41,965 nucleotides of DNA from Candidatus Sulfopaludibacter sp. SbA3 (GTDB lineage: Bacteria > Acidobacteriota > Terriglobia > 20CM-2-55-15). The position numbers were made by a program, and so were the translations under genes. The stretch is taken from assembly GCA_945865815.1 (NCBI GenBank), contig CAMBFR010000023.1:1-41965 (forward strand), given 5' to 3'. The notes below the pieces were generated by a model. That model ran no database searches and was not told where the DNA came from. It saw nothing but the letters and a program-made list of their open reading frames with translations. The stretch's first letter is position 1. The number at the start of each line of letters is the position of its first letter. Below, piece after piece: positions 1 to 41,965 of the stretch.

Positions 1-19
1 CCCCCCCCCCCCCCCCCCC
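1..19. other. Homopolymer C run at contig end
   Basis: The window opens with 19 consecutive C residues directly before ordinary sequence. Nothing else here has such a run. It is best read as a sequencing or assembly artefact at a contig end rather than biology. Confidence 0.7.
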
Positions 20-34
20 ACAGGTAGAACAGTG

Positions 35-1300
35 TCACTCGACAGTGCCTGTGGCTGTCGTGAAACCGTTTCTGGCCTGCTTCAAAATCCATTTGATGAC
101 GCGGCCGTTGTTGTACACGTAACTGACAATGTGGTTCAGGGTCGAGAAGCAGTGCCGCTCGCATTCCTTCTTCATTGTCGTCAACTGTTGCCGATCGAAC
201 TTCGGATTTGCAACTATCCCCCAGTCGTATGTTGCGGAGTACATCGGAAAACAGGGAGCCAGCGTTCCATCGACTCGAATGATCAGCGTGTTTTCTCCTG
301 CCCGGCAGCCCCACGGCTCGATATCGCCGCGCATGAATTGCTTCATCTGGGCCAGGCGATCCTTCTGATTGATGATCTTGTAACCCTGTTGATGCTTTTC
401 CAGCAGCCAGTCGATGAGTTCCTCGACCCTGGGGTAGTCGGCGGGCGTCAGGAACGTGCTGTTCACGTCATGATGTTTGAAATGGGGGGCGTCGATCAGC
501 GGCGATTCGACGATGTGGAAGTCGATCCCGATATCGTTGTCGTGCGCCAGTTCGGTCAATTGCCGCACGTCGTCCATGTTTGTTCGCGTAATGCACACGT
601 TGAGAAATACGCCGATTCCGTAACGCCGCTGAACTTTCATCAGATAATCAAAGTGTGACCGGATTGGAGCGAGCGCCTTGGCCAGCCCGGGTTTCTCCTC
701 GATCGTGTCGACGGCCAGGTTGATCGCGCCGAGCCCCGCATCCCCCAGTCGATCGATGACGTCGGGTTTCATCAGCCGTCCGTTGGTCGGCAGGTAGACG
801 ATGAAATCCTTCTTCGTAGCGTAGTAGACGATCTTATGGATGAATTGGGGCCGCAGGAGCGGCTCGCCACCCATCAGGGCAAGAAATCGGTTGTCCAGCG
901 AATGCAGCCAGTCAATGGATTGCTTCGCGACGGGCTCCGTCATGCCCTTAACGGTGTTGTCGTAGGACCAGCAGTAGTGGCAGTCCAGATTGCATTTCCA
1001 TTCACTGAACAGATACGCAATCAATGGGCGAAGCTGCCCCGGCATCAGGCGGGACTTGAAGTACGGAGCGCCCAGGCCCTTCCACGCGCGCACCACCTTG
1101 AAATTGTGGAACCTCCGGTCGGTTTTCCACCGGACCTCGGGATATTGGGGATAAACAGGCTCCGGCAGGCCTTCGCCCTCGGTTTCGTTGGACTGTGGAG
1201 GACGGTCCGGAGAAGAGTTCTTCAACATATCTCGCAAGTTGACGTCGACACGAAACGCAGGAGCATTCTCTTTTTTCGGTTCAGTTGTGTGCGTACTCAT
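35..1300 (-). CDS. Radical SAM protein with SPASM-like C-terminus
   Basis: A 421-residue radical SAM enzyme. The CxxxCxxC cluster motif (C103, C107, C110, sequence CNLDCHYC) binds the catalytic 4Fe-4S cluster that cleaves S-adenosylmethionine, and a GGEPLL motif follows in the SAM-binding region. Towards the C-terminus further cysteines (in GCRAG, APCFP and ECERHC) resemble a SPASM/Twitch auxiliary-cluster domain, as in peptide- or cofactor-maturing enzymes. The first 60 residues are charged and proline-rich and probably disordered. The ATG has a strong AAAGGAGG site about six bases upstream. It stands alone: no precursor peptide or partner gene is visible, but the contig ends just downstream of its stop, so a partner could be missing. 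The substrate cannot be told. Confidence 0.88.
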   Translation of the reverse strand: MSTHTTEPKKENAPAFRVDVNLRDMLKNSSPDRPPQSNETEGEGLPEPVYPQYPEVRWKTDRRFHNFKVVRAWKGLGAPYFKSRLMPGQLRPLIAYLFSEWKCNLDCHYCWSYDNTVKGMTEPVAKQSIDWLHSLDNRFLALMGGEPLLRPQFIHKIVYYATKKDFIVYLPTNGRLMKPDVIDRLGDAGLGAINLAVDTIEEKPGLAKALAPIRSHFDYLMKVQRRYGIGVFLNVCITRTNMDDVRQLTELAHDNDIGIDFHIVESPLIDAPHFKHHDVNSTFLTPADYPRVEELIDWLLEKHQQGYKIINQKDRLAQMKQFMRGDIEPWGCRAGENTLIIRVDGTLAPCFPMYSATYDWGIVANPKFDRQQLTTMKKECERHCFSTLNHIVSYVYNNGRVIKWILKQARNGFTTATGTVE

Positions 1301-1336
1301 TCATCCTCCTTTGTGATCTCTTGAGGCGGTCAAAGA

Positions 1337-1490
1337 CCCTCACCCGCCGCTTCGCGGCACCCTCTCCCGGAGGGAAAGGGACCAACTCCTCAAATCGTCC
1401 TTCTCCCTCGGGGAGCATGAGCGGCTGCGAATGCAAGCCCGATAGGGCGCAGCCATCAAGCTACCGTGGCCCGAAGGGCCGGATGAGGGT
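1337..1490. repeat. Intergenic repeat, ccctcaccc...ggatgaggg type
   Basis: This fills most of the 326-base gap between the divergent radical SAM and cyclase genes. Its first 46 bases match 41892-41937 at 45 of 46 positions. The outer ends are roughly inverted (ccctcaccc and ggatgaggg), and it contains short GC-rich hairpins such as gccgcttcgcggc. Such sequences are common dispersed intergenic repeats. The remaining 1491-1626 holds no gene and presumably the promoter of the cyclase operon, for which I see no convincing -35/-10 pair. Confidence 0.75.
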
Positions 1491-1626
1491 TAAAGAGCTT
1501 ACGTACAAAGCCGGGTCATGGGGGTGTTCCGTCCGAATGTAGCTCAAGTGTCCCGGCGGGTTCCACAAACAAAACTGTGTTAGAGTTGGCCCACTTTTTT
1601 ACCGAATTCCCGAGGGAGAACTGTTT

Positions 1627-2580
1627 ATGAGACAGATCGCAACTGCAACACTGGTGCTGTTATTCGTGTCCGGCAGCGCCACGTCCTATGCCCAGGCTTG
1701 GCGCCCGCCGGCAGATCAGCAGCGGTGTCCATCCAGGTGGGGCGCCGGTGACCAGCGAGGCTCGGCAAACCACATGAAGCCTGAAACGGTGCTGCGCGCA
1801 TCGCGCCTGATTCGGACCGGACAAGTGACCGAGTTGGGGCGCGTGCTTTCCGATTCGATGCCCCTTCAGGCCACGCGGCGGTTCGAGGTACATACCAAGC
1901 GGACGACGGTCAATCCCGGAGCGAACCGGCGAGGCAGCAACGAAGAGCTTGTTGTCGCCGAGATCGGCCAGGTGGGCACGCAGTTCGACGCGTTTCCGCA
2001 CCAGACGATCGGCAACAGCCTCTACAACTGCTTCCCGGCCGATGAGACCGCCACGCGCAGCGGCTTTACGAAACTTGGAATCCAGAACGTCGGAATGCTG
2101 ATGACGCGCGGCGTCTTGATTGACGTCGCCGCCCTGAAGAACATGGATATCCTGCCGAACGGGTACGAAATCACGGTGCAGGATTTGCAGCAGGCCTTGC
2201 AACGCCAGAACGTGTCGATCCAGCCGGGCGATGCCGTGATCATTCACACCGGCAGAGGGAAGCTGTGGGGCGCCGATAATGTGCGTTACCTGGGCGCCGG
2301 CCCGGGCATTGGCACCGCGGCTGCGGAGTGGCTCGCCCGGCAGGATCCGATGATTGTCGGAGCCGACAACGTGGGTGTCGAGGTCACGCCGAATCCCGAC
2401 CCGGATCTAAGCAATCCAGTTCACCAGATCATGCTGGTCGTCAACGGCATTCATCTCCTGGAAAACCTGAAGCTCGACGAGCTTGCGGCAGGCCGCGTGT
2501 ACGAATTCGCCCTGGTTGTTCAGCCCCTGAAGATCGAGGGCGGCACCGGTTCAACCGTTGCTCCCGTTGCCATTCGATGA
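1627..2580 (+). CDS. Secreted cyclase family protein (kynurenine formamidase-like fold)
   Basis: A 317-residue protein with an N-terminal signal peptide ending near the AQA at about residue 24. The metal-site signature of the cyclase/kynurenine formamidase family appears as GTQFDAFPH at residues 117-125, in place of the textbook HxGTHxDxPxH. Asp121 and His125 are kept and one His is Gln, as often seen in the secreted branch of the family. A second conserved stretch, HTGRGKLWG, lies near residue 206. Family members hydrolyse amide or ester bonds or dehydrate small cyclic compounds with a divalent metal. The gene has a GAGGGAG ribosome-binding site and is followed 15 bases later by the dehydrogenase subunit gene, so it is probably co-transcribed with the GMC enzyme and acts on the same periplasmic compound. 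The substrate is unknown. Confidence 0.85.
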   Translation: MRQIATATLVLLFVSGSATSYAQAWRPPADQQRCPSRWGAGDQRGSANHMKPETVLRASRLIRTGQVTELGRVLSDSMPLQATRRFEVHTKRTTVNPGANRRGSNEELVVAEIGQVGTQFDAFPHQTIGNSLYNCFPADETATRSGFTKLGIQNVGMLMTRGVLIDVAALKNMDILPNGYEITVQDLQQALQRQNVSIQPGDAVIIHTGRGKLWGADNVRYLGAGPGIGTAAAEWLARQDPMIVGADNVGVEVTPNPDPDLSNPVHQIMLVVNGIHLLENLKLDELAAGRVYEFALVVQPLKIEGGTGSTVAPVAIR

Positions 2581-2595
2581 ATTTAAGGAGGCGCC

Positions 2596-3219
2596 ATGTC
2601 TGATTCCATTTCGCGTCGTGAACTGCTGAAGGCCGCCGGAATTGCCGGTGCGGCTGCCATTGTTCGGGCTGAAGCGTTTCCACCCGCCATCGAGCCTGCG
2701 CAGGCCCCCGAAACGCTCACCTCTTCGGAGTATGAAACCGTTCAGGCGATCTTCTCTCGTATTGTCCCGAGCGACGAGAATGGTCCGGGCGCAATTGAAG
2801 CGCAGGCGGCACGCTACATCGATCGAGCGATGGGCGGAGCGCTGGCATCGATTCGTCCCGCGTACTCCGCCGGCATTGCCGCGGTCGACGCCTACGCCCG
2901 GGCTTCCATGGGAGCGTCGTTCGCGAGGCTCTCCGCCACCGATCAGGATGCCGTATTAACCGATATGCAGGAGAACCGCGCCACCGGTTTCATGCCGGAC
3001 TCCGAATCCTTCTTTAACCTCGTGCGCGCGCATGCAATCCAGGGCACGTTTTCGGATCCCTTTTACGGCGGCAACGCCGGCTTCACCGGCTGGGATCTGA
3101 TCGGATATCCCGGCGTCCGGACGGCGGTATCGGCAAATCAGCAGCGCATGGATGTGAAAGTGACGCCGAATCACCGGTCCGCCTACGATTTCGGAATGTT
3201 CTCAAAGGGGGAGTTATAA
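2596..3219 (+). CDS. Gluconate 2-dehydrogenase subunit 3 family protein, Tat-exported
   Basis: A 207-residue protein starting with a twin-arginine signal (SRRELLKAAG, Arg7-Arg8) followed by an alanine-rich hydrophobic stretch. The mature part resembles the small subunit 3 of membrane or periplasmic GMC dehydrogenases: helical, with the conserved pattern FYGGNAGFTGWDLIGYPG near residues 153-170. The small subunit carries its cofactor-containing partner across the membrane by the Tat route. The partner here is the GMC oxidoreductase, whose ATG is only three bases after this stop. AAGGAGG precedes the ATG. The usual third subunit, a multihaem cytochrome c, is not in this operon. Confidence 0.88.
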   Translation: MSDSISRRELLKAAGIAGAAAIVRAEAFPPAIEPAQAPETLTSSEYETVQAIFSRIVPSDENGPGAIEAQAARYIDRAMGGALASIRPAYSAGIAAVDAYARASMGASFARLSATDQDAVLTDMQENRATGFMPDSESFFNLVRAHAIQGTFSDPFYGGNAGFTGWDLIGYPGVRTAVSANQQRMDVKVTPNHRSAYDFGMFSKGEL

Positions 3220-3222
3220 GCC

Positions 3223-4935
3223 ATGGCGACTACGCTGCCGAAAACCAATGTCGTGATCATCGGCTGCGGCGCGGCCGGAGGCGTCGCAGCCCTTCCGCTG
3301 GCGCAGGCGGGAATCGAGGTGATCGGTCTCGAGGCCGGAAGCTGGGTCACCACACCGGACATGGCCCCGGACGAACTTCGGTTAAGCCGCGGCGCCTGGC
3401 CTCCGGGAGTGCAGAAAGTGAATCGTGAGATTCCGACGGTCCGGCCGAATCCATCGTCGCCGGTGACGCGAGGTAACGATCACCCGATGATGAACGCCGT
3501 CGGCGGCACGTCTGTTCACTACTGGGGACAGAGCTGGCGTCTCAATCCATGGGACTTCAAAGTGGCAAGCGAAACGAGACGGCGATACGGAGCTTCACGC
3601 ATCCCGATGGGTTCAACGGTGGAGGATTGGCCTTTCGGCCTGGAGGAACTCGGTCCGTACTACGAAAAAGTCGAATACGAAGTCGGGATATCGGGTAAAG
3701 CGGGCAACATCAAAGGAACGCTGGATCCGCGCGGCAACATCTTCGAAGGATCGCGGCAACGAGAGTATCCGATGCCTCCGCTTCGGAGCACCGGATACAC
3801 GGAAAAGATGGCGGCCGCGGCGCGGGCGCTCCAGTGGCATCCTTTCCCCGGACCCGCCGCGATAACCAGCCGGCCTTATGAGGGGCGGTCTGCCTGCGTA
3901 TACCACGGGTACTGTTCCGGGGCCGGTTGCCATGTGAACGCAAAGAGCTCGACGGCTGTCAGCACCATTCCAAAAGCGCAGAAGACGCGCCGCTTCAAGA
4001 TCGTCACTGAAGCGCACGTCACTGCCATCGTCGCCGGCAACGACGGCCGGGTGAGCGGGGTGAACTATCTGAAGGACGGCACGGAGTACTTCCAGCCGGC
4101 CGATGCCGTGCTTCTTGCAACCTACACTTATGAAAATGTGCGCACGCTTCTGCTTTCAAAGTCCGCAGCGTATCCGAACGGGCTTTCGAACAATCACGGG
4201 CAGGTCGGCAGGCATTACTTCAGTCACAACCAGGGGGGCGCCGTAAGCGCGCTGTTTCCCTTCAACCTCAACAACTGGTACGGCACTCCGTCACAGGGTG
4301 TTGCAGTGGACAACTGGGCCGACGACAACTTCGATCACGCCGGCCTGGACTTCATCGGCGGCGGAATGATGTGGGTTTACTCGGAACGGCGGCCGATAGG
4401 CGCCGTCAACGCGCTGCAAGGCTGGCTGCAGGGGAGGCCGAATTGGGGATCCGCCTGGAAGGCCTTCGTCAAGGAGAACGCCGACCGCACCAACACCGCA
4501 TACCTTCAGAAGTCGACACTGCCTTACGAGGATAACTATCTCGATCTCGACCCGGAGGTGAAGGATCCTCTTGGCTATCCGGTAATCCGGATTACCGCTG
4601 AATACAAAGAGAACGAGAGGAAGATCGCGGCCTTCATCCAGGACAAGATGGAACAATGGTACAGAGAGGCCGGGGCCGTCGGGATTCAGAGGGCCGCCAT
4701 CGGCGGCGCCATGGGCGTCTCCACGCATGCCTATGGCGGCACCCGCATGGGAGACAATGCGGAGACGAACGTTCTAAACCGATGGGGATTCTCGCATGAA
4801 GCGCCGAACCTCGGCGTACTGGGCGCCTCGGTCATGGGCACAAGCGGCTCGCGTAATCCGACGCTCACTGTTCAGGCGCTTGCCTGGCGGACCGCGGAAT
4901 ACCTTGCCAAGAATTGGAAGACAGTTGCGGGGTAG
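3223..4935 (+). CDS. GMC family FAD-dependent oxidoreductase
   Basis: A 570-residue flavoprotein dehydrogenase. The FAD dinucleotide-binding motif GxGxxG is at residues 14-19 (GCGAAG) with the acidic partner Glu37. The C-terminal signature THAYGGTRMG carries the catalytic His502, and SRNPTLTVQAL carries Asn545, the second member of the GMC His/Asn pair. It has no signal of its own, consistent with being exported together with the Tat-signal subunit encoded immediately upstream. It probably oxidises a sugar, sugar acid or alcohol in the periplasm and passes electrons to a cytochrome. The neighbouring cyclase suggests the product or substrate is a lactone or cyclic compound, but this is inference. 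Confidence 0.93.
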   Translation: MATTLPKTNVVIIGCGAAGGVAALPLAQAGIEVIGLEAGSWVTTPDMAPDELRLSRGAWPPGVQKVNREIPTVRPNPSSPVTRGNDHPMMNAVGGTSVHYWGQSWRLNPWDFKVASETRRRYGASRIPMGSTVEDWPFGLEELGPYYEKVEYEVGISGKAGNIKGTLDPRGNIFEGSRQREYPMPPLRSTGYTEKMAAAARALQWHPFPGPAAITSRPYEGRSACVYHGYCSGAGCHVNAKSSTAVSTIPKAQKTRRFKIVTEAHVTAIVAGNDGRVSGVNYLKDGTEYFQPADAVLLATYTYENVRTLLLSKSAAYPNGLSNNHGQVGRHYFSHNQGGAVSALFPFNLNNWYGTPSQGVAVDNWADDNFDHAGLDFIGGGMMWVYSERRPIGAVNALQGWLQGRPNWGSAWKAFVKENADRTNTAYLQKSTLPYEDNYLDLDPEVKDPLGYPVIRITAEYKENERKIAAFIQDKMEQWYREAGAVGIQRAAIGGAMGVSTHAYGGTRMGDNAETNVLNRWGFSHEAPNLGVLGASVMGTSGSRNPTLTVQALAWRTAEYLAKNWKTVAG

Positions 4936-4946
4936 GTGGCAGGAAT

Positions 4947-4979
4947 CGATGGCCGCGGGCATGAGTCCCGCGGCCATCG
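4947..4979. terminator. Hairpin between convergent GMC and TPR genes
   Basis: A perfect 13-bp stem (4947-4959 with 4967-4979) and a 7-base loop sit 11 bases after the GMC stop and 7 bases before the stop of the opposing TPR gene. The plus-strand exit sequence is cgctttcc, a weak T-tract. It probably serves as a bidirectional terminator. Confidence 0.65.
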
Positions 4980-4986
4980 CGCTTTC

Positions 4987-6039
4987 CTAAACTCCGAGTT
5001 CGCTTTTCTTGGCGTTGATCAATGCGTCCATCCCCTCAACCGAGTCGTTATTCTTGGCCCGGTAGAGGCGTTCCAGCGACTGGCGGGCCGGTTGTGCGAC
5101 CTCGCCGCCAATAGCCACCGCTTTCGCGAAACTGCTTACGGCTTTGTCCTGCTTGGCGATCGTGTCCTGCTGGACTGCCTCGCGCGTGGCAACCAGCTCG
5201 TCGAGCAATGCCTGTTCGGCGCGGGCCGTCTTCGCCTCATTCTCCTTTGCCACGGCGTCCTGCAGCTTCCTTGCGGCCGCAGCGGCCTGGCCTGCATAGC
5301 CCAGACCCAGGCGATACTGCGCCAGGCCGTCTTTCGCGTTGATCCCTATGACGAGCTCATACATCAATACAGTCTGGTCGTAATCCGACTTCTGAAGGTT
5401 AATGATGCCCAGAGTGGAGTGAACCTGCCCTTCGAGAAGTTTTTTCTGCTGGTCCCAGACTTCCTGCGTGAAGTCCGCCGGCTTCGGCTGCTTGAACATC
5501 GCTTCAACCTGGCTGCGAGCTTTCGTTCCCAGATCGAGGGCCTTGGCCAAAGCGGCGTTCTTGCCCGCATCATCCTGGGGCAAACGCTCCGGAAGCATGC
5601 TGGACAAGGCGAGCAGCGCATTCAGGTTGCTGGCGTCGATTGCCAGGATCTTGTCGCCATACTCGACCAGCTTTGGGAAATTGTTGGCGTTTTGAGCCGC
5701 ATCCAACGCTCTCAGAAAAATGCCTCCCTTTGTCTGTACGGAGGCGTTAGGAAGCTCCTGCTCGAAGCGTCCTGCAACTTCGAGGACCTTGGTCCAGTTT
5801 TGCGCGTTCGCGTATGCGGCGGTGAGCATTGGGTACGCGGCAGGCCGCAACTCCGAGTCTTTGTTCTCGGTCAGGAATTTTTCGCCCAACTCTGCCTTTC
5901 GCTGTGGATTCTGTTCCAGGTAGAAAGCGTTATAGGCGTTGTATTCGGCCTGGGTTTTAGCCTGCGGCGTCTGAGCAACAGCAGGCAGAGCAAGCGCCAG
6001 AACCAGGGCCAGCGTAAGGCCCATGTAAAAACTTCTCAT
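4987..6039 (-). CDS. Secreted tetratricopeptide-repeat protein
   Basis: A 350-residue protein with a clear signal peptide (hydrophobic run at residues 7-20, cleavage probably after AVAQ). The rest is alanine-rich and helical, with repeated helix pairs of TPR type such as YPMLTAAYANAQNWTKVLEV, LLALSSMLPERL and YRLGLGYAGQ. A segment rich in Ala, Lys and Glu near residues 255-290 looks like a helical or coiled-coil insertion. TPR arrays are scaffolds for protein-protein contacts, and nothing shows a catalytic role. The ATG has a strong GAGGAGG site. Convergent with the GMC operon and followed by no partner gene. Confidence 0.8.
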   Translation of the reverse strand: MRSFYMGLTLALVLALALPAVAQTPQAKTQAEYNAYNAFYLEQNPQRKAELGEKFLTENKDSELRPAAYPMLTAAYANAQNWTKVLEVAGRFEQELPNASVQTKGGIFLRALDAAQNANNFPKLVEYGDKILAIDASNLNALLALSSMLPERLPQDDAGKNAALAKALDLGTKARSQVEAMFKQPKPADFTQEVWDQQKKLLEGQVHSTLGIINLQKSDYDQTVLMYELVIGINAKDGLAQYRLGLGYAGQAAAAARKLQDAVAKENEAKTARAEQALLDELVATREAVQQDTIAKQDKAVSSFAKAVAIGGEVAQPARQSLERLYRAKNNDSVEGMDALINAKKSELGV

Positions 6040-6084
6040 GGTGAAATTGACCTCCTCGGGAATTCACGAAAGCGATTGGGCAGC

Positions 6085-6113
6085 ATTCTATCGGAGGACC
6101 GGGTGAGACCAAA
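6085..6113 (-). promoter_or_regulatory. Possible sigma-70-type promoter of the TPR gene
   Basis: On the minus strand TTTGGT (6108-6113) and TAGAAT (6085-6090) are separated by 17 bases, about 45 bases upstream of the TPR start codon. The -10 match is good and the -35 match moderate. Confidence 0.35.
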
Positions 6114-6176
6114 GGCAATTAATGACTCTAAAGCACTCACTGCAGACCTACAGGCTTTCGGGTATTGACTGTTGGT

Positions 6177-6630
6177 AGTGGTCCACCCGTGGGCGCGGGG
6201 ATTCGGCCCAGCGCCCTGAAGTTTTGGACATTTTTCGGGGAGTGCGCAAAAACTCCCCTCTTGGATTAGGAGGAGCGCCGTTCGCGTTTTTCAGCGAACG
6301 GCGGGGTGGTGTCCAATTAATTGATGCTGCGAAGCCACCCTATAGATATTCGCGCAGCGCACCGATTTTGCGTGAGCGCTACGCGAACATCCATAAGGTG
6401 GCCTCGCGTCATTGCCGTACCACCCCGTCTGCGCCAATAAGGGATGGGCCCATTTCCCTGGTGGCGCAGCCACCCCTCCTAAGACAGGAGGGGAGTTCGG
6501 ACTGACGCTTCGCTTGTTCGACATACCTGTAATGCGAAGCGTGAAGTTAAAGACGTAGATGCAGTGTCCAAACCCCAGTGCACGGTGCTGAAAGCCCCGC
6601 GCCCAAAGATACCCGGCAGTTTAGACCACT
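6177..6630. repeat. Nested palindromic intergenic element, about 455 bp
   Basis: The 594-base gap between the TPR and lipoprotein genes holds a layered inverted repeat and no credible gene. The outer layer is agtggtcca (6177-6185) against tagaccact (6622-6630). The next is tgggcgcgggg (6190-6200) against ccccgcgccca (6595-6605), perfect over 11. Then ttttggaca (6222-6230) pairs with tgtccaaa (6566-6573). The inner unit runs from aactcccctc (6251-6260) to gaggggagtt (6488-6497), a perfect 10-bp terminal inverted repeat. Inside it sits a perfect 10-bp hairpin with arms 6276-6285 and 6294-6303. The nesting suggests one non-autonomous element inserted in another, or a single MITE-like unit. Confidence 0.75.
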
Positions 6631-6633
6631 GAC

Positions 6634-7551
6634 TCATTCGACCGAGCCGGTCACATCGTAGGCAGCGACCTTGTTTTCCGGCATGTGCGGAATGATCAGG
6701 AGATTCTGCGCCGCCACAAATGCATGGTCGGCCGTCCCCTGAGTGAATTGACGCACGGTCCTTACAGCGCCGGCGCTGGTGACTTGCATGACTTTTCCGG
6801 CATTCCAGTCGGTGACCAGGTACCCGCCCTTGCCGTCGCTTTCCAGTCCATCGATGTTTCCAACGGGGTCCGGCGTGAGCAGAGTCTTCTGCTTGGTAGT
6901 CAGGTCCAGCGTGAAGAGATGTCCCGGCACTTTGGTGCTGAAGTCCGCTTCAGGCTTTCCCCATCCGCCAACGACGAGTTTTCCGTTATCGACGAGCAGG
7001 CCGTTGGGATACTCCATTTCCTCGCCCTCGGCAAATAGCGAAGCCTTCCCGTCCTTGAGCGCATAGATCTTCGTGGCCAGCATGTCGGACACGTAAACGG
7101 TTCCGTCGGGGCCGGTTGCCACATCGTTCAGGAATTGCGCGCCATCGATCTTGACGCGGGAAGTGATCTTCCCGGTCGAAATCTCGATACCAACGATTTC
7201 GTCGATGTCGGCGGTCCACAGGGTCCCCTGGTAGCTGCGCAGCCCCTTCGGGGCATTGAGTCCCGTCACCCACGATGTGGAAACGACGGTTCCGTCCGCA
7301 TTCAGTTTCGCTATGCGTCCGTTGCCGTCCTTTTCACCGGGCATACCGACAATGAGCGAAACAAAAATGGTTCCGGATCCCGGCTCGACATAGACACTCT
7401 CGGGAGCCTCCATGCCTTCGGCGGCTTCCCACTTCGGAGCGGTTGGCGCGGCGCTATCGGTGGCCGCGGGCGTTGCGGGCTGCTCCGGTTCGGGTGCGGC
7501 GCCGCAGCCAGAAAGAAGCAAGATCAAGGCAAGGCAAAACAGTCGATTCAC
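6634..7551 (-). CDS. NHL/SMP-30-like beta-propeller lipoprotein
   Basis: A 305-residue lipoprotein: the signal ends in LLLSGC with Cys16 as the lipidated residue, then comes a Pro/Ala/Thr-rich linker. The mature domain shows repeated blades of a beta-propeller of the SMP-30/gluconolactonase/NHL type, for example PKGLRSYQGTLWTADIDEI, NDVATGPDGTVYVSDM, YPNGLLVDNGKLVVGGWG and IDGLESDGKGGYLVTDW. Relatives are lactonases or ligand-binding propellers. Metal ligands cannot be assigned with confidence here. The start is GTG, chosen because GGAGG lies just upstream and the signal peptide begins there. It is probably anchored in the outer membrane facing the periplasm. Confidence 0.82.
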   Translation of the reverse strand: MNRLFCLALILLLSGCGAAPEPEQPATPAATDSAAPTAPKWEAAEGMEAPESVYVEPGSGTIFVSLIVGMPGEKDGNGRIAKLNADGTVVSTSWVTGLNAPKGLRSYQGTLWTADIDEIVGIEISTGKITSRVKIDGAQFLNDVATGPDGTVYVSDMLATKIYALKDGKASLFAEGEEMEYPNGLLVDNGKLVVGGWGKPEADFSTKVPGHLFTLDLTTKQKTLLTPDPVGNIDGLESDGKGGYLVTDWNAGKVMQVTSAGAVRTVRQFTQGTADHAFVAAQNLLIIPHMPENKVAAYDVTGSVE

Positions 7552-7840
7552 ATTTCCTCCAGTTTGAACGTTTCAGCCATCATTAATTTTATGGCTGCGC
7601 CCTGCCGGGCTTGCATTCGCAGCCGCTCATTTTTCTCTGGTGTGGATGCTGCCAGAAAGAATTTCAATTGCCAAAACTTTTCTGAGGGAAGGAAAGTCAA
7701 GTCGGCGTATGCTGAGGGGGTTGTAAATTGAATTCCGGTCGTTTAGGATTGTCCACTCTTGGCCGATGAGCATCCAGTACGCAGCTCCTCTCCAAAACTG
7801 CAAAAGGCTATTTCAGACTTAAGACTATAAGGGTACCGAC

Positions 7841-8158
7841 ATGTCAAAAAAATTGTACGTAGGGAATCTGTCGTTCCAGACGACGGAGAATGAAATCACC
7901 GATTTATTCGCGACGGCTGGCACAGTCGAGAGCGTTCGTATCATCACAGACCGCGATACCGGCCGTTCAAAGGGTTTCGGTTTCGTGGAGATGACGGATG
8001 GCGCGGACAAAGCCATAGATCAGTTTAACGGCAAGGAGTTCAACGGCAGGGCGCTCACCGTAAACGAAGCGAAGCCGATGGCTCCGCGCGACAGTCGCGG
8101 AGGCGGCGGAGGCGGCGGCGGACGGGGAGGCGGCGGAGGCGGACGCGGCCGGTACTAA
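7841..8158 (+). CDS. Small RRM-type RNA-binding protein
   Basis: A 105-residue protein consisting of one RNA recognition motif. RNP2 is LYVGNL (residues 5-10) and RNP1 is KGFGFVEM (residues 44-51), both with the aromatic residues that stack on RNA. A glycine/arginine-rich tail follows from about residue 87. This architecture is the bacterial Rbp family known from cyanobacteria and other phyla, often induced by cold. It presumably binds mRNA in the cytoplasm. The ATG follows AAGGG at good spacing. The 289-base upstream gap contains no gene; I found no clear promoter in it. Confidence 0.95.
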   Translation: MSKKLYVGNLSFQTTENEITDLFATAGTVESVRIITDRDTGRSKGFGFVEMTDGADKAIDQFNGKEFNGRALTVNEAKPMAPRDSRGGGGGGGGRGGGGGGRGRY

Positions 8159-8226
8159 CGCTTCTTTTGTACTGTCCGGGCACATCCGAATACCACAGCC
8201 CAGAACTATTCGAACTGTGACACTTG

Positions 8227-8279
8227 AGTCCCGGGTGAAGGGTTTTCGTTCCTGAACGAATTCCAGATTCCCCGGGACT
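8227..8279. other. Nested stem-loop downstream of the RRM gene
   Basis: agtcccggg (8227-8235) pairs with cccgggact (8271-8279). Inside it ttcgttc (8245-8251) pairs with gaacgaa (8254-8260) around a 2-base loop. It lies 68 bases after the RRM stop. No T-tract follows, so this may be an RNA 3' structure or a repeat rather than a classical terminator. Confidence 0.5.
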
Positions 8280-8362
8280 GCTCTCTCGAACTCCCTCTTA
8301 AACTGCGTCCGCTCCCCACTGCGAGACCGCTGCGCGCGAGGCTCTTCCGCAACCGCAATTCA

Positions 8363-8391
8363 TTGACACGCTCAGAGTGCGTTGCTAAGGT
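8363..8391 (+). promoter_or_regulatory. Sigma-70-type promoter of the first TonB receptor
   Basis: TTGACA (8363-8368) and TAAGGT (8386-8391) are exactly 17 bases apart. Transcription would begin near 8398, leaving a leader of about 57 bases before the ATG at 8455. This also argues against the longer reading that begins at 8392. Confidence 0.7.
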
Positions 8392-8454
8392 GTGGGCCGC
8401 TTACGACCCGGCCAACCGATTGCCGGATCTTTACTTAAGGTGGAGGAGGATTGC

Positions 8455-11400
8455 ATGGAGAGGCTTAGAATTGCGCTAATTTTGTCGCTGATTTGTGTGT
8501 TGTCGTGCGCCACAGCATGGGCGCAGGGAACGGCGCAAATCAGCGGAACGGTCAGGGATCAAAGCGGGGCCGTTTTGCCAGGCGTGGAAGTCAACGCAAC
8601 GCAAACCGCCACCGGCGCTAAACGAACCGCCGTCAGCGATGAGACCGGATCTTACACGCTGACGAACCTGCCGATAGGACCCTACCTGCTGGAAGCAAGC
8701 CTGCCGGGATTCCGGACTTATGTGCAAACCGGAATCGTGTTGCAAGTGGGCGCCAATTCTGTTGTCCCTGTAGTCCTCCAGGTAGGCCAGGTTTCCGAAC
8801 AGATTGAAGTACAGGCCGACGCGGCCCTGGTCGAGACACGAACCACGGGAGTCGGCCAGATGATCGACAACCAGCGCGTGCTTGAACTGCCCCTTAATGG
8901 ACGGAATCCGACGGAACTCATCTTTCTGGCGGGTATCGCGGTGCAAACGACAAACGTCAACTTGAATTCCGGAGTCCGGAATTACGCAACAACCGTCATT
9001 TCCGTTGCCGGCGGCCTGGACGGCGGTTTGAACTATGTGTTGGATGGCGGAACGCACAACGATCCGGAAAACAGCCTGAACATGCCGCTCCCGTTCCCGG
9101 ATGCGCTGCAGGAATTCAAGATCGAAACCAGCGGAGTTCCGGCGCAATACGGACACCATTCCGCCGGGGTGATCAACGCCGTCACCAAGTCGGGAACCAA
9201 CAGCTTTCACGGCGACATTTTTGAATTCGTCCGCAACGGCTCAATGAATGCCCGCAACGCCTACGCTCTTACCAACGACGGGCTGAAACGAAATCAGTTT
9301 GGCGGTGTTATCGGCGGGCCGATCATACAGAACAAGCTGTTTTTCTTTGCCGGAGAACAGATCACGACGCAGCGGTCGAACCCGAGCGCCAACAAGCAGA
9401 TCGTTCCCACTGCGCGGATGCTCGCCGGAGATTTCACAACCTTCGCTTCGCCTCAATGCCAGGGACGGGACGTCACGCTGGCGGCCCCGTTCGGAACCGG
9501 CGGCTTCGCGCGCAATACTATCGATCCCCGTCTATTCTCTTCTCAGGCGCTCGCGCTCTCGGCGCGCTTGCCCAAATCGGAGAATGAGTGCGGGCTGACC
9601 CAGTTTGGAGGAGTCGGCAGCATCAACGAGTACCTGACCGCCGTCAAGGTGGATTATCAGAAGACCGACAGGCATTCGTTATTTGTCCGCTACATGGGGG
9701 CTCGGAAAGACGCGCCGTGGGATTACGACGGAAAGAACATCCTGACGAGTTCGAAGGGTCAGCTCAATCAAAGAACTCACACCATGGTCCTCGGCGACAC
9801 ATTTCTTATCGGCAGCGGCACGGTGAATTCCTTCCATCTGACCGGAATCCGGACCGTAAATCCGCGAATCAATCCGATCGTCGTCGACCTCAACGATATC
9901 GGCGTGAGGAACGTCACTGTTCCGTTCAAAGGGCACATGAATTTTGGCGTCGGTTCGGGCGTCGTCAATGGCGTGAATCCGAATGGGTTCACCATCAGCG
10001 GCTCGGACGTTCAACCCGGCGTGTACAACTCGACTGGAGTGGAAATCGCCAACGATGTCAGTCTTGTGAAAGGGGCCCACCAGTGGGGCTTCGGCGTCAA
10101 CTGGAGCCGTCTGATTTTCTCGGGACAATCCAACGTTACCGCGAATCCGACTTTTACATTCAGCGGCCAGACGAGGACGGGATTGGCGCTCGGGGATTTT
10201 ATGACAGGGAACCCGTCCCAGTTCAGCCAGGGCGTCACGAACCAGATATACCCGAGGCAGACTTATTTCGCGTTGTATCTTCAGGACACCTGGAAGGCGA
10301 CGCAGAATTTCACCGTGAATTTCGGTGTCCGTTACGAACCATTCATCGCGCCTTACGACGGCCTTCGCCGCTTCCCGGTATTCTTCTCGTACGAGAAGTT
10401 CAACGCCGGCTTCGTGAGTCCGACTTATCCGAAAGCCCCGATTGGCTTGCAGTTGACCGGCGACCCCGGACTGCCAAAGAACGGGAAGTTTTTCTTCGAC
10501 CGCTGGCTGCATTTCGCGCCCCGGCTTGGACTTGCCTACGATCCTGCCGGCGACGGTTTGATGGTGATTCGCGCAGCATATGGAATCTTCAATGAGCTGC
10601 CCACCTTGTGGACGTTCTTCGGTAACGGCGGGGCCTCGCCGTGGAACAGCAGCGTCGCCATCCAGAACCCGAGTTTTGCGGATCCGTGGAACCTGCCTTC
10701 GGGAACCTTTCCCAACGGGATTCCCGGCGGAAATCCCATTCCGTCGTACTTCACCAAGAATTCGGATTTCCCGCTCAACGGCAACTTCAACAACCTCCGG
10801 ATCAATGCGCAGTCGACGTACATTCATCAGTGGAATCTGAGCGTTCAAAAGCAGGTCGGTCAGGACTGGCTGTTTTCCGGCAGTTATATCGGAAACTCGG
10901 CCATCCACCTCTGGGGTCCCCAGAACCAGTTGAACTACGCGCCCTACACGCCAACGGCCACCACGGGCAATGTCGCTCAGCGGCGCGTTCTGACGCTGGC
11001 TAATCCCAATGCCGGGCGGTACTACGGCGGTATCGGCGACACCGAAGACGGCGGCACGGGCAATTACAACGCCATGCTGCTCTCGGTGCAGCGGCGCCGC
11101 GCCAGGGGCCTGACGGTTTCCGGAAATTACACGCTCTCCCACTGCATTGGAGATGGTGTCGTGACTCAACCGGGTAACGGCGGAATTACGCCGGGCATGA
11201 GGAAATATTCGCGCGGCAATTGCGGCTCGACGAACCTGGGCGGGGACCGGCGGCACGTCGTGAATCTCTCCACCGTCGTCGAGACTCCGACGTTTGCCAA
11301 CAGAACGCTGCGTATCCTGGGCAGCGGCTGGCAGGTTTCCGGAATCCTCAAGCTGCAGTCGGGCACTTCGTTCACAGTGACGAGCGGATTCGACAACACA

Positions 11401-11760
11401 TTGACGGGAACCAACGACAACGGCCGCGCGCAGCAGGTGCTGGCGGATGTCTATCGTCCCAACAAGAATCGCGACGGCTGGCTGAACCCCGCCGCATTCG
11501 TCCGCCCCGCGCCCGGCCAGTATGGAAATGCCGCCAACAGTCTTCGAGGACCTGGAATCATTCAGCTGGATATGGGGCTGACACGCAAGTTCCAGATTAC
11601 CGAAGGCCATACCGTGGAGTTCAGGGCGGAGGCGTTTAATCTGCCGAATCACGTGAATCCGCTGAATCCAAGCACGGTCTTGAACAGCGCGAATTTCGGA
11701 AAATCCACAAGCGCGCTGGATCCGCGGATCATGCAGCTCGCCCTGAAGTACGTGTTCTAA
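8455..11760 (+). CDS. TonB-dependent receptor with carboxypeptidase regulatory-like domain
   Basis: A 1101-residue outer-membrane protein. The start at 8455 is chosen because GGAGGAGGA lies just upstream and a signal peptide follows (MERLRIALILSL... to AWAQG). An Ig-like CarboxypepD_reg domain spans roughly residues 26-110 (QISGTVRDQSGAVLPGVEV). A plug-like domain with LELPLNGRNPTELIFLAG follows, then a long beta-barrel ending in LALKYVF, the aromatic C-terminus expected of barrels inserted by BamA. These Oar/SusC-like receptors are hugely expanded in Acidobacteriota and take up large substrates such as oligosaccharides or peptides. The substrate here is unknown, and no SusD partner is adjacent. 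Confidence 0.93.
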   Translation: MERLRIALILSLICVLSCATAWAQGTAQISGTVRDQSGAVLPGVEVNATQTATGAKRTAVSDETGSYTLTNLPIGPYLLEASLPGFRTYVQTGIVLQVGANSVVPVVLQVGQVSEQIEVQADAALVETRTTGVGQMIDNQRVLELPLNGRNPTELIFLAGIAVQTTNVNLNSGVRNYATTVISVAGGLDGGLNYVLDGGTHNDPENSLNMPLPFPDALQEFKIETSGVPAQYGHHSAGVINAVTKSGTNSFHGDIFEFVRNGSMNARNAYALTNDGLKRNQFGGVIGGPIIQNKLFFFAGEQITTQRSNPSANKQIVPTARMLAGDFTTFASPQCQGRDVTLAAPFGTGGFARNTIDPRLFSSQALALSARLPKSENECGLTQFGGVGSINEYLTAVKVDYQKTDRHSLFVRYMGARKDAPWDYDGKNILTSSKGQLNQRTHTMVLGDTFLIGSGTVNSFHLTGIRTVNPRINPIVVDLNDIGVRNVTVPFKGHMNFGVGSGVVNGVNPNGFTISGSDVQPGVYNSTGVEIANDVSLVKGAHQWGFGVNWSRLIFSGQSNVTANPTFTFSGQTRTGLALGDFMTGNPSQFSQGVTNQIYPRQTYFALYLQDTWKATQNFTVNFGVRYEPFIAPYDGLRRFPVFFSYEKFNAGFVSPTYPKAPIGLQLTGDPGLPKNGKFFFDRWLHFAPRLGLAYDPAGDGLMVIRAAYGIFNELPTLWTFFGNGGASPWNSSVAIQNPSFADPWNLPSGTFPNGIPGGNPIPSYFTKNSDFPLNGNFNNLRINAQSTYIHQWNLSVQKQVGQDWLFSGSYIGNSAIHLWGPQNQLNYAPYTPTATTGNVAQRRVLTLANPNAGRYYGGIGDTEDGGTGNYNAMLLSVQRRRARGLTVSGNYTLSHCIGDGVVTQPGNGGITPGMRKYSRGNCGSTNLGGDRRHVVNLSTVVETPTFANRTLRILGSGWQVSGILKLQSGTSFTVTSGFDNTLTGTNDNGRAQQVLADVYRPNKNRDGWLNPAAFVRPAPGQYGNAANSLRGPGIIQLDMGLTRKFQITEGHTVEFRAEAFNLPNHVNPLNPSTVLNSANFGKSTSALDPRIMQLALKYVF

Positions 11761-11771
11761 GGCTTGATTAA

Positions 11772-11811
11772 AATTCGGCCTTCCTCGACATGAGGAAGGC
11801 CGAATTGTTTT
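11772..11811. terminator. Rho-independent terminator, bidirectional
   Basis: A perfect 15-bp stem (11772-11786 with 11792-11806) with a 5-base loop is followed by gtttt on the plus strand and preceded by a tail of A on the other. It lies 11 bases after the receptor stop and just before the stop of the opposing metallo-hydrolase gene. Confidence 0.88.
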
Positions 11812-11821
11812 GCCCCACAGC

Positions 11822-13231
11822 TCAGTTGGCGGCCGGCGTCTTTCCAACAGCTCTATACAAATCCGCCTTCATCGCGACTCCCGGACCGTGAAGCGGAAGG
11901 ATCCTCTCGAAATCCAGCTTGAGCCTCTCAACATTTGCCACAAGGTTTTCCGTGTTTGGATTGACTGCGGTGGGCGCGGGGGCATTCGGCGCAGGCGGTG
12001 TGTAAACATCCACCTCGATGAGGATCCGCTCATTCGGCAGGTACGCCATCAGGATCCCGTCATTGTGGGGATTGTCCTTGATCAGATGCAATTCGATGGT
12101 ACGTGTGTTATCCGATAGAACCCTCTTATCGCCAACGGCCTCAATCGTCGGAAGCTTCCGGGACTGCGCCAGCCTGTCCGGATTCAAGGTCCGCGGCGCC
12201 GTCAGGGTCTTGGAATAGAAGTCCTTGTTGATCTGATGCGTCACGATTGTGGCGCCCTCATCCACATACGTCCGCAATCCGCCCGAATGATCGAAGTGGT
12301 GATGCGTGTTGAGGAGATACCGGATCGGCTTATTGGGAATCTGTTTCTTCACTTCGGCGATCACCGCGAGCGAGCGTGCTTCGTTCTGGGGCGCCTCGAT
12401 TACCGCAATGTGATCCGCGAACTCGACGGCTACGCTGTGGTGAGACCCGCCCATCAGATAAAAGACGCCGTCCGAGATTCGCTGCGCCTGCACGGATACG
12501 GGCGGGGCGCCGCCTCCACCGCCACCCTGAGTCTGCTGTGGCTGAATGCTGACCGGCGCGTTCGGCTTCACGTCGGAGACGACCAGTACCAACGTGCTCT
12601 TGCCACCCTGTCTGTTGATGATCGTGGTGGGAAATTGGACTCCGCTGAAGTCTTTGTAATCGCGGTAAACAGCTTCGACCAGCATGTCGCCGAAAACCGG
12701 GTTGTCGACCCAGGTCTCGACCTTGTAGATCATGTTCTTCTGATCGAAATAGCCGCTGACCTTGTAGCGGTTCTCACGGGTAAACGTAACGACGTTGAAG
12801 CGTTCGCCCGCGACAGTTTTTGCCTCCAGTGTGGCCGGGCCCGCAATCGCTCCTTTCAGGAAGGCATACGGAGAAAGCCAGACATCGAATTGATTCGCCC
12901 ATGGCGCATTGGGAAGGATCGTCTGGTTCTGCGTCTGCTCGGTTCCGTTCTGGTCGCGGACTACCTGCAGACGCGAGGCAGGCGCGTCGAAATCCATCTC
13001 GCGGGTGTAGGACTTCACCCGGACCAGAGGCCAGGGAGCACCCGGATTCCTGTTCTGTCCAATACCGGCGTTGGTGCCGGAGCCGGAATACTGGATTGTT
13101 TTTAGATTCTCTGCACCCATCGCCTTCGCAGCGGTGGTCAGTAAGGTGGTCGCGTCCTGTGCCCGAACCGTCTCGGGGAGGGCGGCCAACAAAATCACAA
13201 GTGCGAAAACAGCCACATGCTTTTTGACCAT
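11822..13231 (-). CDS. Secreted metallo-beta-lactamase-fold hydrolase
   Basis: A 469-residue protein. I place the start at 13231 because GGAGG lies directly before that ATG; an ATG four codons further upstream would use the ribosome-binding site itself as coding sequence. A signal peptide (to VRAQ) precedes an outer-membrane-lipoprotein-sorting-like N-terminal domain of about 200 residues, then a Gly-rich linker. The MBL domain carries the zinc motif HHHFDH at about residues 310-315, followed by an Asp in IEVDVY and a late His in LPLHGP. It is probably a periplasmic hydrolase of unknown substrate. The last metal ligands are less canonical than the first motif. Confidence 0.85.
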   Translation of the reverse strand: MVKKHVAVFALVILLAALPETVRAQDATTLLTTAAKAMGAENLKTIQYSGSGTNAGIGQNRNPGAPWPLVRVKSYTREMDFDAPASRLQVVRDQNGTEQTQNQTILPNAPWANQFDVWLSPYAFLKGAIAGPATLEAKTVAGERFNVVTFTRENRYKVSGYFDQKNMIYKVETWVDNPVFGDMLVEAVYRDYKDFSGVQFPTTIINRQGGKSTLVLVVSDVKPNAPVSIQPQQTQGGGGGGAPPVSVQAQRISDGVFYLMGGSHHSVAVEFADHIAVIEAPQNEARSLAVIAEVKKQIPNKPIRYLLNTHHHFDHSGGLRTYVDEGATIVTHQINKDFYSKTLTAPRTLNPDRLAQSRKLPTIEAVGDKRVLSDNTRTIELHLIKDNPHNDGILMAYLPNERILIEVDVYTPPAPNAPAPTAVNPNTENLVANVERLKLDFERILPLHGPGVAMKADLYRAVGKTPAAN

Positions 13232-13284
13232 AAGTACCTCCATATTCTCTTTTCCCCTGTCAGGGTTGTGTGGTTCAGCCCAAT

Positions 13285-13313
13285 ATTTATTACAGAGGGG
13301 TCTGTTTTGGCAA
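13285..13313 (-). promoter_or_regulatory. Possible promoter of the metallo-hydrolase gene
   Basis: On the minus strand TTGCCA (13308-13313) and ATAAAT (13285-13290) are spaced 17 bases apart, about 54 bases upstream of the ATG, in an otherwise AT-poor region. Confidence 0.4.
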
Positions 13314-13360
13314 TAGGAAGGAGTGGCGGGGTAGCCGTCCTGTCAGAGGGATATCAAAAA

Positions 13361-13530
13361 GGGGAACATTGTGAAATTGGACGAATCCTGCACCTCAAAT
13401 CCGAGATCCGAAATTTTCAATTGGACCGGCGATCCTCCCCGAAACCACGGTTTGTGGTTCATGCGGTCCAATCTGATATTTCGGGATTTCGGATTTGAGG
13501 TGCAGGATTCGTCCAATTTCAAAATTCCCC
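13361..13530. repeat. 170-bp perfect-hairpin element (MITE-like)
   Basis: The outer arms, 13361-13414 and 13477-13530, are inverted copies: a 32-bp core from 13373 is identical to the complement of the opposite arm ending at 13520, and the pairing continues outward to ggggaa/ttcccc with a small indel. Inside, attggaccg (13420-13428) pairs with cggtccaat (13464-13472), and the apex aaccac/gtggtt closes the loop. The whole unit could fold into one hairpin. It fills most of the gap between the metallo-hydrolase and spermidine-synthase-like genes, upstream of both. Confidence 0.85.
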
Positions 13531-13608
13531 AGGCCTTGTGCGCGAACGGCGGGGTTCATGGAATCGCTTTGAGTACCTTGTCAACTATGCCAGTATTTGC
13601 CGCACACC

Positions 13609-15729
13609 ATGTCGATCATGACGCAAAGGCGATTCTGGGATCTCTTCATCGCGTCTTTTGCGGCCCTCTTTTTCGAGATGCTGTTGGTTCGCTGGCTCCC
13701 AACGAGCATCTACTACCTGGGGTATTACAAGAACTGCATTCTCTTCGCGACCTTTCTCGGGTTCGGCTGCGGCGCGGCCACTCACCGCCGCGCGGATCGG
13801 GCGCTACCCTACTTCGCACTGTTCGTCGCCGCCGCCGCGCTCGCCACGATCGTCACGGAGCGCTACACGCGGATCATCCCGCCCACGACCGGAGAATTTC
13901 TGTGGCCCCAGGCTACGGCGTCCTCAATTGAAGTACCGATCCTGATGGTCCTTTCGGTCGTGTTCGTGGGCAGCGCCCTGCTCATGGTGCCGCTCGGGCG
14001 GCTGGTTGGAAAGCACCTGACGGCTTTCCCTTCGCTGACGGCGTACTCGATCAACATCTGCGCCAGCCTGCTTGGAGTGGTGTCTTTCCTGGCGCTTTCT
14101 TATCTGACTTTCGGTCCTGTTACCTGGTTCACGATTGCCCTGCTGCCGATCCTCTACTTCGTGCGGGCAAATCGTCTTGGTGTGTTGTGCACTGTTGTGG
14201 GCCTCGTCCTCGCAGTCGGCATAACCTGGTTTTCCCGCGCTCCGCAGGAGTACTGGTCGCCATACTCGAAGATCACGCTCGAGCCGACCCATCCCGCCGT
14301 CAATGCCCGGCAACTGCTGACCAACAACAATGGCCATCAGGTGCTTTACGACCTTTCGCGCGAACGGCTGGAGAAGCGGAGGGGCGATCCGGCCCTGGTC
14401 TGGGACCTCGTCCAGGCCCACGTTTACGTCTACGACAGTCCGTATCAAATTGCGCAGCCTCGCTCTGTCCTGATCGTCGGCGGTGGAACGGGCAACGAAA
14501 CGGCCGCCGCTGTCCGCCACGACGTCGAGCGAATCGACGTCGTCGAAATCGATCCGGTCATCATTGCGATCGGCCGGGAGTTACATCCCGAGCGGCCGTA
14601 CCTCGATCCGCGCGTGAGAATCATCAATGATGACGCGCGTCATTACATGGCTACTACCAGAGAGCGGTACGATCTCATCGTCTTCGGCTTCCTCGATTCC
14701 ACCAGCCATCTTTCCAGCATGTCGAACATCCGGCTCGACAACTATGTCTATACTGTCGAAAGCTTCCAGCAGGCACGCTCGCTGCTCAATCCGAATGGCC
14801 TCCTCCAGGTCACGTATTACGCGATCGCGAATTTTGTGCGGCTCAGGATTTTCGCGATGATACAGGCCGCATTCGGCCAGCCGCCGCTGATGATGGAACT
14901 GAGCGGCGGTCCCAAAGGCGACGTGATTTTCTTTGCGGGTCCGGGCATCTGGGAAAAATCGGGATTTTCGCTTCCGGGGCTCATAGTGGAACGCGATGCA
15001 CAGACGTATTTCACGCTCGCTCCACAGGCTTTGGCAGTCACGGATGACTGGCCGTACCTGAATGTTGCAGGCAGGGAAATCGGCAGAGACTACATGTTCG
15101 GTCTGGCCGCCATGATTGCCATCTCGTTACTGTTCATTCGATTTTTCGCCTGGCCCGGCGGGACGTCTGCAGGAGGATCGTCCGCATCTTCATCGGCGGC
15201 GTTGTGCTTTTTCCTGCAGGGCGCGGGGTTCATGCTTCTCGAGACCAATACCATAACGCGGATGGCCTTGATCGTCGGTTCGACGTGGATCGTCACGTCG
15301 CTTGCCGTAATCCTGGTCCTGCTCGCGGCGCTCGTTTCCATCGTAGTCGTCGACCGTTTTGCTTTTCCTTCCGTCCCGGCCGCGATCGCACTGCTGGCGG
15401 CTTCGACTCTGCTCAACTACGTTGTGGACATTCATTACTATCTGGGTTTTCCCGAACCGTTTCGAACAACATTCTCCGCTCTGCAGGTGTATTTGCCGAT
15501 GCTTGCGTCCAGCCTGCTTTTCGGCCGGCTGTTCCAACGGTCGGAAAGGACCAGCTATGACTTCGGCATGAATGTCCTAGGCGCCATGTTCGGTGGAATG
15601 CTCGAATACATGTCTCTGATCCTGGGGATACGGACGGTGTACCTGCTGGCACTCATGTTATTCCTGGCCGTCATCCCGCCGTACAGGAGAAGCATTGTAA
15701 AGGAAGCCGCTCAGGGATCGGAGGGATAG
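13609..15729 (+). CDS. Membrane-embedded spermidine-synthase-like protein
   Basis: A 706-residue protein with three parts: an N-terminal membrane region of about six hydrophobic helices (residues about 10-210), a central spermidine-synthase-type methyltransferase fold, and a C-terminal membrane region of about seven helices (from about residue 500). The nucleotide-binding loop GGGTGNE lies at about 291-297 and the acidic VEIDP just after, followed by NDDARHYM. The family resembles polyamine synthases but membrane fusions of this kind have uncertain substrates. The start is the ATG at 13609; upstream TTG (13597) and downstream ATG (13618) are alternatives, since no strong ribosome-binding site is visible. 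A scrambled fragment of a related gene lies at 26893-26973. Confidence 0.82.
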   Translation: MSIMTQRRFWDLFIASFAALFFEMLLVRWLPTSIYYLGYYKNCILFATFLGFGCGAATHRRADRALPYFALFVAAAALATIVTERYTRIIPPTTGEFLWPQATASSIEVPILMVLSVVFVGSALLMVPLGRLVGKHLTAFPSLTAYSINICASLLGVVSFLALSYLTFGPVTWFTIALLPILYFVRANRLGVLCTVVGLVLAVGITWFSRAPQEYWSPYSKITLEPTHPAVNARQLLTNNNGHQVLYDLSRERLEKRRGDPALVWDLVQAHVYVYDSPYQIAQPRSVLIVGGGTGNETAAAVRHDVERIDVVEIDPVIIAIGRELHPERPYLDPRVRIINDDARHYMATTRERYDLIVFGFLDSTSHLSSMSNIRLDNYVYTVESFQQARSLLNPNGLLQVTYYAIANFVRLRIFAMIQAAFGQPPLMMELSGGPKGDVIFFAGPGIWEKSGFSLPGLIVERDAQTYFTLAPQALAVTDDWPYLNVAGREIGRDYMFGLAAMIAISLLFIRFFAWPGGTSAGGSSASSSAALCFFLQGAGFMLLETNTITRMALIVGSTWIVTSLAVILVLLAALVSIVVVDRFAFPSVPAAIALLAASTLLNYVVDIHYYLGFPEPFRTTFSALQVYLPMLASSLLFGRLFQRSERTSYDFGMNVLGAMFGGMLEYMSLILGIRTVYLLALMLFLAVIPPYRRSIVKEAAQGSEG

Positions 15730-15955
15730 CAGTCTCCAGCCCGGCGAGATCCTGCCTTTCAACACGCCGCTCGACCACAGAGCAGAGAGGAATTCGTTTT
15801 ATTCAGGACAAGGACGATTTCAATGTCCCGCTATCGCCGACTTCGTGTTGCGGCTCGTATGGAAAGCGTTGAATCTACTTCCTTGAGCTTGTCGGCGCCG
15901 TCTACTACTTGCTTGCAGAAGTGCTCGTGGGAAATCCCTGGGCTGCTCGGAACCG

Positions 15956-16354
15956 TTATTTCATGGGGCGCAAACGGGCGGAAATTTCGTTCATTCGCCG
16001 ATCCAGACGGCGCTGCTCGGAATTACAGTGCAATATCTTGGTTATGGGTTCAGCAATGTCGGGAAAGCGAACCGCCAGATCTATCAATTCGTCGTCCCCC
16101 ATCTGTTGGATTTCGTTGAAGAGATCACGCTCCTCAGGACCAAGTTCGGCGATGAATTGATCGACTTCTTTGCGGTCTCTATGGTTAGTAATTGCGTTGA
16201 TTGCGGTGTCTAGCAGGTCGATAAGCAACGGACTTTCCGGATCTCTTTGTATGCCAACGGTGCATGCCTGCATCAGCGAATCCAGCCGCCTGTCTTCGCC
16301 ATCGACGTACATGGCTCGCAACGTTTCGTAAAGCTCTCGCGCCGATTGCTGCAT
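15956..16354 (-). CDS. Hypothetical acidic helical protein
   Basis: A 132-residue protein I do not recognise. It is acidic, predicted mostly helical from its composition (LLIDLLDTAINAI, IAELGPEERDLFNEIQQ), without signal peptide or membrane segment. No strong ribosome-binding site precedes the ATG, and the base composition is a little more AT-rich than its neighbours. On the opposite strand a protein-like fragment runs into the same sequence from the left, so one of the two readings is wrong. I favour this one because it is open for its full length with a natural amino-acid composition. The surrounding gaps 15730-15955 and 16355-16608 hold no other certain gene. Confidence 0.55.
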   Translation of the reverse strand: MQQSARELYETLRAMYVDGEDRRLDSLMQACTVGIQRDPESPLLIDLLDTAINAITNHRDRKEVDQFIAELGPEERDLFNEIQQMGDDELIDLAVRFPDIAEPITKILHCNSEQRRLDRRMNEISARLRPMK

Positions 16355-16514
16355 GGCACGAAATGTTAGCAGAATTTTGTCTGGGCGGAGCTATCGGGTT
16401 GGGCGCACCGGCGCAGGTCTCGCAAACCGTGCCGCATCAATGGCGACGCTCGGCTGAACAGTCTTGCAGATTGAGGTCAGGCGATTACATCTGCAATCGG
16501 GAGTGGGATAGTGC

Positions 16515-16542
16515 TTGACCCCTTGCCCTCTGTGGGTATAGC
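16515..16542 (+). promoter_or_regulatory. Sigma-70-type promoter of the second TonB receptor
   Basis: TTGACC (16515-16520) and TATAGC (16537-16542) are 16 bases apart. The predicted start near 16549 gives a leader of about 60 bases, almost the same layout as the promoter of the receptor at 8455. Confidence 0.65.
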
Positions 16543-16608
16543 TTGCCTCCGCAAAACACCACCCATAACCAGTTAAATTGTTTCGAATTGCTCTCGAAGG
16601 AGGGTTCC

Positions 16609-19593
16609 ATGCCTGCATTGACTAAGGTTCTGCTTGTCTTCATGTGTGTCGCATTCGTGCCGACAGTGGCGCTTGCCCAGGGGGGCGCGGCGCTGGCCGG
16701 CGTCGTCACAGACACTTCCGGAGCAGTGTTGCCGGGTGTGACGGTCGAGGCCAGGAGTCCCGTGTTAATTGAACAGGTCCGCTCGACCGTGACGGACGAG
16801 ACGGGCAGGTATCGCATCGTCGATTTGCGGCCGGGCGCCTACAGGCTGACGTTCACGTTGCCCGGATTTAGTACCGTCCTCCGTGAAGGAATCGAGCTGA
16901 CTGGGTCGTTTATCGCGACGGTGAACGCGGAGTTGTCCGTAGGCGTGCTGTCGGAGACGGTCACGGTAACCGGCGAGACTCCCACCGTCGACCTCCAGAG
17001 TACGCAGGCGCGTCAGACTTTGCAGGACGAGGTAATCGATTCTATTCCGACCGGGCGGCAGTACTACAGCCTGACGACGCTGGTGCCGGCGCTCAATGTC
17101 CAGGGAAACGATGTGGGCGGTATCGCAGGCCCGATCTTCAGCGTCTTTCAAGCCCACGGCGGCCGCCGGAACGAGGGGCAGGTTCATGTGGACGGCTTGA
17201 GCATGGGCTTTCAGGGGATGGGCGTGTCGTTTTATGTGCCGGAGGTCGGAACTGCTCAAGAAGTGAACTTCATCCTGTCCGGAGGCTTGGGCGAAGCGAC
17301 TACCGGCGGGCCGGTCATGAATATCGTTCCGCGGCAGGGCGGCAATACGTTCAACGGCAGCCTCTTTGTCACCGGTGCCAGCGGCGCGTTGCAGGGGACC
17401 AATTTCACTCAGGCGCATCGCGATGCCGGTCTGCGCACTCCCAACAGCCTCAGCAAAATCTGGGACGTCAACGCGTCGTTCGGCGGCCCCATTGTGCGGG
17501 ATCGCCTATGGTTTTACTGGACCGGCCGACACCAGGGCAACCGTAAGTCGGTTGCGGGCATGTGGTACAACAAGAATGCAGGCGATCCCAGCAAGTGGAC
17601 GTATGAGCCGGACCTGACTCGGCCGGCCCTCGATGATGGCACCTGGAAGAACATGAGTCTGAGGCTGACCTGGCAACTCTCGCGGCGTGACAAAATCAAC
17701 CTCTGGTGGGACGAACAGTCGTCTTGCGTGTCGTGCCTTGGGGGAGGCAGTGCGACACAATCACCTGAGGCGGCCAGCCGGGTTGAGGGCTTTCCGCAAC
17801 AGATGGGACAGATCACCTGGACGTCTCAGGTAACAGGCCGCCTTGTGCTGGATGCCGCCTACGGTTTGGGGCTCCGACTCCAATACGGCGGCAAGGAGCG
17901 CGAGGGAAACAACCGCGATCTGATTCGTGTGCAGGAACAAGGCGGCATCATCCCCGGGCTGTTCTACCGCGGGGCCGACTGGTCGCGCCCGTGGGGCGTC
18001 ACGCACACCTGGCGGGCTTCTGGCTCATATGTTACCGGCGCCCATAACATGAAGGTTGGCGGCTCTTACGCCCTTCACAAAGTACTATTCCTGAATTTCT
18101 ACAACAATCACCGGCTCCTCTACCGCTTGCGGGACGGCGTGCCAAACCAGCTCACCATGTTCGGGCTCCACGGATCGAGACGCAGCACCGACACCGGCAT
18201 CACCGCCTTGTATGCGCAGGACCAGTGGACGCGGGGCCGCCTGACGCTGCAAGGGGGGGTACGCTTCGAGCATATCGGCAGTCATTTGCCGGCACAGCAG
18301 GTGGGTCCCGATCGGTTCATTCCGGTCGCGATTGTATTCTCCGCCCGGGACGCCGGCGTGAGTGTGAAAGACATCAGCCCTCGCTTCGGCGCTGCATACG
18401 ACCTGTTTGGGAACGGCAGGACGGCCCTTAAGGCGAGCTTGGGCCGGTATGTGACTCCGGAGAATTCCTTCGGAATTTATGGGAACCTTCAGAACCCGAT
18501 CACACGTGTTGCGAGCCAGACGGACCGCGCATGGAATGACGTTAATCGCAATTTCGTTCCAGATTGCGATCTGCTGAACCCGGCCCTCAATGACGAGTGC
18601 GGGCCCTGGTCGAATCAGAGTTTCGGCAAGGAAGTGGCCAGCACAACCTACGACTCGAAAGTCCTGAATGGCTGGAACATCCGTGAATACACATGGGATC
18701 TGGGCTTAGCCGTGGAACAAGAGTTAGCCCCGCGCGTCTCGGCGAAGCTTGGCTATGTCCGGCGCGTATGGGGAAATTTCACGGTTACCGACAATCGGGC
18801 GGTGGGACCCGAGGATTTCGATCCGTTCAGCATTACGGCGCCAGCGGATCCACGGCTGCCCGGCGGTGGCGGCTACGGGCTAACCAGGTTCTACGATGTC
18901 AAGGCTGCCAAATTCGGGCAGGTCGATAACTTCGTTACCAGCGCGGCCAACTTTGGGAATCAAACCGAGCATTATAACGGAGTGGATGTCAGCGTGGAGG
19001 CGCGGCTGCGCACCGGCCCGACTGTGTCAGGAGGGTTTTCCACCGGGCGCAAGACAACAAATAACTGCGAGATCGTGGACAAACTTCCGGAAATCCTGGT
19101 GACTGGCGCCGTGCGGCAGCCCCGAGACTTCTGCAGTCTCCAGACGCCGTTCCTCACGCAGATCAAAGGGCTTGCCACATACACGTTGCCCCGGATCGAC
19201 GTACAGATCGCGGGGACGTTCCAGAGCAAACCAACCGTGGGAGCCAACCAACCCGGCATCGCGACTGAAAGCCTGGCAGCGAACTGGGTAGTGGCCAATT
19301 CCGTGGTGTCGCAGCCGCTTGGAAGGGTTCTCTCGGGAGGCGCGGCCAATGCGATTGTGAACCTGGTCAAGCCGGGCACGCTGTATGGCGAACGCATTAA
19401 TCAAATCGACTTTCGAGTTGGGAAAATTTTCCGGCTCGAAAACAAGCGGATCAACATCGCGTTAGATATTTACAACGTCTTCAACACGAGCGCGGTGGAG
19501 TCCTACCAGCAGGCCTTCGGACCGCGGTGGCTGCAGCCGACCGGGATCATACCAGCGCGTTTCGCAAAGGTCACCACGCAGTTCGACTTCTGA
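16609..19593 (+). CDS. TonB-dependent receptor with carboxypeptidase regulatory-like domain
   Basis: A 994-residue outer-membrane protein, paralogous in architecture to the one at 8455 but clearly divergent in sequence. The ATG at 16609 has GAAGGAGG upstream and begins a signal peptide ending at ALAQG. A CarboxypepD_reg domain (LAGVVTDTSGAVLPGVTVEA) is followed by a plug-like segment (DSIPTGRQYYSLTTLVPAL, VHVDGLSMGFQGMG) and a barrel ending in VTTQFDF. A paired-cysteine loop (CVSCLGGGS) lies near residue 382, and other Cys pairs follow. Probably an uptake receptor for a large nutrient; no SusD-like partner or hydrolase operon is attached. Confidence 0.93.
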   Translation: MPALTKVLLVFMCVAFVPTVALAQGGAALAGVVTDTSGAVLPGVTVEARSPVLIEQVRSTVTDETGRYRIVDLRPGAYRLTFTLPGFSTVLREGIELTGSFIATVNAELSVGVLSETVTVTGETPTVDLQSTQARQTLQDEVIDSIPTGRQYYSLTTLVPALNVQGNDVGGIAGPIFSVFQAHGGRRNEGQVHVDGLSMGFQGMGVSFYVPEVGTAQEVNFILSGGLGEATTGGPVMNIVPRQGGNTFNGSLFVTGASGALQGTNFTQAHRDAGLRTPNSLSKIWDVNASFGGPIVRDRLWFYWTGRHQGNRKSVAGMWYNKNAGDPSKWTYEPDLTRPALDDGTWKNMSLRLTWQLSRRDKINLWWDEQSSCVSCLGGGSATQSPEAASRVEGFPQQMGQITWTSQVTGRLVLDAAYGLGLRLQYGGKEREGNNRDLIRVQEQGGIIPGLFYRGADWSRPWGVTHTWRASGSYVTGAHNMKVGGSYALHKVLFLNFYNNHRLLYRLRDGVPNQLTMFGLHGSRRSTDTGITALYAQDQWTRGRLTLQGGVRFEHIGSHLPAQQVGPDRFIPVAIVFSARDAGVSVKDISPRFGAAYDLFGNGRTALKASLGRYVTPENSFGIYGNLQNPITRVASQTDRAWNDVNRNFVPDCDLLNPALNDECGPWSNQSFGKEVASTTYDSKVLNGWNIREYTWDLGLAVEQELAPRVSAKLGYVRRVWGNFTVTDNRAVGPEDFDPFSITAPADPRLPGGGGYGLTRFYDVKAAKFGQVDNFVTSAANFGNQTEHYNGVDVSVEARLRTGPTVSGGFSTGRKTTNNCEIVDKLPEILVTGAVRQPRDFCSLQTPFLTQIKGLATYTLPRIDVQIAGTFQSKPTVGANQPGIATESLAANWVVANSVVSQPLGRVLSGGAANAIVNLVKPGTLYGERINQIDFRVGKIFRLENKRINIALDIYNVFNTSAVESYQQAFGPRWLQPTGIIPARFAKVTTQFDF

Positions 19594-19627
19594 TAAGGAG
19601 GCGTTAAACCGCATTATCCCGGTTACC

Positions 19628-19663
19628 CACCCCCCCGTGAAGCGTTCAACTTCCGGGGGGGTG
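19628..19663. terminator. GC-rich hairpin after the second TonB receptor
   Basis: A stem containing seven C paired with seven G (19628-19642 with 19650-19663, one bulged T) lies 35 bases after the receptor stop. No T-tract follows, so termination is likely but not certain. A 21-codon reading on the minus strand, 19664-19729, ends right beside it and may be a leftover gene tail. Confidence 0.5.
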
Positions 19664-19736
19664 TTAAGCCGCGAACAGCGACTCCACGAAATCCTCGGGT
19701 GAAAACTCCACAAATGTTGTCGACGCCATGAGCCGG

Positions 19737-19837
19737 TCATCCGCTCAGCTTTTCGGCTGCGCACTTGAAAAATTGATCAATGACCATCCGCGCCGCGCCG
19801 CTGATCATACGCTGTCCTACGCTGGCAATCGGACCGC
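19737..19837 (-). pseudogene. C-terminal remnant of a CoxG-like SRPBCC protein
   Basis: The last 34 codons of a carbon-monoxide-dehydrogenase subunit G (CoxG) type protein are recognisable: GGPIASVGQRMISGAAR followed by MVIDQFFKCAAEKLSG and a stop. The family's C-terminal helix has exactly this GPIAxxGQR...QFF pattern. The reading is cut at its upstream end by repeat copy A, whose first base adjoins the fragment. The other 110 or so residues of a normal CoxG protein are absent from this window. No cox structural genes are nearby. Confidence 0.75.
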
Positions 19838-19961
19838 CGTGCCCGGCTAAAATCAAGGCCTGGTGCGGCCAGTACGGGCTGGTTCCCGGGGAATTCACAG
19901 AAAGACTCTTATACAGCGCTGCATTTTTGGCACTGTCACGTGGCTTGAACTGCCTATCCTC
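19838..19961 (+). repeat. 124-bp direct repeat, copy A
   Basis: First of three same-orientation copies of exactly 124 bp (others at 25777 and 26763). It differs from copy B at 8 positions and from copy C at 7. Boundaries are cgtgcccggct on the left and gcctatcctc on the right, with no obvious terminal inverted repeat. It contains short palindromes (cagcgctg, ttcccggggaa, cacgtg). It lies between the CoxG-like remnant and the end of the photoreactivation operon. Confidence 0.92.
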
Positions 19962-19987
19962 TATCAGGTTTGCAAGATGTTTTCGAT

Positions 19988-21469
19988 TCACCCGGCTTTT
20001 CCGGTTCCAGTGGCTATTTTCAAGGCTTCGCGCTCGACACCGAGGAGCATGCCGCGGAAGACGATGTGATGCAGCGGCGCCACTGCATACCAATAGAGCA
20101 GTCCGAACAGACCGCGGGGATAGAACAGGGCGCGTTGCGTCAGAGTGAAGCCGGTTCCGTTCTTCGGCTCAATGCGGAACTCGATCAGGGCTTCGCCGGG
20201 TAATTTCATTTCAGCGCGGAGCGCCAGGCTTCGATTAGGTTCCAGTCCGACGACGCGCCAGAAGTCAAGCGCTTCCCCATAGCCGATCGTCTCCGAATCG
20301 CGGCGCCCGCGGCGCAGTCCGGGGCCGCCCACGAGCAGGTCGACCCAGCCACGAACTCTCCAGAGCCAGTCCGCTGCGTACCACCCGTGCCCGCCGCCGG
20401 CACGGCAAATGGCCCGGAATATGGCCCAGTCGGGCGCGTGGATTGTCACTTTGCGCTCATCGCGAAAAACCCTTCCGCCCGCCCAATCCGGGTCCCCCGG
20501 CATTGGTCCGGCCATGGACCAGTTTGTCTCCACCTGATTCTCCGTCATCTGGCGCAATGCCGCCCGGATGGCCTCACGAACGGTCAGGAGTTTCTGGGGA
20601 ATCTGTTGCGTGATCCGGTCGTCCCGGCAGACGACAGGATTCTTCAGGCCCTCAGCCAGAGGCCTCGCAATCTTGTGACTCAGCGGAGTGATGAGATGGA
20701 TCCAATAGGAACTGAGGCGAGGCGTCAGCACCGGGACCGGAATAATCCATCGGCGTCTCAATCCGAGTTCTTCGGCCATGATCCGCATGATGTCGCGGTA
20801 GCAGAAGACGTCGGGACCGCCGATATCAAATATCCCTCCAGCCATTTCCGGCTTGGAGAGAGTTCTGGCCAGGTACTCGATCACATTCTCAACGGCAATC
20901 GGCTGGGACATCGTGCTGACCCATTTGGGAGTGATCATGACAGGCAATCGCTCGACGAGGTAACGCAGTATTTCAAAGGATGCAGACCCGGAGCCGATGA
21001 TCATGGCTGCCCTCAGAACGGTCACGGGCACGCCCGTTGAAGCAAGCGCGTGCTCGACCTCGCGGCGGGAGGAAAGGTGCTCACTGAGATCCGCTCCGGT
21101 TTCGCCGAGCCCTCCGAGGTAGATGATTCGCCCCACCCCGGCCTTCCGTGTGGCATCGGCGAATATCGAGGCCAGTCGGCGGTCCTGCTGCGCGTACTCC
21201 GCGCCGGCAGAGCTCATGGAATGCACCAGATAGAATGCGGCCTGGCATCCGTCCAGGTTGCGCGTCAGGGACTCGGCATCCTCAAGATCCGTCTGCCGGA
21301 CTTCAACTCTGGAATCTTTAGCCCATTCGCGGTCCTGGAGCTTGGCCGGTGTTCGCACCAGGCAACGAATCCTGAAGCCCGAATCCAGCAGGCGGGGAGC
21401 CAGACGCCCTCCGATGTAACCAGTCGCCCCCGTTATCGCGACACACTGTGGTTTCGAGATTTCAGCCAT
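19988..21469 (-). CDS. SDR family oxidoreductase with DUF2867 domain
   Basis: A 493-residue two-domain protein. The N-terminal part is an extended/atypical SDR Rossmann fold (GATGYIGG at about residues 14-21, then YLGGLGETG) that binds NAD(P)H. It runs to about residue 320. The rest is a DUF2867 (SRPBCC-like) domain, including the WYAADWLWRVRGWVD stretch. Proteins of this fusion are frequent companions of photolyases in light- or singlet-oxygen-induced operons; the substrate is unknown. The ATG lies one base after the stop of the lipocalin gene, so it is the last gene of the operon. Confidence 0.87.
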   Translation of the reverse strand: MAEISKPQCVAITGATGYIGGRLAPRLLDSGFRIRCLVRTPAKLQDREWAKDSRVEVRQTDLEDAESLTRNLDGCQAAFYLVHSMSSAGAEYAQQDRRLASIFADATRKAGVGRIIYLGGLGETGADLSEHLSSRREVEHALASTGVPVTVLRAAMIIGSGSASFEILRYLVERLPVMITPKWVSTMSQPIAVENVIEYLARTLSKPEMAGGIFDIGGPDVFCYRDIMRIMAEELGLRRRWIIPVPVLTPRLSSYWIHLITPLSHKIARPLAEGLKNPVVCRDDRITQQIPQKLLTVREAIRAALRQMTENQVETNWSMAGPMPGDPDWAGGRVFRDERKVTIHAPDWAIFRAICRAGGGHGWYAADWLWRVRGWVDLLVGGPGLRRGRRDSETIGYGEALDFWRVVGLEPNRSLALRAEMKLPGEALIEFRIEPKNGTGFTLTQRALFYPRGLFGLLYWYAVAPLHHIVFRGMLLGVEREALKIATGTGKAG

Positions 21470-21470
21470 G

Positions 21471-22037
21471 TTATGGCCCGTCCTGTCTCGTCTTCACCAG
21501 CTTGCCGGCCTCGAAACCCTGGGCTCTGGCTTCCTCGACGAGGCGATCATAGGCGGCATCGTCCATCCGGGGCGATCGCGAGAGGATCCAGAGGTATTCC
21601 CGGCCTGGGTCACCCACGAGCGCATGCGTGTAATCCGGCGATAGCGCAATGATCTGATAGTCTCCCCAGACCTGCGGAATGAAGGAGAGGAACGCAGGGG
21701 CGAAGCGGACCTTAAGGATCGAATTGGGTTGTCCTTCGCCGACCACTCGCGCCACACCCTCTGCCTGGATTTGCCCGCCGTCTGCCCGCTTGCAGCGATT
21801 CAACACCGAGATTCTTCCGCTGGGCTGCAGCGTGTAGTCTGCGGTGACCTCACCGGCGCACCGATTCTGAAAGCGGTTGGTCAAGCGGGCGATCTCGTAC
21901 CACTTCCCGGCATAGCGTACAAGATCGACTTGGGGGACTACCTTCAGCGGACGTTTAGCCAGCGCACCGGCCTCGCCGGCAGCGGACAATATGGCAAGGC
22001 AAGCGGCGGCAACTATCATTGTCTTCTTCATGGTCAT
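21471..22037 (-). CDS. Bacterial lipocalin (Blc-like), secreted
   Basis: A lipocalin of about 188 residues. The signature GKWYEIARL (the lipocalin GxW motif) follows the signal peptide, and the later YTHALVGDPGREYLWILSR is typical of the Blc/apolipoprotein-D branch that binds lipids or hydrophobic molecules. I place the start at 22037 because GAAGGG precedes it and the signal peptide (KKTMIVAAACLAILSA) begins there. An ATG at 22055 overlapping the upstream stop as TGATG is an alternative that would add six residues. There is no lipobox cysteine, so it is probably soluble and periplasmic. Co-transcribed with the DUF523/DUF1722 gene upstream. Confidence 0.88.
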   Translation of the reverse strand: MTMKKTMIVAAACLAILSAAGEAGALAKRPLKVVPQVDLVRYAGKWYEIARLTNRFQNRCAGEVTADYTLQPSGRISVLNRCKRADGGQIQAEGVARVVGEGQPNSILKVRFAPAFLSFIPQVWGDYQIIALSPDYTHALVGDPGREYLWILSRSPRMDDAAYDRLVEEARAQGFEAGKLVKTRQDGP

Positions 22038-22054
22038 TAACCCTTCGCATGACA

Positions 22055-23020
22055 TCAGAGTTGGTTCAACAGATTGAGTTCGTCCGGATGCGGGTCCAGA
22101 TAAACCTGGTCCTCCAGGTATTCGACTTTGAGTTTGCGCACATAGTGACGGATCAACGTCACCGGCACGATCAGCGGCAGACGGTCGCGGCGATATCTGT
22201 CGATCACGTCCGCAAGCTCGGCCCGATCGTCCGAGGCCAGTTGTTCGCTGAAGTAGCCGGCGAGATGTTGAAGCACATTGGTGTGGTTCCGGCGCGTCGG
22301 TGTATGCCGCATCACTTCGCAGAACGCGTCGAAATAGTCGGCTCCGAGCCGCTTTGCTGAAGTCCCGCGGCCCGCCTTGCCAATCAGATTCCCCAGGCTG
22401 CGCATTCCATTCTGCTGGTGCGCCATGAGCAGGAATTTGTGTCGCGCATGGAATTGCATGATTTTCGCGCGGCTTAATCCGCCCTCCTGGAGATCCATCC
22501 AGCGTTTGTAACTGAAGACCTGCGATACAAAGTTCTCCCGGAGTCTGGGGTCATTCAGCCGGCCTTCCTCCTCCATGGGCAGATTTGGAAATCGATCCAC
22601 AAGACCTGCCGCGAAAAGTCCGCGCCCATCGCGATTCAGAAGACCCGTGCCCTTGTACACTTTCACGCGCTCCAGGCCGCAACTGGGCGAACTCCGCTTC
22701 AGGACATAGCCGCAGAGGCCCTGTGCGGCCAGGCGTTCGGCCTGATCCCGCGTCCACTGGTTCATGCGGTCCGTGTGGTCAAGTCCGGAACGTGGCGCAA
22801 ACAGGTGAGTCACCTTGCCGTCCGAGACCAGCCGGAGGGATTCTCTCGGGACGCCCAGGCCGATCTCGAACTCGGGACACACCGGCACCCATTCGACGTA
22901 TCGGCCGAAATGGCTCGTCAGGAATTCGTCCTTCTTGTGACCGCCGTCAAAACGGACTTTCTCCCCGAGCAGGCAGGAGGAAATACCAATGCGAACGCGA
23001 GTGGTGTCTGGATCCGTCAA
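22055..23020 (-). CDS. DUF523 and DUF1722 domain protein (YbbK/YbgA fusion)
   Basis: A 321-residue protein. The N-terminal half is DUF523: SSCLLGEKVRFDGGHK near residue 14, VPVCPE and SSPSCG, with conserved cysteines that may bind metal. The C-terminal half, from about residue 190, is DUF1722 (YbgA-like), helical and basic. This fusion is a regular neighbour of photolyase genes, though its reaction is not established. The start is TTG, overlapping the stop of the SRPBCC gene by four bases (TTGA), a sign of translational coupling. Confidence 0.88.
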   Translation of the reverse strand: MTDPDTTRVRIGISSCLLGEKVRFDGGHKKDEFLTSHFGRYVEWVPVCPEFEIGLGVPRESLRLVSDGKVTHLFAPRSGLDHTDRMNQWTRDQAERLAAQGLCGYVLKRSSPSCGLERVKVYKGTGLLNRDGRGLFAAGLVDRFPNLPMEEEGRLNDPRLRENFVSQVFSYKRWMDLQEGGLSRAKIMQFHARHKFLLMAHQQNGMRSLGNLIGKAGRGTSAKRLGADYFDAFCEVMRHTPTRRNHTNVLQHLAGYFSEQLASDDRAELADVIDRYRRDRLPLIVPVTLIRHYVRKLKVEYLEDQVYLDPHPDELNLLNQL

Positions 23021-23466
23021 TGCGCACCTCCAAAAATGGATTCGAGGCGAATTCTGCGAAAGTTGAAGATCTTCTCCAGATCGGGTGCTACCAAAAATTT
23101 CCGGACGAGGGCTCCGCCGGTCACTGCATATTGGACGTAGTCCCGCATCAATGTTCCGCCATCGCGTGATTCAAAAGTGTGTTCGTGAATCCATGCGCGG
23201 TAGGGCCCGCGCTTCTGCACATCGATGAACCGGAACGGCGGTTCCCATACCGTAATTTCGCTCTGCCACTTCAGCGGGACACCGTGTACCCGCAGCCGGT
23301 AGTCGATCCTGGCGCCGGCACGCATTTCCACGCGGGGAGTCACGATTCGAAAGTGGAGCCACGGTGGAGTCAGTTGTTCCAGGTTTTCGGGGTTTGCAAA
23401 AAATGGAAACAGTTCTTCCCGCGTGCGTGGTATCCATTGTTCCTTGTTTAGCGTGAAAAGTATCAT
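23017..23466 (-). CDS. SRPBCC family protein
   Basis: A 149-residue START/SRPBCC-fold protein of the kind annotated as ligand-binding or cyclase/dehydrase-like: early WIPRTREELFPFFANPENLEQLTPP, central LKWQSEITVWEPPFRF, and EHTFESRDGGTLMRDYVQY. These proteins have a deep hydrophobic pocket for lipids or polyketide-like ligands. It starts 18 bases after the photolyase stop and overlaps the next gene by four bases. Small SRPBCC proteins of this type commonly sit beside SDR/DUF2867 and photolyase genes. Confidence 0.87.
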   Translation of the reverse strand: MILFTLNKEQWIPRTREELFPFFANPENLEQLTPPWLHFRIVTPRVEMRAGARIDYRLRVHGVPLKWQSEITVWEPPFRFIDVQKRGPYRAWIHEHTFESRDGGTLMRDYVQYAVTGGALVRKFLVAPDLEKIFNFRRIRLESIFGGAH

Positions 23467-23484
23467 AACCTGCGATCAGAATGT

Positions 23485-24966
23485 TTATGTCCCCTGTTCC
23501 GTTGTGTACCGCTCGATGTAGTCTTTCACGCGCAGCTTGCGCGCGGTGTTATCGGAACTCATGTACCGGATATTTCCGAAAATAAGCCGCTGAGGCGCCC
23601 AGGGGCGGTCGTAACGGCCGAGTGTCCAGAAAATGCCCGTGTAGGAATTGGGGTCGCGGCCATCGAGAGCGAACTTGTTGTTGAGATCGATCATCGTTTC
23701 CAGGGCATCCTCGGGCGTTTGCGACCATTCCAGAATCTTTTTGCCCCATAGCATGCGCAGGTAATTGTGGATGCGGCCTTCGGCCCGCAACTGAGACTGG
23801 GCGGCATTCCACAACACGTCGTGGGTTGCGGCATTCTCCAGTTGTTCGCGCGAGTAGAGCACGGGACGCGGATCGGCGGCATGTTCGGCCAGCGTCTTGC
23901 GAGCCCAGGCCGGCAGGGAGCCGTATGTCGCATAGTCCGGGGAATGCGCGCACATGTTGAAGCCGATCTCTCGCCATGTCACGAGCTGGTCGAAAAAAGC
24001 TTCCGCGTCGGGTCCGGCCCCCCACCAGCCTTCGCGGCTGCCCGTCGTTTTGGGGCTCAGCTTTTGCGGAGACCAACGCACGGCCGCGGCAACAGTTTGA
24101 AATACTTCATGCGCCGAAATGTGGCCGAAGTGAAGGTAAGGCGATAAACCGCTTGATGCTTCCGCTTCCGGCTGGTTTCGGGTCTCGACGTAACAGTGCA
24201 GTCCATTGCTCACGAAACGCTTCAAACAGTCCCGCGCTGCGCCGGCGCCTCCGGCAAATGCGGAAACGGGGGCGACGCTACGGTCTACAGGAATAGAGGC
24301 CGCGAGAACTTTCGCTGAAGAAAGTTCCTGCGCGGTGGCTGCAGGCCATCTTTTTAGAAGGATGGGCGGAGCGGCCATTCGAGGCAACTCCACGCCCGCA
24401 AGGGAATCGGCCGCGGGAAATTCTCCCAGGTGCGTCCGCAATTCCTTTTGCAGAAATCGACGGAAACTGTGCGCCGTGGTGAACACCCGATCCGTGGACC
24501 GCATCGGGAAAATGCCGTTCGAATCCACCTTCTCCATCAGCACCGGAACCCGTGCGGCGGCGTCGATCCAGCGGGGAACTTCAAAAGCCGGGAAGTCGTC
24601 GGTCACGACCACGCAGGAGCGTTCGGCAAGTGCATGGATCATCCCCTTGCCCTGAGAAGGAGAACGCTCCGCGAACGGATAGTAGAGAGCGCCTGATCCT
24701 TCAAAGTTCCGGAGGTTGTCCCGCATTCCTTCTAATAGCGCGACCTGAAATCTCGCGCTCGCGCACGGATAGTCACAATTCAACGCCTCGACGATCAGGA
24801 GCGGCCTTCGCAATTCCGTTGCCCAATGGACCGCCCGCTGCAGCGCAAAGTTCCAATGCCGGCGGCGGTGGGCAATCATCCAGTAGAGGACGAAGTCTCG
24901 CGATGCATCCACTGTGCTGTTGTTGCATGCCTGAATGCGCGCCGGTGGAACAGCCAGACTGGTCAT
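23485..24966 (-). CDS. phrB: Class II deoxyribodipyrimidine photolyase
   Basis: A 493-residue DNA repair flavoenzyme that uses blue/near-UV light to split cyclobutane pyrimidine dimers. Class II features: FVLYWMIAHRRRHWNFAL at about residues 26-43, LSPYLHFGHIS, and the FAD/DNA-binding C-terminal region with LRMLWGKKILEW, ALDGRDPNSYTGIFW and IFGNIRYMSSD. The ATG overlaps the stop of the CFA-synthase-like gene as ATGA. The gene symbol is used in its general sense for CPD photolyase. The operon around it suggests a response to light or singlet oxygen. Confidence 0.92.
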   Translation of the reverse strand: MTSLAVPPARIQACNNSTVDASRDFVLYWMIAHRRRHWNFALQRAVHWATELRRPLLIVEALNCDYPCASARFQVALLEGMRDNLRNFEGSGALYYPFAERSPSQGKGMIHALAERSCVVVTDDFPAFEVPRWIDAAARVPVLMEKVDSNGIFPMRSTDRVFTTAHSFRRFLQKELRTHLGEFPAADSLAGVELPRMAAPPILLKRWPAATAQELSSAKVLAASIPVDRSVAPVSAFAGGAGAARDCLKRFVSNGLHCYVETRNQPEAEASSGLSPYLHFGHISAHEVFQTVAAAVRWSPQKLSPKTTGSREGWWGAGPDAEAFFDQLVTWREIGFNMCAHSPDYATYGSLPAWARKTLAEHAADPRPVLYSREQLENAATHDVLWNAAQSQLRAEGRIHNYLRMLWGKKILEWSQTPEDALETMIDLNNKFALDGRDPNSYTGIFWTLGRYDRPWAPQRLIFGNIRYMSSDNTARKLRVKDYIERYTTEQGT

Positions 24967-25776
24967 ATCGCAACTGCCTCCGCCGGCACGCCTGACGGCC
25001 GAGAGTCCTGCTCCGCCCAGGGCTCGTCCATGAGCGGCGCGGGATTGTGGTTCTTCGTGAACACGATCTGGAAATCGCTGATGTGGCGCTCGAGAAACGC
25101 GCCCTCACAGTAGGCGAGGTAGTAGTCCCACATCCGGACGAATTGTTCATCGAATCCAAGGCTTGGAAGGGCCGGAGCCGCCGCATGAAAGCGTTTCCGC
25201 CACGCGTTCAAGGTGCGGGCGTAGTGCACGCCGATGTCTTCCGCGCGGTAAAGGGACATGCCCGTGACCCTGGCGATGGACTCGAGCATGCCGCGAATCG
25301 ACGCCAGTTCGCCGCCAGGGAAGATACGCTTCTTGATCCAGTCGTAGTCGCGCAGATACCCCGCGAAGCGCTGCTCGTTCATCGTGATCGTTTGAAGCAG
25401 CATGGTTCCGCGCGGCGCGAGAAGCTTTTCGCACACATCGAAGTACCTGTCATAGTTCTCGTACCCGGCCGCCTCAAACATCTCGATGCTGACAATGTGA
25501 TCGTACCGGCCTTTCAGTTCGCGATAGTCCTTGAGCAGAAGCTCGATGCGGTTCGTGAGTCCCTCGCGCGCAATCCAGTTGGAAGCGTATTCGTACTGTT
25601 TCCGGCTGATGGTCGTCGTTGTGACGCGGCATCCATAGTGCGAAGCGGCGTGGATGGCAAACCCTCCCCATCCCGTGCCGATCTCCAGCACGTGCGCTGA
25701 AGGGGGAGAGCCGGAGCTTGCGGCAGATCCTGTCGAACTTTTGAATCTGCGCCTCGTCGAGCGCGTCGGATGCTGG
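24963..25776 (-). pseudogene. Cyclopropane-fatty-acid synthase family, 5' end missing
   Basis: The reading frame carries the SAM-binding core LEIGTGWGGFAIHAA, the catalytic-region HIVSIEMFEAAGYENY, and the family C-terminus with DYYLAYCEGAF. In-frame coding continues upstream of the first available ATG (25691) as ALDEAQIQKFDRICRKLRL, and stops being recognisable exactly at 25776, where repeat copy B begins. About 271 codons remain of a usual 400 or more; the substrate-binding N-terminal region is gone. A shortened protein could still be made from 25691, but it would begin inside the Rossmann domain, so I call it broken. It heads the photoreactivation operon and overlaps the photolyase start by four bases. 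Confidence 0.85.
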
Positions 25777-25900
25777 CGTGCCCGGCTAAAATCAACGCCC
25801 GGTGCGGCCAGTGCGGGCTGGTTCCCGGGGAATTGACATAAAGACCCTTATACAGCGCTGCATTTCCGGCACTGTCACGTGGCTTGAACTGCCTATCCTC
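25777..25900 (+). repeat. 124-bp direct repeat, copy B
   Basis: Same length, orientation and boundaries as copy A (19838). The A-to-B interval of about 5.8 kb encloses the whole photoreactivation operon. It abuts the truncation point of the CFA-synthase-like gene. Confidence 0.92.
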
Positions 25901-25967
25901 GATGTCGATTATGCACGGTTATTCTGTGCCTTGCGCCCGCGATCGTCCAGTTTCATGCAGGTTCAAC

Positions 25968-26480
25968 TCATCCGGCTTTGCTGAGCCGATCGGGCGCCGT
26001 CCGGCTGACCGCTGAGGCAACGCGGAAGACTGGAAATACATCTGCTATCTTTTCAAACTCCTCCAGCGTGGCATCTTTGTTCACGGGCACGTGGGGGCGC
26101 GCTCCCGGTGCCCGCTGCAGGTAGGCTCTCAGGATTGGTGCGCGCTGGTTGGCGGGCACCTCTTCGAGTTGGACCTGCTCGCGGCCGCCGCTCCGGAGAA
26201 CGGCTCTTCCACCGGCTGCCCGGACGTTGCGGACCCATTGCCCGCCGTCTCCGAGCATGGATACCAGGTACCGCTTTCCATCGACGAGGGCCAAGACCAA
26301 TGGAAGCGAGACGACGCGCCCCGACTTTCGTCCGGTTACTTCCAATGTCACCACGTAATTGGCGGTCACGCCCCACGAGGCCACAATGGCCCACGCTCGA
26401 TTCAGAATCTTTGCAATCCAGCCCGGCCGCGATCCACGGTACAACCACCGTTTGCCGTCCGCGAAGGATAGCCGTGACAT
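25968..26480 (-). CDS. Deazaflavin-dependent nitroreductase family protein
   Basis: A 170-residue protein of the F420/deazaflavin-dependent nitroreductase (Ddn-like, split beta-barrel) family: VVTLEVTGRKSGRVVSLPLV and YLVSMLGDGGQWVRNVRAAGG are the diagnostic segments. Family members reduce varied compounds or protect against oxidants using reduced F420; some acidobacterial members may use flavin instead. The start at 26480 is set by GGAGG about nine bases upstream; longer readings upstream are mostly debris. It lies between repeat copies B and C. Confidence 0.85.
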   Translation of the reverse strand: MSRLSFADGKRWLYRGSRPGWIAKILNRAWAIVASWGVTANYVVTLEVTGRKSGRVVSLPLVLALVDGKRYLVSMLGDGGQWVRNVRAAGGRAVLRSGGREQVQLEEVPANQRAPILRAYLQRAPGARPHVPVNKDATLEEFEKIADVFPVFRVASAVSRTAPDRLSKAG

Positions 26481-26536
26481 GACAAACCTCCGCCCTTGAA
26501 ATGCAAGAACAAGTCCAAAGCATTTGAGGCTTCTCG

Positions 26537-26656
26537 ATGAATCGGATGGCCGTTGACAGCAACGTAATCGTTGCCGTTTTGTTCCGGCAAAAGAGTGTGA
26601 GTGGCCTAATTCTTTGCCGCGTTGGCAAAAAAGAGTCAACCTCCGCGATCCGTTAG
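26537..26656 (+). pseudogene. Possible PIN-domain toxin remnant (N-terminal)
   Basis: A 39-codon reading begins MNRMAVDSNVIVAVLFRQKS. The VDSNVIVAVLF segment is the usual first strand and acidic residue of PIN-domain RNases, but the reading stops where a PIN protein should continue for another hundred residues. Its ATG overlaps a short upstream reading as ATGA, as in toxin-antitoxin pairs. Only a short match, so tentative. Confidence 0.35.
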
Positions 26657-26760
26657 AAGGCATATCCGAGGACCAAAGCCGCCTGGATCAAGCTCAGGTT
26701 TTGCCGTGACCGGATACTGGAGTCATAGAGCCTAACGTCCAGCCGCACAGAAAACCTTCT
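26653..26760 (-). pseudogene. C-terminal fragment of a putative outer-membrane barrel protein
   Basis: About 35 codons read RRFSVRLDVRLYDSS, then a polar stretch, then LSLIQAALVLGYAF and stop. Alternating hydrophobic residues and a terminal Phe fit the last strands of an outer-membrane barrel. The reading is cut two bases before repeat copy C. The region 26481-26985 otherwise holds no complete gene. Confidence 0.5.
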
Positions 26761-26762
26761 AG

Positions 26763-26886
26763 CGTGCCCGGCTAAAATCAAGGCCTGGTGCGGCCAGTAC
26801 GGGCTGGTCCCCGGGGAATGGACATAAAGACTCTTATACAGCGCTGCATTTTCGGCACTGTAACGTGGCTTGAACCGCCTATCCTC
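26763..26886 (+). repeat. 124-bp direct repeat, copy C
   Basis: Third copy, with the same boundaries as A and B, 7 differences from A. Left flank is the barrel-protein fragment; right flank is the spermidine-synthase-like remnant. Confidence 0.92.
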
Positions 26887-26892
26887 TCCTCG

Positions 26893-26973
26893 GGGAAATC
26901 GGCAGAGACTACATGTTCGGTCTGGCCGCCATGTTCGGCGGAATGCTCGAATCAGCGATCGGAAGGATAGCAG
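26893..26973 (+). pseudogene. Rearranged remnant of a spermidine-synthase-like gene
   Basis: Three short blocks match the gene at 13609-15729 in order. 26893-26933 equals 15074-15114 (41 of 41). 26928-26952 matches 15583-15607 (one difference). 26953-26973 matches 15712-15732 (two differences) and includes the stop. The first two blocks join at a shared gccatg, which suggests deletion by short homology. Confidence 0.85.
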
Positions 26974-26985
26974 CCGCCAACGCGG

Positions 26986-27738
26986 CTACCCGCAGCGCGG
27001 GGCAACCGTCTCGAGGGAAGTCACGCTGATGCGTTCGAATTCGCGCTGTTGGATCAGATAACCTTTGACCTGGATTTTATGGCCGCGCAGGCTGTCCGGG
27101 CGAAACTCGGCGCCAAGGTATCCAAAGTCCGCCAGGCGGAACTGCCTTGTGCCGAACCGCCTGGCCTGCGATGCGCGAAGTTCTTCCGCAGTCGCTATGT
27201 CCGGCATTGTTGCTCGAACCGGTTCAGTGGCGGCCACCACCGTCCATCGTGAGTCAGGGGTCAATGCCAGGCAGCCCACGACCATCACGAGCGCAAAGTT
27301 CGGCGGCGGCGCGGGCCCTTCTTTTCCCACAATCTGAACCTTGTCGAGCGTGTCGAGCGTCAACTCCCTGGTTCCCGGCGGAAAGTCATTGGCCAGGAGC
27401 AGGTAGGTCAGGATATCGGCGTAGGTTTCGTCATTGAGTTTCGGAGTGCCGGGTGTTCGAAAGCGCAGGGGCGGCATTTCGGTTTTGATGAGACTCAGAA
27501 GTGGCTGCAGGCTGTAGTCGCGCCACCTGTCCATGAACGCGTTCCCCTTAAGCGCGGGCGCTTCGCCCTGGCCGCCCAGGTCTTCCATGTGACAGCCGCG
27601 GCAGTTCGCTCCGTAAGCCAGAGCGCCACGCTCGGCCTGCGCCTGGGTGTACACGCCGTCCCAGACGGTTTTCCCGGCGTCACTTTGCGGCAGGATCGAG
27701 AAACTCAGGAGGAAGGTGATTACAGCGAGATGCGTCAT
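26986..27738 (-). CDS. Secreted mono-haem cytochrome c
   Basis: A 250-residue protein with a signal peptide (about residues 1-21). The haem-binding CRGCH is at Cys46-His50 and a probable axial Met in EMPPLRF near residue 88. Residues 25-115 form a small class I cytochrome domain with WDGVYTQAQAERG before the haem, as in many acidobacterial dehydrogenase-linked cytochromes. The last 130 residues are an extra domain I do not recognise. It could accept electrons from a periplasmic dehydrogenase such as the GMC enzyme, but it is far from that operon. No strong ribosome-binding site is seen. Confidence 0.83.
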   Translation of the reverse strand: MTHLAVITFLLSFSILPQSDAGKTVWDGVYTQAQAERGALAYGANCRGCHMEDLGGQGEAPALKGNAFMDRWRDYSLQPLLSLIKTEMPPLRFRTPGTPKLNDETYADILTYLLLANDFPPGTRELTLDTLDKVQIVGKEGPAPPPNFALVMVVGCLALTPDSRWTVVAATEPVRATMPDIATAEELRASQARRFGTRQFRLADFGYLGAEFRPDSLRGHKIQVKGYLIQQREFERISVTSLETVAPRCG

Positions 27739-27771
27739 TATTCTTGATGGCTGAGGCAGGCTTGGCGAAGG

Positions 27772-27806
27772 AGGGCGGCGCCTCTCCGAGAGGGGTGCGC
27801 CGCCCT
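27772..27806. other. Hairpin between DUF6152 and cytochrome genes
   Basis: agggcggcgc (27772-27781) pairs with gcgccgccct (27797-27806), 10 bp perfect, with a smaller ctct/agag hairpin inside. It follows the DUF6152 stop on the minus strand. No T-tract follows on that strand, so it could be a partial terminator or a processing site between the two genes. Confidence 0.55.
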
Positions 27807-27816
27807 GCTTTAATCG

Positions 27817-28230
27817 TTATTGAACTCTGTCGAGGCCATCGCCGGCGGTGCCGCTGAACACTTTGCGGCCGTCCGGCATGGTTATCGTTCCGCCGGAAAC
27901 TTTTTTCGATCCGTTGCGGGACAAGGCGGCGTTTGTCAGCGTGATCGCATCGCCGATCTTGATGTCGTCTTTTCTCCAGCCGCGTCGATACAGGGAGTTC
28001 GGCGGACCACTTTCCGCTTCCCAGTTAACCGTCTGGCCTCTCTCATCGGTCACATCGATGTAGTAATAGACGTGAGGATTCATCCAGTCCAGCTTCGTGA
28101 GTTTGCCTTTGAGCGTGACTCGTTTGGTGTCGTCATATACGGTTCCGCCGTAGTGGTGCGCGACGAGCGGTGCAGCTGCAAAAAGCAGGGCAAAGCCCAA
28201 AACAGCGAGTGTTCTTAAGTTTCGCGTCAT
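27817..28230 (-). CDS. DUF6152 family secreted protein (1)
   Basis: A 137-residue protein with a signal peptide ending near VAHH. It shares with the gene at 29039 the pattern HH...YD..K.VTLKG..T......NPH...Y.DV, then W..E, R.GW and GD..T. This DUF6152 domain is a small beta-barrel, probably metal- or ligand-binding, and very common in Acidobacteriota. Start at 28230 chosen for the GGGAGG site seven bases upstream, rather than a more distal ATG. Confidence 0.87.
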   Translation of the reverse strand: MTRNLRTLAVLGFALLFAAAPLVAHHYGGTVYDDTKRVTLKGKLTKLDWMNPHVYYYIDVTDERGQTVNWEAESGPPNSLYRRGWRKDDIKIGDAITLTNAALSRNGSKKVSGGTITMPDGRKVFSGTAGDGLDRVQ

Positions 28231-28276
28231 CGTCTTGCCTCCCAATACTTGAATTCAAAAAAACAAACCACGGGAA

Positions 28277-29017
28277 CTAACGGACGATACCGGCCGCGGG
28301 ATCTCGTATCCGTTTGTTGAAAGCCTGTTCCTCGGATGGTATGCAAAGGAGTTCCTCGAGCGGTCTTGGCGCCTGCAGTTTCACGGTCTTCTTTTCGCTC
28401 ACCCACGGCGCCGTGTAAATTTTCGGATCGGTAAGCGTCATGGTGAATTCAATAGTTTCACGGTCTACGCGGCGGTATCGCTCTTCGAGCCGCATTTCTT
28501 CGCTGTGCGCATTGCCGAAATGGTCGATCCATGTTCTTTCGTCGAAGCCGAGCGAATTCACAACGAACGTGCCTCCCTCCCAGCGCCCAACCGAGTATCC
28601 CATGTACTTCGGTTCTGGATTTGTGGGGAGCGGCCGCCCGTCGGTCCAGATTTCCCGGAACATGCGATACCGTTCGAAGACCTGCAGAACCCTGCCGGGA
28701 ATCTGAATGAATTCAAAAGTGCCAGGGTTGTTTTCGAGAATCAGCAATCGTGGAATACCCAGGGGATCGCAGTTGCCTGTCGGATCATTTCCAAGGGCGG
28801 GAGGAATTGCCCGCGGTCCGTAGGACGGTTTGTTCGCATTGAACTGTTCCTGTCCAAAGGGCGTCCGCGCGGGAGGTTCGGCGCTCAACGACAGTACTTG
28901 TCTTGTTCGCGCCCAGATTCCGGAGAGGTCCTGGTCCCCACCCTGCCCGAAAGCGGTGGTGGAGAAAACCCCTGTCACCAGTAGCGCTACGATCAAAATT
29001 TTGGAGGAGCTTCGCAT
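28277..29017 (-). CDS. Secreted protein of unknown function, DUF6152-associated
   Basis: A 246-residue protein with a signal peptide ending at AFGQG. After DLSGIW it shows CDPLGIPR, FEFIQIPGRVLQVFERYRMFREIWTDGR, YMGYSVGRWEGGTFVVNSLGF and WIDHFGNAHSEEMRLEERYRR. I know this sequence style as an abundant acidobacterial secreted family repeatedly found beside DUF6152 genes, but I cannot assign a reaction. It lies 21 bases after one DUF6152 gene and 46 before the other, in the same orientation, so the three form an operon. Confidence 0.8.
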   Translation of the reverse strand: MRSSSKILIVALLVTGVFSTTAFGQGGDQDLSGIWARTRQVLSLSAEPPARTPFGQEQFNANKPSYGPRAIPPALGNDPTGNCDPLGIPRLLILENNPGTFEFIQIPGRVLQVFERYRMFREIWTDGRPLPTNPEPKYMGYSVGRWEGGTFVVNSLGFDERTWIDHFGNAHSEEMRLEERYRRVDRETIEFTMTLTDPKIYTAPWVSEKKTVKLQAPRPLEELLCIPSEEQAFNKRIRDPAAGIVR

Positions 29018-29038
29018 TGGATCTCTCTTCTCTCGACT

Positions 29039-29437
29039 CTAGTCGACGCTGTTGGATCTGCCGGGCAGTTCCTTGCCGTTGACACTCACGGGTTTCGAGC
29101 GATCGACGACGCCTACAGGTGTGCCGGCCTTCGACGGGAACACTGTAATGGTGAGTTGATCGCCGGCCTTGAACGTCTCTTTGTTCCAGCCATCTCTGCG
29201 CAAATTGGTGGGGCTATTGAGTTCGCCACCCCAATGCACAATGGCGCCCTTCTGGTCCTTCACATCGAAGTACAGTGCGGCATGTGGATTGGCAAATACG
29301 AATTCCGTCACCGTTCCCTTCAGCGTGACTGGCTTGTCGTGGTCATAAGAAATGTTGGTCCCGTGGTGCGCGAACATTGAAGCAGAAGCGGCAAGAAGTC
29401 CCGCAATCAAGACAATGGCCGTATTCCTGATAGTCAT
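29039..29437 (-). CDS. DUF6152 family secreted protein (2)
   Basis: A 132-residue protein with a signal peptide ending near MFAHHG. It carries the DUF6152 pattern (YDHDKPVTLKGTVTEF, NPHAALYFDV, HWGGELNSPTNLRRDGW, GDQLTITV) and is a distant paralogue of the protein encoded at 27817. AAGGAG precedes the ATG. It is the first gene of the minus-strand set; the gap to the phosphatase-like gene is 228 bases without a further gene. Confidence 0.88.
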   Translation of the reverse strand: MTIRNTAIVLIAGLLAASASMFAHHGTNISYDHDKPVTLKGTVTEFVFANPHAALYFDVKDQKGAIVHWGGELNSPTNLRRDGWNKETFKAGDQLTITVFPSKAGTPVGVVDRSKPVSVNGKELPGRSNSVD

Positions 29438-29665
29438 GTGACATCTCCTTATGTGAGATCACAAATTAGAGCTGAAAACGCTGAACCTGATCAACATTGG
29501 GCCGGTTTCTAGGTGTGAATATTAGCACGGCTCGGATTTCGGGCAAGAAACTTCAAGGTCTTCCGAGTGGCCTGTCCCCGAATCAGACCACTGCCGGTTT
29601 TCCTGAGAATCTTGCATTCAGGCTGAAACAGCCTTATCGTTCCATCTTCGTCCCTGGGAGGCAAA

Positions 29666-30196
29666 ATGAAACGAACACTTTTACTGTTGGCTGTTTTGGC
29701 GCTTAGCGTGTCGATTGCCGGCGCGCAGACACAAGTCAAAAAGGAAAACGTTGCGGGCATCACCAACTTCAATCACATCGAGACTACCGTCGCTTGCGCC
29801 GGAGCCATAACGACTCAATCCATTCCCGAGATCAAGAAAATGGGTTTCGCTTCCATCATCAATCTTCGGCTGCCGACCGAAGCCGGGGCGAACATTGAAG
29901 CCATGCAGGCTGAAGCCAGTCGAGTAGGCATCACTTACACGAATATTCCGTTCAACAATGCTGCCATGGATCCGGCGGCAGTGGATCGTTTTATTCAGGC
30001 GATCACCCAGCGTGGCTCTGAGCCGGCATTCATACATTGCGCGGGTGGAGGGCGGGCCGCCACGATGTGGTTTGTGAAACGCGTTCTCGTCGACAAGTGG
30101 ACCACGGATCGCGCGATGACCGAAGCCACGGCGCTCGGTATGAGCAGTGAAGCCCACAAGACCTTCGCGCTGAACTACATTCAGAACAAGAAGTAG
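29666..30196 (+). CDS. Secreted protein-tyrosine-phosphatase-like protein
   Basis: A 176-residue protein with a signal peptide to about residue 21. The active-site loop is HCAGGGR (Cys125 to Arg130), i.e. C-x4-R, as in the beta-lactamase-hydrolase-like/DSP phosphatase branch rather than classical C-x5-R tyrosine phosphatases. FASIINLRLPTE and PFNNAAMDPAAVDRF are other family features. It may dephosphorylate or bind phosphorylated or sulfur compounds in the periplasm. GGGAGG precedes the ATG. Confidence 0.8.
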   Translation: MKRTLLLLAVLALSVSIAGAQTQVKKENVAGITNFNHIETTVACAGAITTQSIPEIKKMGFASIINLRLPTEAGANIEAMQAEASRVGITYTNIPFNNAAMDPAAVDRFIQAITQRGSEPAFIHCAGGGRAATMWFVKRVLVDKWTTDRAMTEATALGMSSEAHKTFALNYIQNKK

Positions 30197-30210
30197 GCTG
30201 ACCTCTGTAG

Positions 30211-30235
30211 CAGGCGCGATCCGCGATCGCGCCTG
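30211..30235. other. Perfect 11-bp hairpin before fhs
   Basis: caggcgcgatc (30211-30221) pairs with gatcgcgcctg (30225-30235) around cgc. It lies between the phosphatase-like stop and the GTG of fhs. Without a T-tract, it may be a weak terminator or a small repeat. Confidence 0.55.
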
Positions 30236-30246
30236 CGTGTTCCCCT

Positions 30247-31941
30247 GTGCACGACCAGCATCAACACCCCAAGTCCGACATCGAGATCGCCCAGCAAGCT
30301 CCCATGTGGCCGATCGCCAGAGTTGCCCGCCAGAAGCTTGGTATTGACCTGAAGGACCTTCTCCTCTACGGGCACTACAAATCGAAACTCTCGCTGGAAT
30401 ATATAAAAAGCCTCGAGAGCCGTCCGGACGGGAAGCTGATTCTGGTAACCGCCATGACTCCCACGCCGGCCGGGGAAGGAAAAACCACCACGACTGTCGG
30501 CCTGGGCGATGCCCTGAACCGAATGGGCAAGCGGGCCCTTATATGCCTGCGGGAGCCGAGCCTTGGACCCTGCTTTGGAGTGAAGGGCGGCGCGGCCGGC
30601 GGCGGGTATGCGCAGGTCCTGCCGATGGAAGACATCAATCTTCATTTCACCGGCGACTTCCATGCGATTGCCACTGCCAACAATCTGCTGGCCGCTCTAA
30701 TCGATAACCACATCCACTGGGAAAACCATCTGGGACTGGACGCGCGCCGTGTCACATGGCGGCGGGCGGTCGACCTGAATGACCGGGCTCTTCGCGAGGT
30801 TGTGTCGTCGCTGGGCGGACCCGGCAATGGTTTCCCCCGTGAAGACGGGTTCGACATTGTTCCGGCCTCGGAAGTCATGGCGGTGTTCTGCCTGGCCCAA
30901 GACCTGGCCGATCTCAAGCGCCGTCTCGGCAACATCATCGTTGGATACACACGCGGCCGAAAGCCGGTGACGGCGTCCGATCTGGAGGCAGCCGGCGCCA
31001 TGACCGCACTGCTGAAGGATGCTTTCGCGCCCAATCTCGTCCAGACCATCGAAAACAATCCCGCCCTGGTTCATGGCGGTCCGTTCGCCAACATCGCTCA
31101 CGGGTGCAATTCGGTCATCGCGACAAAAACCGCGCTGAAGCTCGCCGACTATGTAGTCACCGAAGCGGGGTTCGGCGCCGATCTGGGCGGCGAGAAGTTC
31201 ATGGATATCAAGTGCCGCAAGGCGGGCCTGCAGCCCGATTGCGCCGTCGTTGTGGCGACGATCCGGGCGCTCAAGATGCACGGCAGCGTATCGAAGGATG
31301 CCCTGGCGCTGGAAAACATCGCCGCGCTGGAAAAGGGATTTGCCAACCTTGCCCGCCACGTCGAGAACGTCCGGAAATTCGGCGTTCCCGTCCTGGTTTG
31401 CCTGAATCGCTTCAGCGCCGACACCGGCGCCGAAAGTGATGCACTCAAGAAATTGTGCGACGGCATTGGCGTGGAATGCGTTACCGCCGATCACTGGGCC
31501 AGCGGTGGCGCGGGGGCCGCCGAGCTCGCAACGGTGGTGCTGAAAACAGTCGCGGCGTCACCGACGCAATTCAAAATGCTCTATCCGGACGACATGCCGC
31601 TTTGGAAGAAAGCGCAGACGATTGCGCGCGAGATGTACGGCGCCGACGACATTATTGGGGATCAGAAAGTGCGCGATCGGTTCAGGGAACTCGAGGACCA
31701 GGGATACGGACGCTTTCCGGTATGCATCGCCAAAACCGAGTTCAGCTTTACAACCGATAAAGACAAGAAAGGGGCCCCAAAACACCACGTCGTCCCGGTG
31801 CGCGAGGTCCGCTTGTCCGCCGGCGCGGAATTCGTGGTTGCGATCTGCGGCGACATCATGACTATGCCGGGCCTGCCCCGGATGCCCGCAGCCGGTAAGA
31901 TCGATGTAACGCCGGAAGGCCGGATTACCGGCCTCTCGTGA
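30247..31941 (+). CDS. fhs: Formate-tetrahydrofolate ligase
   Basis: A 564-residue enzyme, the normal length for the family, that joins formate to tetrahydrofolate with ATP to give 10-formyl-THF for purine and one-carbon metabolism. The nucleotide-binding loop [10 protein letters not shown] is at residues 71-80. Further matches are [46 protein letters not shown] and the final [15 protein letters not shown]. The start is GTG at 30247 with no strong ribosome-binding site; an internal start at Met20 is possible but would remove conserved residues. Cytoplasmic. Convergent with the protease gene, stop to stop nine bases apart. Confidence 0.97.
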
Positions 31942-31950
31942 ATCGCGGCG

Positions 31951-33168
31951 TCAGGGCATTTGTGTCAGTGCTTCGATGAGTGCCGAAGCCTTGGGCGTTC
32001 CGAGTCCGGTGACGAAGTCGTATCCGGGAGCGGCATCGCAGAGTGCGTCGCAAGTGCCCAGGAGATCATTCGAGCCCGAAGTAACATCGCGATAGTTGGT
32101 CTTGTATTCCTTCTTTGCTGCAGCGATGTACAACTGGGCGTTACTTCCCGTCAGCGGAGACTTGCCCGCATTCACACGCGCGGAATTTGCGGACGCGATG
32201 AGTGCGGACCACTGCGGGGTGCCCGCGCTGGTGCCGCCAATCTGCAACCATCCCTTGAAGCCAAAGTACGGAATGGAGGTATACGTCGCGAATCCGGTAT
32301 CGGGATCGCCATTGTAGGCCACATCCGGCGTACCGCGCTTGTCGAACGGGTTGAACGGCGCCTGGTAGGACGGTACAGGTTCGGAGATACTTAATCCTCC
32401 TCCGCTTCCACTCCAAGCCGTCTCTCCAAGGTAGGTTCCGTCCGCAGCAACGCTCAATGTGGTTCCGCCAACCGATACGACGTGCGGTGATGCTGACGGA
32501 TAGAATACGAAATTGCCAAAGTCGCCCGAAGCCGCAACAAACGTCTTATTTGACGCAAGGAAGTGAAAGTCCAGGTCCGGTCTCGTGGACGAATCTCCAA
32601 GTCCCCAACTCATCGAGATAACGCTGGCGTCCGTAGCAACCGCGGCATCTACGGCGACCATCATGTCGCTGAGTTTGGCCGTTTTGGCTTCGACCAGAAT
32701 GATATTGGCCAGTGGAGCCATGGCGTGCGCCCACTGTACGTCCAAAGCGGTTTCCAGCGCCCACAAGGTGTTCGTGCCCGGTTTTTGTCCTGAAGCGTAG
32801 ATCTTACGGAAACACCCGCTGGCGGATGTGCACGACGGCAGTCCAAAGGTCTGACTGAAGAATTCCAAATCCTCTTCGATACTGTGGTGATCGTAAGCAA
32901 CGACGATCGCTATGGTCTGGCCGCTTCCCGAGTTGCCGGGGGCAAAACCGTATGCCGTCCGTACCTGATTCGGCGTCAGGCCCGCAATGGCCGGTTGCGC
33001 GTCGCCCTTGATACGAAGAGGCAACTGAACTTCAGGATCGGCGACCTGAGCCTGGACGGTGGTAGCGATACAGAGCGCGAACGTGAGTAAAAGGACAAAA
33101 AATCGTAGAGGTTCTCGTCGATCTGCGACGAAAGGGAGTAATCCAGTAAGTATTCTCGAGCGTAGCAT
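31951..33168 (-). CDS. Sedolisin-like (S53) serine protease without propeptide
   Basis: A 405-residue secreted protease with a signal region up to about residue 41. Catalytic features of the sedolisin family are visible: Glu139 and Asp143 in WALETALDV, oxyanion Asp216 in ASGDFG, and nucleophile Ser314 in GGTSAGTP. A short segment after the signal ends in GLTPNQVRTAYGF, the normal start of the catalytic domain. The large N-terminal prodomain of most S53 proteases is absent. Two cysteine pairs (around 113-119 and in the C-terminal part) may form disulfides. Sedolisins act at acidic pH. AAAGGAA precedes the ATG. Confidence 0.88.
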   Translation of the reverse strand: MLRSRILTGLLPFVADRREPLRFFVLLLTFALCIATTVQAQVADPEVQLPLRIKGDAQPAIAGLTPNQVRTAYGFAPGNSGSGQTIAIVVAYDHHSIEEDLEFFSQTFGLPSCTSASGCFRKIYASGQKPGTNTLWALETALDVQWAHAMAPLANIILVEAKTAKLSDMMVAVDAAVATDASVISMSWGLGDSSTRPDLDFHFLASNKTFVAASGDFGNFVFYPSASPHVVSVGGTTLSVAADGTYLGETAWSGSGGGLSISEPVPSYQAPFNPFDKRGTPDVAYNGDPDTGFATYTSIPYFGFKGWLQIGGTSAGTPQWSALIASANSARVNAGKSPLTGSNAQLYIAAAKKEYKTNYRDVTSGSNDLLGTCDALCDAAPGYDFVTGLGTPKASALIEALTQMP

Positions 33169-33677
33169 TCAGAATTCCTTTCTGAGTTCAGGTATTGGGC
33201 CGTATATCGACCCACGCGATAAAGGGGCCATGAACGATCGCGACTTGAAATAGAGTCGCCCCTTCCTCTTATCGGCCTGGGGACTAAGAACTTTAACAAC
33301 ACTTACAACATGAAAGACTGTTGTCAGGATGGTGTCAAGCGTAGATCCTTCCGGACTGCTAAATAAGGGAGCGCGCTTGTAAGTGGTCAGACCCCGAATC
33401 AGACCCTGGAGTTTCCCGGTTCCGGCCCACAGCGGACAAAAGTCGGCAAACACGCGACAATCGCGGCAACGTAGTCGCTGACAGACCGGATTTATACGCG
33501 CGACCCTTTCGCATGTTGTTGAGTACGTGATGTCGTGAATTGGGGGCCGCCTTGCATCATGCGGCGCTGTTGTGGCTATCGACGTCGCGTGCCGGCCTGT
33601 GGCCGCGCGCGGGTTTACAACACCCATACTATGGCATTCCCACCGCCGTCATATTCCGCAGCATGAAATTCGCGCCG
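33169..33677. other. 509-base gap with repeat debris
   Basis: No gene of quality is seen. It contains the 45-bp repeat at 33316-33360 and, beside it, a ccccgaatcagaccc motif (around 33392) that recurs at about 29577. The right half contains several GC-rich hairpin-like patches. Probably an accumulation of decayed mobile or REP-type sequences. Confidence 0.5.
33316..33360. repeat. 45-bp repeat, copy 1
   Basis: Matches 37089-37133 at 42 of 45 positions, same orientation (gactgttgtcaggatggtgt...). On the opposite strand it contains TTGACA. Source element unknown. Confidence 0.8.
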
Positions 33678-34013
33678 TCATAACATGGGCGGGCGCGTGG
33701 CCGCCGCTGCCTGGCGTCCGTATGCGGTGGCGCCTTCCGAATCCATCGATACCCCTGCGAGCTTTCCGTCGACAGCGATAATCACTGCGTCCGCCCAGAT
33801 CGCATCCGCGGACGCGGGCGGAACGTATTCGCGCTGCATGCGGGCCAGGATTTCATTGTGGGATGCGCTGGCGAGGCTGCCGGGCAGGCGGCGCAGGCGA
33901 ATGTTCGCTCGCGCCTGGACGGCGCCCACTGCGGCCGCGAGCGCCAATGTTTCGGTTCGACCGGATCGTGAAGCGAAGATAACGAGCACGTTCACGGGCG
34001 TCATGGCAGTCAT
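33678..34013 (-). pseudogene. Flavodoxin-like NAD(P)H-dependent reductase, truncated
   Basis: A 111-residue reading with the flavin phosphate-binding loop of the flavodoxin/WrbA type near its start (VNVLVIFASRSGRTETLA). It ends after AIWADAVIIAVDGKLAGV and a short tail, where family members of about 200 residues would continue with the second half of the fold. The missing half includes most of the FMN isoalloxazine-binding loop. The ATG overlaps the pirin stop as ATGA, so it is translationally coupled to it. It might be a functional short variant, but truncation is more likely. Confidence 0.65.
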
Positions 34014-34714
34014 GGCAGATCGAACAGCAGGAATTCGCAGCCCGAAGGTGCTCCGGCAATCCGCAATTCACGCTCTTCGCTGATGGCGGCGCCGTCTCCC
34101 TCCTGCATTAATTGTGAATTGACCGACGCAGAACCTTTCGTCATCTGAACCCAGGAGTAGCGGTTCGCATCGAGAACGTGCGTCAGTTCCCGGCCACTCT
34201 TCAGTTGGGCGGCATAGACGAAAGCATTTTGATGAATCGTCACGCACTGTCCGTTCTTGATCCAAGGCGCAGCGAGCAACCGCAGGCCGCCTTCTTTTTC
34301 GGCCGGGTCAAAGCCGATCTGCTGGTAGCCCGGCCGGAGGTCTTCGTCGGCCGGAAGAATCCATATTTGAAAGAAGTGAACGGGGTCGGTCGTCGAAGCG
34401 TTGAACTCGCTATGCACGACGCCATTTCCCGCTGACATGATTTGAATTTCATTCGGGCGAATGGTGTGTTGCGCGCCCGTGCTGTCGCGATGAAGCAGAG
34501 AACCCTCGATGACGTACGTCAGGATCTCCATATCGCGATGGGCGTGCGGCCCGAATCCCTTGCCTGGCGCAACGCGATCTTCATTGATGACGCGCAACGC
34601 GCGAAATCCCATGTGGTCCGGATCGTGGTACTCCGCAAACGAAAACGTAAAGCGCGAGTGCAGCCAACCGCGGTCGGCCTGACCGCGGTCAGCTGCCGGT
34701 CGAACCTTGATCAA
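34010..34714 (-). CDS. Pirin family protein (quercetin dioxygenase-like)
   Basis: A 234-residue bicupin of the YhhW/pirin type. The four metal ligands are in place: His57 and His59 (PHAHRDME), His101 and Glu103 (VHSEFN). YhhW-like members have quercetin 2,3-dioxygenase activity in vitro; others act as redox-responsive proteins. The start is TTG, overlapping the tannase-family stop as TTGA. It sits in an operon with a VOC protein and a tannase/feruloyl-esterase-family protein, which points to plant phenolics, though this is inference. Confidence 0.93.
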   Translation of the reverse strand: MIKVRPAADRGQADRGWLHSRFTFSFAEYHDPDHMGFRALRVINEDRVAPGKGFGPHAHRDMEILTYVIEGSLLHRDSTGAQHTIRPNEIQIMSAGNGVVHSEFNASTTDPVHFFQIWILPADEDLRPGYQQIGFDPAEKEGGLRLLAAPWIKNGQCVTIHQNAFVYAAQLKSGRELTHVLDANRYSWVQMTKGSASVNSQLMQEGDGAAISEERELRIAGAPSGCEFLLFDLP

Positions 34715-36222
34715 GGCGTCTTGCAGGCGTAATTCGCGGCGTCGTCCGTGCTGCCGGATCCATCGTAAGTAGCAACCTGCGGGAAGGGACAGAGGAGCCG
34801 CGTACCAACTTCTTTGCCGTCTCTCACACGTTTCCCGATGATCTTGTCGGGGGCCTGTTTAGTTTGGACCCACCGATCCAGTTCGCTGACCATGTTGAAT
34901 TCGCCACGGTCTTCGCAATGGGTCATCCCGGGCACCATGAACAGGCGCACGGCGTCGCGCGCTTTTTCCGCGCCTATCGTCTGCACAACCCTGTTGTAGT
35001 AGTCGATCGAGATGCCGGGAATGGTGGTCCCGTCGCTCCAGCCCTCATAGAAAAGAAGCTTTCCGCCTCGATTGACGAATTCGCGAATATCCGGATTGTT
35101 GGCATTGAGCAGGAGATTTTCCGGCGTCTCGCCGAGGGCCACGTCGCTGTCGAAGTTAAACGGGCGGGTGCGCGGGTGCCACGCCGGATCATCAAACACA
35201 AAGTACTTGCCCCATTCCACCGCGTAGTTGAAGGGTTCCTGACCGGCCGTCGCAGCAAAAGTGAGTTCGCTTCCGGGCATGGGAGGAAAGTAGAGCTGCT
35301 CTCCGGTGCGCGGGTTCGACGGCCCGGCATAGATCCTTCGCAGCGACTCCACCTGCTGCCGAGTCAGGCATGACGCGCCGTCCGCGCCCCGGCACTGCAG
35401 CACAGCCGGATCGAACTTGCACAGCCTTGGATCCTCAATCTCGCGATTCCGCACGCCGTCCAGCGCGTCGCACGCGTTCATCACGGCGTTGTGGACCATT
35501 TCAAACTTTTCCGGAGGGATGAAGCTGGCTTCTTCCTTGTGGACGGCATCCCAGGCCCACAACTGCCACACGCGGTGACGCGACATGTGGGACTGTCCCG
35601 TTATGGCGACGGCGTCGTAATCGCCCGGATAACGCTGGATGGCGTACTGAGCAATTTGGGCGCCGGTTCCACAACCGTTAATAAAGGACAGCTTCGGACC
35701 TTGCTCATAATAAGCCGCGATGATCGCTTTCGCTTTGACGTTCATCTCATGAGCGGCGCGGTACGCGAAATCAATCACCTTTTCCGGATGGGTCAACGCG
35801 TAGCTGGAGTCGCCGGTATGGCCCCCGTCGGTCCCCGCCGTCGCAAAGCCGGCTTTCAGCGTGGTGGCCATCGCGGGCAACGGAATCGTTCCTCCCATAC
35901 CGCCTGTGCCACGGCCCTCAAAGTAACCATTCCAGCCCTGGATCGGCAGCCAGACCTCCAGCTTGATATCGGAGTCGCTGCTTGGTTTCAGCGTCGCGGT
36001 GATGCGGCAGAAGGCCGGCATATTTCGGAATGCCGCGTCCTGGTTTCCCGCAGGCGCCCTGTACGCGCCCGCCGCTACAGCCGCTGCCGACGTAATGGTT
36101 GTATTCGGCAGCGAAAGAGAAACAAGAGTTTCGCACGGCACGGCCGCTGTGGCTATTGGACTAAAAAACGTTATCGCGCCCACAACGGCGAACAAGGTAA
36201 ATGTACTTTTTCTCGTTATCAT
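34711..36222 (-). CDS. Tannase/feruloyl-esterase-family protein lacking the nucleophile serine
   Basis: A 503-residue secreted alpha/beta-hydrolase-fold protein (signal peptide to about residue 27). The family's CS-D-HC motif is mostly present: Cys184 and its partner Cys436 (which form the disulfide next to the active site), Asp397 in YEGWSDG, and His435 in THC. The calcium-binding-like CDALDGVRNREIEDPRLC stretch (251-268) is also kept. At the nucleophile position, however, NGCGTGAQ has Gly185 (codon at 35668-35670) where the family has Ser in GCSTGG. It may be a binding protein or an enzyme with another mechanism. Second gene of the operon, 12 bases after the VOC gene. Confidence 0.88.
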   Translation of the reverse strand: MITRKSTFTLFAVVGAITFFSPIATAAVPCETLVSLSLPNTTITSAAAVAAGAYRAPAGNQDAAFRNMPAFCRITATLKPSSDSDIKLEVWLPIQGWNGYFEGRGTGGMGGTIPLPAMATTLKAGFATAGTDGGHTGDSSYALTHPEKVIDFAYRAAHEMNVKAKAIIAAYYEQGPKLSFINGCGTGAQIAQYAIQRYPGDYDAVAITGQSHMSRHRVWQLWAWDAVHKEEASFIPPEKFEMVHNAVMNACDALDGVRNREIEDPRLCKFDPAVLQCRGADGASCLTRQQVESLRRIYAGPSNPRTGEQLYFPPMPGSELTFAATAGQEPFNYAVEWGKYFVFDDPAWHPRTRPFNFDSDVALGETPENLLLNANNPDIREFVNRGGKLLFYEGWSDGTTIPGISIDYYNRVVQTIGAEKARDAVRLFMVPGMTHCEDRGEFNMVSELDRWVQTKQAPDKIIGKRVRDGKEVGTRLLCPFPQVATYDGSGSTDDAANYACKTP

Positions 36223-36234
36223 GGTTCGTCCCTT

Positions 36235-37044
36235 CTATCGTGGAGCGAGATTCTCTGTCAGTTCGATGTAAGTGCCCCACGGGTCTGTTAGAAACGCAAT
36301 CTTGACGTTCGTGTTTGGCACCGTCCGGATGGGCGCCTCCAATTTAATCCCCTGTGCGTCAAGTCTTTTCGCGAGCGCCTCGAGATTCTTCACCTCGAAA
36401 CCGATGTGATCGAGCGCCCGCCCCTTCGTCGGAAGCAATGCGGTCTTTTCAACGGCAAAATGCAGGCCTGTTGCGGGTCCAGGCACCTCGCTGATTTCCT
36501 GAAGATTCGAACTGGTCAGCATGGGCGCCTTCGTGGTCTTGAATCCAAACGCCTTTTCATACCACGCTTCCATCGCCTTCATATCGGTAGGATGAAGGTG
36601 GATGTGTTCCATCTGATATTGAACGCTCGTGGAAGCATTCTGGAGGATCTCCACGCGGATGCCCTCGGGCCCGACCAGGAGGCATTGCAGCGGATTGTTG
36701 CCCTGTATTATTTGCAGGCCTTTCGCGCGCCAATTCGCCATGGATTCCTTCAGATCCATCACCGCAAAGCTGACGTGTTCGACGATCGAACCTTCCTGCG
36801 GTCCGGCAGGTTCACCCTGGCGGAACATGATGTAGGTCCCGTGCATCCGAACCATCGTGAGCGGTCCGTTGTGCACTTCGACGCCGCCCAGATGCTCAAT
36901 CCAGAATCGCTTCTGAGCTTCCACGTCCTTGACGATGTAGTGGACGTGTCCCATCGTGATTCCATCGGCATTGGGAGCGGCAAGCTGTGCCAGCGCAGGC
37001 ACAGCCAGAAGAATGCAAAGAGCGGAGGCGAATGTGAGTTTCAT
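36235..37044 (-). CDS. Secreted protein with two VOC (glyoxalase-fold) domains
   Basis: A 269-residue protein. The ATG at 37044 is chosen because a signal peptide (KLTFASALCILLAVPALAQ) starts there. Two VOC domains follow. The first starts at MGHVHYIVKDVEAQKRFW and ends with GIRVEILQN; the second runs from MEHIHLHPTDMKAMEAWY to WGTYIELTENL. His in HVHY and HIHL, and the Glu of VEILQN and IELTEN, are the usual metal ligands, with each domain supplying a pair. Dioxygenases, isomerases and resistance proteins share this fold; the partner genes suggest aromatic compounds. First gene of a four-gene operon. Confidence 0.88.
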   Translation of the reverse strand: MKLTFASALCILLAVPALAQLAAPNADGITMGHVHYIVKDVEAQKRFWIEHLGGVEVHNGPLTMVRMHGTYIMFRQGEPAGPQEGSIVEHVSFAVMDLKESMANWRAKGLQIIQGNNPLQCLLVGPEGIRVEILQNASTSVQYQMEHIHLHPTDMKAMEAWYEKAFGFKTTKAPMLTSSNLQEISEVPGPATGLHFAVEKTALLPTKGRALDHIGFEVKNLEALAKRLDAQGIKLEAPIRTVPNTNVKIAFLTDPWGTYIELTENLAPR

Positions 37045-37088
37045 GCGGAGCACTTTACCAGCCTGCGCTGCGGTTTTCAAAGCGCTGT

Positions 37089-37133
37089 GACTGTTGTCAG
37101 GATGGTGTCAAGTGTAAATCCTTCCCGACTGCT
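37089..37133. repeat. 45-bp repeat, copy 2
   Basis: Second copy of the sequence at 33316-33360 (42 of 45 identical). The rest of the 268-base gap to the histidine kinase has no gene. The two copies bracket the VOC-tannase-pirin operon as direct repeats. Confidence 0.8.
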
Positions 37134-37312
37134 GACCAAGCGCCGTGTACGAGAGTCTCCCGGCTCCCCACGCACTTTTTTGTAGCGTCTTAAGTATGTC
37201 CCCTTTGTAAGCTTTTGGCCCGCACCGCAGGATGTGGTGAACCCATCCGGACTGATCTGGTCGACTCACCATCATCGGCTGTCGCGAATACCGGCTGTGA
37301 GGGGAGGAGCGC

Positions 37313-38593
37313 GTGGCGACACTAAAGTCATCGCATCAGGGAGAGGCCGATCGAGTAAGAAGGCTGGAGCGCCTTCTCGATGCCAGCCGCCTCCTCAATT
37401 CCACGCTGGAGCTGGCGGAACTGACCGAGATCGTTCTCCGGATCGTGCGCGACGAAGTGCCCGTCGATCGATGCACGCTCTTTGTGCTCGACCGCCGCCA
37501 GATGCTCCTCCGTTCCTTCATTGCCCAGGGAGTCGGCCAATTCGAGATCGCCCTGCCCGTTGGCCATGGCCTGGCGGGAATCGTGGCTTCCACGGGCCAA
37601 CCGCTTGATGTAACCGATGCCTATCAGGATTCGCGCTTTGAGCATACTTTTGATGATCGCCTGGGCTACATCACGAGAGACGTTTTTTCCATACCGGTGT
37701 TCAACCGCGAAGGAGTCCTTGTAGGCGTTTTGCAGATGCTCAATCGAAAGAGGCCTTTGACTGACCGGGACAAGGAATTCCTGTCTGGTATGTGCACGTA
37801 CCTTGGGCTGGCCGTGCATAACGCCTGGATTCATCGTGAGCTTCTCGAAAACAGAAAGCTCGAGGAAGAACTGAGACTGGTTCGCGATCGCCTGGCGCAC
37901 CAGGAGAAATTATCGGCAATGGGTGAGTTGATCGGCGGCGTCATCCATGAGATGAGGAATCCCCTGTCCGTGGCTCTGGGCCAATGCACCTTGTTGCGCG
38001 ACGAAATCAAAGTGTCCGCCTCCATCGCGAGCCGCATCGCCAAGATCGAAACAGGCATCGATCGAGCGGCTAAGATTGCCCGGAATTTTCTGAATTTCGC
38101 GCGAGGGGGCAGCGGCGAGCAAACACCTACCGACGTCAACGCGATAGTCCGGCAGACAGTGGACTTGCTCGCGTACGAGTTCCGTAAGAGTGCGGTCACC
38201 GTCGAACTCGATCTTCAGAGTCTTCCGCCCGTCAACGTTGATCCCGGGCGCATTCAGCAAGTCCTGCTGAATCTGCTGAAGAACGCCCAGGAATCAGTCG
38301 CAGAACGCCGCGGAGGTACCGTCTGGGTCCGCTCTTCACGCGATGCGAAGAAGAAAGCCATACGGATTCAAGTCAAAGACGACGGGCCCGGAATTCCCGC
38401 AATCCATCAGCCGCGCGTGTTTGAACCCTTCTTCACAACCAAGCCGAGGGGATCCGGAACCGGTTTTGGACTCTCAGTCTCGCGGCGCATTGCGGAAGAG
38501 CACCGCGGAAGCCTGTCGTTCAAGAGCTCAGCCGGGAGCGGTACCACTTTTGTGCTCGTCCTGCCGGATGACTCCGAGTTGGTTCGGACCTGA
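37313..38593 (+). CDS. GAF-domain sensor histidine kinase
   Basis: A 426-residue cytoplasmic sensor kinase. A GAF domain spans roughly residues 28-175 (VDRCTLFVLDRRQMLLRSF, PVGHGLAGIVASTGQPL, GVLVGVLQMLNR). A short coiled linker follows, then HisKA with phospho-acceptor His212 (GVIHEMRNPL). The ATPase domain shows LLNLLKNAQES (N box), DDGPGIP (G1), EPFFTTKPRGSGTGFGL (G2). No membrane segment, so it senses a small intracellular ligand. The start is GTG with GGGGAGGAG upstream. No response regulator gene is adjacent. Confidence 0.93.
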   Translation: MATLKSSHQGEADRVRRLERLLDASRLLNSTLELAELTEIVLRIVRDEVPVDRCTLFVLDRRQMLLRSFIAQGVGQFEIALPVGHGLAGIVASTGQPLDVTDAYQDSRFEHTFDDRLGYITRDVFSIPVFNREGVLVGVLQMLNRKRPLTDRDKEFLSGMCTYLGLAVHNAWIHRELLENRKLEEELRLVRDRLAHQEKLSAMGELIGGVIHEMRNPLSVALGQCTLLRDEIKVSASIASRIAKIETGIDRAAKIARNFLNFARGGSGEQTPTDVNAIVRQTVDLLAYEFRKSAVTVELDLQSLPPVNVDPGRIQQVLLNLLKNAQESVAERRGGTVWVRSSRDAKKKAIRIQVKDDGPGIPAIHQPRVFEPFFTTKPRGSGTGFGLSVSRRIAEEHRGSLSFKSSAGSGTTFVLVLPDDSELVRT

Positions 38594-38710
38594 AGAGCCT
38601 CGTTTGGAGGACACCGATGGGTATCCCGCCTGCTGCTTCACGGGCGTAGACGAATTGTTCGCTATGCTATGATGCCGTTGCCCTTTGCTCCCGCCACCAT
38701 ACGGTAAAAC

Positions 38711-38830
38711 ATGATTGAGAAAATCCGAGAGCTGTTCGCCGCGATCAACGGCAAGTTTGGCGCGATGAACCAGAAAATGGACCTTCACCGCCGCGAGATT
38801 CTTGCCGAGCTTAAGGCTGCTTCGAAGTAA
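38711..38830 (+). CDS. Small ORF upstream of gap, 39 residues
   Basis: A short reading (MIEKIRELFAAINGK... ending in LAELKAASK) ends 10 bases before the GAPDH ATG. It is amphipathic, positively charged and probably a single helix, with no signal peptide or cysteines. Similar spacing and strand suggest it is translated with the downstream gene. No strong ribosome-binding site is visible (acggtaaaac precedes the ATG). It could be a real small protein or a leader reading that affects translation of gap. Confidence 0.5.
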   Translation: MIEKIRELFAAINGKFGAMNQKMDLHRREILAELKAASK

Positions 38831-38840
38831 GAGACAGTCT

Positions 38841-40286
38841 ATGAATCAGAAGGCTGAAGCAGCTCTGGAAACGTGGATCAAGCGCGAGGCTCTGGCGGAA
38901 GAAATGATTCCGCTGATTGGCCGTCTTTACCGGGAAAATAATGTAGTGACCTCGGTGTATGGCCGTAGTCTGATCAACCAGTCCGTGGTGGGCCTGCTCA
39001 AGGCGCATCGCTTTGCCCGGCAGATTGACGATGTCGAATTGCCGCTTGAGGAGACTCTTCCGCTGCTGCGGGCGATGGTGAAGCTGAGGCTCGGGGCGTC
39101 CTCGATCGATCTGGCCCGCCTGAGCCTGCGCTACAAACAGTCCGGCAAGGGTGAGCCCCTGGAAGAATTCCTGCGGCATGAGCTTGCCGGCGTCGTCAAC
39201 CGCCTGGGCATAGACGAGCGGACCAGCACGGACGTTGTCCTGTACGGTTTCGGCCGTATTGGCCGGCTGCTGGCCCGGATCATGATCGAGCACTCCGGCG
39301 GCGGGCATGGACTTCGGCTGCGCGCCATAGTTGTCCGGCGCGGATCCGATCAGGACCTGGTGAAACGCGCCAGCCTGCTCCGGCGCGACTCGGTGCACGG
39401 CCCGTTCGAGGGCACCATTACCGTGGACGCCGAAAACAACACCATGCTGGCCAACGGAGTCCTTATCCAGGTCATCTACTCGGATAACCCGGCGGCAATC
39501 GACTACACCGCCTATGGCATCCACAATGCTCTCGTCGTGGACAATACGGGACGCTGGCGCGACAAGGATGGTCTGGGCCAGCACCTGCAGAGCAAGGGAG
39601 TTTCCCGCGTGCTGCTGACGGCGCCGGGCAAGGGCGATCTGAAGAACATCGTGCATGGACTCAACCACGGAACGATCACCGATTCAGACAGGATCATCAC
39701 CGCCGCATCGTGCACCACCAACGCCATCGCGCCGGTACTCAAGACCGTTAATGACAAATTCGGCATCGTTCATGGACACGTGGAAACGGTTCACTCCTTC
39801 ACCAACGACCAGAATCTCACAGACAACTTCCACAAGGGGAACCGCCGCGGCCGGTCCGCAGCTCTCAACATGGTGCTCACCGAAACGGGCGCCGCAAAAG
39901 CCGTTGTCAAAGCGCTGCCGGAACTCGCCGGCAAATTAACCGGGAATTCCATTCGGGTTCCAACCCCCGACGTTTCGATTGCCATCCTGAACCTGACCCT
40001 GGAAAAGCCGGCCACCAAGGAAGAAATCAACGCCTACCTGCGAACCATGTCGCTGCATTCGGCCCTGCACAAGCAGATCGACTATGTCGAATCGCCCGAG
40101 GTTGTCTCGACGGACTTCGTGGGATCGCGCCGCGCGGGCATCGTCGACGGCCTCGCCACCATCTGCACCGGTAAACACGTGGTGCTCTACGTCTGGTACG
40201 ACAACGAGTTCGGCTACAGCTGCCAGGTGATCCGTGTGATGGAGGTAATGGCCGGCGTTCACCCGCCCGCTTTCCCGCCATCCTGA
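38841..40286 (+). CDS. gap: Long-form glyceraldehyde-3-phosphate dehydrogenase
   Basis: A 481-residue GAPDH. After an N-terminal helical extension of about 130 residues that classical 330-residue GAPDHs lack, the NAD-binding GFGRIGR is at 136-142, and the catalytic Cys291 lies in AASCTTNAIAPVL. The C-terminal WYDNEFGYS motif is present. This long type occurs in several bacterial groups beside or instead of the standard enzyme. It oxidises glyceraldehyde 3-phosphate to 1,3-bisphosphoglycerate, with NAD or NADP. The ATG at 38841 gives a natural N-terminus; an upstream ATG at 38802 would overlap the small ORF. Cytoplasmic. Confidence 0.95.
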   Translation: MNQKAEAALETWIKREALAEEMIPLIGRLYRENNVVTSVYGRSLINQSVVGLLKAHRFARQIDDVELPLEETLPLLRAMVKLRLGASSIDLARLSLRYKQSGKGEPLEEFLRHELAGVVNRLGIDERTSTDVVLYGFGRIGRLLARIMIEHSGGGHGLRLRAIVVRRGSDQDLVKRASLLRRDSVHGPFEGTITVDAENNTMLANGVLIQVIYSDNPAAIDYTAYGIHNALVVDNTGRWRDKDGLGQHLQSKGVSRVLLTAPGKGDLKNIVHGLNHGTITDSDRIITAASCTTNAIAPVLKTVNDKFGIVHGHVETVHSFTNDQNLTDNFHKGNRRGRSAALNMVLTETGAAKAVVKALPELAGKLTGNSIRVPTPDVSIAILNLTLEKPATKEEINAYLRTMSLHSALHKQIDYVESPEVVSTDFVGSRRAGIVDGLATICTGKHVVLYVWYDNEFGYSCQVIRVMEVMAGVHPPAFPPS

Positions 40287-40357
40287 CGGAGCGAGTTCTT
40301 GCAAAACGTCCCCTCCGTTCGCATACTGGCCGCACACAATTTCTCGGGGGTACAAAC

Positions 40358-41878
40358 ATGGGTGAGAGCGCCACACGTCGCGAGTTCTTGAAGTTTGCAG
40401 GTATGGCCGGTATCGGAGGGACAGCTTTGGAATTCCTCGGGAAGTTACCGCCCGTTTCCGCCCAGGACGCGAGAGTGAATCCGAAGCTCGTGAGGCTTGA
40501 GGCCGGAATAGAGCCGCTCGTTCGGCTGATCGAGGACACCCCGCAATCGGATCTCCTGGAGAAAGTGGCTCAGCGGATTCGTCAGGGCACAACCTACCAG
40601 GAGGTCGTATCCGCGCTGTTTCTTGCCGGCGTCCGCAATGTACCCCCGCGTCCGACCGTCGGATTCAAATTCCATGCTGTTCTGGTGGTACAGGCGGCGC
40701 ATACGGCCAGCATGGCTTCTCCCGATGGCGATCGGTGGCTTCCGATTTTCTGGGCGCTCGACGAATTCAAGAACTCGCAGGCCGAAGAGATGGCAAGCAC
40801 GGCCTGGCGAATGGCGCCGGTGGACGAGAGTACCGTGCCCGCGCCGCACGATGCGAAAAAGGCATTCATCGATGCCATGGAAAACTGGGATGAAAAGAAG
40901 GCAGACGGCGCGGTAGCAGGCCTGGTGAGATCCGCGGGCGCGAACGAGATCTACGAGCTGTTCTACCGCTTTGGCGCGCGCGACTACCGTTCGATCGGCC
41001 ACAAGGCAATCTTCGTGGCGAACAGCTGGCGCACTCTCGAGTTCATCGGCTGGCAGCATGCAGAGCCCGTCCTCCGCTCGCTGGCGTTCGCCCTGTTGAA
41101 CCACGAACTGAAGGGAACGACACCCGCGCTCAGCGATGATGCCAATGACCGTCCATGGCGCCGCAACCAGGGACTGGCGGCCAATCTCGGGCCATCCTGG
41201 CTGAGCGGAAAACTTGACGACGGCGCCACTCGCGACATGCTCGCGGTTCTCCGCCAGGGAACCAACAACGACGCCTGCGACAAGGCCGTCGAGCTGATCG
41301 GCCGGGGCGTTTCGCCTCAGTCCGTCTGGGATGCGTTGTTTACCGCAGCCGGCGAACTGATGATCCGCCAGCCTTCGGTTCCCACCCTGCACACCGTGAC
41401 TTCCACGAATGCCCTGCGTTACGCATTCCATGCCAGCGGCGACGAGACCACGCGAAAACTCATGCTCCTGCAGACCTGCGCTTTCGTTCCCATGTTCCGC
41501 GCGGCCCAGAGAGGCAATATCGCAGCCACCCGAATCGATGACCTGAAACCAATCGCCGCGAAAGACCCGTCGACTGCCCTTGAAGAGATCTTCGCCGATG
41601 TGAGTACAGACCACATCAGCGCGGCCGGAAGAGTCCTCCATTATCTCGGCAACGGCGGCGCGATTCGCGATCTGATGGGCGCTGCCCGGCGCCTGATTTT
41701 CCTGAAGGGAACGGATGCGCACGACTACAAGTACAGCGGCGCCGTGTTGGAGGATTATTTCAACGTGAGTCCGGCGTGGCGCGACCGGGTCCTGGCGACC
41801 AGCGTTTTCTATCTCAAGGGCAGCGGCGACAAGGACAATACCCTCGTCGACAGGACCCGCGCGGCCCTGAAGGGGTAA
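40358..41878 (+). CDS. Tat-exported helical protein of unknown function
   Basis: A 506-residue protein with a twin-arginine signal (TRREFLKFAGMAG, Arg7-Arg8) cleaved probably near VSAQD. The mature protein is helical and alanine-rich with few recognisable motifs; conserved-looking stretches include GFKFHAVLVVQAAHTASM (near residue 107), LPIFWALDEFKNSQA, FGARDYRSIGHKAIFVANSW, and the late LHTVTSTNALRYAF. Histidines and acidic residues in these places could form a metal site, which would fit a Tat substrate folded with a cofactor before export. I do not recognise the family. Expressed alone, 71 bases after gap. Confidence 0.85.
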   Translation: MGESATRREFLKFAGMAGIGGTALEFLGKLPPVSAQDARVNPKLVRLEAGIEPLVRLIEDTPQSDLLEKVAQRIRQGTTYQEVVSALFLAGVRNVPPRPTVGFKFHAVLVVQAAHTASMASPDGDRWLPIFWALDEFKNSQAEEMASTAWRMAPVDESTVPAPHDAKKAFIDAMENWDEKKADGAVAGLVRSAGANEIYELFYRFGARDYRSIGHKAIFVANSWRTLEFIGWQHAEPVLRSLAFALLNHELKGTTPALSDDANDRPWRRNQGLAANLGPSWLSGKLDDGATRDMLAVLRQGTNNDACDKAVELIGRGVSPQSVWDALFTAAGELMIRQPSVPTLHTVTSTNALRYAFHASGDETTRKLMLLQTCAFVPMFRAAQRGNIAATRIDDLKPIAAKDPSTALEEIFADVSTDHISAAGRVLHYLGNGGAIRDLMGAARRLIFLKGTDAHDYKYSGAVLEDYFNVSPAWRDRVLATSVFYLKGSGDKDNTLVDRTRAALKG

Positions 41879-41891
41879 CGGCGCCCAACGG

Positions 41892-41965
41892 CCCTCACCC
41901 GCCGCTTCGCGGCACCCTCTCCCGGAGGGAGAGGGACGGATCCTGTCGGGGAGTCCTTCTCCCTT
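41892..41965. repeat. Intergenic repeat at the right end of the window
   Basis: Starts 13 bases after the last stop and runs to the end. 41892-41937 match 1337-1382 at 45 of 46 positions, same orientation. The window ends inside it. Confidence 0.8.

Follow-up and report, generated by a model that had tools for sequence, protein, structure and literature searches.

Locus and encoded protein

The window analysed here is a 41,965-nucleotide stretch of contig CAMBFR010000023.1 from the acidobacterium Candidatus Sulfopaludibacter sp. SbA3. On its minus strand lies a gene for a tannase-fold protein, set between genes for a VOC/glyoxalase-superfamily protein and a pirin (Table 1). Translation gives an uninterrupted protein of 503 residues that matches the Pfam family Tannase (PF07519) with an E-value of 5.3e-89 and a score of 299.7 bits against a cut-off of 29.8, over residues 73-501 of the protein and positions 2-490 of the 490 in the profile. 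All ten cysteines that form the five disulfides of the PF07519 family are found, including the pair of the CS...HC disulfide, Cys184 and Cys436. Alignment with solved feruloyl esterases places Asp397 and His435 on the acid and base positions of the catalytic triad and Gly185 on the catalytic serine. The triad Asp and His required for an active tannase or feruloyl esterase are therefore present, and the nucleophilic Ser of the G-C-S-x-G motif, which is also required, is absent, the surrounding codons being GGT TGT GGA ACC GGC GCC (G-C-G-T-G-A). A first-pass annotation of this DNA had described a tannase/feruloyl-esterase family protein with an intact CS-D-HC framework and Gly at position 185; the family, the four framework residues and the position of the GGA codon are all confirmed. 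Elsewhere on the same strand, positions 31951-33168 have the look, judged by eye, of a gene for a secreted sedolisin-type (S53) peptidase.

Table 1. Features of the glycine-type tannase-fold gene and its neighbours, in window coordinates.
Feature	Position	Strand	Remarks
VOC/glyoxalase-superfamily protein, apparent signal peptide	36235..37080	-	Upstream, 12-nt gap to Gly gene; signal peptide read by eye; pairing not conserved
Gly-type tannase-fold protein, 503 aa, PF07519, ten cysteines	34711..36222	-	Pfam, alignment
Apparent Sec signal peptide, residues 1 to ~26, MITRKSTFTLFAVVGAITFFSPIATA	36145..36222	-	Read by eye
Cys184, partner in active-site disulfide	35671..35673	-	18/21 Gly clade, 144/144 Ser homologues
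Gly185 (GGA), nucleophile position	35668..35670	-	21/21 in clade
Gly209, clade-specific	35596..35598	-	21/21 Gly clade, 0/144 Ser homologues (Ala/Ser/Asp/Thr there)
His216, near clade-specific, lid start	35575..35577	-	17/21
Gln220	35563..35565	-	19/21 Gly clade, 20/144 Ser homologues
Trp224	35551..35553	-	21/21 Gly clade; Ala in most Ser homologues
Arg353-Pro354, two-residue insertion typical of clade	35161..35166	-	Missing from 143/144 Ser homologues
Glu393 in place of active-site His	35044..35046	-	His in 138/144 Ser homologues
Asp397, triad acid, kept	35032..35034	-	19/21
His435, triad base, kept	34918..34920	-	20/21
Cys436, partner of Cys184	34915..34917	-	18/21 Gly clade
Pirin, TTG start	34010..34714	-	Downstream, 4-nt overlap with Gly gene; pairing not conserved
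111-aa ORF after pirin	33678..34013	-	Weak match to N-terminal part of WrbA-type NAD(P)H:quinone oxidoreductase

Distribution and phylogeny of the glycine subfamily

Searches for homologues among Acidobacteriota, run at the ranks of family, order, class and phylum and also from other centres, covered about 1,000 distinct genomes; the phylum-wide rounds limited scoring to the best candidates per genome, and homologue counts are lower bounds. Alignment of the 166 distinct full-length Acidobacteriota homologues from the fetched loci gives Ser at position 185 in 144 proteins, Gly in 21 and His in one. The genome that contains the window (4.34 Mb, 193 contigs) has nine PF07519 genes of substantial length and one contig-end fragment. 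Three of the nine are of the Gly type (the window protein, L002 and L003), and the Ser paralogues sit on contigs other than that of the window. An ortholog with 88% identity, from a separate genome assembly, has the same Gly and was the only match when genome contigs were scanned with the window protein as single query. Homologues found in a plasmid search were all below 60% identity, with 28-36% among the 25 matches listed.

On a phylogenetic tree of the 166 proteins with the motif columns removed, the 21 Gly proteins form one clade with an SH-aLRT support of 93, below the 95 mark, and a single Ser/Gly change is needed, against a mean of 20.1 when states are shuffled. The Gly proteins also form one clade, with a support of 98, on an earlier tree of 118 proteins built from all columns; removal of the motif columns from that set places one Ser protein inside the Gly group and raises the number of changes to two. 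Given these two changes and the support of 93 in the larger set, a single origin of the clade is likely, though unproven. The members belong to four families (f1, f4, f32 and f54) in two classes, and their subtree covers about 7.5 substitutions per site. Loss of the nucleophile across a whole conserved subfamily, a criterion for pseudoenzymes, is thus seen in this 21-member clade. Judged from the alignment and tree, the window protein almost certainly belongs to a conserved Acidobacteriota subfamily of PF07519 in which the nucleophilic Ser gave way to Gly long ago, most of the active site being retained. The family itself is known, and it is the nucleophile-less subfamily recognised in these alignments that is new; no report of it was found in the open-access papers searched. 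The comparison of homologues proposed in the first-pass annotation has therefore settled in favour of Gly as a subfamily trait, the homologues not being uniformly Ser.

Codon distance and selection

A miscalled base, named at the outset as grounds for rejecting the glycine, fails as an explanation. All 144 Ser homologues use TCN codons and all 21 Gly proteins use GGN, a distance of at least two base changes; GGA lies two changes from every Ser codon and cannot result from one of them through a single miscall, and the ortholog from the separate assembly also has Gly. Ratios of dN/dS, calculated by the Nei-Gojobori method with Jukes-Cantor correction for five Gly pairs and three Ser pairs, were 0.195 for the window protein and its ortholog, 0.07-0.17 for the other four Gly pairs and 0.08-0.14 for the Ser pairs. 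By these values, the Gly trait is conserved in the subfamily under purifying selection.

Decayed copies do exist in the clade, one frameshifted (L070:3917-5475, genome G009) and one with its middle deleted (L073:6845-7745, genome G001), which shows that the Gly lineage has both gains and losses and lends some colour to the idea of a decaying pseudogene. The window gene, however, is itself intact, and its open frame, the two-base codon distance, the clade of 21 Gly proteins and dN/dS values well below 1 rule out sequencing error or decay with near certainty. A further Gly-clade fragment is found at a contig end (L074:6736-6843).

Remodelling of the pocket and retention of the Asp-His pair

Six near-fixed features are specific to the clade: Gly185, Gly209, His216, Gln220, Trp224 and the Arg-Pro insertion at 353-354. 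Residue 185 shows neither reversion to Ser nor drift to Ala. Residues 216, 220 and 224 are spaced four apart, as on a single helix face, and the lid of Ideonella sakaiensis MHETase begins in the matching stretch, where Leu254 contacts the ligand (PMC6461665; the mapping is approximate and by position). At position 393, the His that belongs to the YHGWxD motif of the active site is present in 138 of the 144 Ser homologues and gone from every Gly protein, eight of which have Glu and 11 Gly. The MHETase variant H488A keeps high turnover (PMC6461665), so an esterase would not be inactivated merely by losing the equivalent His. In the two Ser homologues closest to the clade, L114 3-1355 (Ala at 393) and L187 (Gln), this His is already absent and the GQIW lid motif already present, which suggests, from the alignment, that remodelling of the pocket preceded the loss of Ser. 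The first of these two is encoded directly upstream of the Gly gene in L143. No replacement Ser, Thr, Cys, Asp or Glu nucleophile is fixed in the clade in the alignment of 166 homologues, and Glu393 was rejected as a substitute because only the eight proteins mentioned carry it. Spatial statements here all derive from alignment with published structures; a structure predicted from a two-sequence alignment had a mean pLDDT of 36 and is the basis for no claim. This clade-specific remodelling alongside a kept His-Asp pair was missed by the first-pass annotation.

Asp397 is retained in 19 of the 21 Gly proteins and His435 in 20. The triad acid is Glu in L177, and an intact Gly-clade ORF, L123:1327-3081 (+), reads Gly, Asn and Glu at the three triad positions, acid and base both being lost. 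Cys184 and Cys436 are each kept in 18 of the 21 and have been lost only jointly (in L063, L114:1402-3057 and L170), at least twice on the tree. Because their members are lost together, the Asp-His pair and the disulfide each seem, from these alignments, still to function as a unit. This argument is not strong on its own, and retention of Asp and His for structure is a fair alternative, since, of the 76 positions that reach 95% conservation or more in the Ser group, 50 are likewise retained by 17 or more of 18 Gly members.

Comparison with characterized relatives and folds

Aspergillus oryzae feruloyl esterases B-1 (3WMT) and B-2 (6G21) are full-length PF07519 homologues of the window protein (phmmer E-values 1e-57 and 1e-60) and share with it the CS-D-HC frame, the active-site disulfide, the lid domain, the region of the calcium-site motif and the triad Asp and His. 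The window protein differs from them in having Gly for the catalytic Ser, in the replacement of GNGG by GTGG or GTAG, and in the lid helix residues and position 393. MHETase, of the same fold family (E-value 3e-40), likewise has the triad acid and base, a Cys224-Cys529-type disulfide and ten cysteines for five disulfides, whereas its Ser225 is replaced in the window protein and its His488-type residue, by motif position, is lost.

In cofactor-free dioxygenases of the alpha/beta-hydrolase fold, a His-Asp base carries the reaction and the nucleophile is dispensable, being Ala in some natural members (PMC10548524). Such enzymes, HOD and AqdC among them, resemble the window protein in the retained His-Asp pair, the replaced nucleophile and the availability of the former oxyanion hole (PMC10548524), but they belong to another alpha/beta-hydrolase family, have no lid of this type and carry Ala rather than Gly. 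The window protein has the His and Asp residues, which may serve as a base as they do in the cofactor-independent dioxygenases; its sole Pfam match is PF07519 and its only solved-structure matches are PF07519 enzymes, which places it outside the HOD/AqdC family. The parallel is an analogy of chemistry, and neither membership nor oxygenation is claimed. NDRG proteins and neuroligins are non-enzymatic members of the fold in which the nucleophile was lost, the fold kept and the whole subfamily conserved (PMC7022630). They come from families unrelated to PF07519 and have intracellular or adhesive roles, and NDRG3 has lost all of its triad (PMC7022630), whereas the Gly clade keeps Asp and His.

Genomic context

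The 12-nt gap and two 4-nt overlaps suggest that the VOC gene, the Gly gene, the pirin gene and the 111-residue ORF form an operon in this genome. That last ORF, which overlaps the pirin gene, matches only the N-terminal part of WrbA and is possibly a truncated gene. Neither VOC nor pirin was detected by tblastn in the retrieved flanks of other Gly genes, including that of the 88% ortholog, several of these contigs being short. The sister genome has its VOC ortholog (79% identity) next to an aminotransferase gene, on a different contig from the Gly ortholog, and no pirin match was found in that assembly, which is 81% complete. The gene order is therefore not conserved even within the genus and says little about function. 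The operon described in the first-pass annotation thus holds, by its spacing, for this genome and does not extend to other Gly loci, and it was dropped as a functional clue.

Other neighbours recur in Gly loci: PQQ-dependent dehydrogenase-like genes in L064, L143 and L144; Ser-type tannase genes in L069, L143, L144 and L145-L147; and TonB-type outer-membrane barrels in L073 and L145 (Pfam matches) and in L067 (by resemblance). In L145-L147, from three genomes, one Gly-type and two Ser-type tannase genes have a TonB-type outer-membrane protein gene between them, an arrangement that resembles an uptake or degradation locus.

Possible functions

With no nucleophile, no acyl-enzyme intermediate would form, and ordinary tannase or feruloyl-esterase activity would therefore not be expected; from the sequence, such acyl-enzyme chemistry is very unlikely. 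The inactivity of the MHETase S225A mutant (PMC7568301) is in line with a lost esterase activity here. The favoured reading, which is put forward tentatively, is a repurposed enzyme that may use the His-Asp pair as a general base on a phenolic or enolic group of its substrate. His435, with Asp397 setting its orientation and the Cys184-Cys436 disulfide holding it in place, would act on this acidic group of an aromatic substrate; the vacant elbow and former oxyanion hole could provide space for a second reactant or a charged intermediate; and the new lid face of His216, Gln220 and Trp224, with Gly209, would confer specificity. Retention of Asp (19/21) and His (20/21) over about 7.5 substitutions per site, when the non-triad His393 was lost in 21 of 21, argues for such catalysis, and the joint loss of both residues in L123 fits a pair that functions together. 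In its favour also count the single clade, its low dN/dS, the constancy of Gly185, the newly fixed Gly209 and Trp224, the two Ser homologues with an altered pocket and the dioxygenase precedent. Against it count the intact ORF of L123 itself, which persists without the pair, and the 50 of 76 conserved positions that are retained, which make an unchanging Asp and His nothing unusual in this family. Glycine may also simply be the easiest residue to place at a strained nucleophile elbow once Ser is no longer needed.

A close rival, rated somewhat lower, is a pure binding protein: a catalytically dead, secreted pseudo-esterase that captures, shuttles or senses phenolic esters and in which Asp and His are structural. 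The absence of the nucleophile from every one of the 21 members, the inactive MHETase S225A (PMC7568301) and the TonB-type receptor genes near several Gly genes (L067, L073, L145) all fit a protein of this kind; the presence of Asp and His in nearly all members over a long divergence does not, NDRG3 having lost the whole triad. Both ideas raised in the first-pass annotation, a phenolic-ester binding protein or a changed reaction, remain in play, as the nucleophile-less relative is genuine, and the weight it gave to VOC and pirin is withdrawn. It is unlikely that ester hydrolysis continues without a covalent intermediate, with His435-Asp397 activating water directly. Base, acid and disulfide are all kept for such a reaction, and the oxyanion hole consists of backbone amides (PMC6461665), so that a Ser-to-Gly change need not destroy it, but the Ser-to-Ala MHETase is inactive and His393 and the lid face are altered as well. 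Slightly more improbable still is a regulatory or structural role alongside an active Ser-type paralogue, such as within a mixed dimer: L143, L144, L145-L147 and L069 do have Ser-type genes next to the Gly gene or not far from it, but none was found in the retrieved flanks of the window gene or of L064, L065, L066, L067, L068, L149, L150 and L153, and the Ser paralogues of the window genome are on different contigs.

A broader form of the repurposed-enzyme reading, possible but held with more reserve, is that this tannase lineage swapped ester hydrolysis for a His-Asp base-catalysed reaction on phenolics under a remodelled lid, by analogy for example cofactor-free oxygenation, decarboxylation or C-C cleavage. 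His393 loss and GQxW gain would have come before the loss of Ser, and the living Ser relatives would record the intermediates.

PF07519 is of biotechnological interest for its tannases, feruloyl esterases and PET-related MHETase. Homology alone is routinely taken as grounds for annotating its members as esterases, which is probably wrong for Gly-clade proteins. With ordinary esterase work improbable, these would either bind phenolic compounds or perform different chemistry on them. The Ser relatives with altered lids, the Gly clade and L123, without Asp and His, make up a natural series for testing the loss of esterase activity or a change of reaction. Outside the Gly clade, in the PF07519 protein L215:333-2198 (-), the nucleophile position holds a His and the triad His is missing (GMGMC); from these alignments, triad loss thus seems to have occurred more than once in the family.
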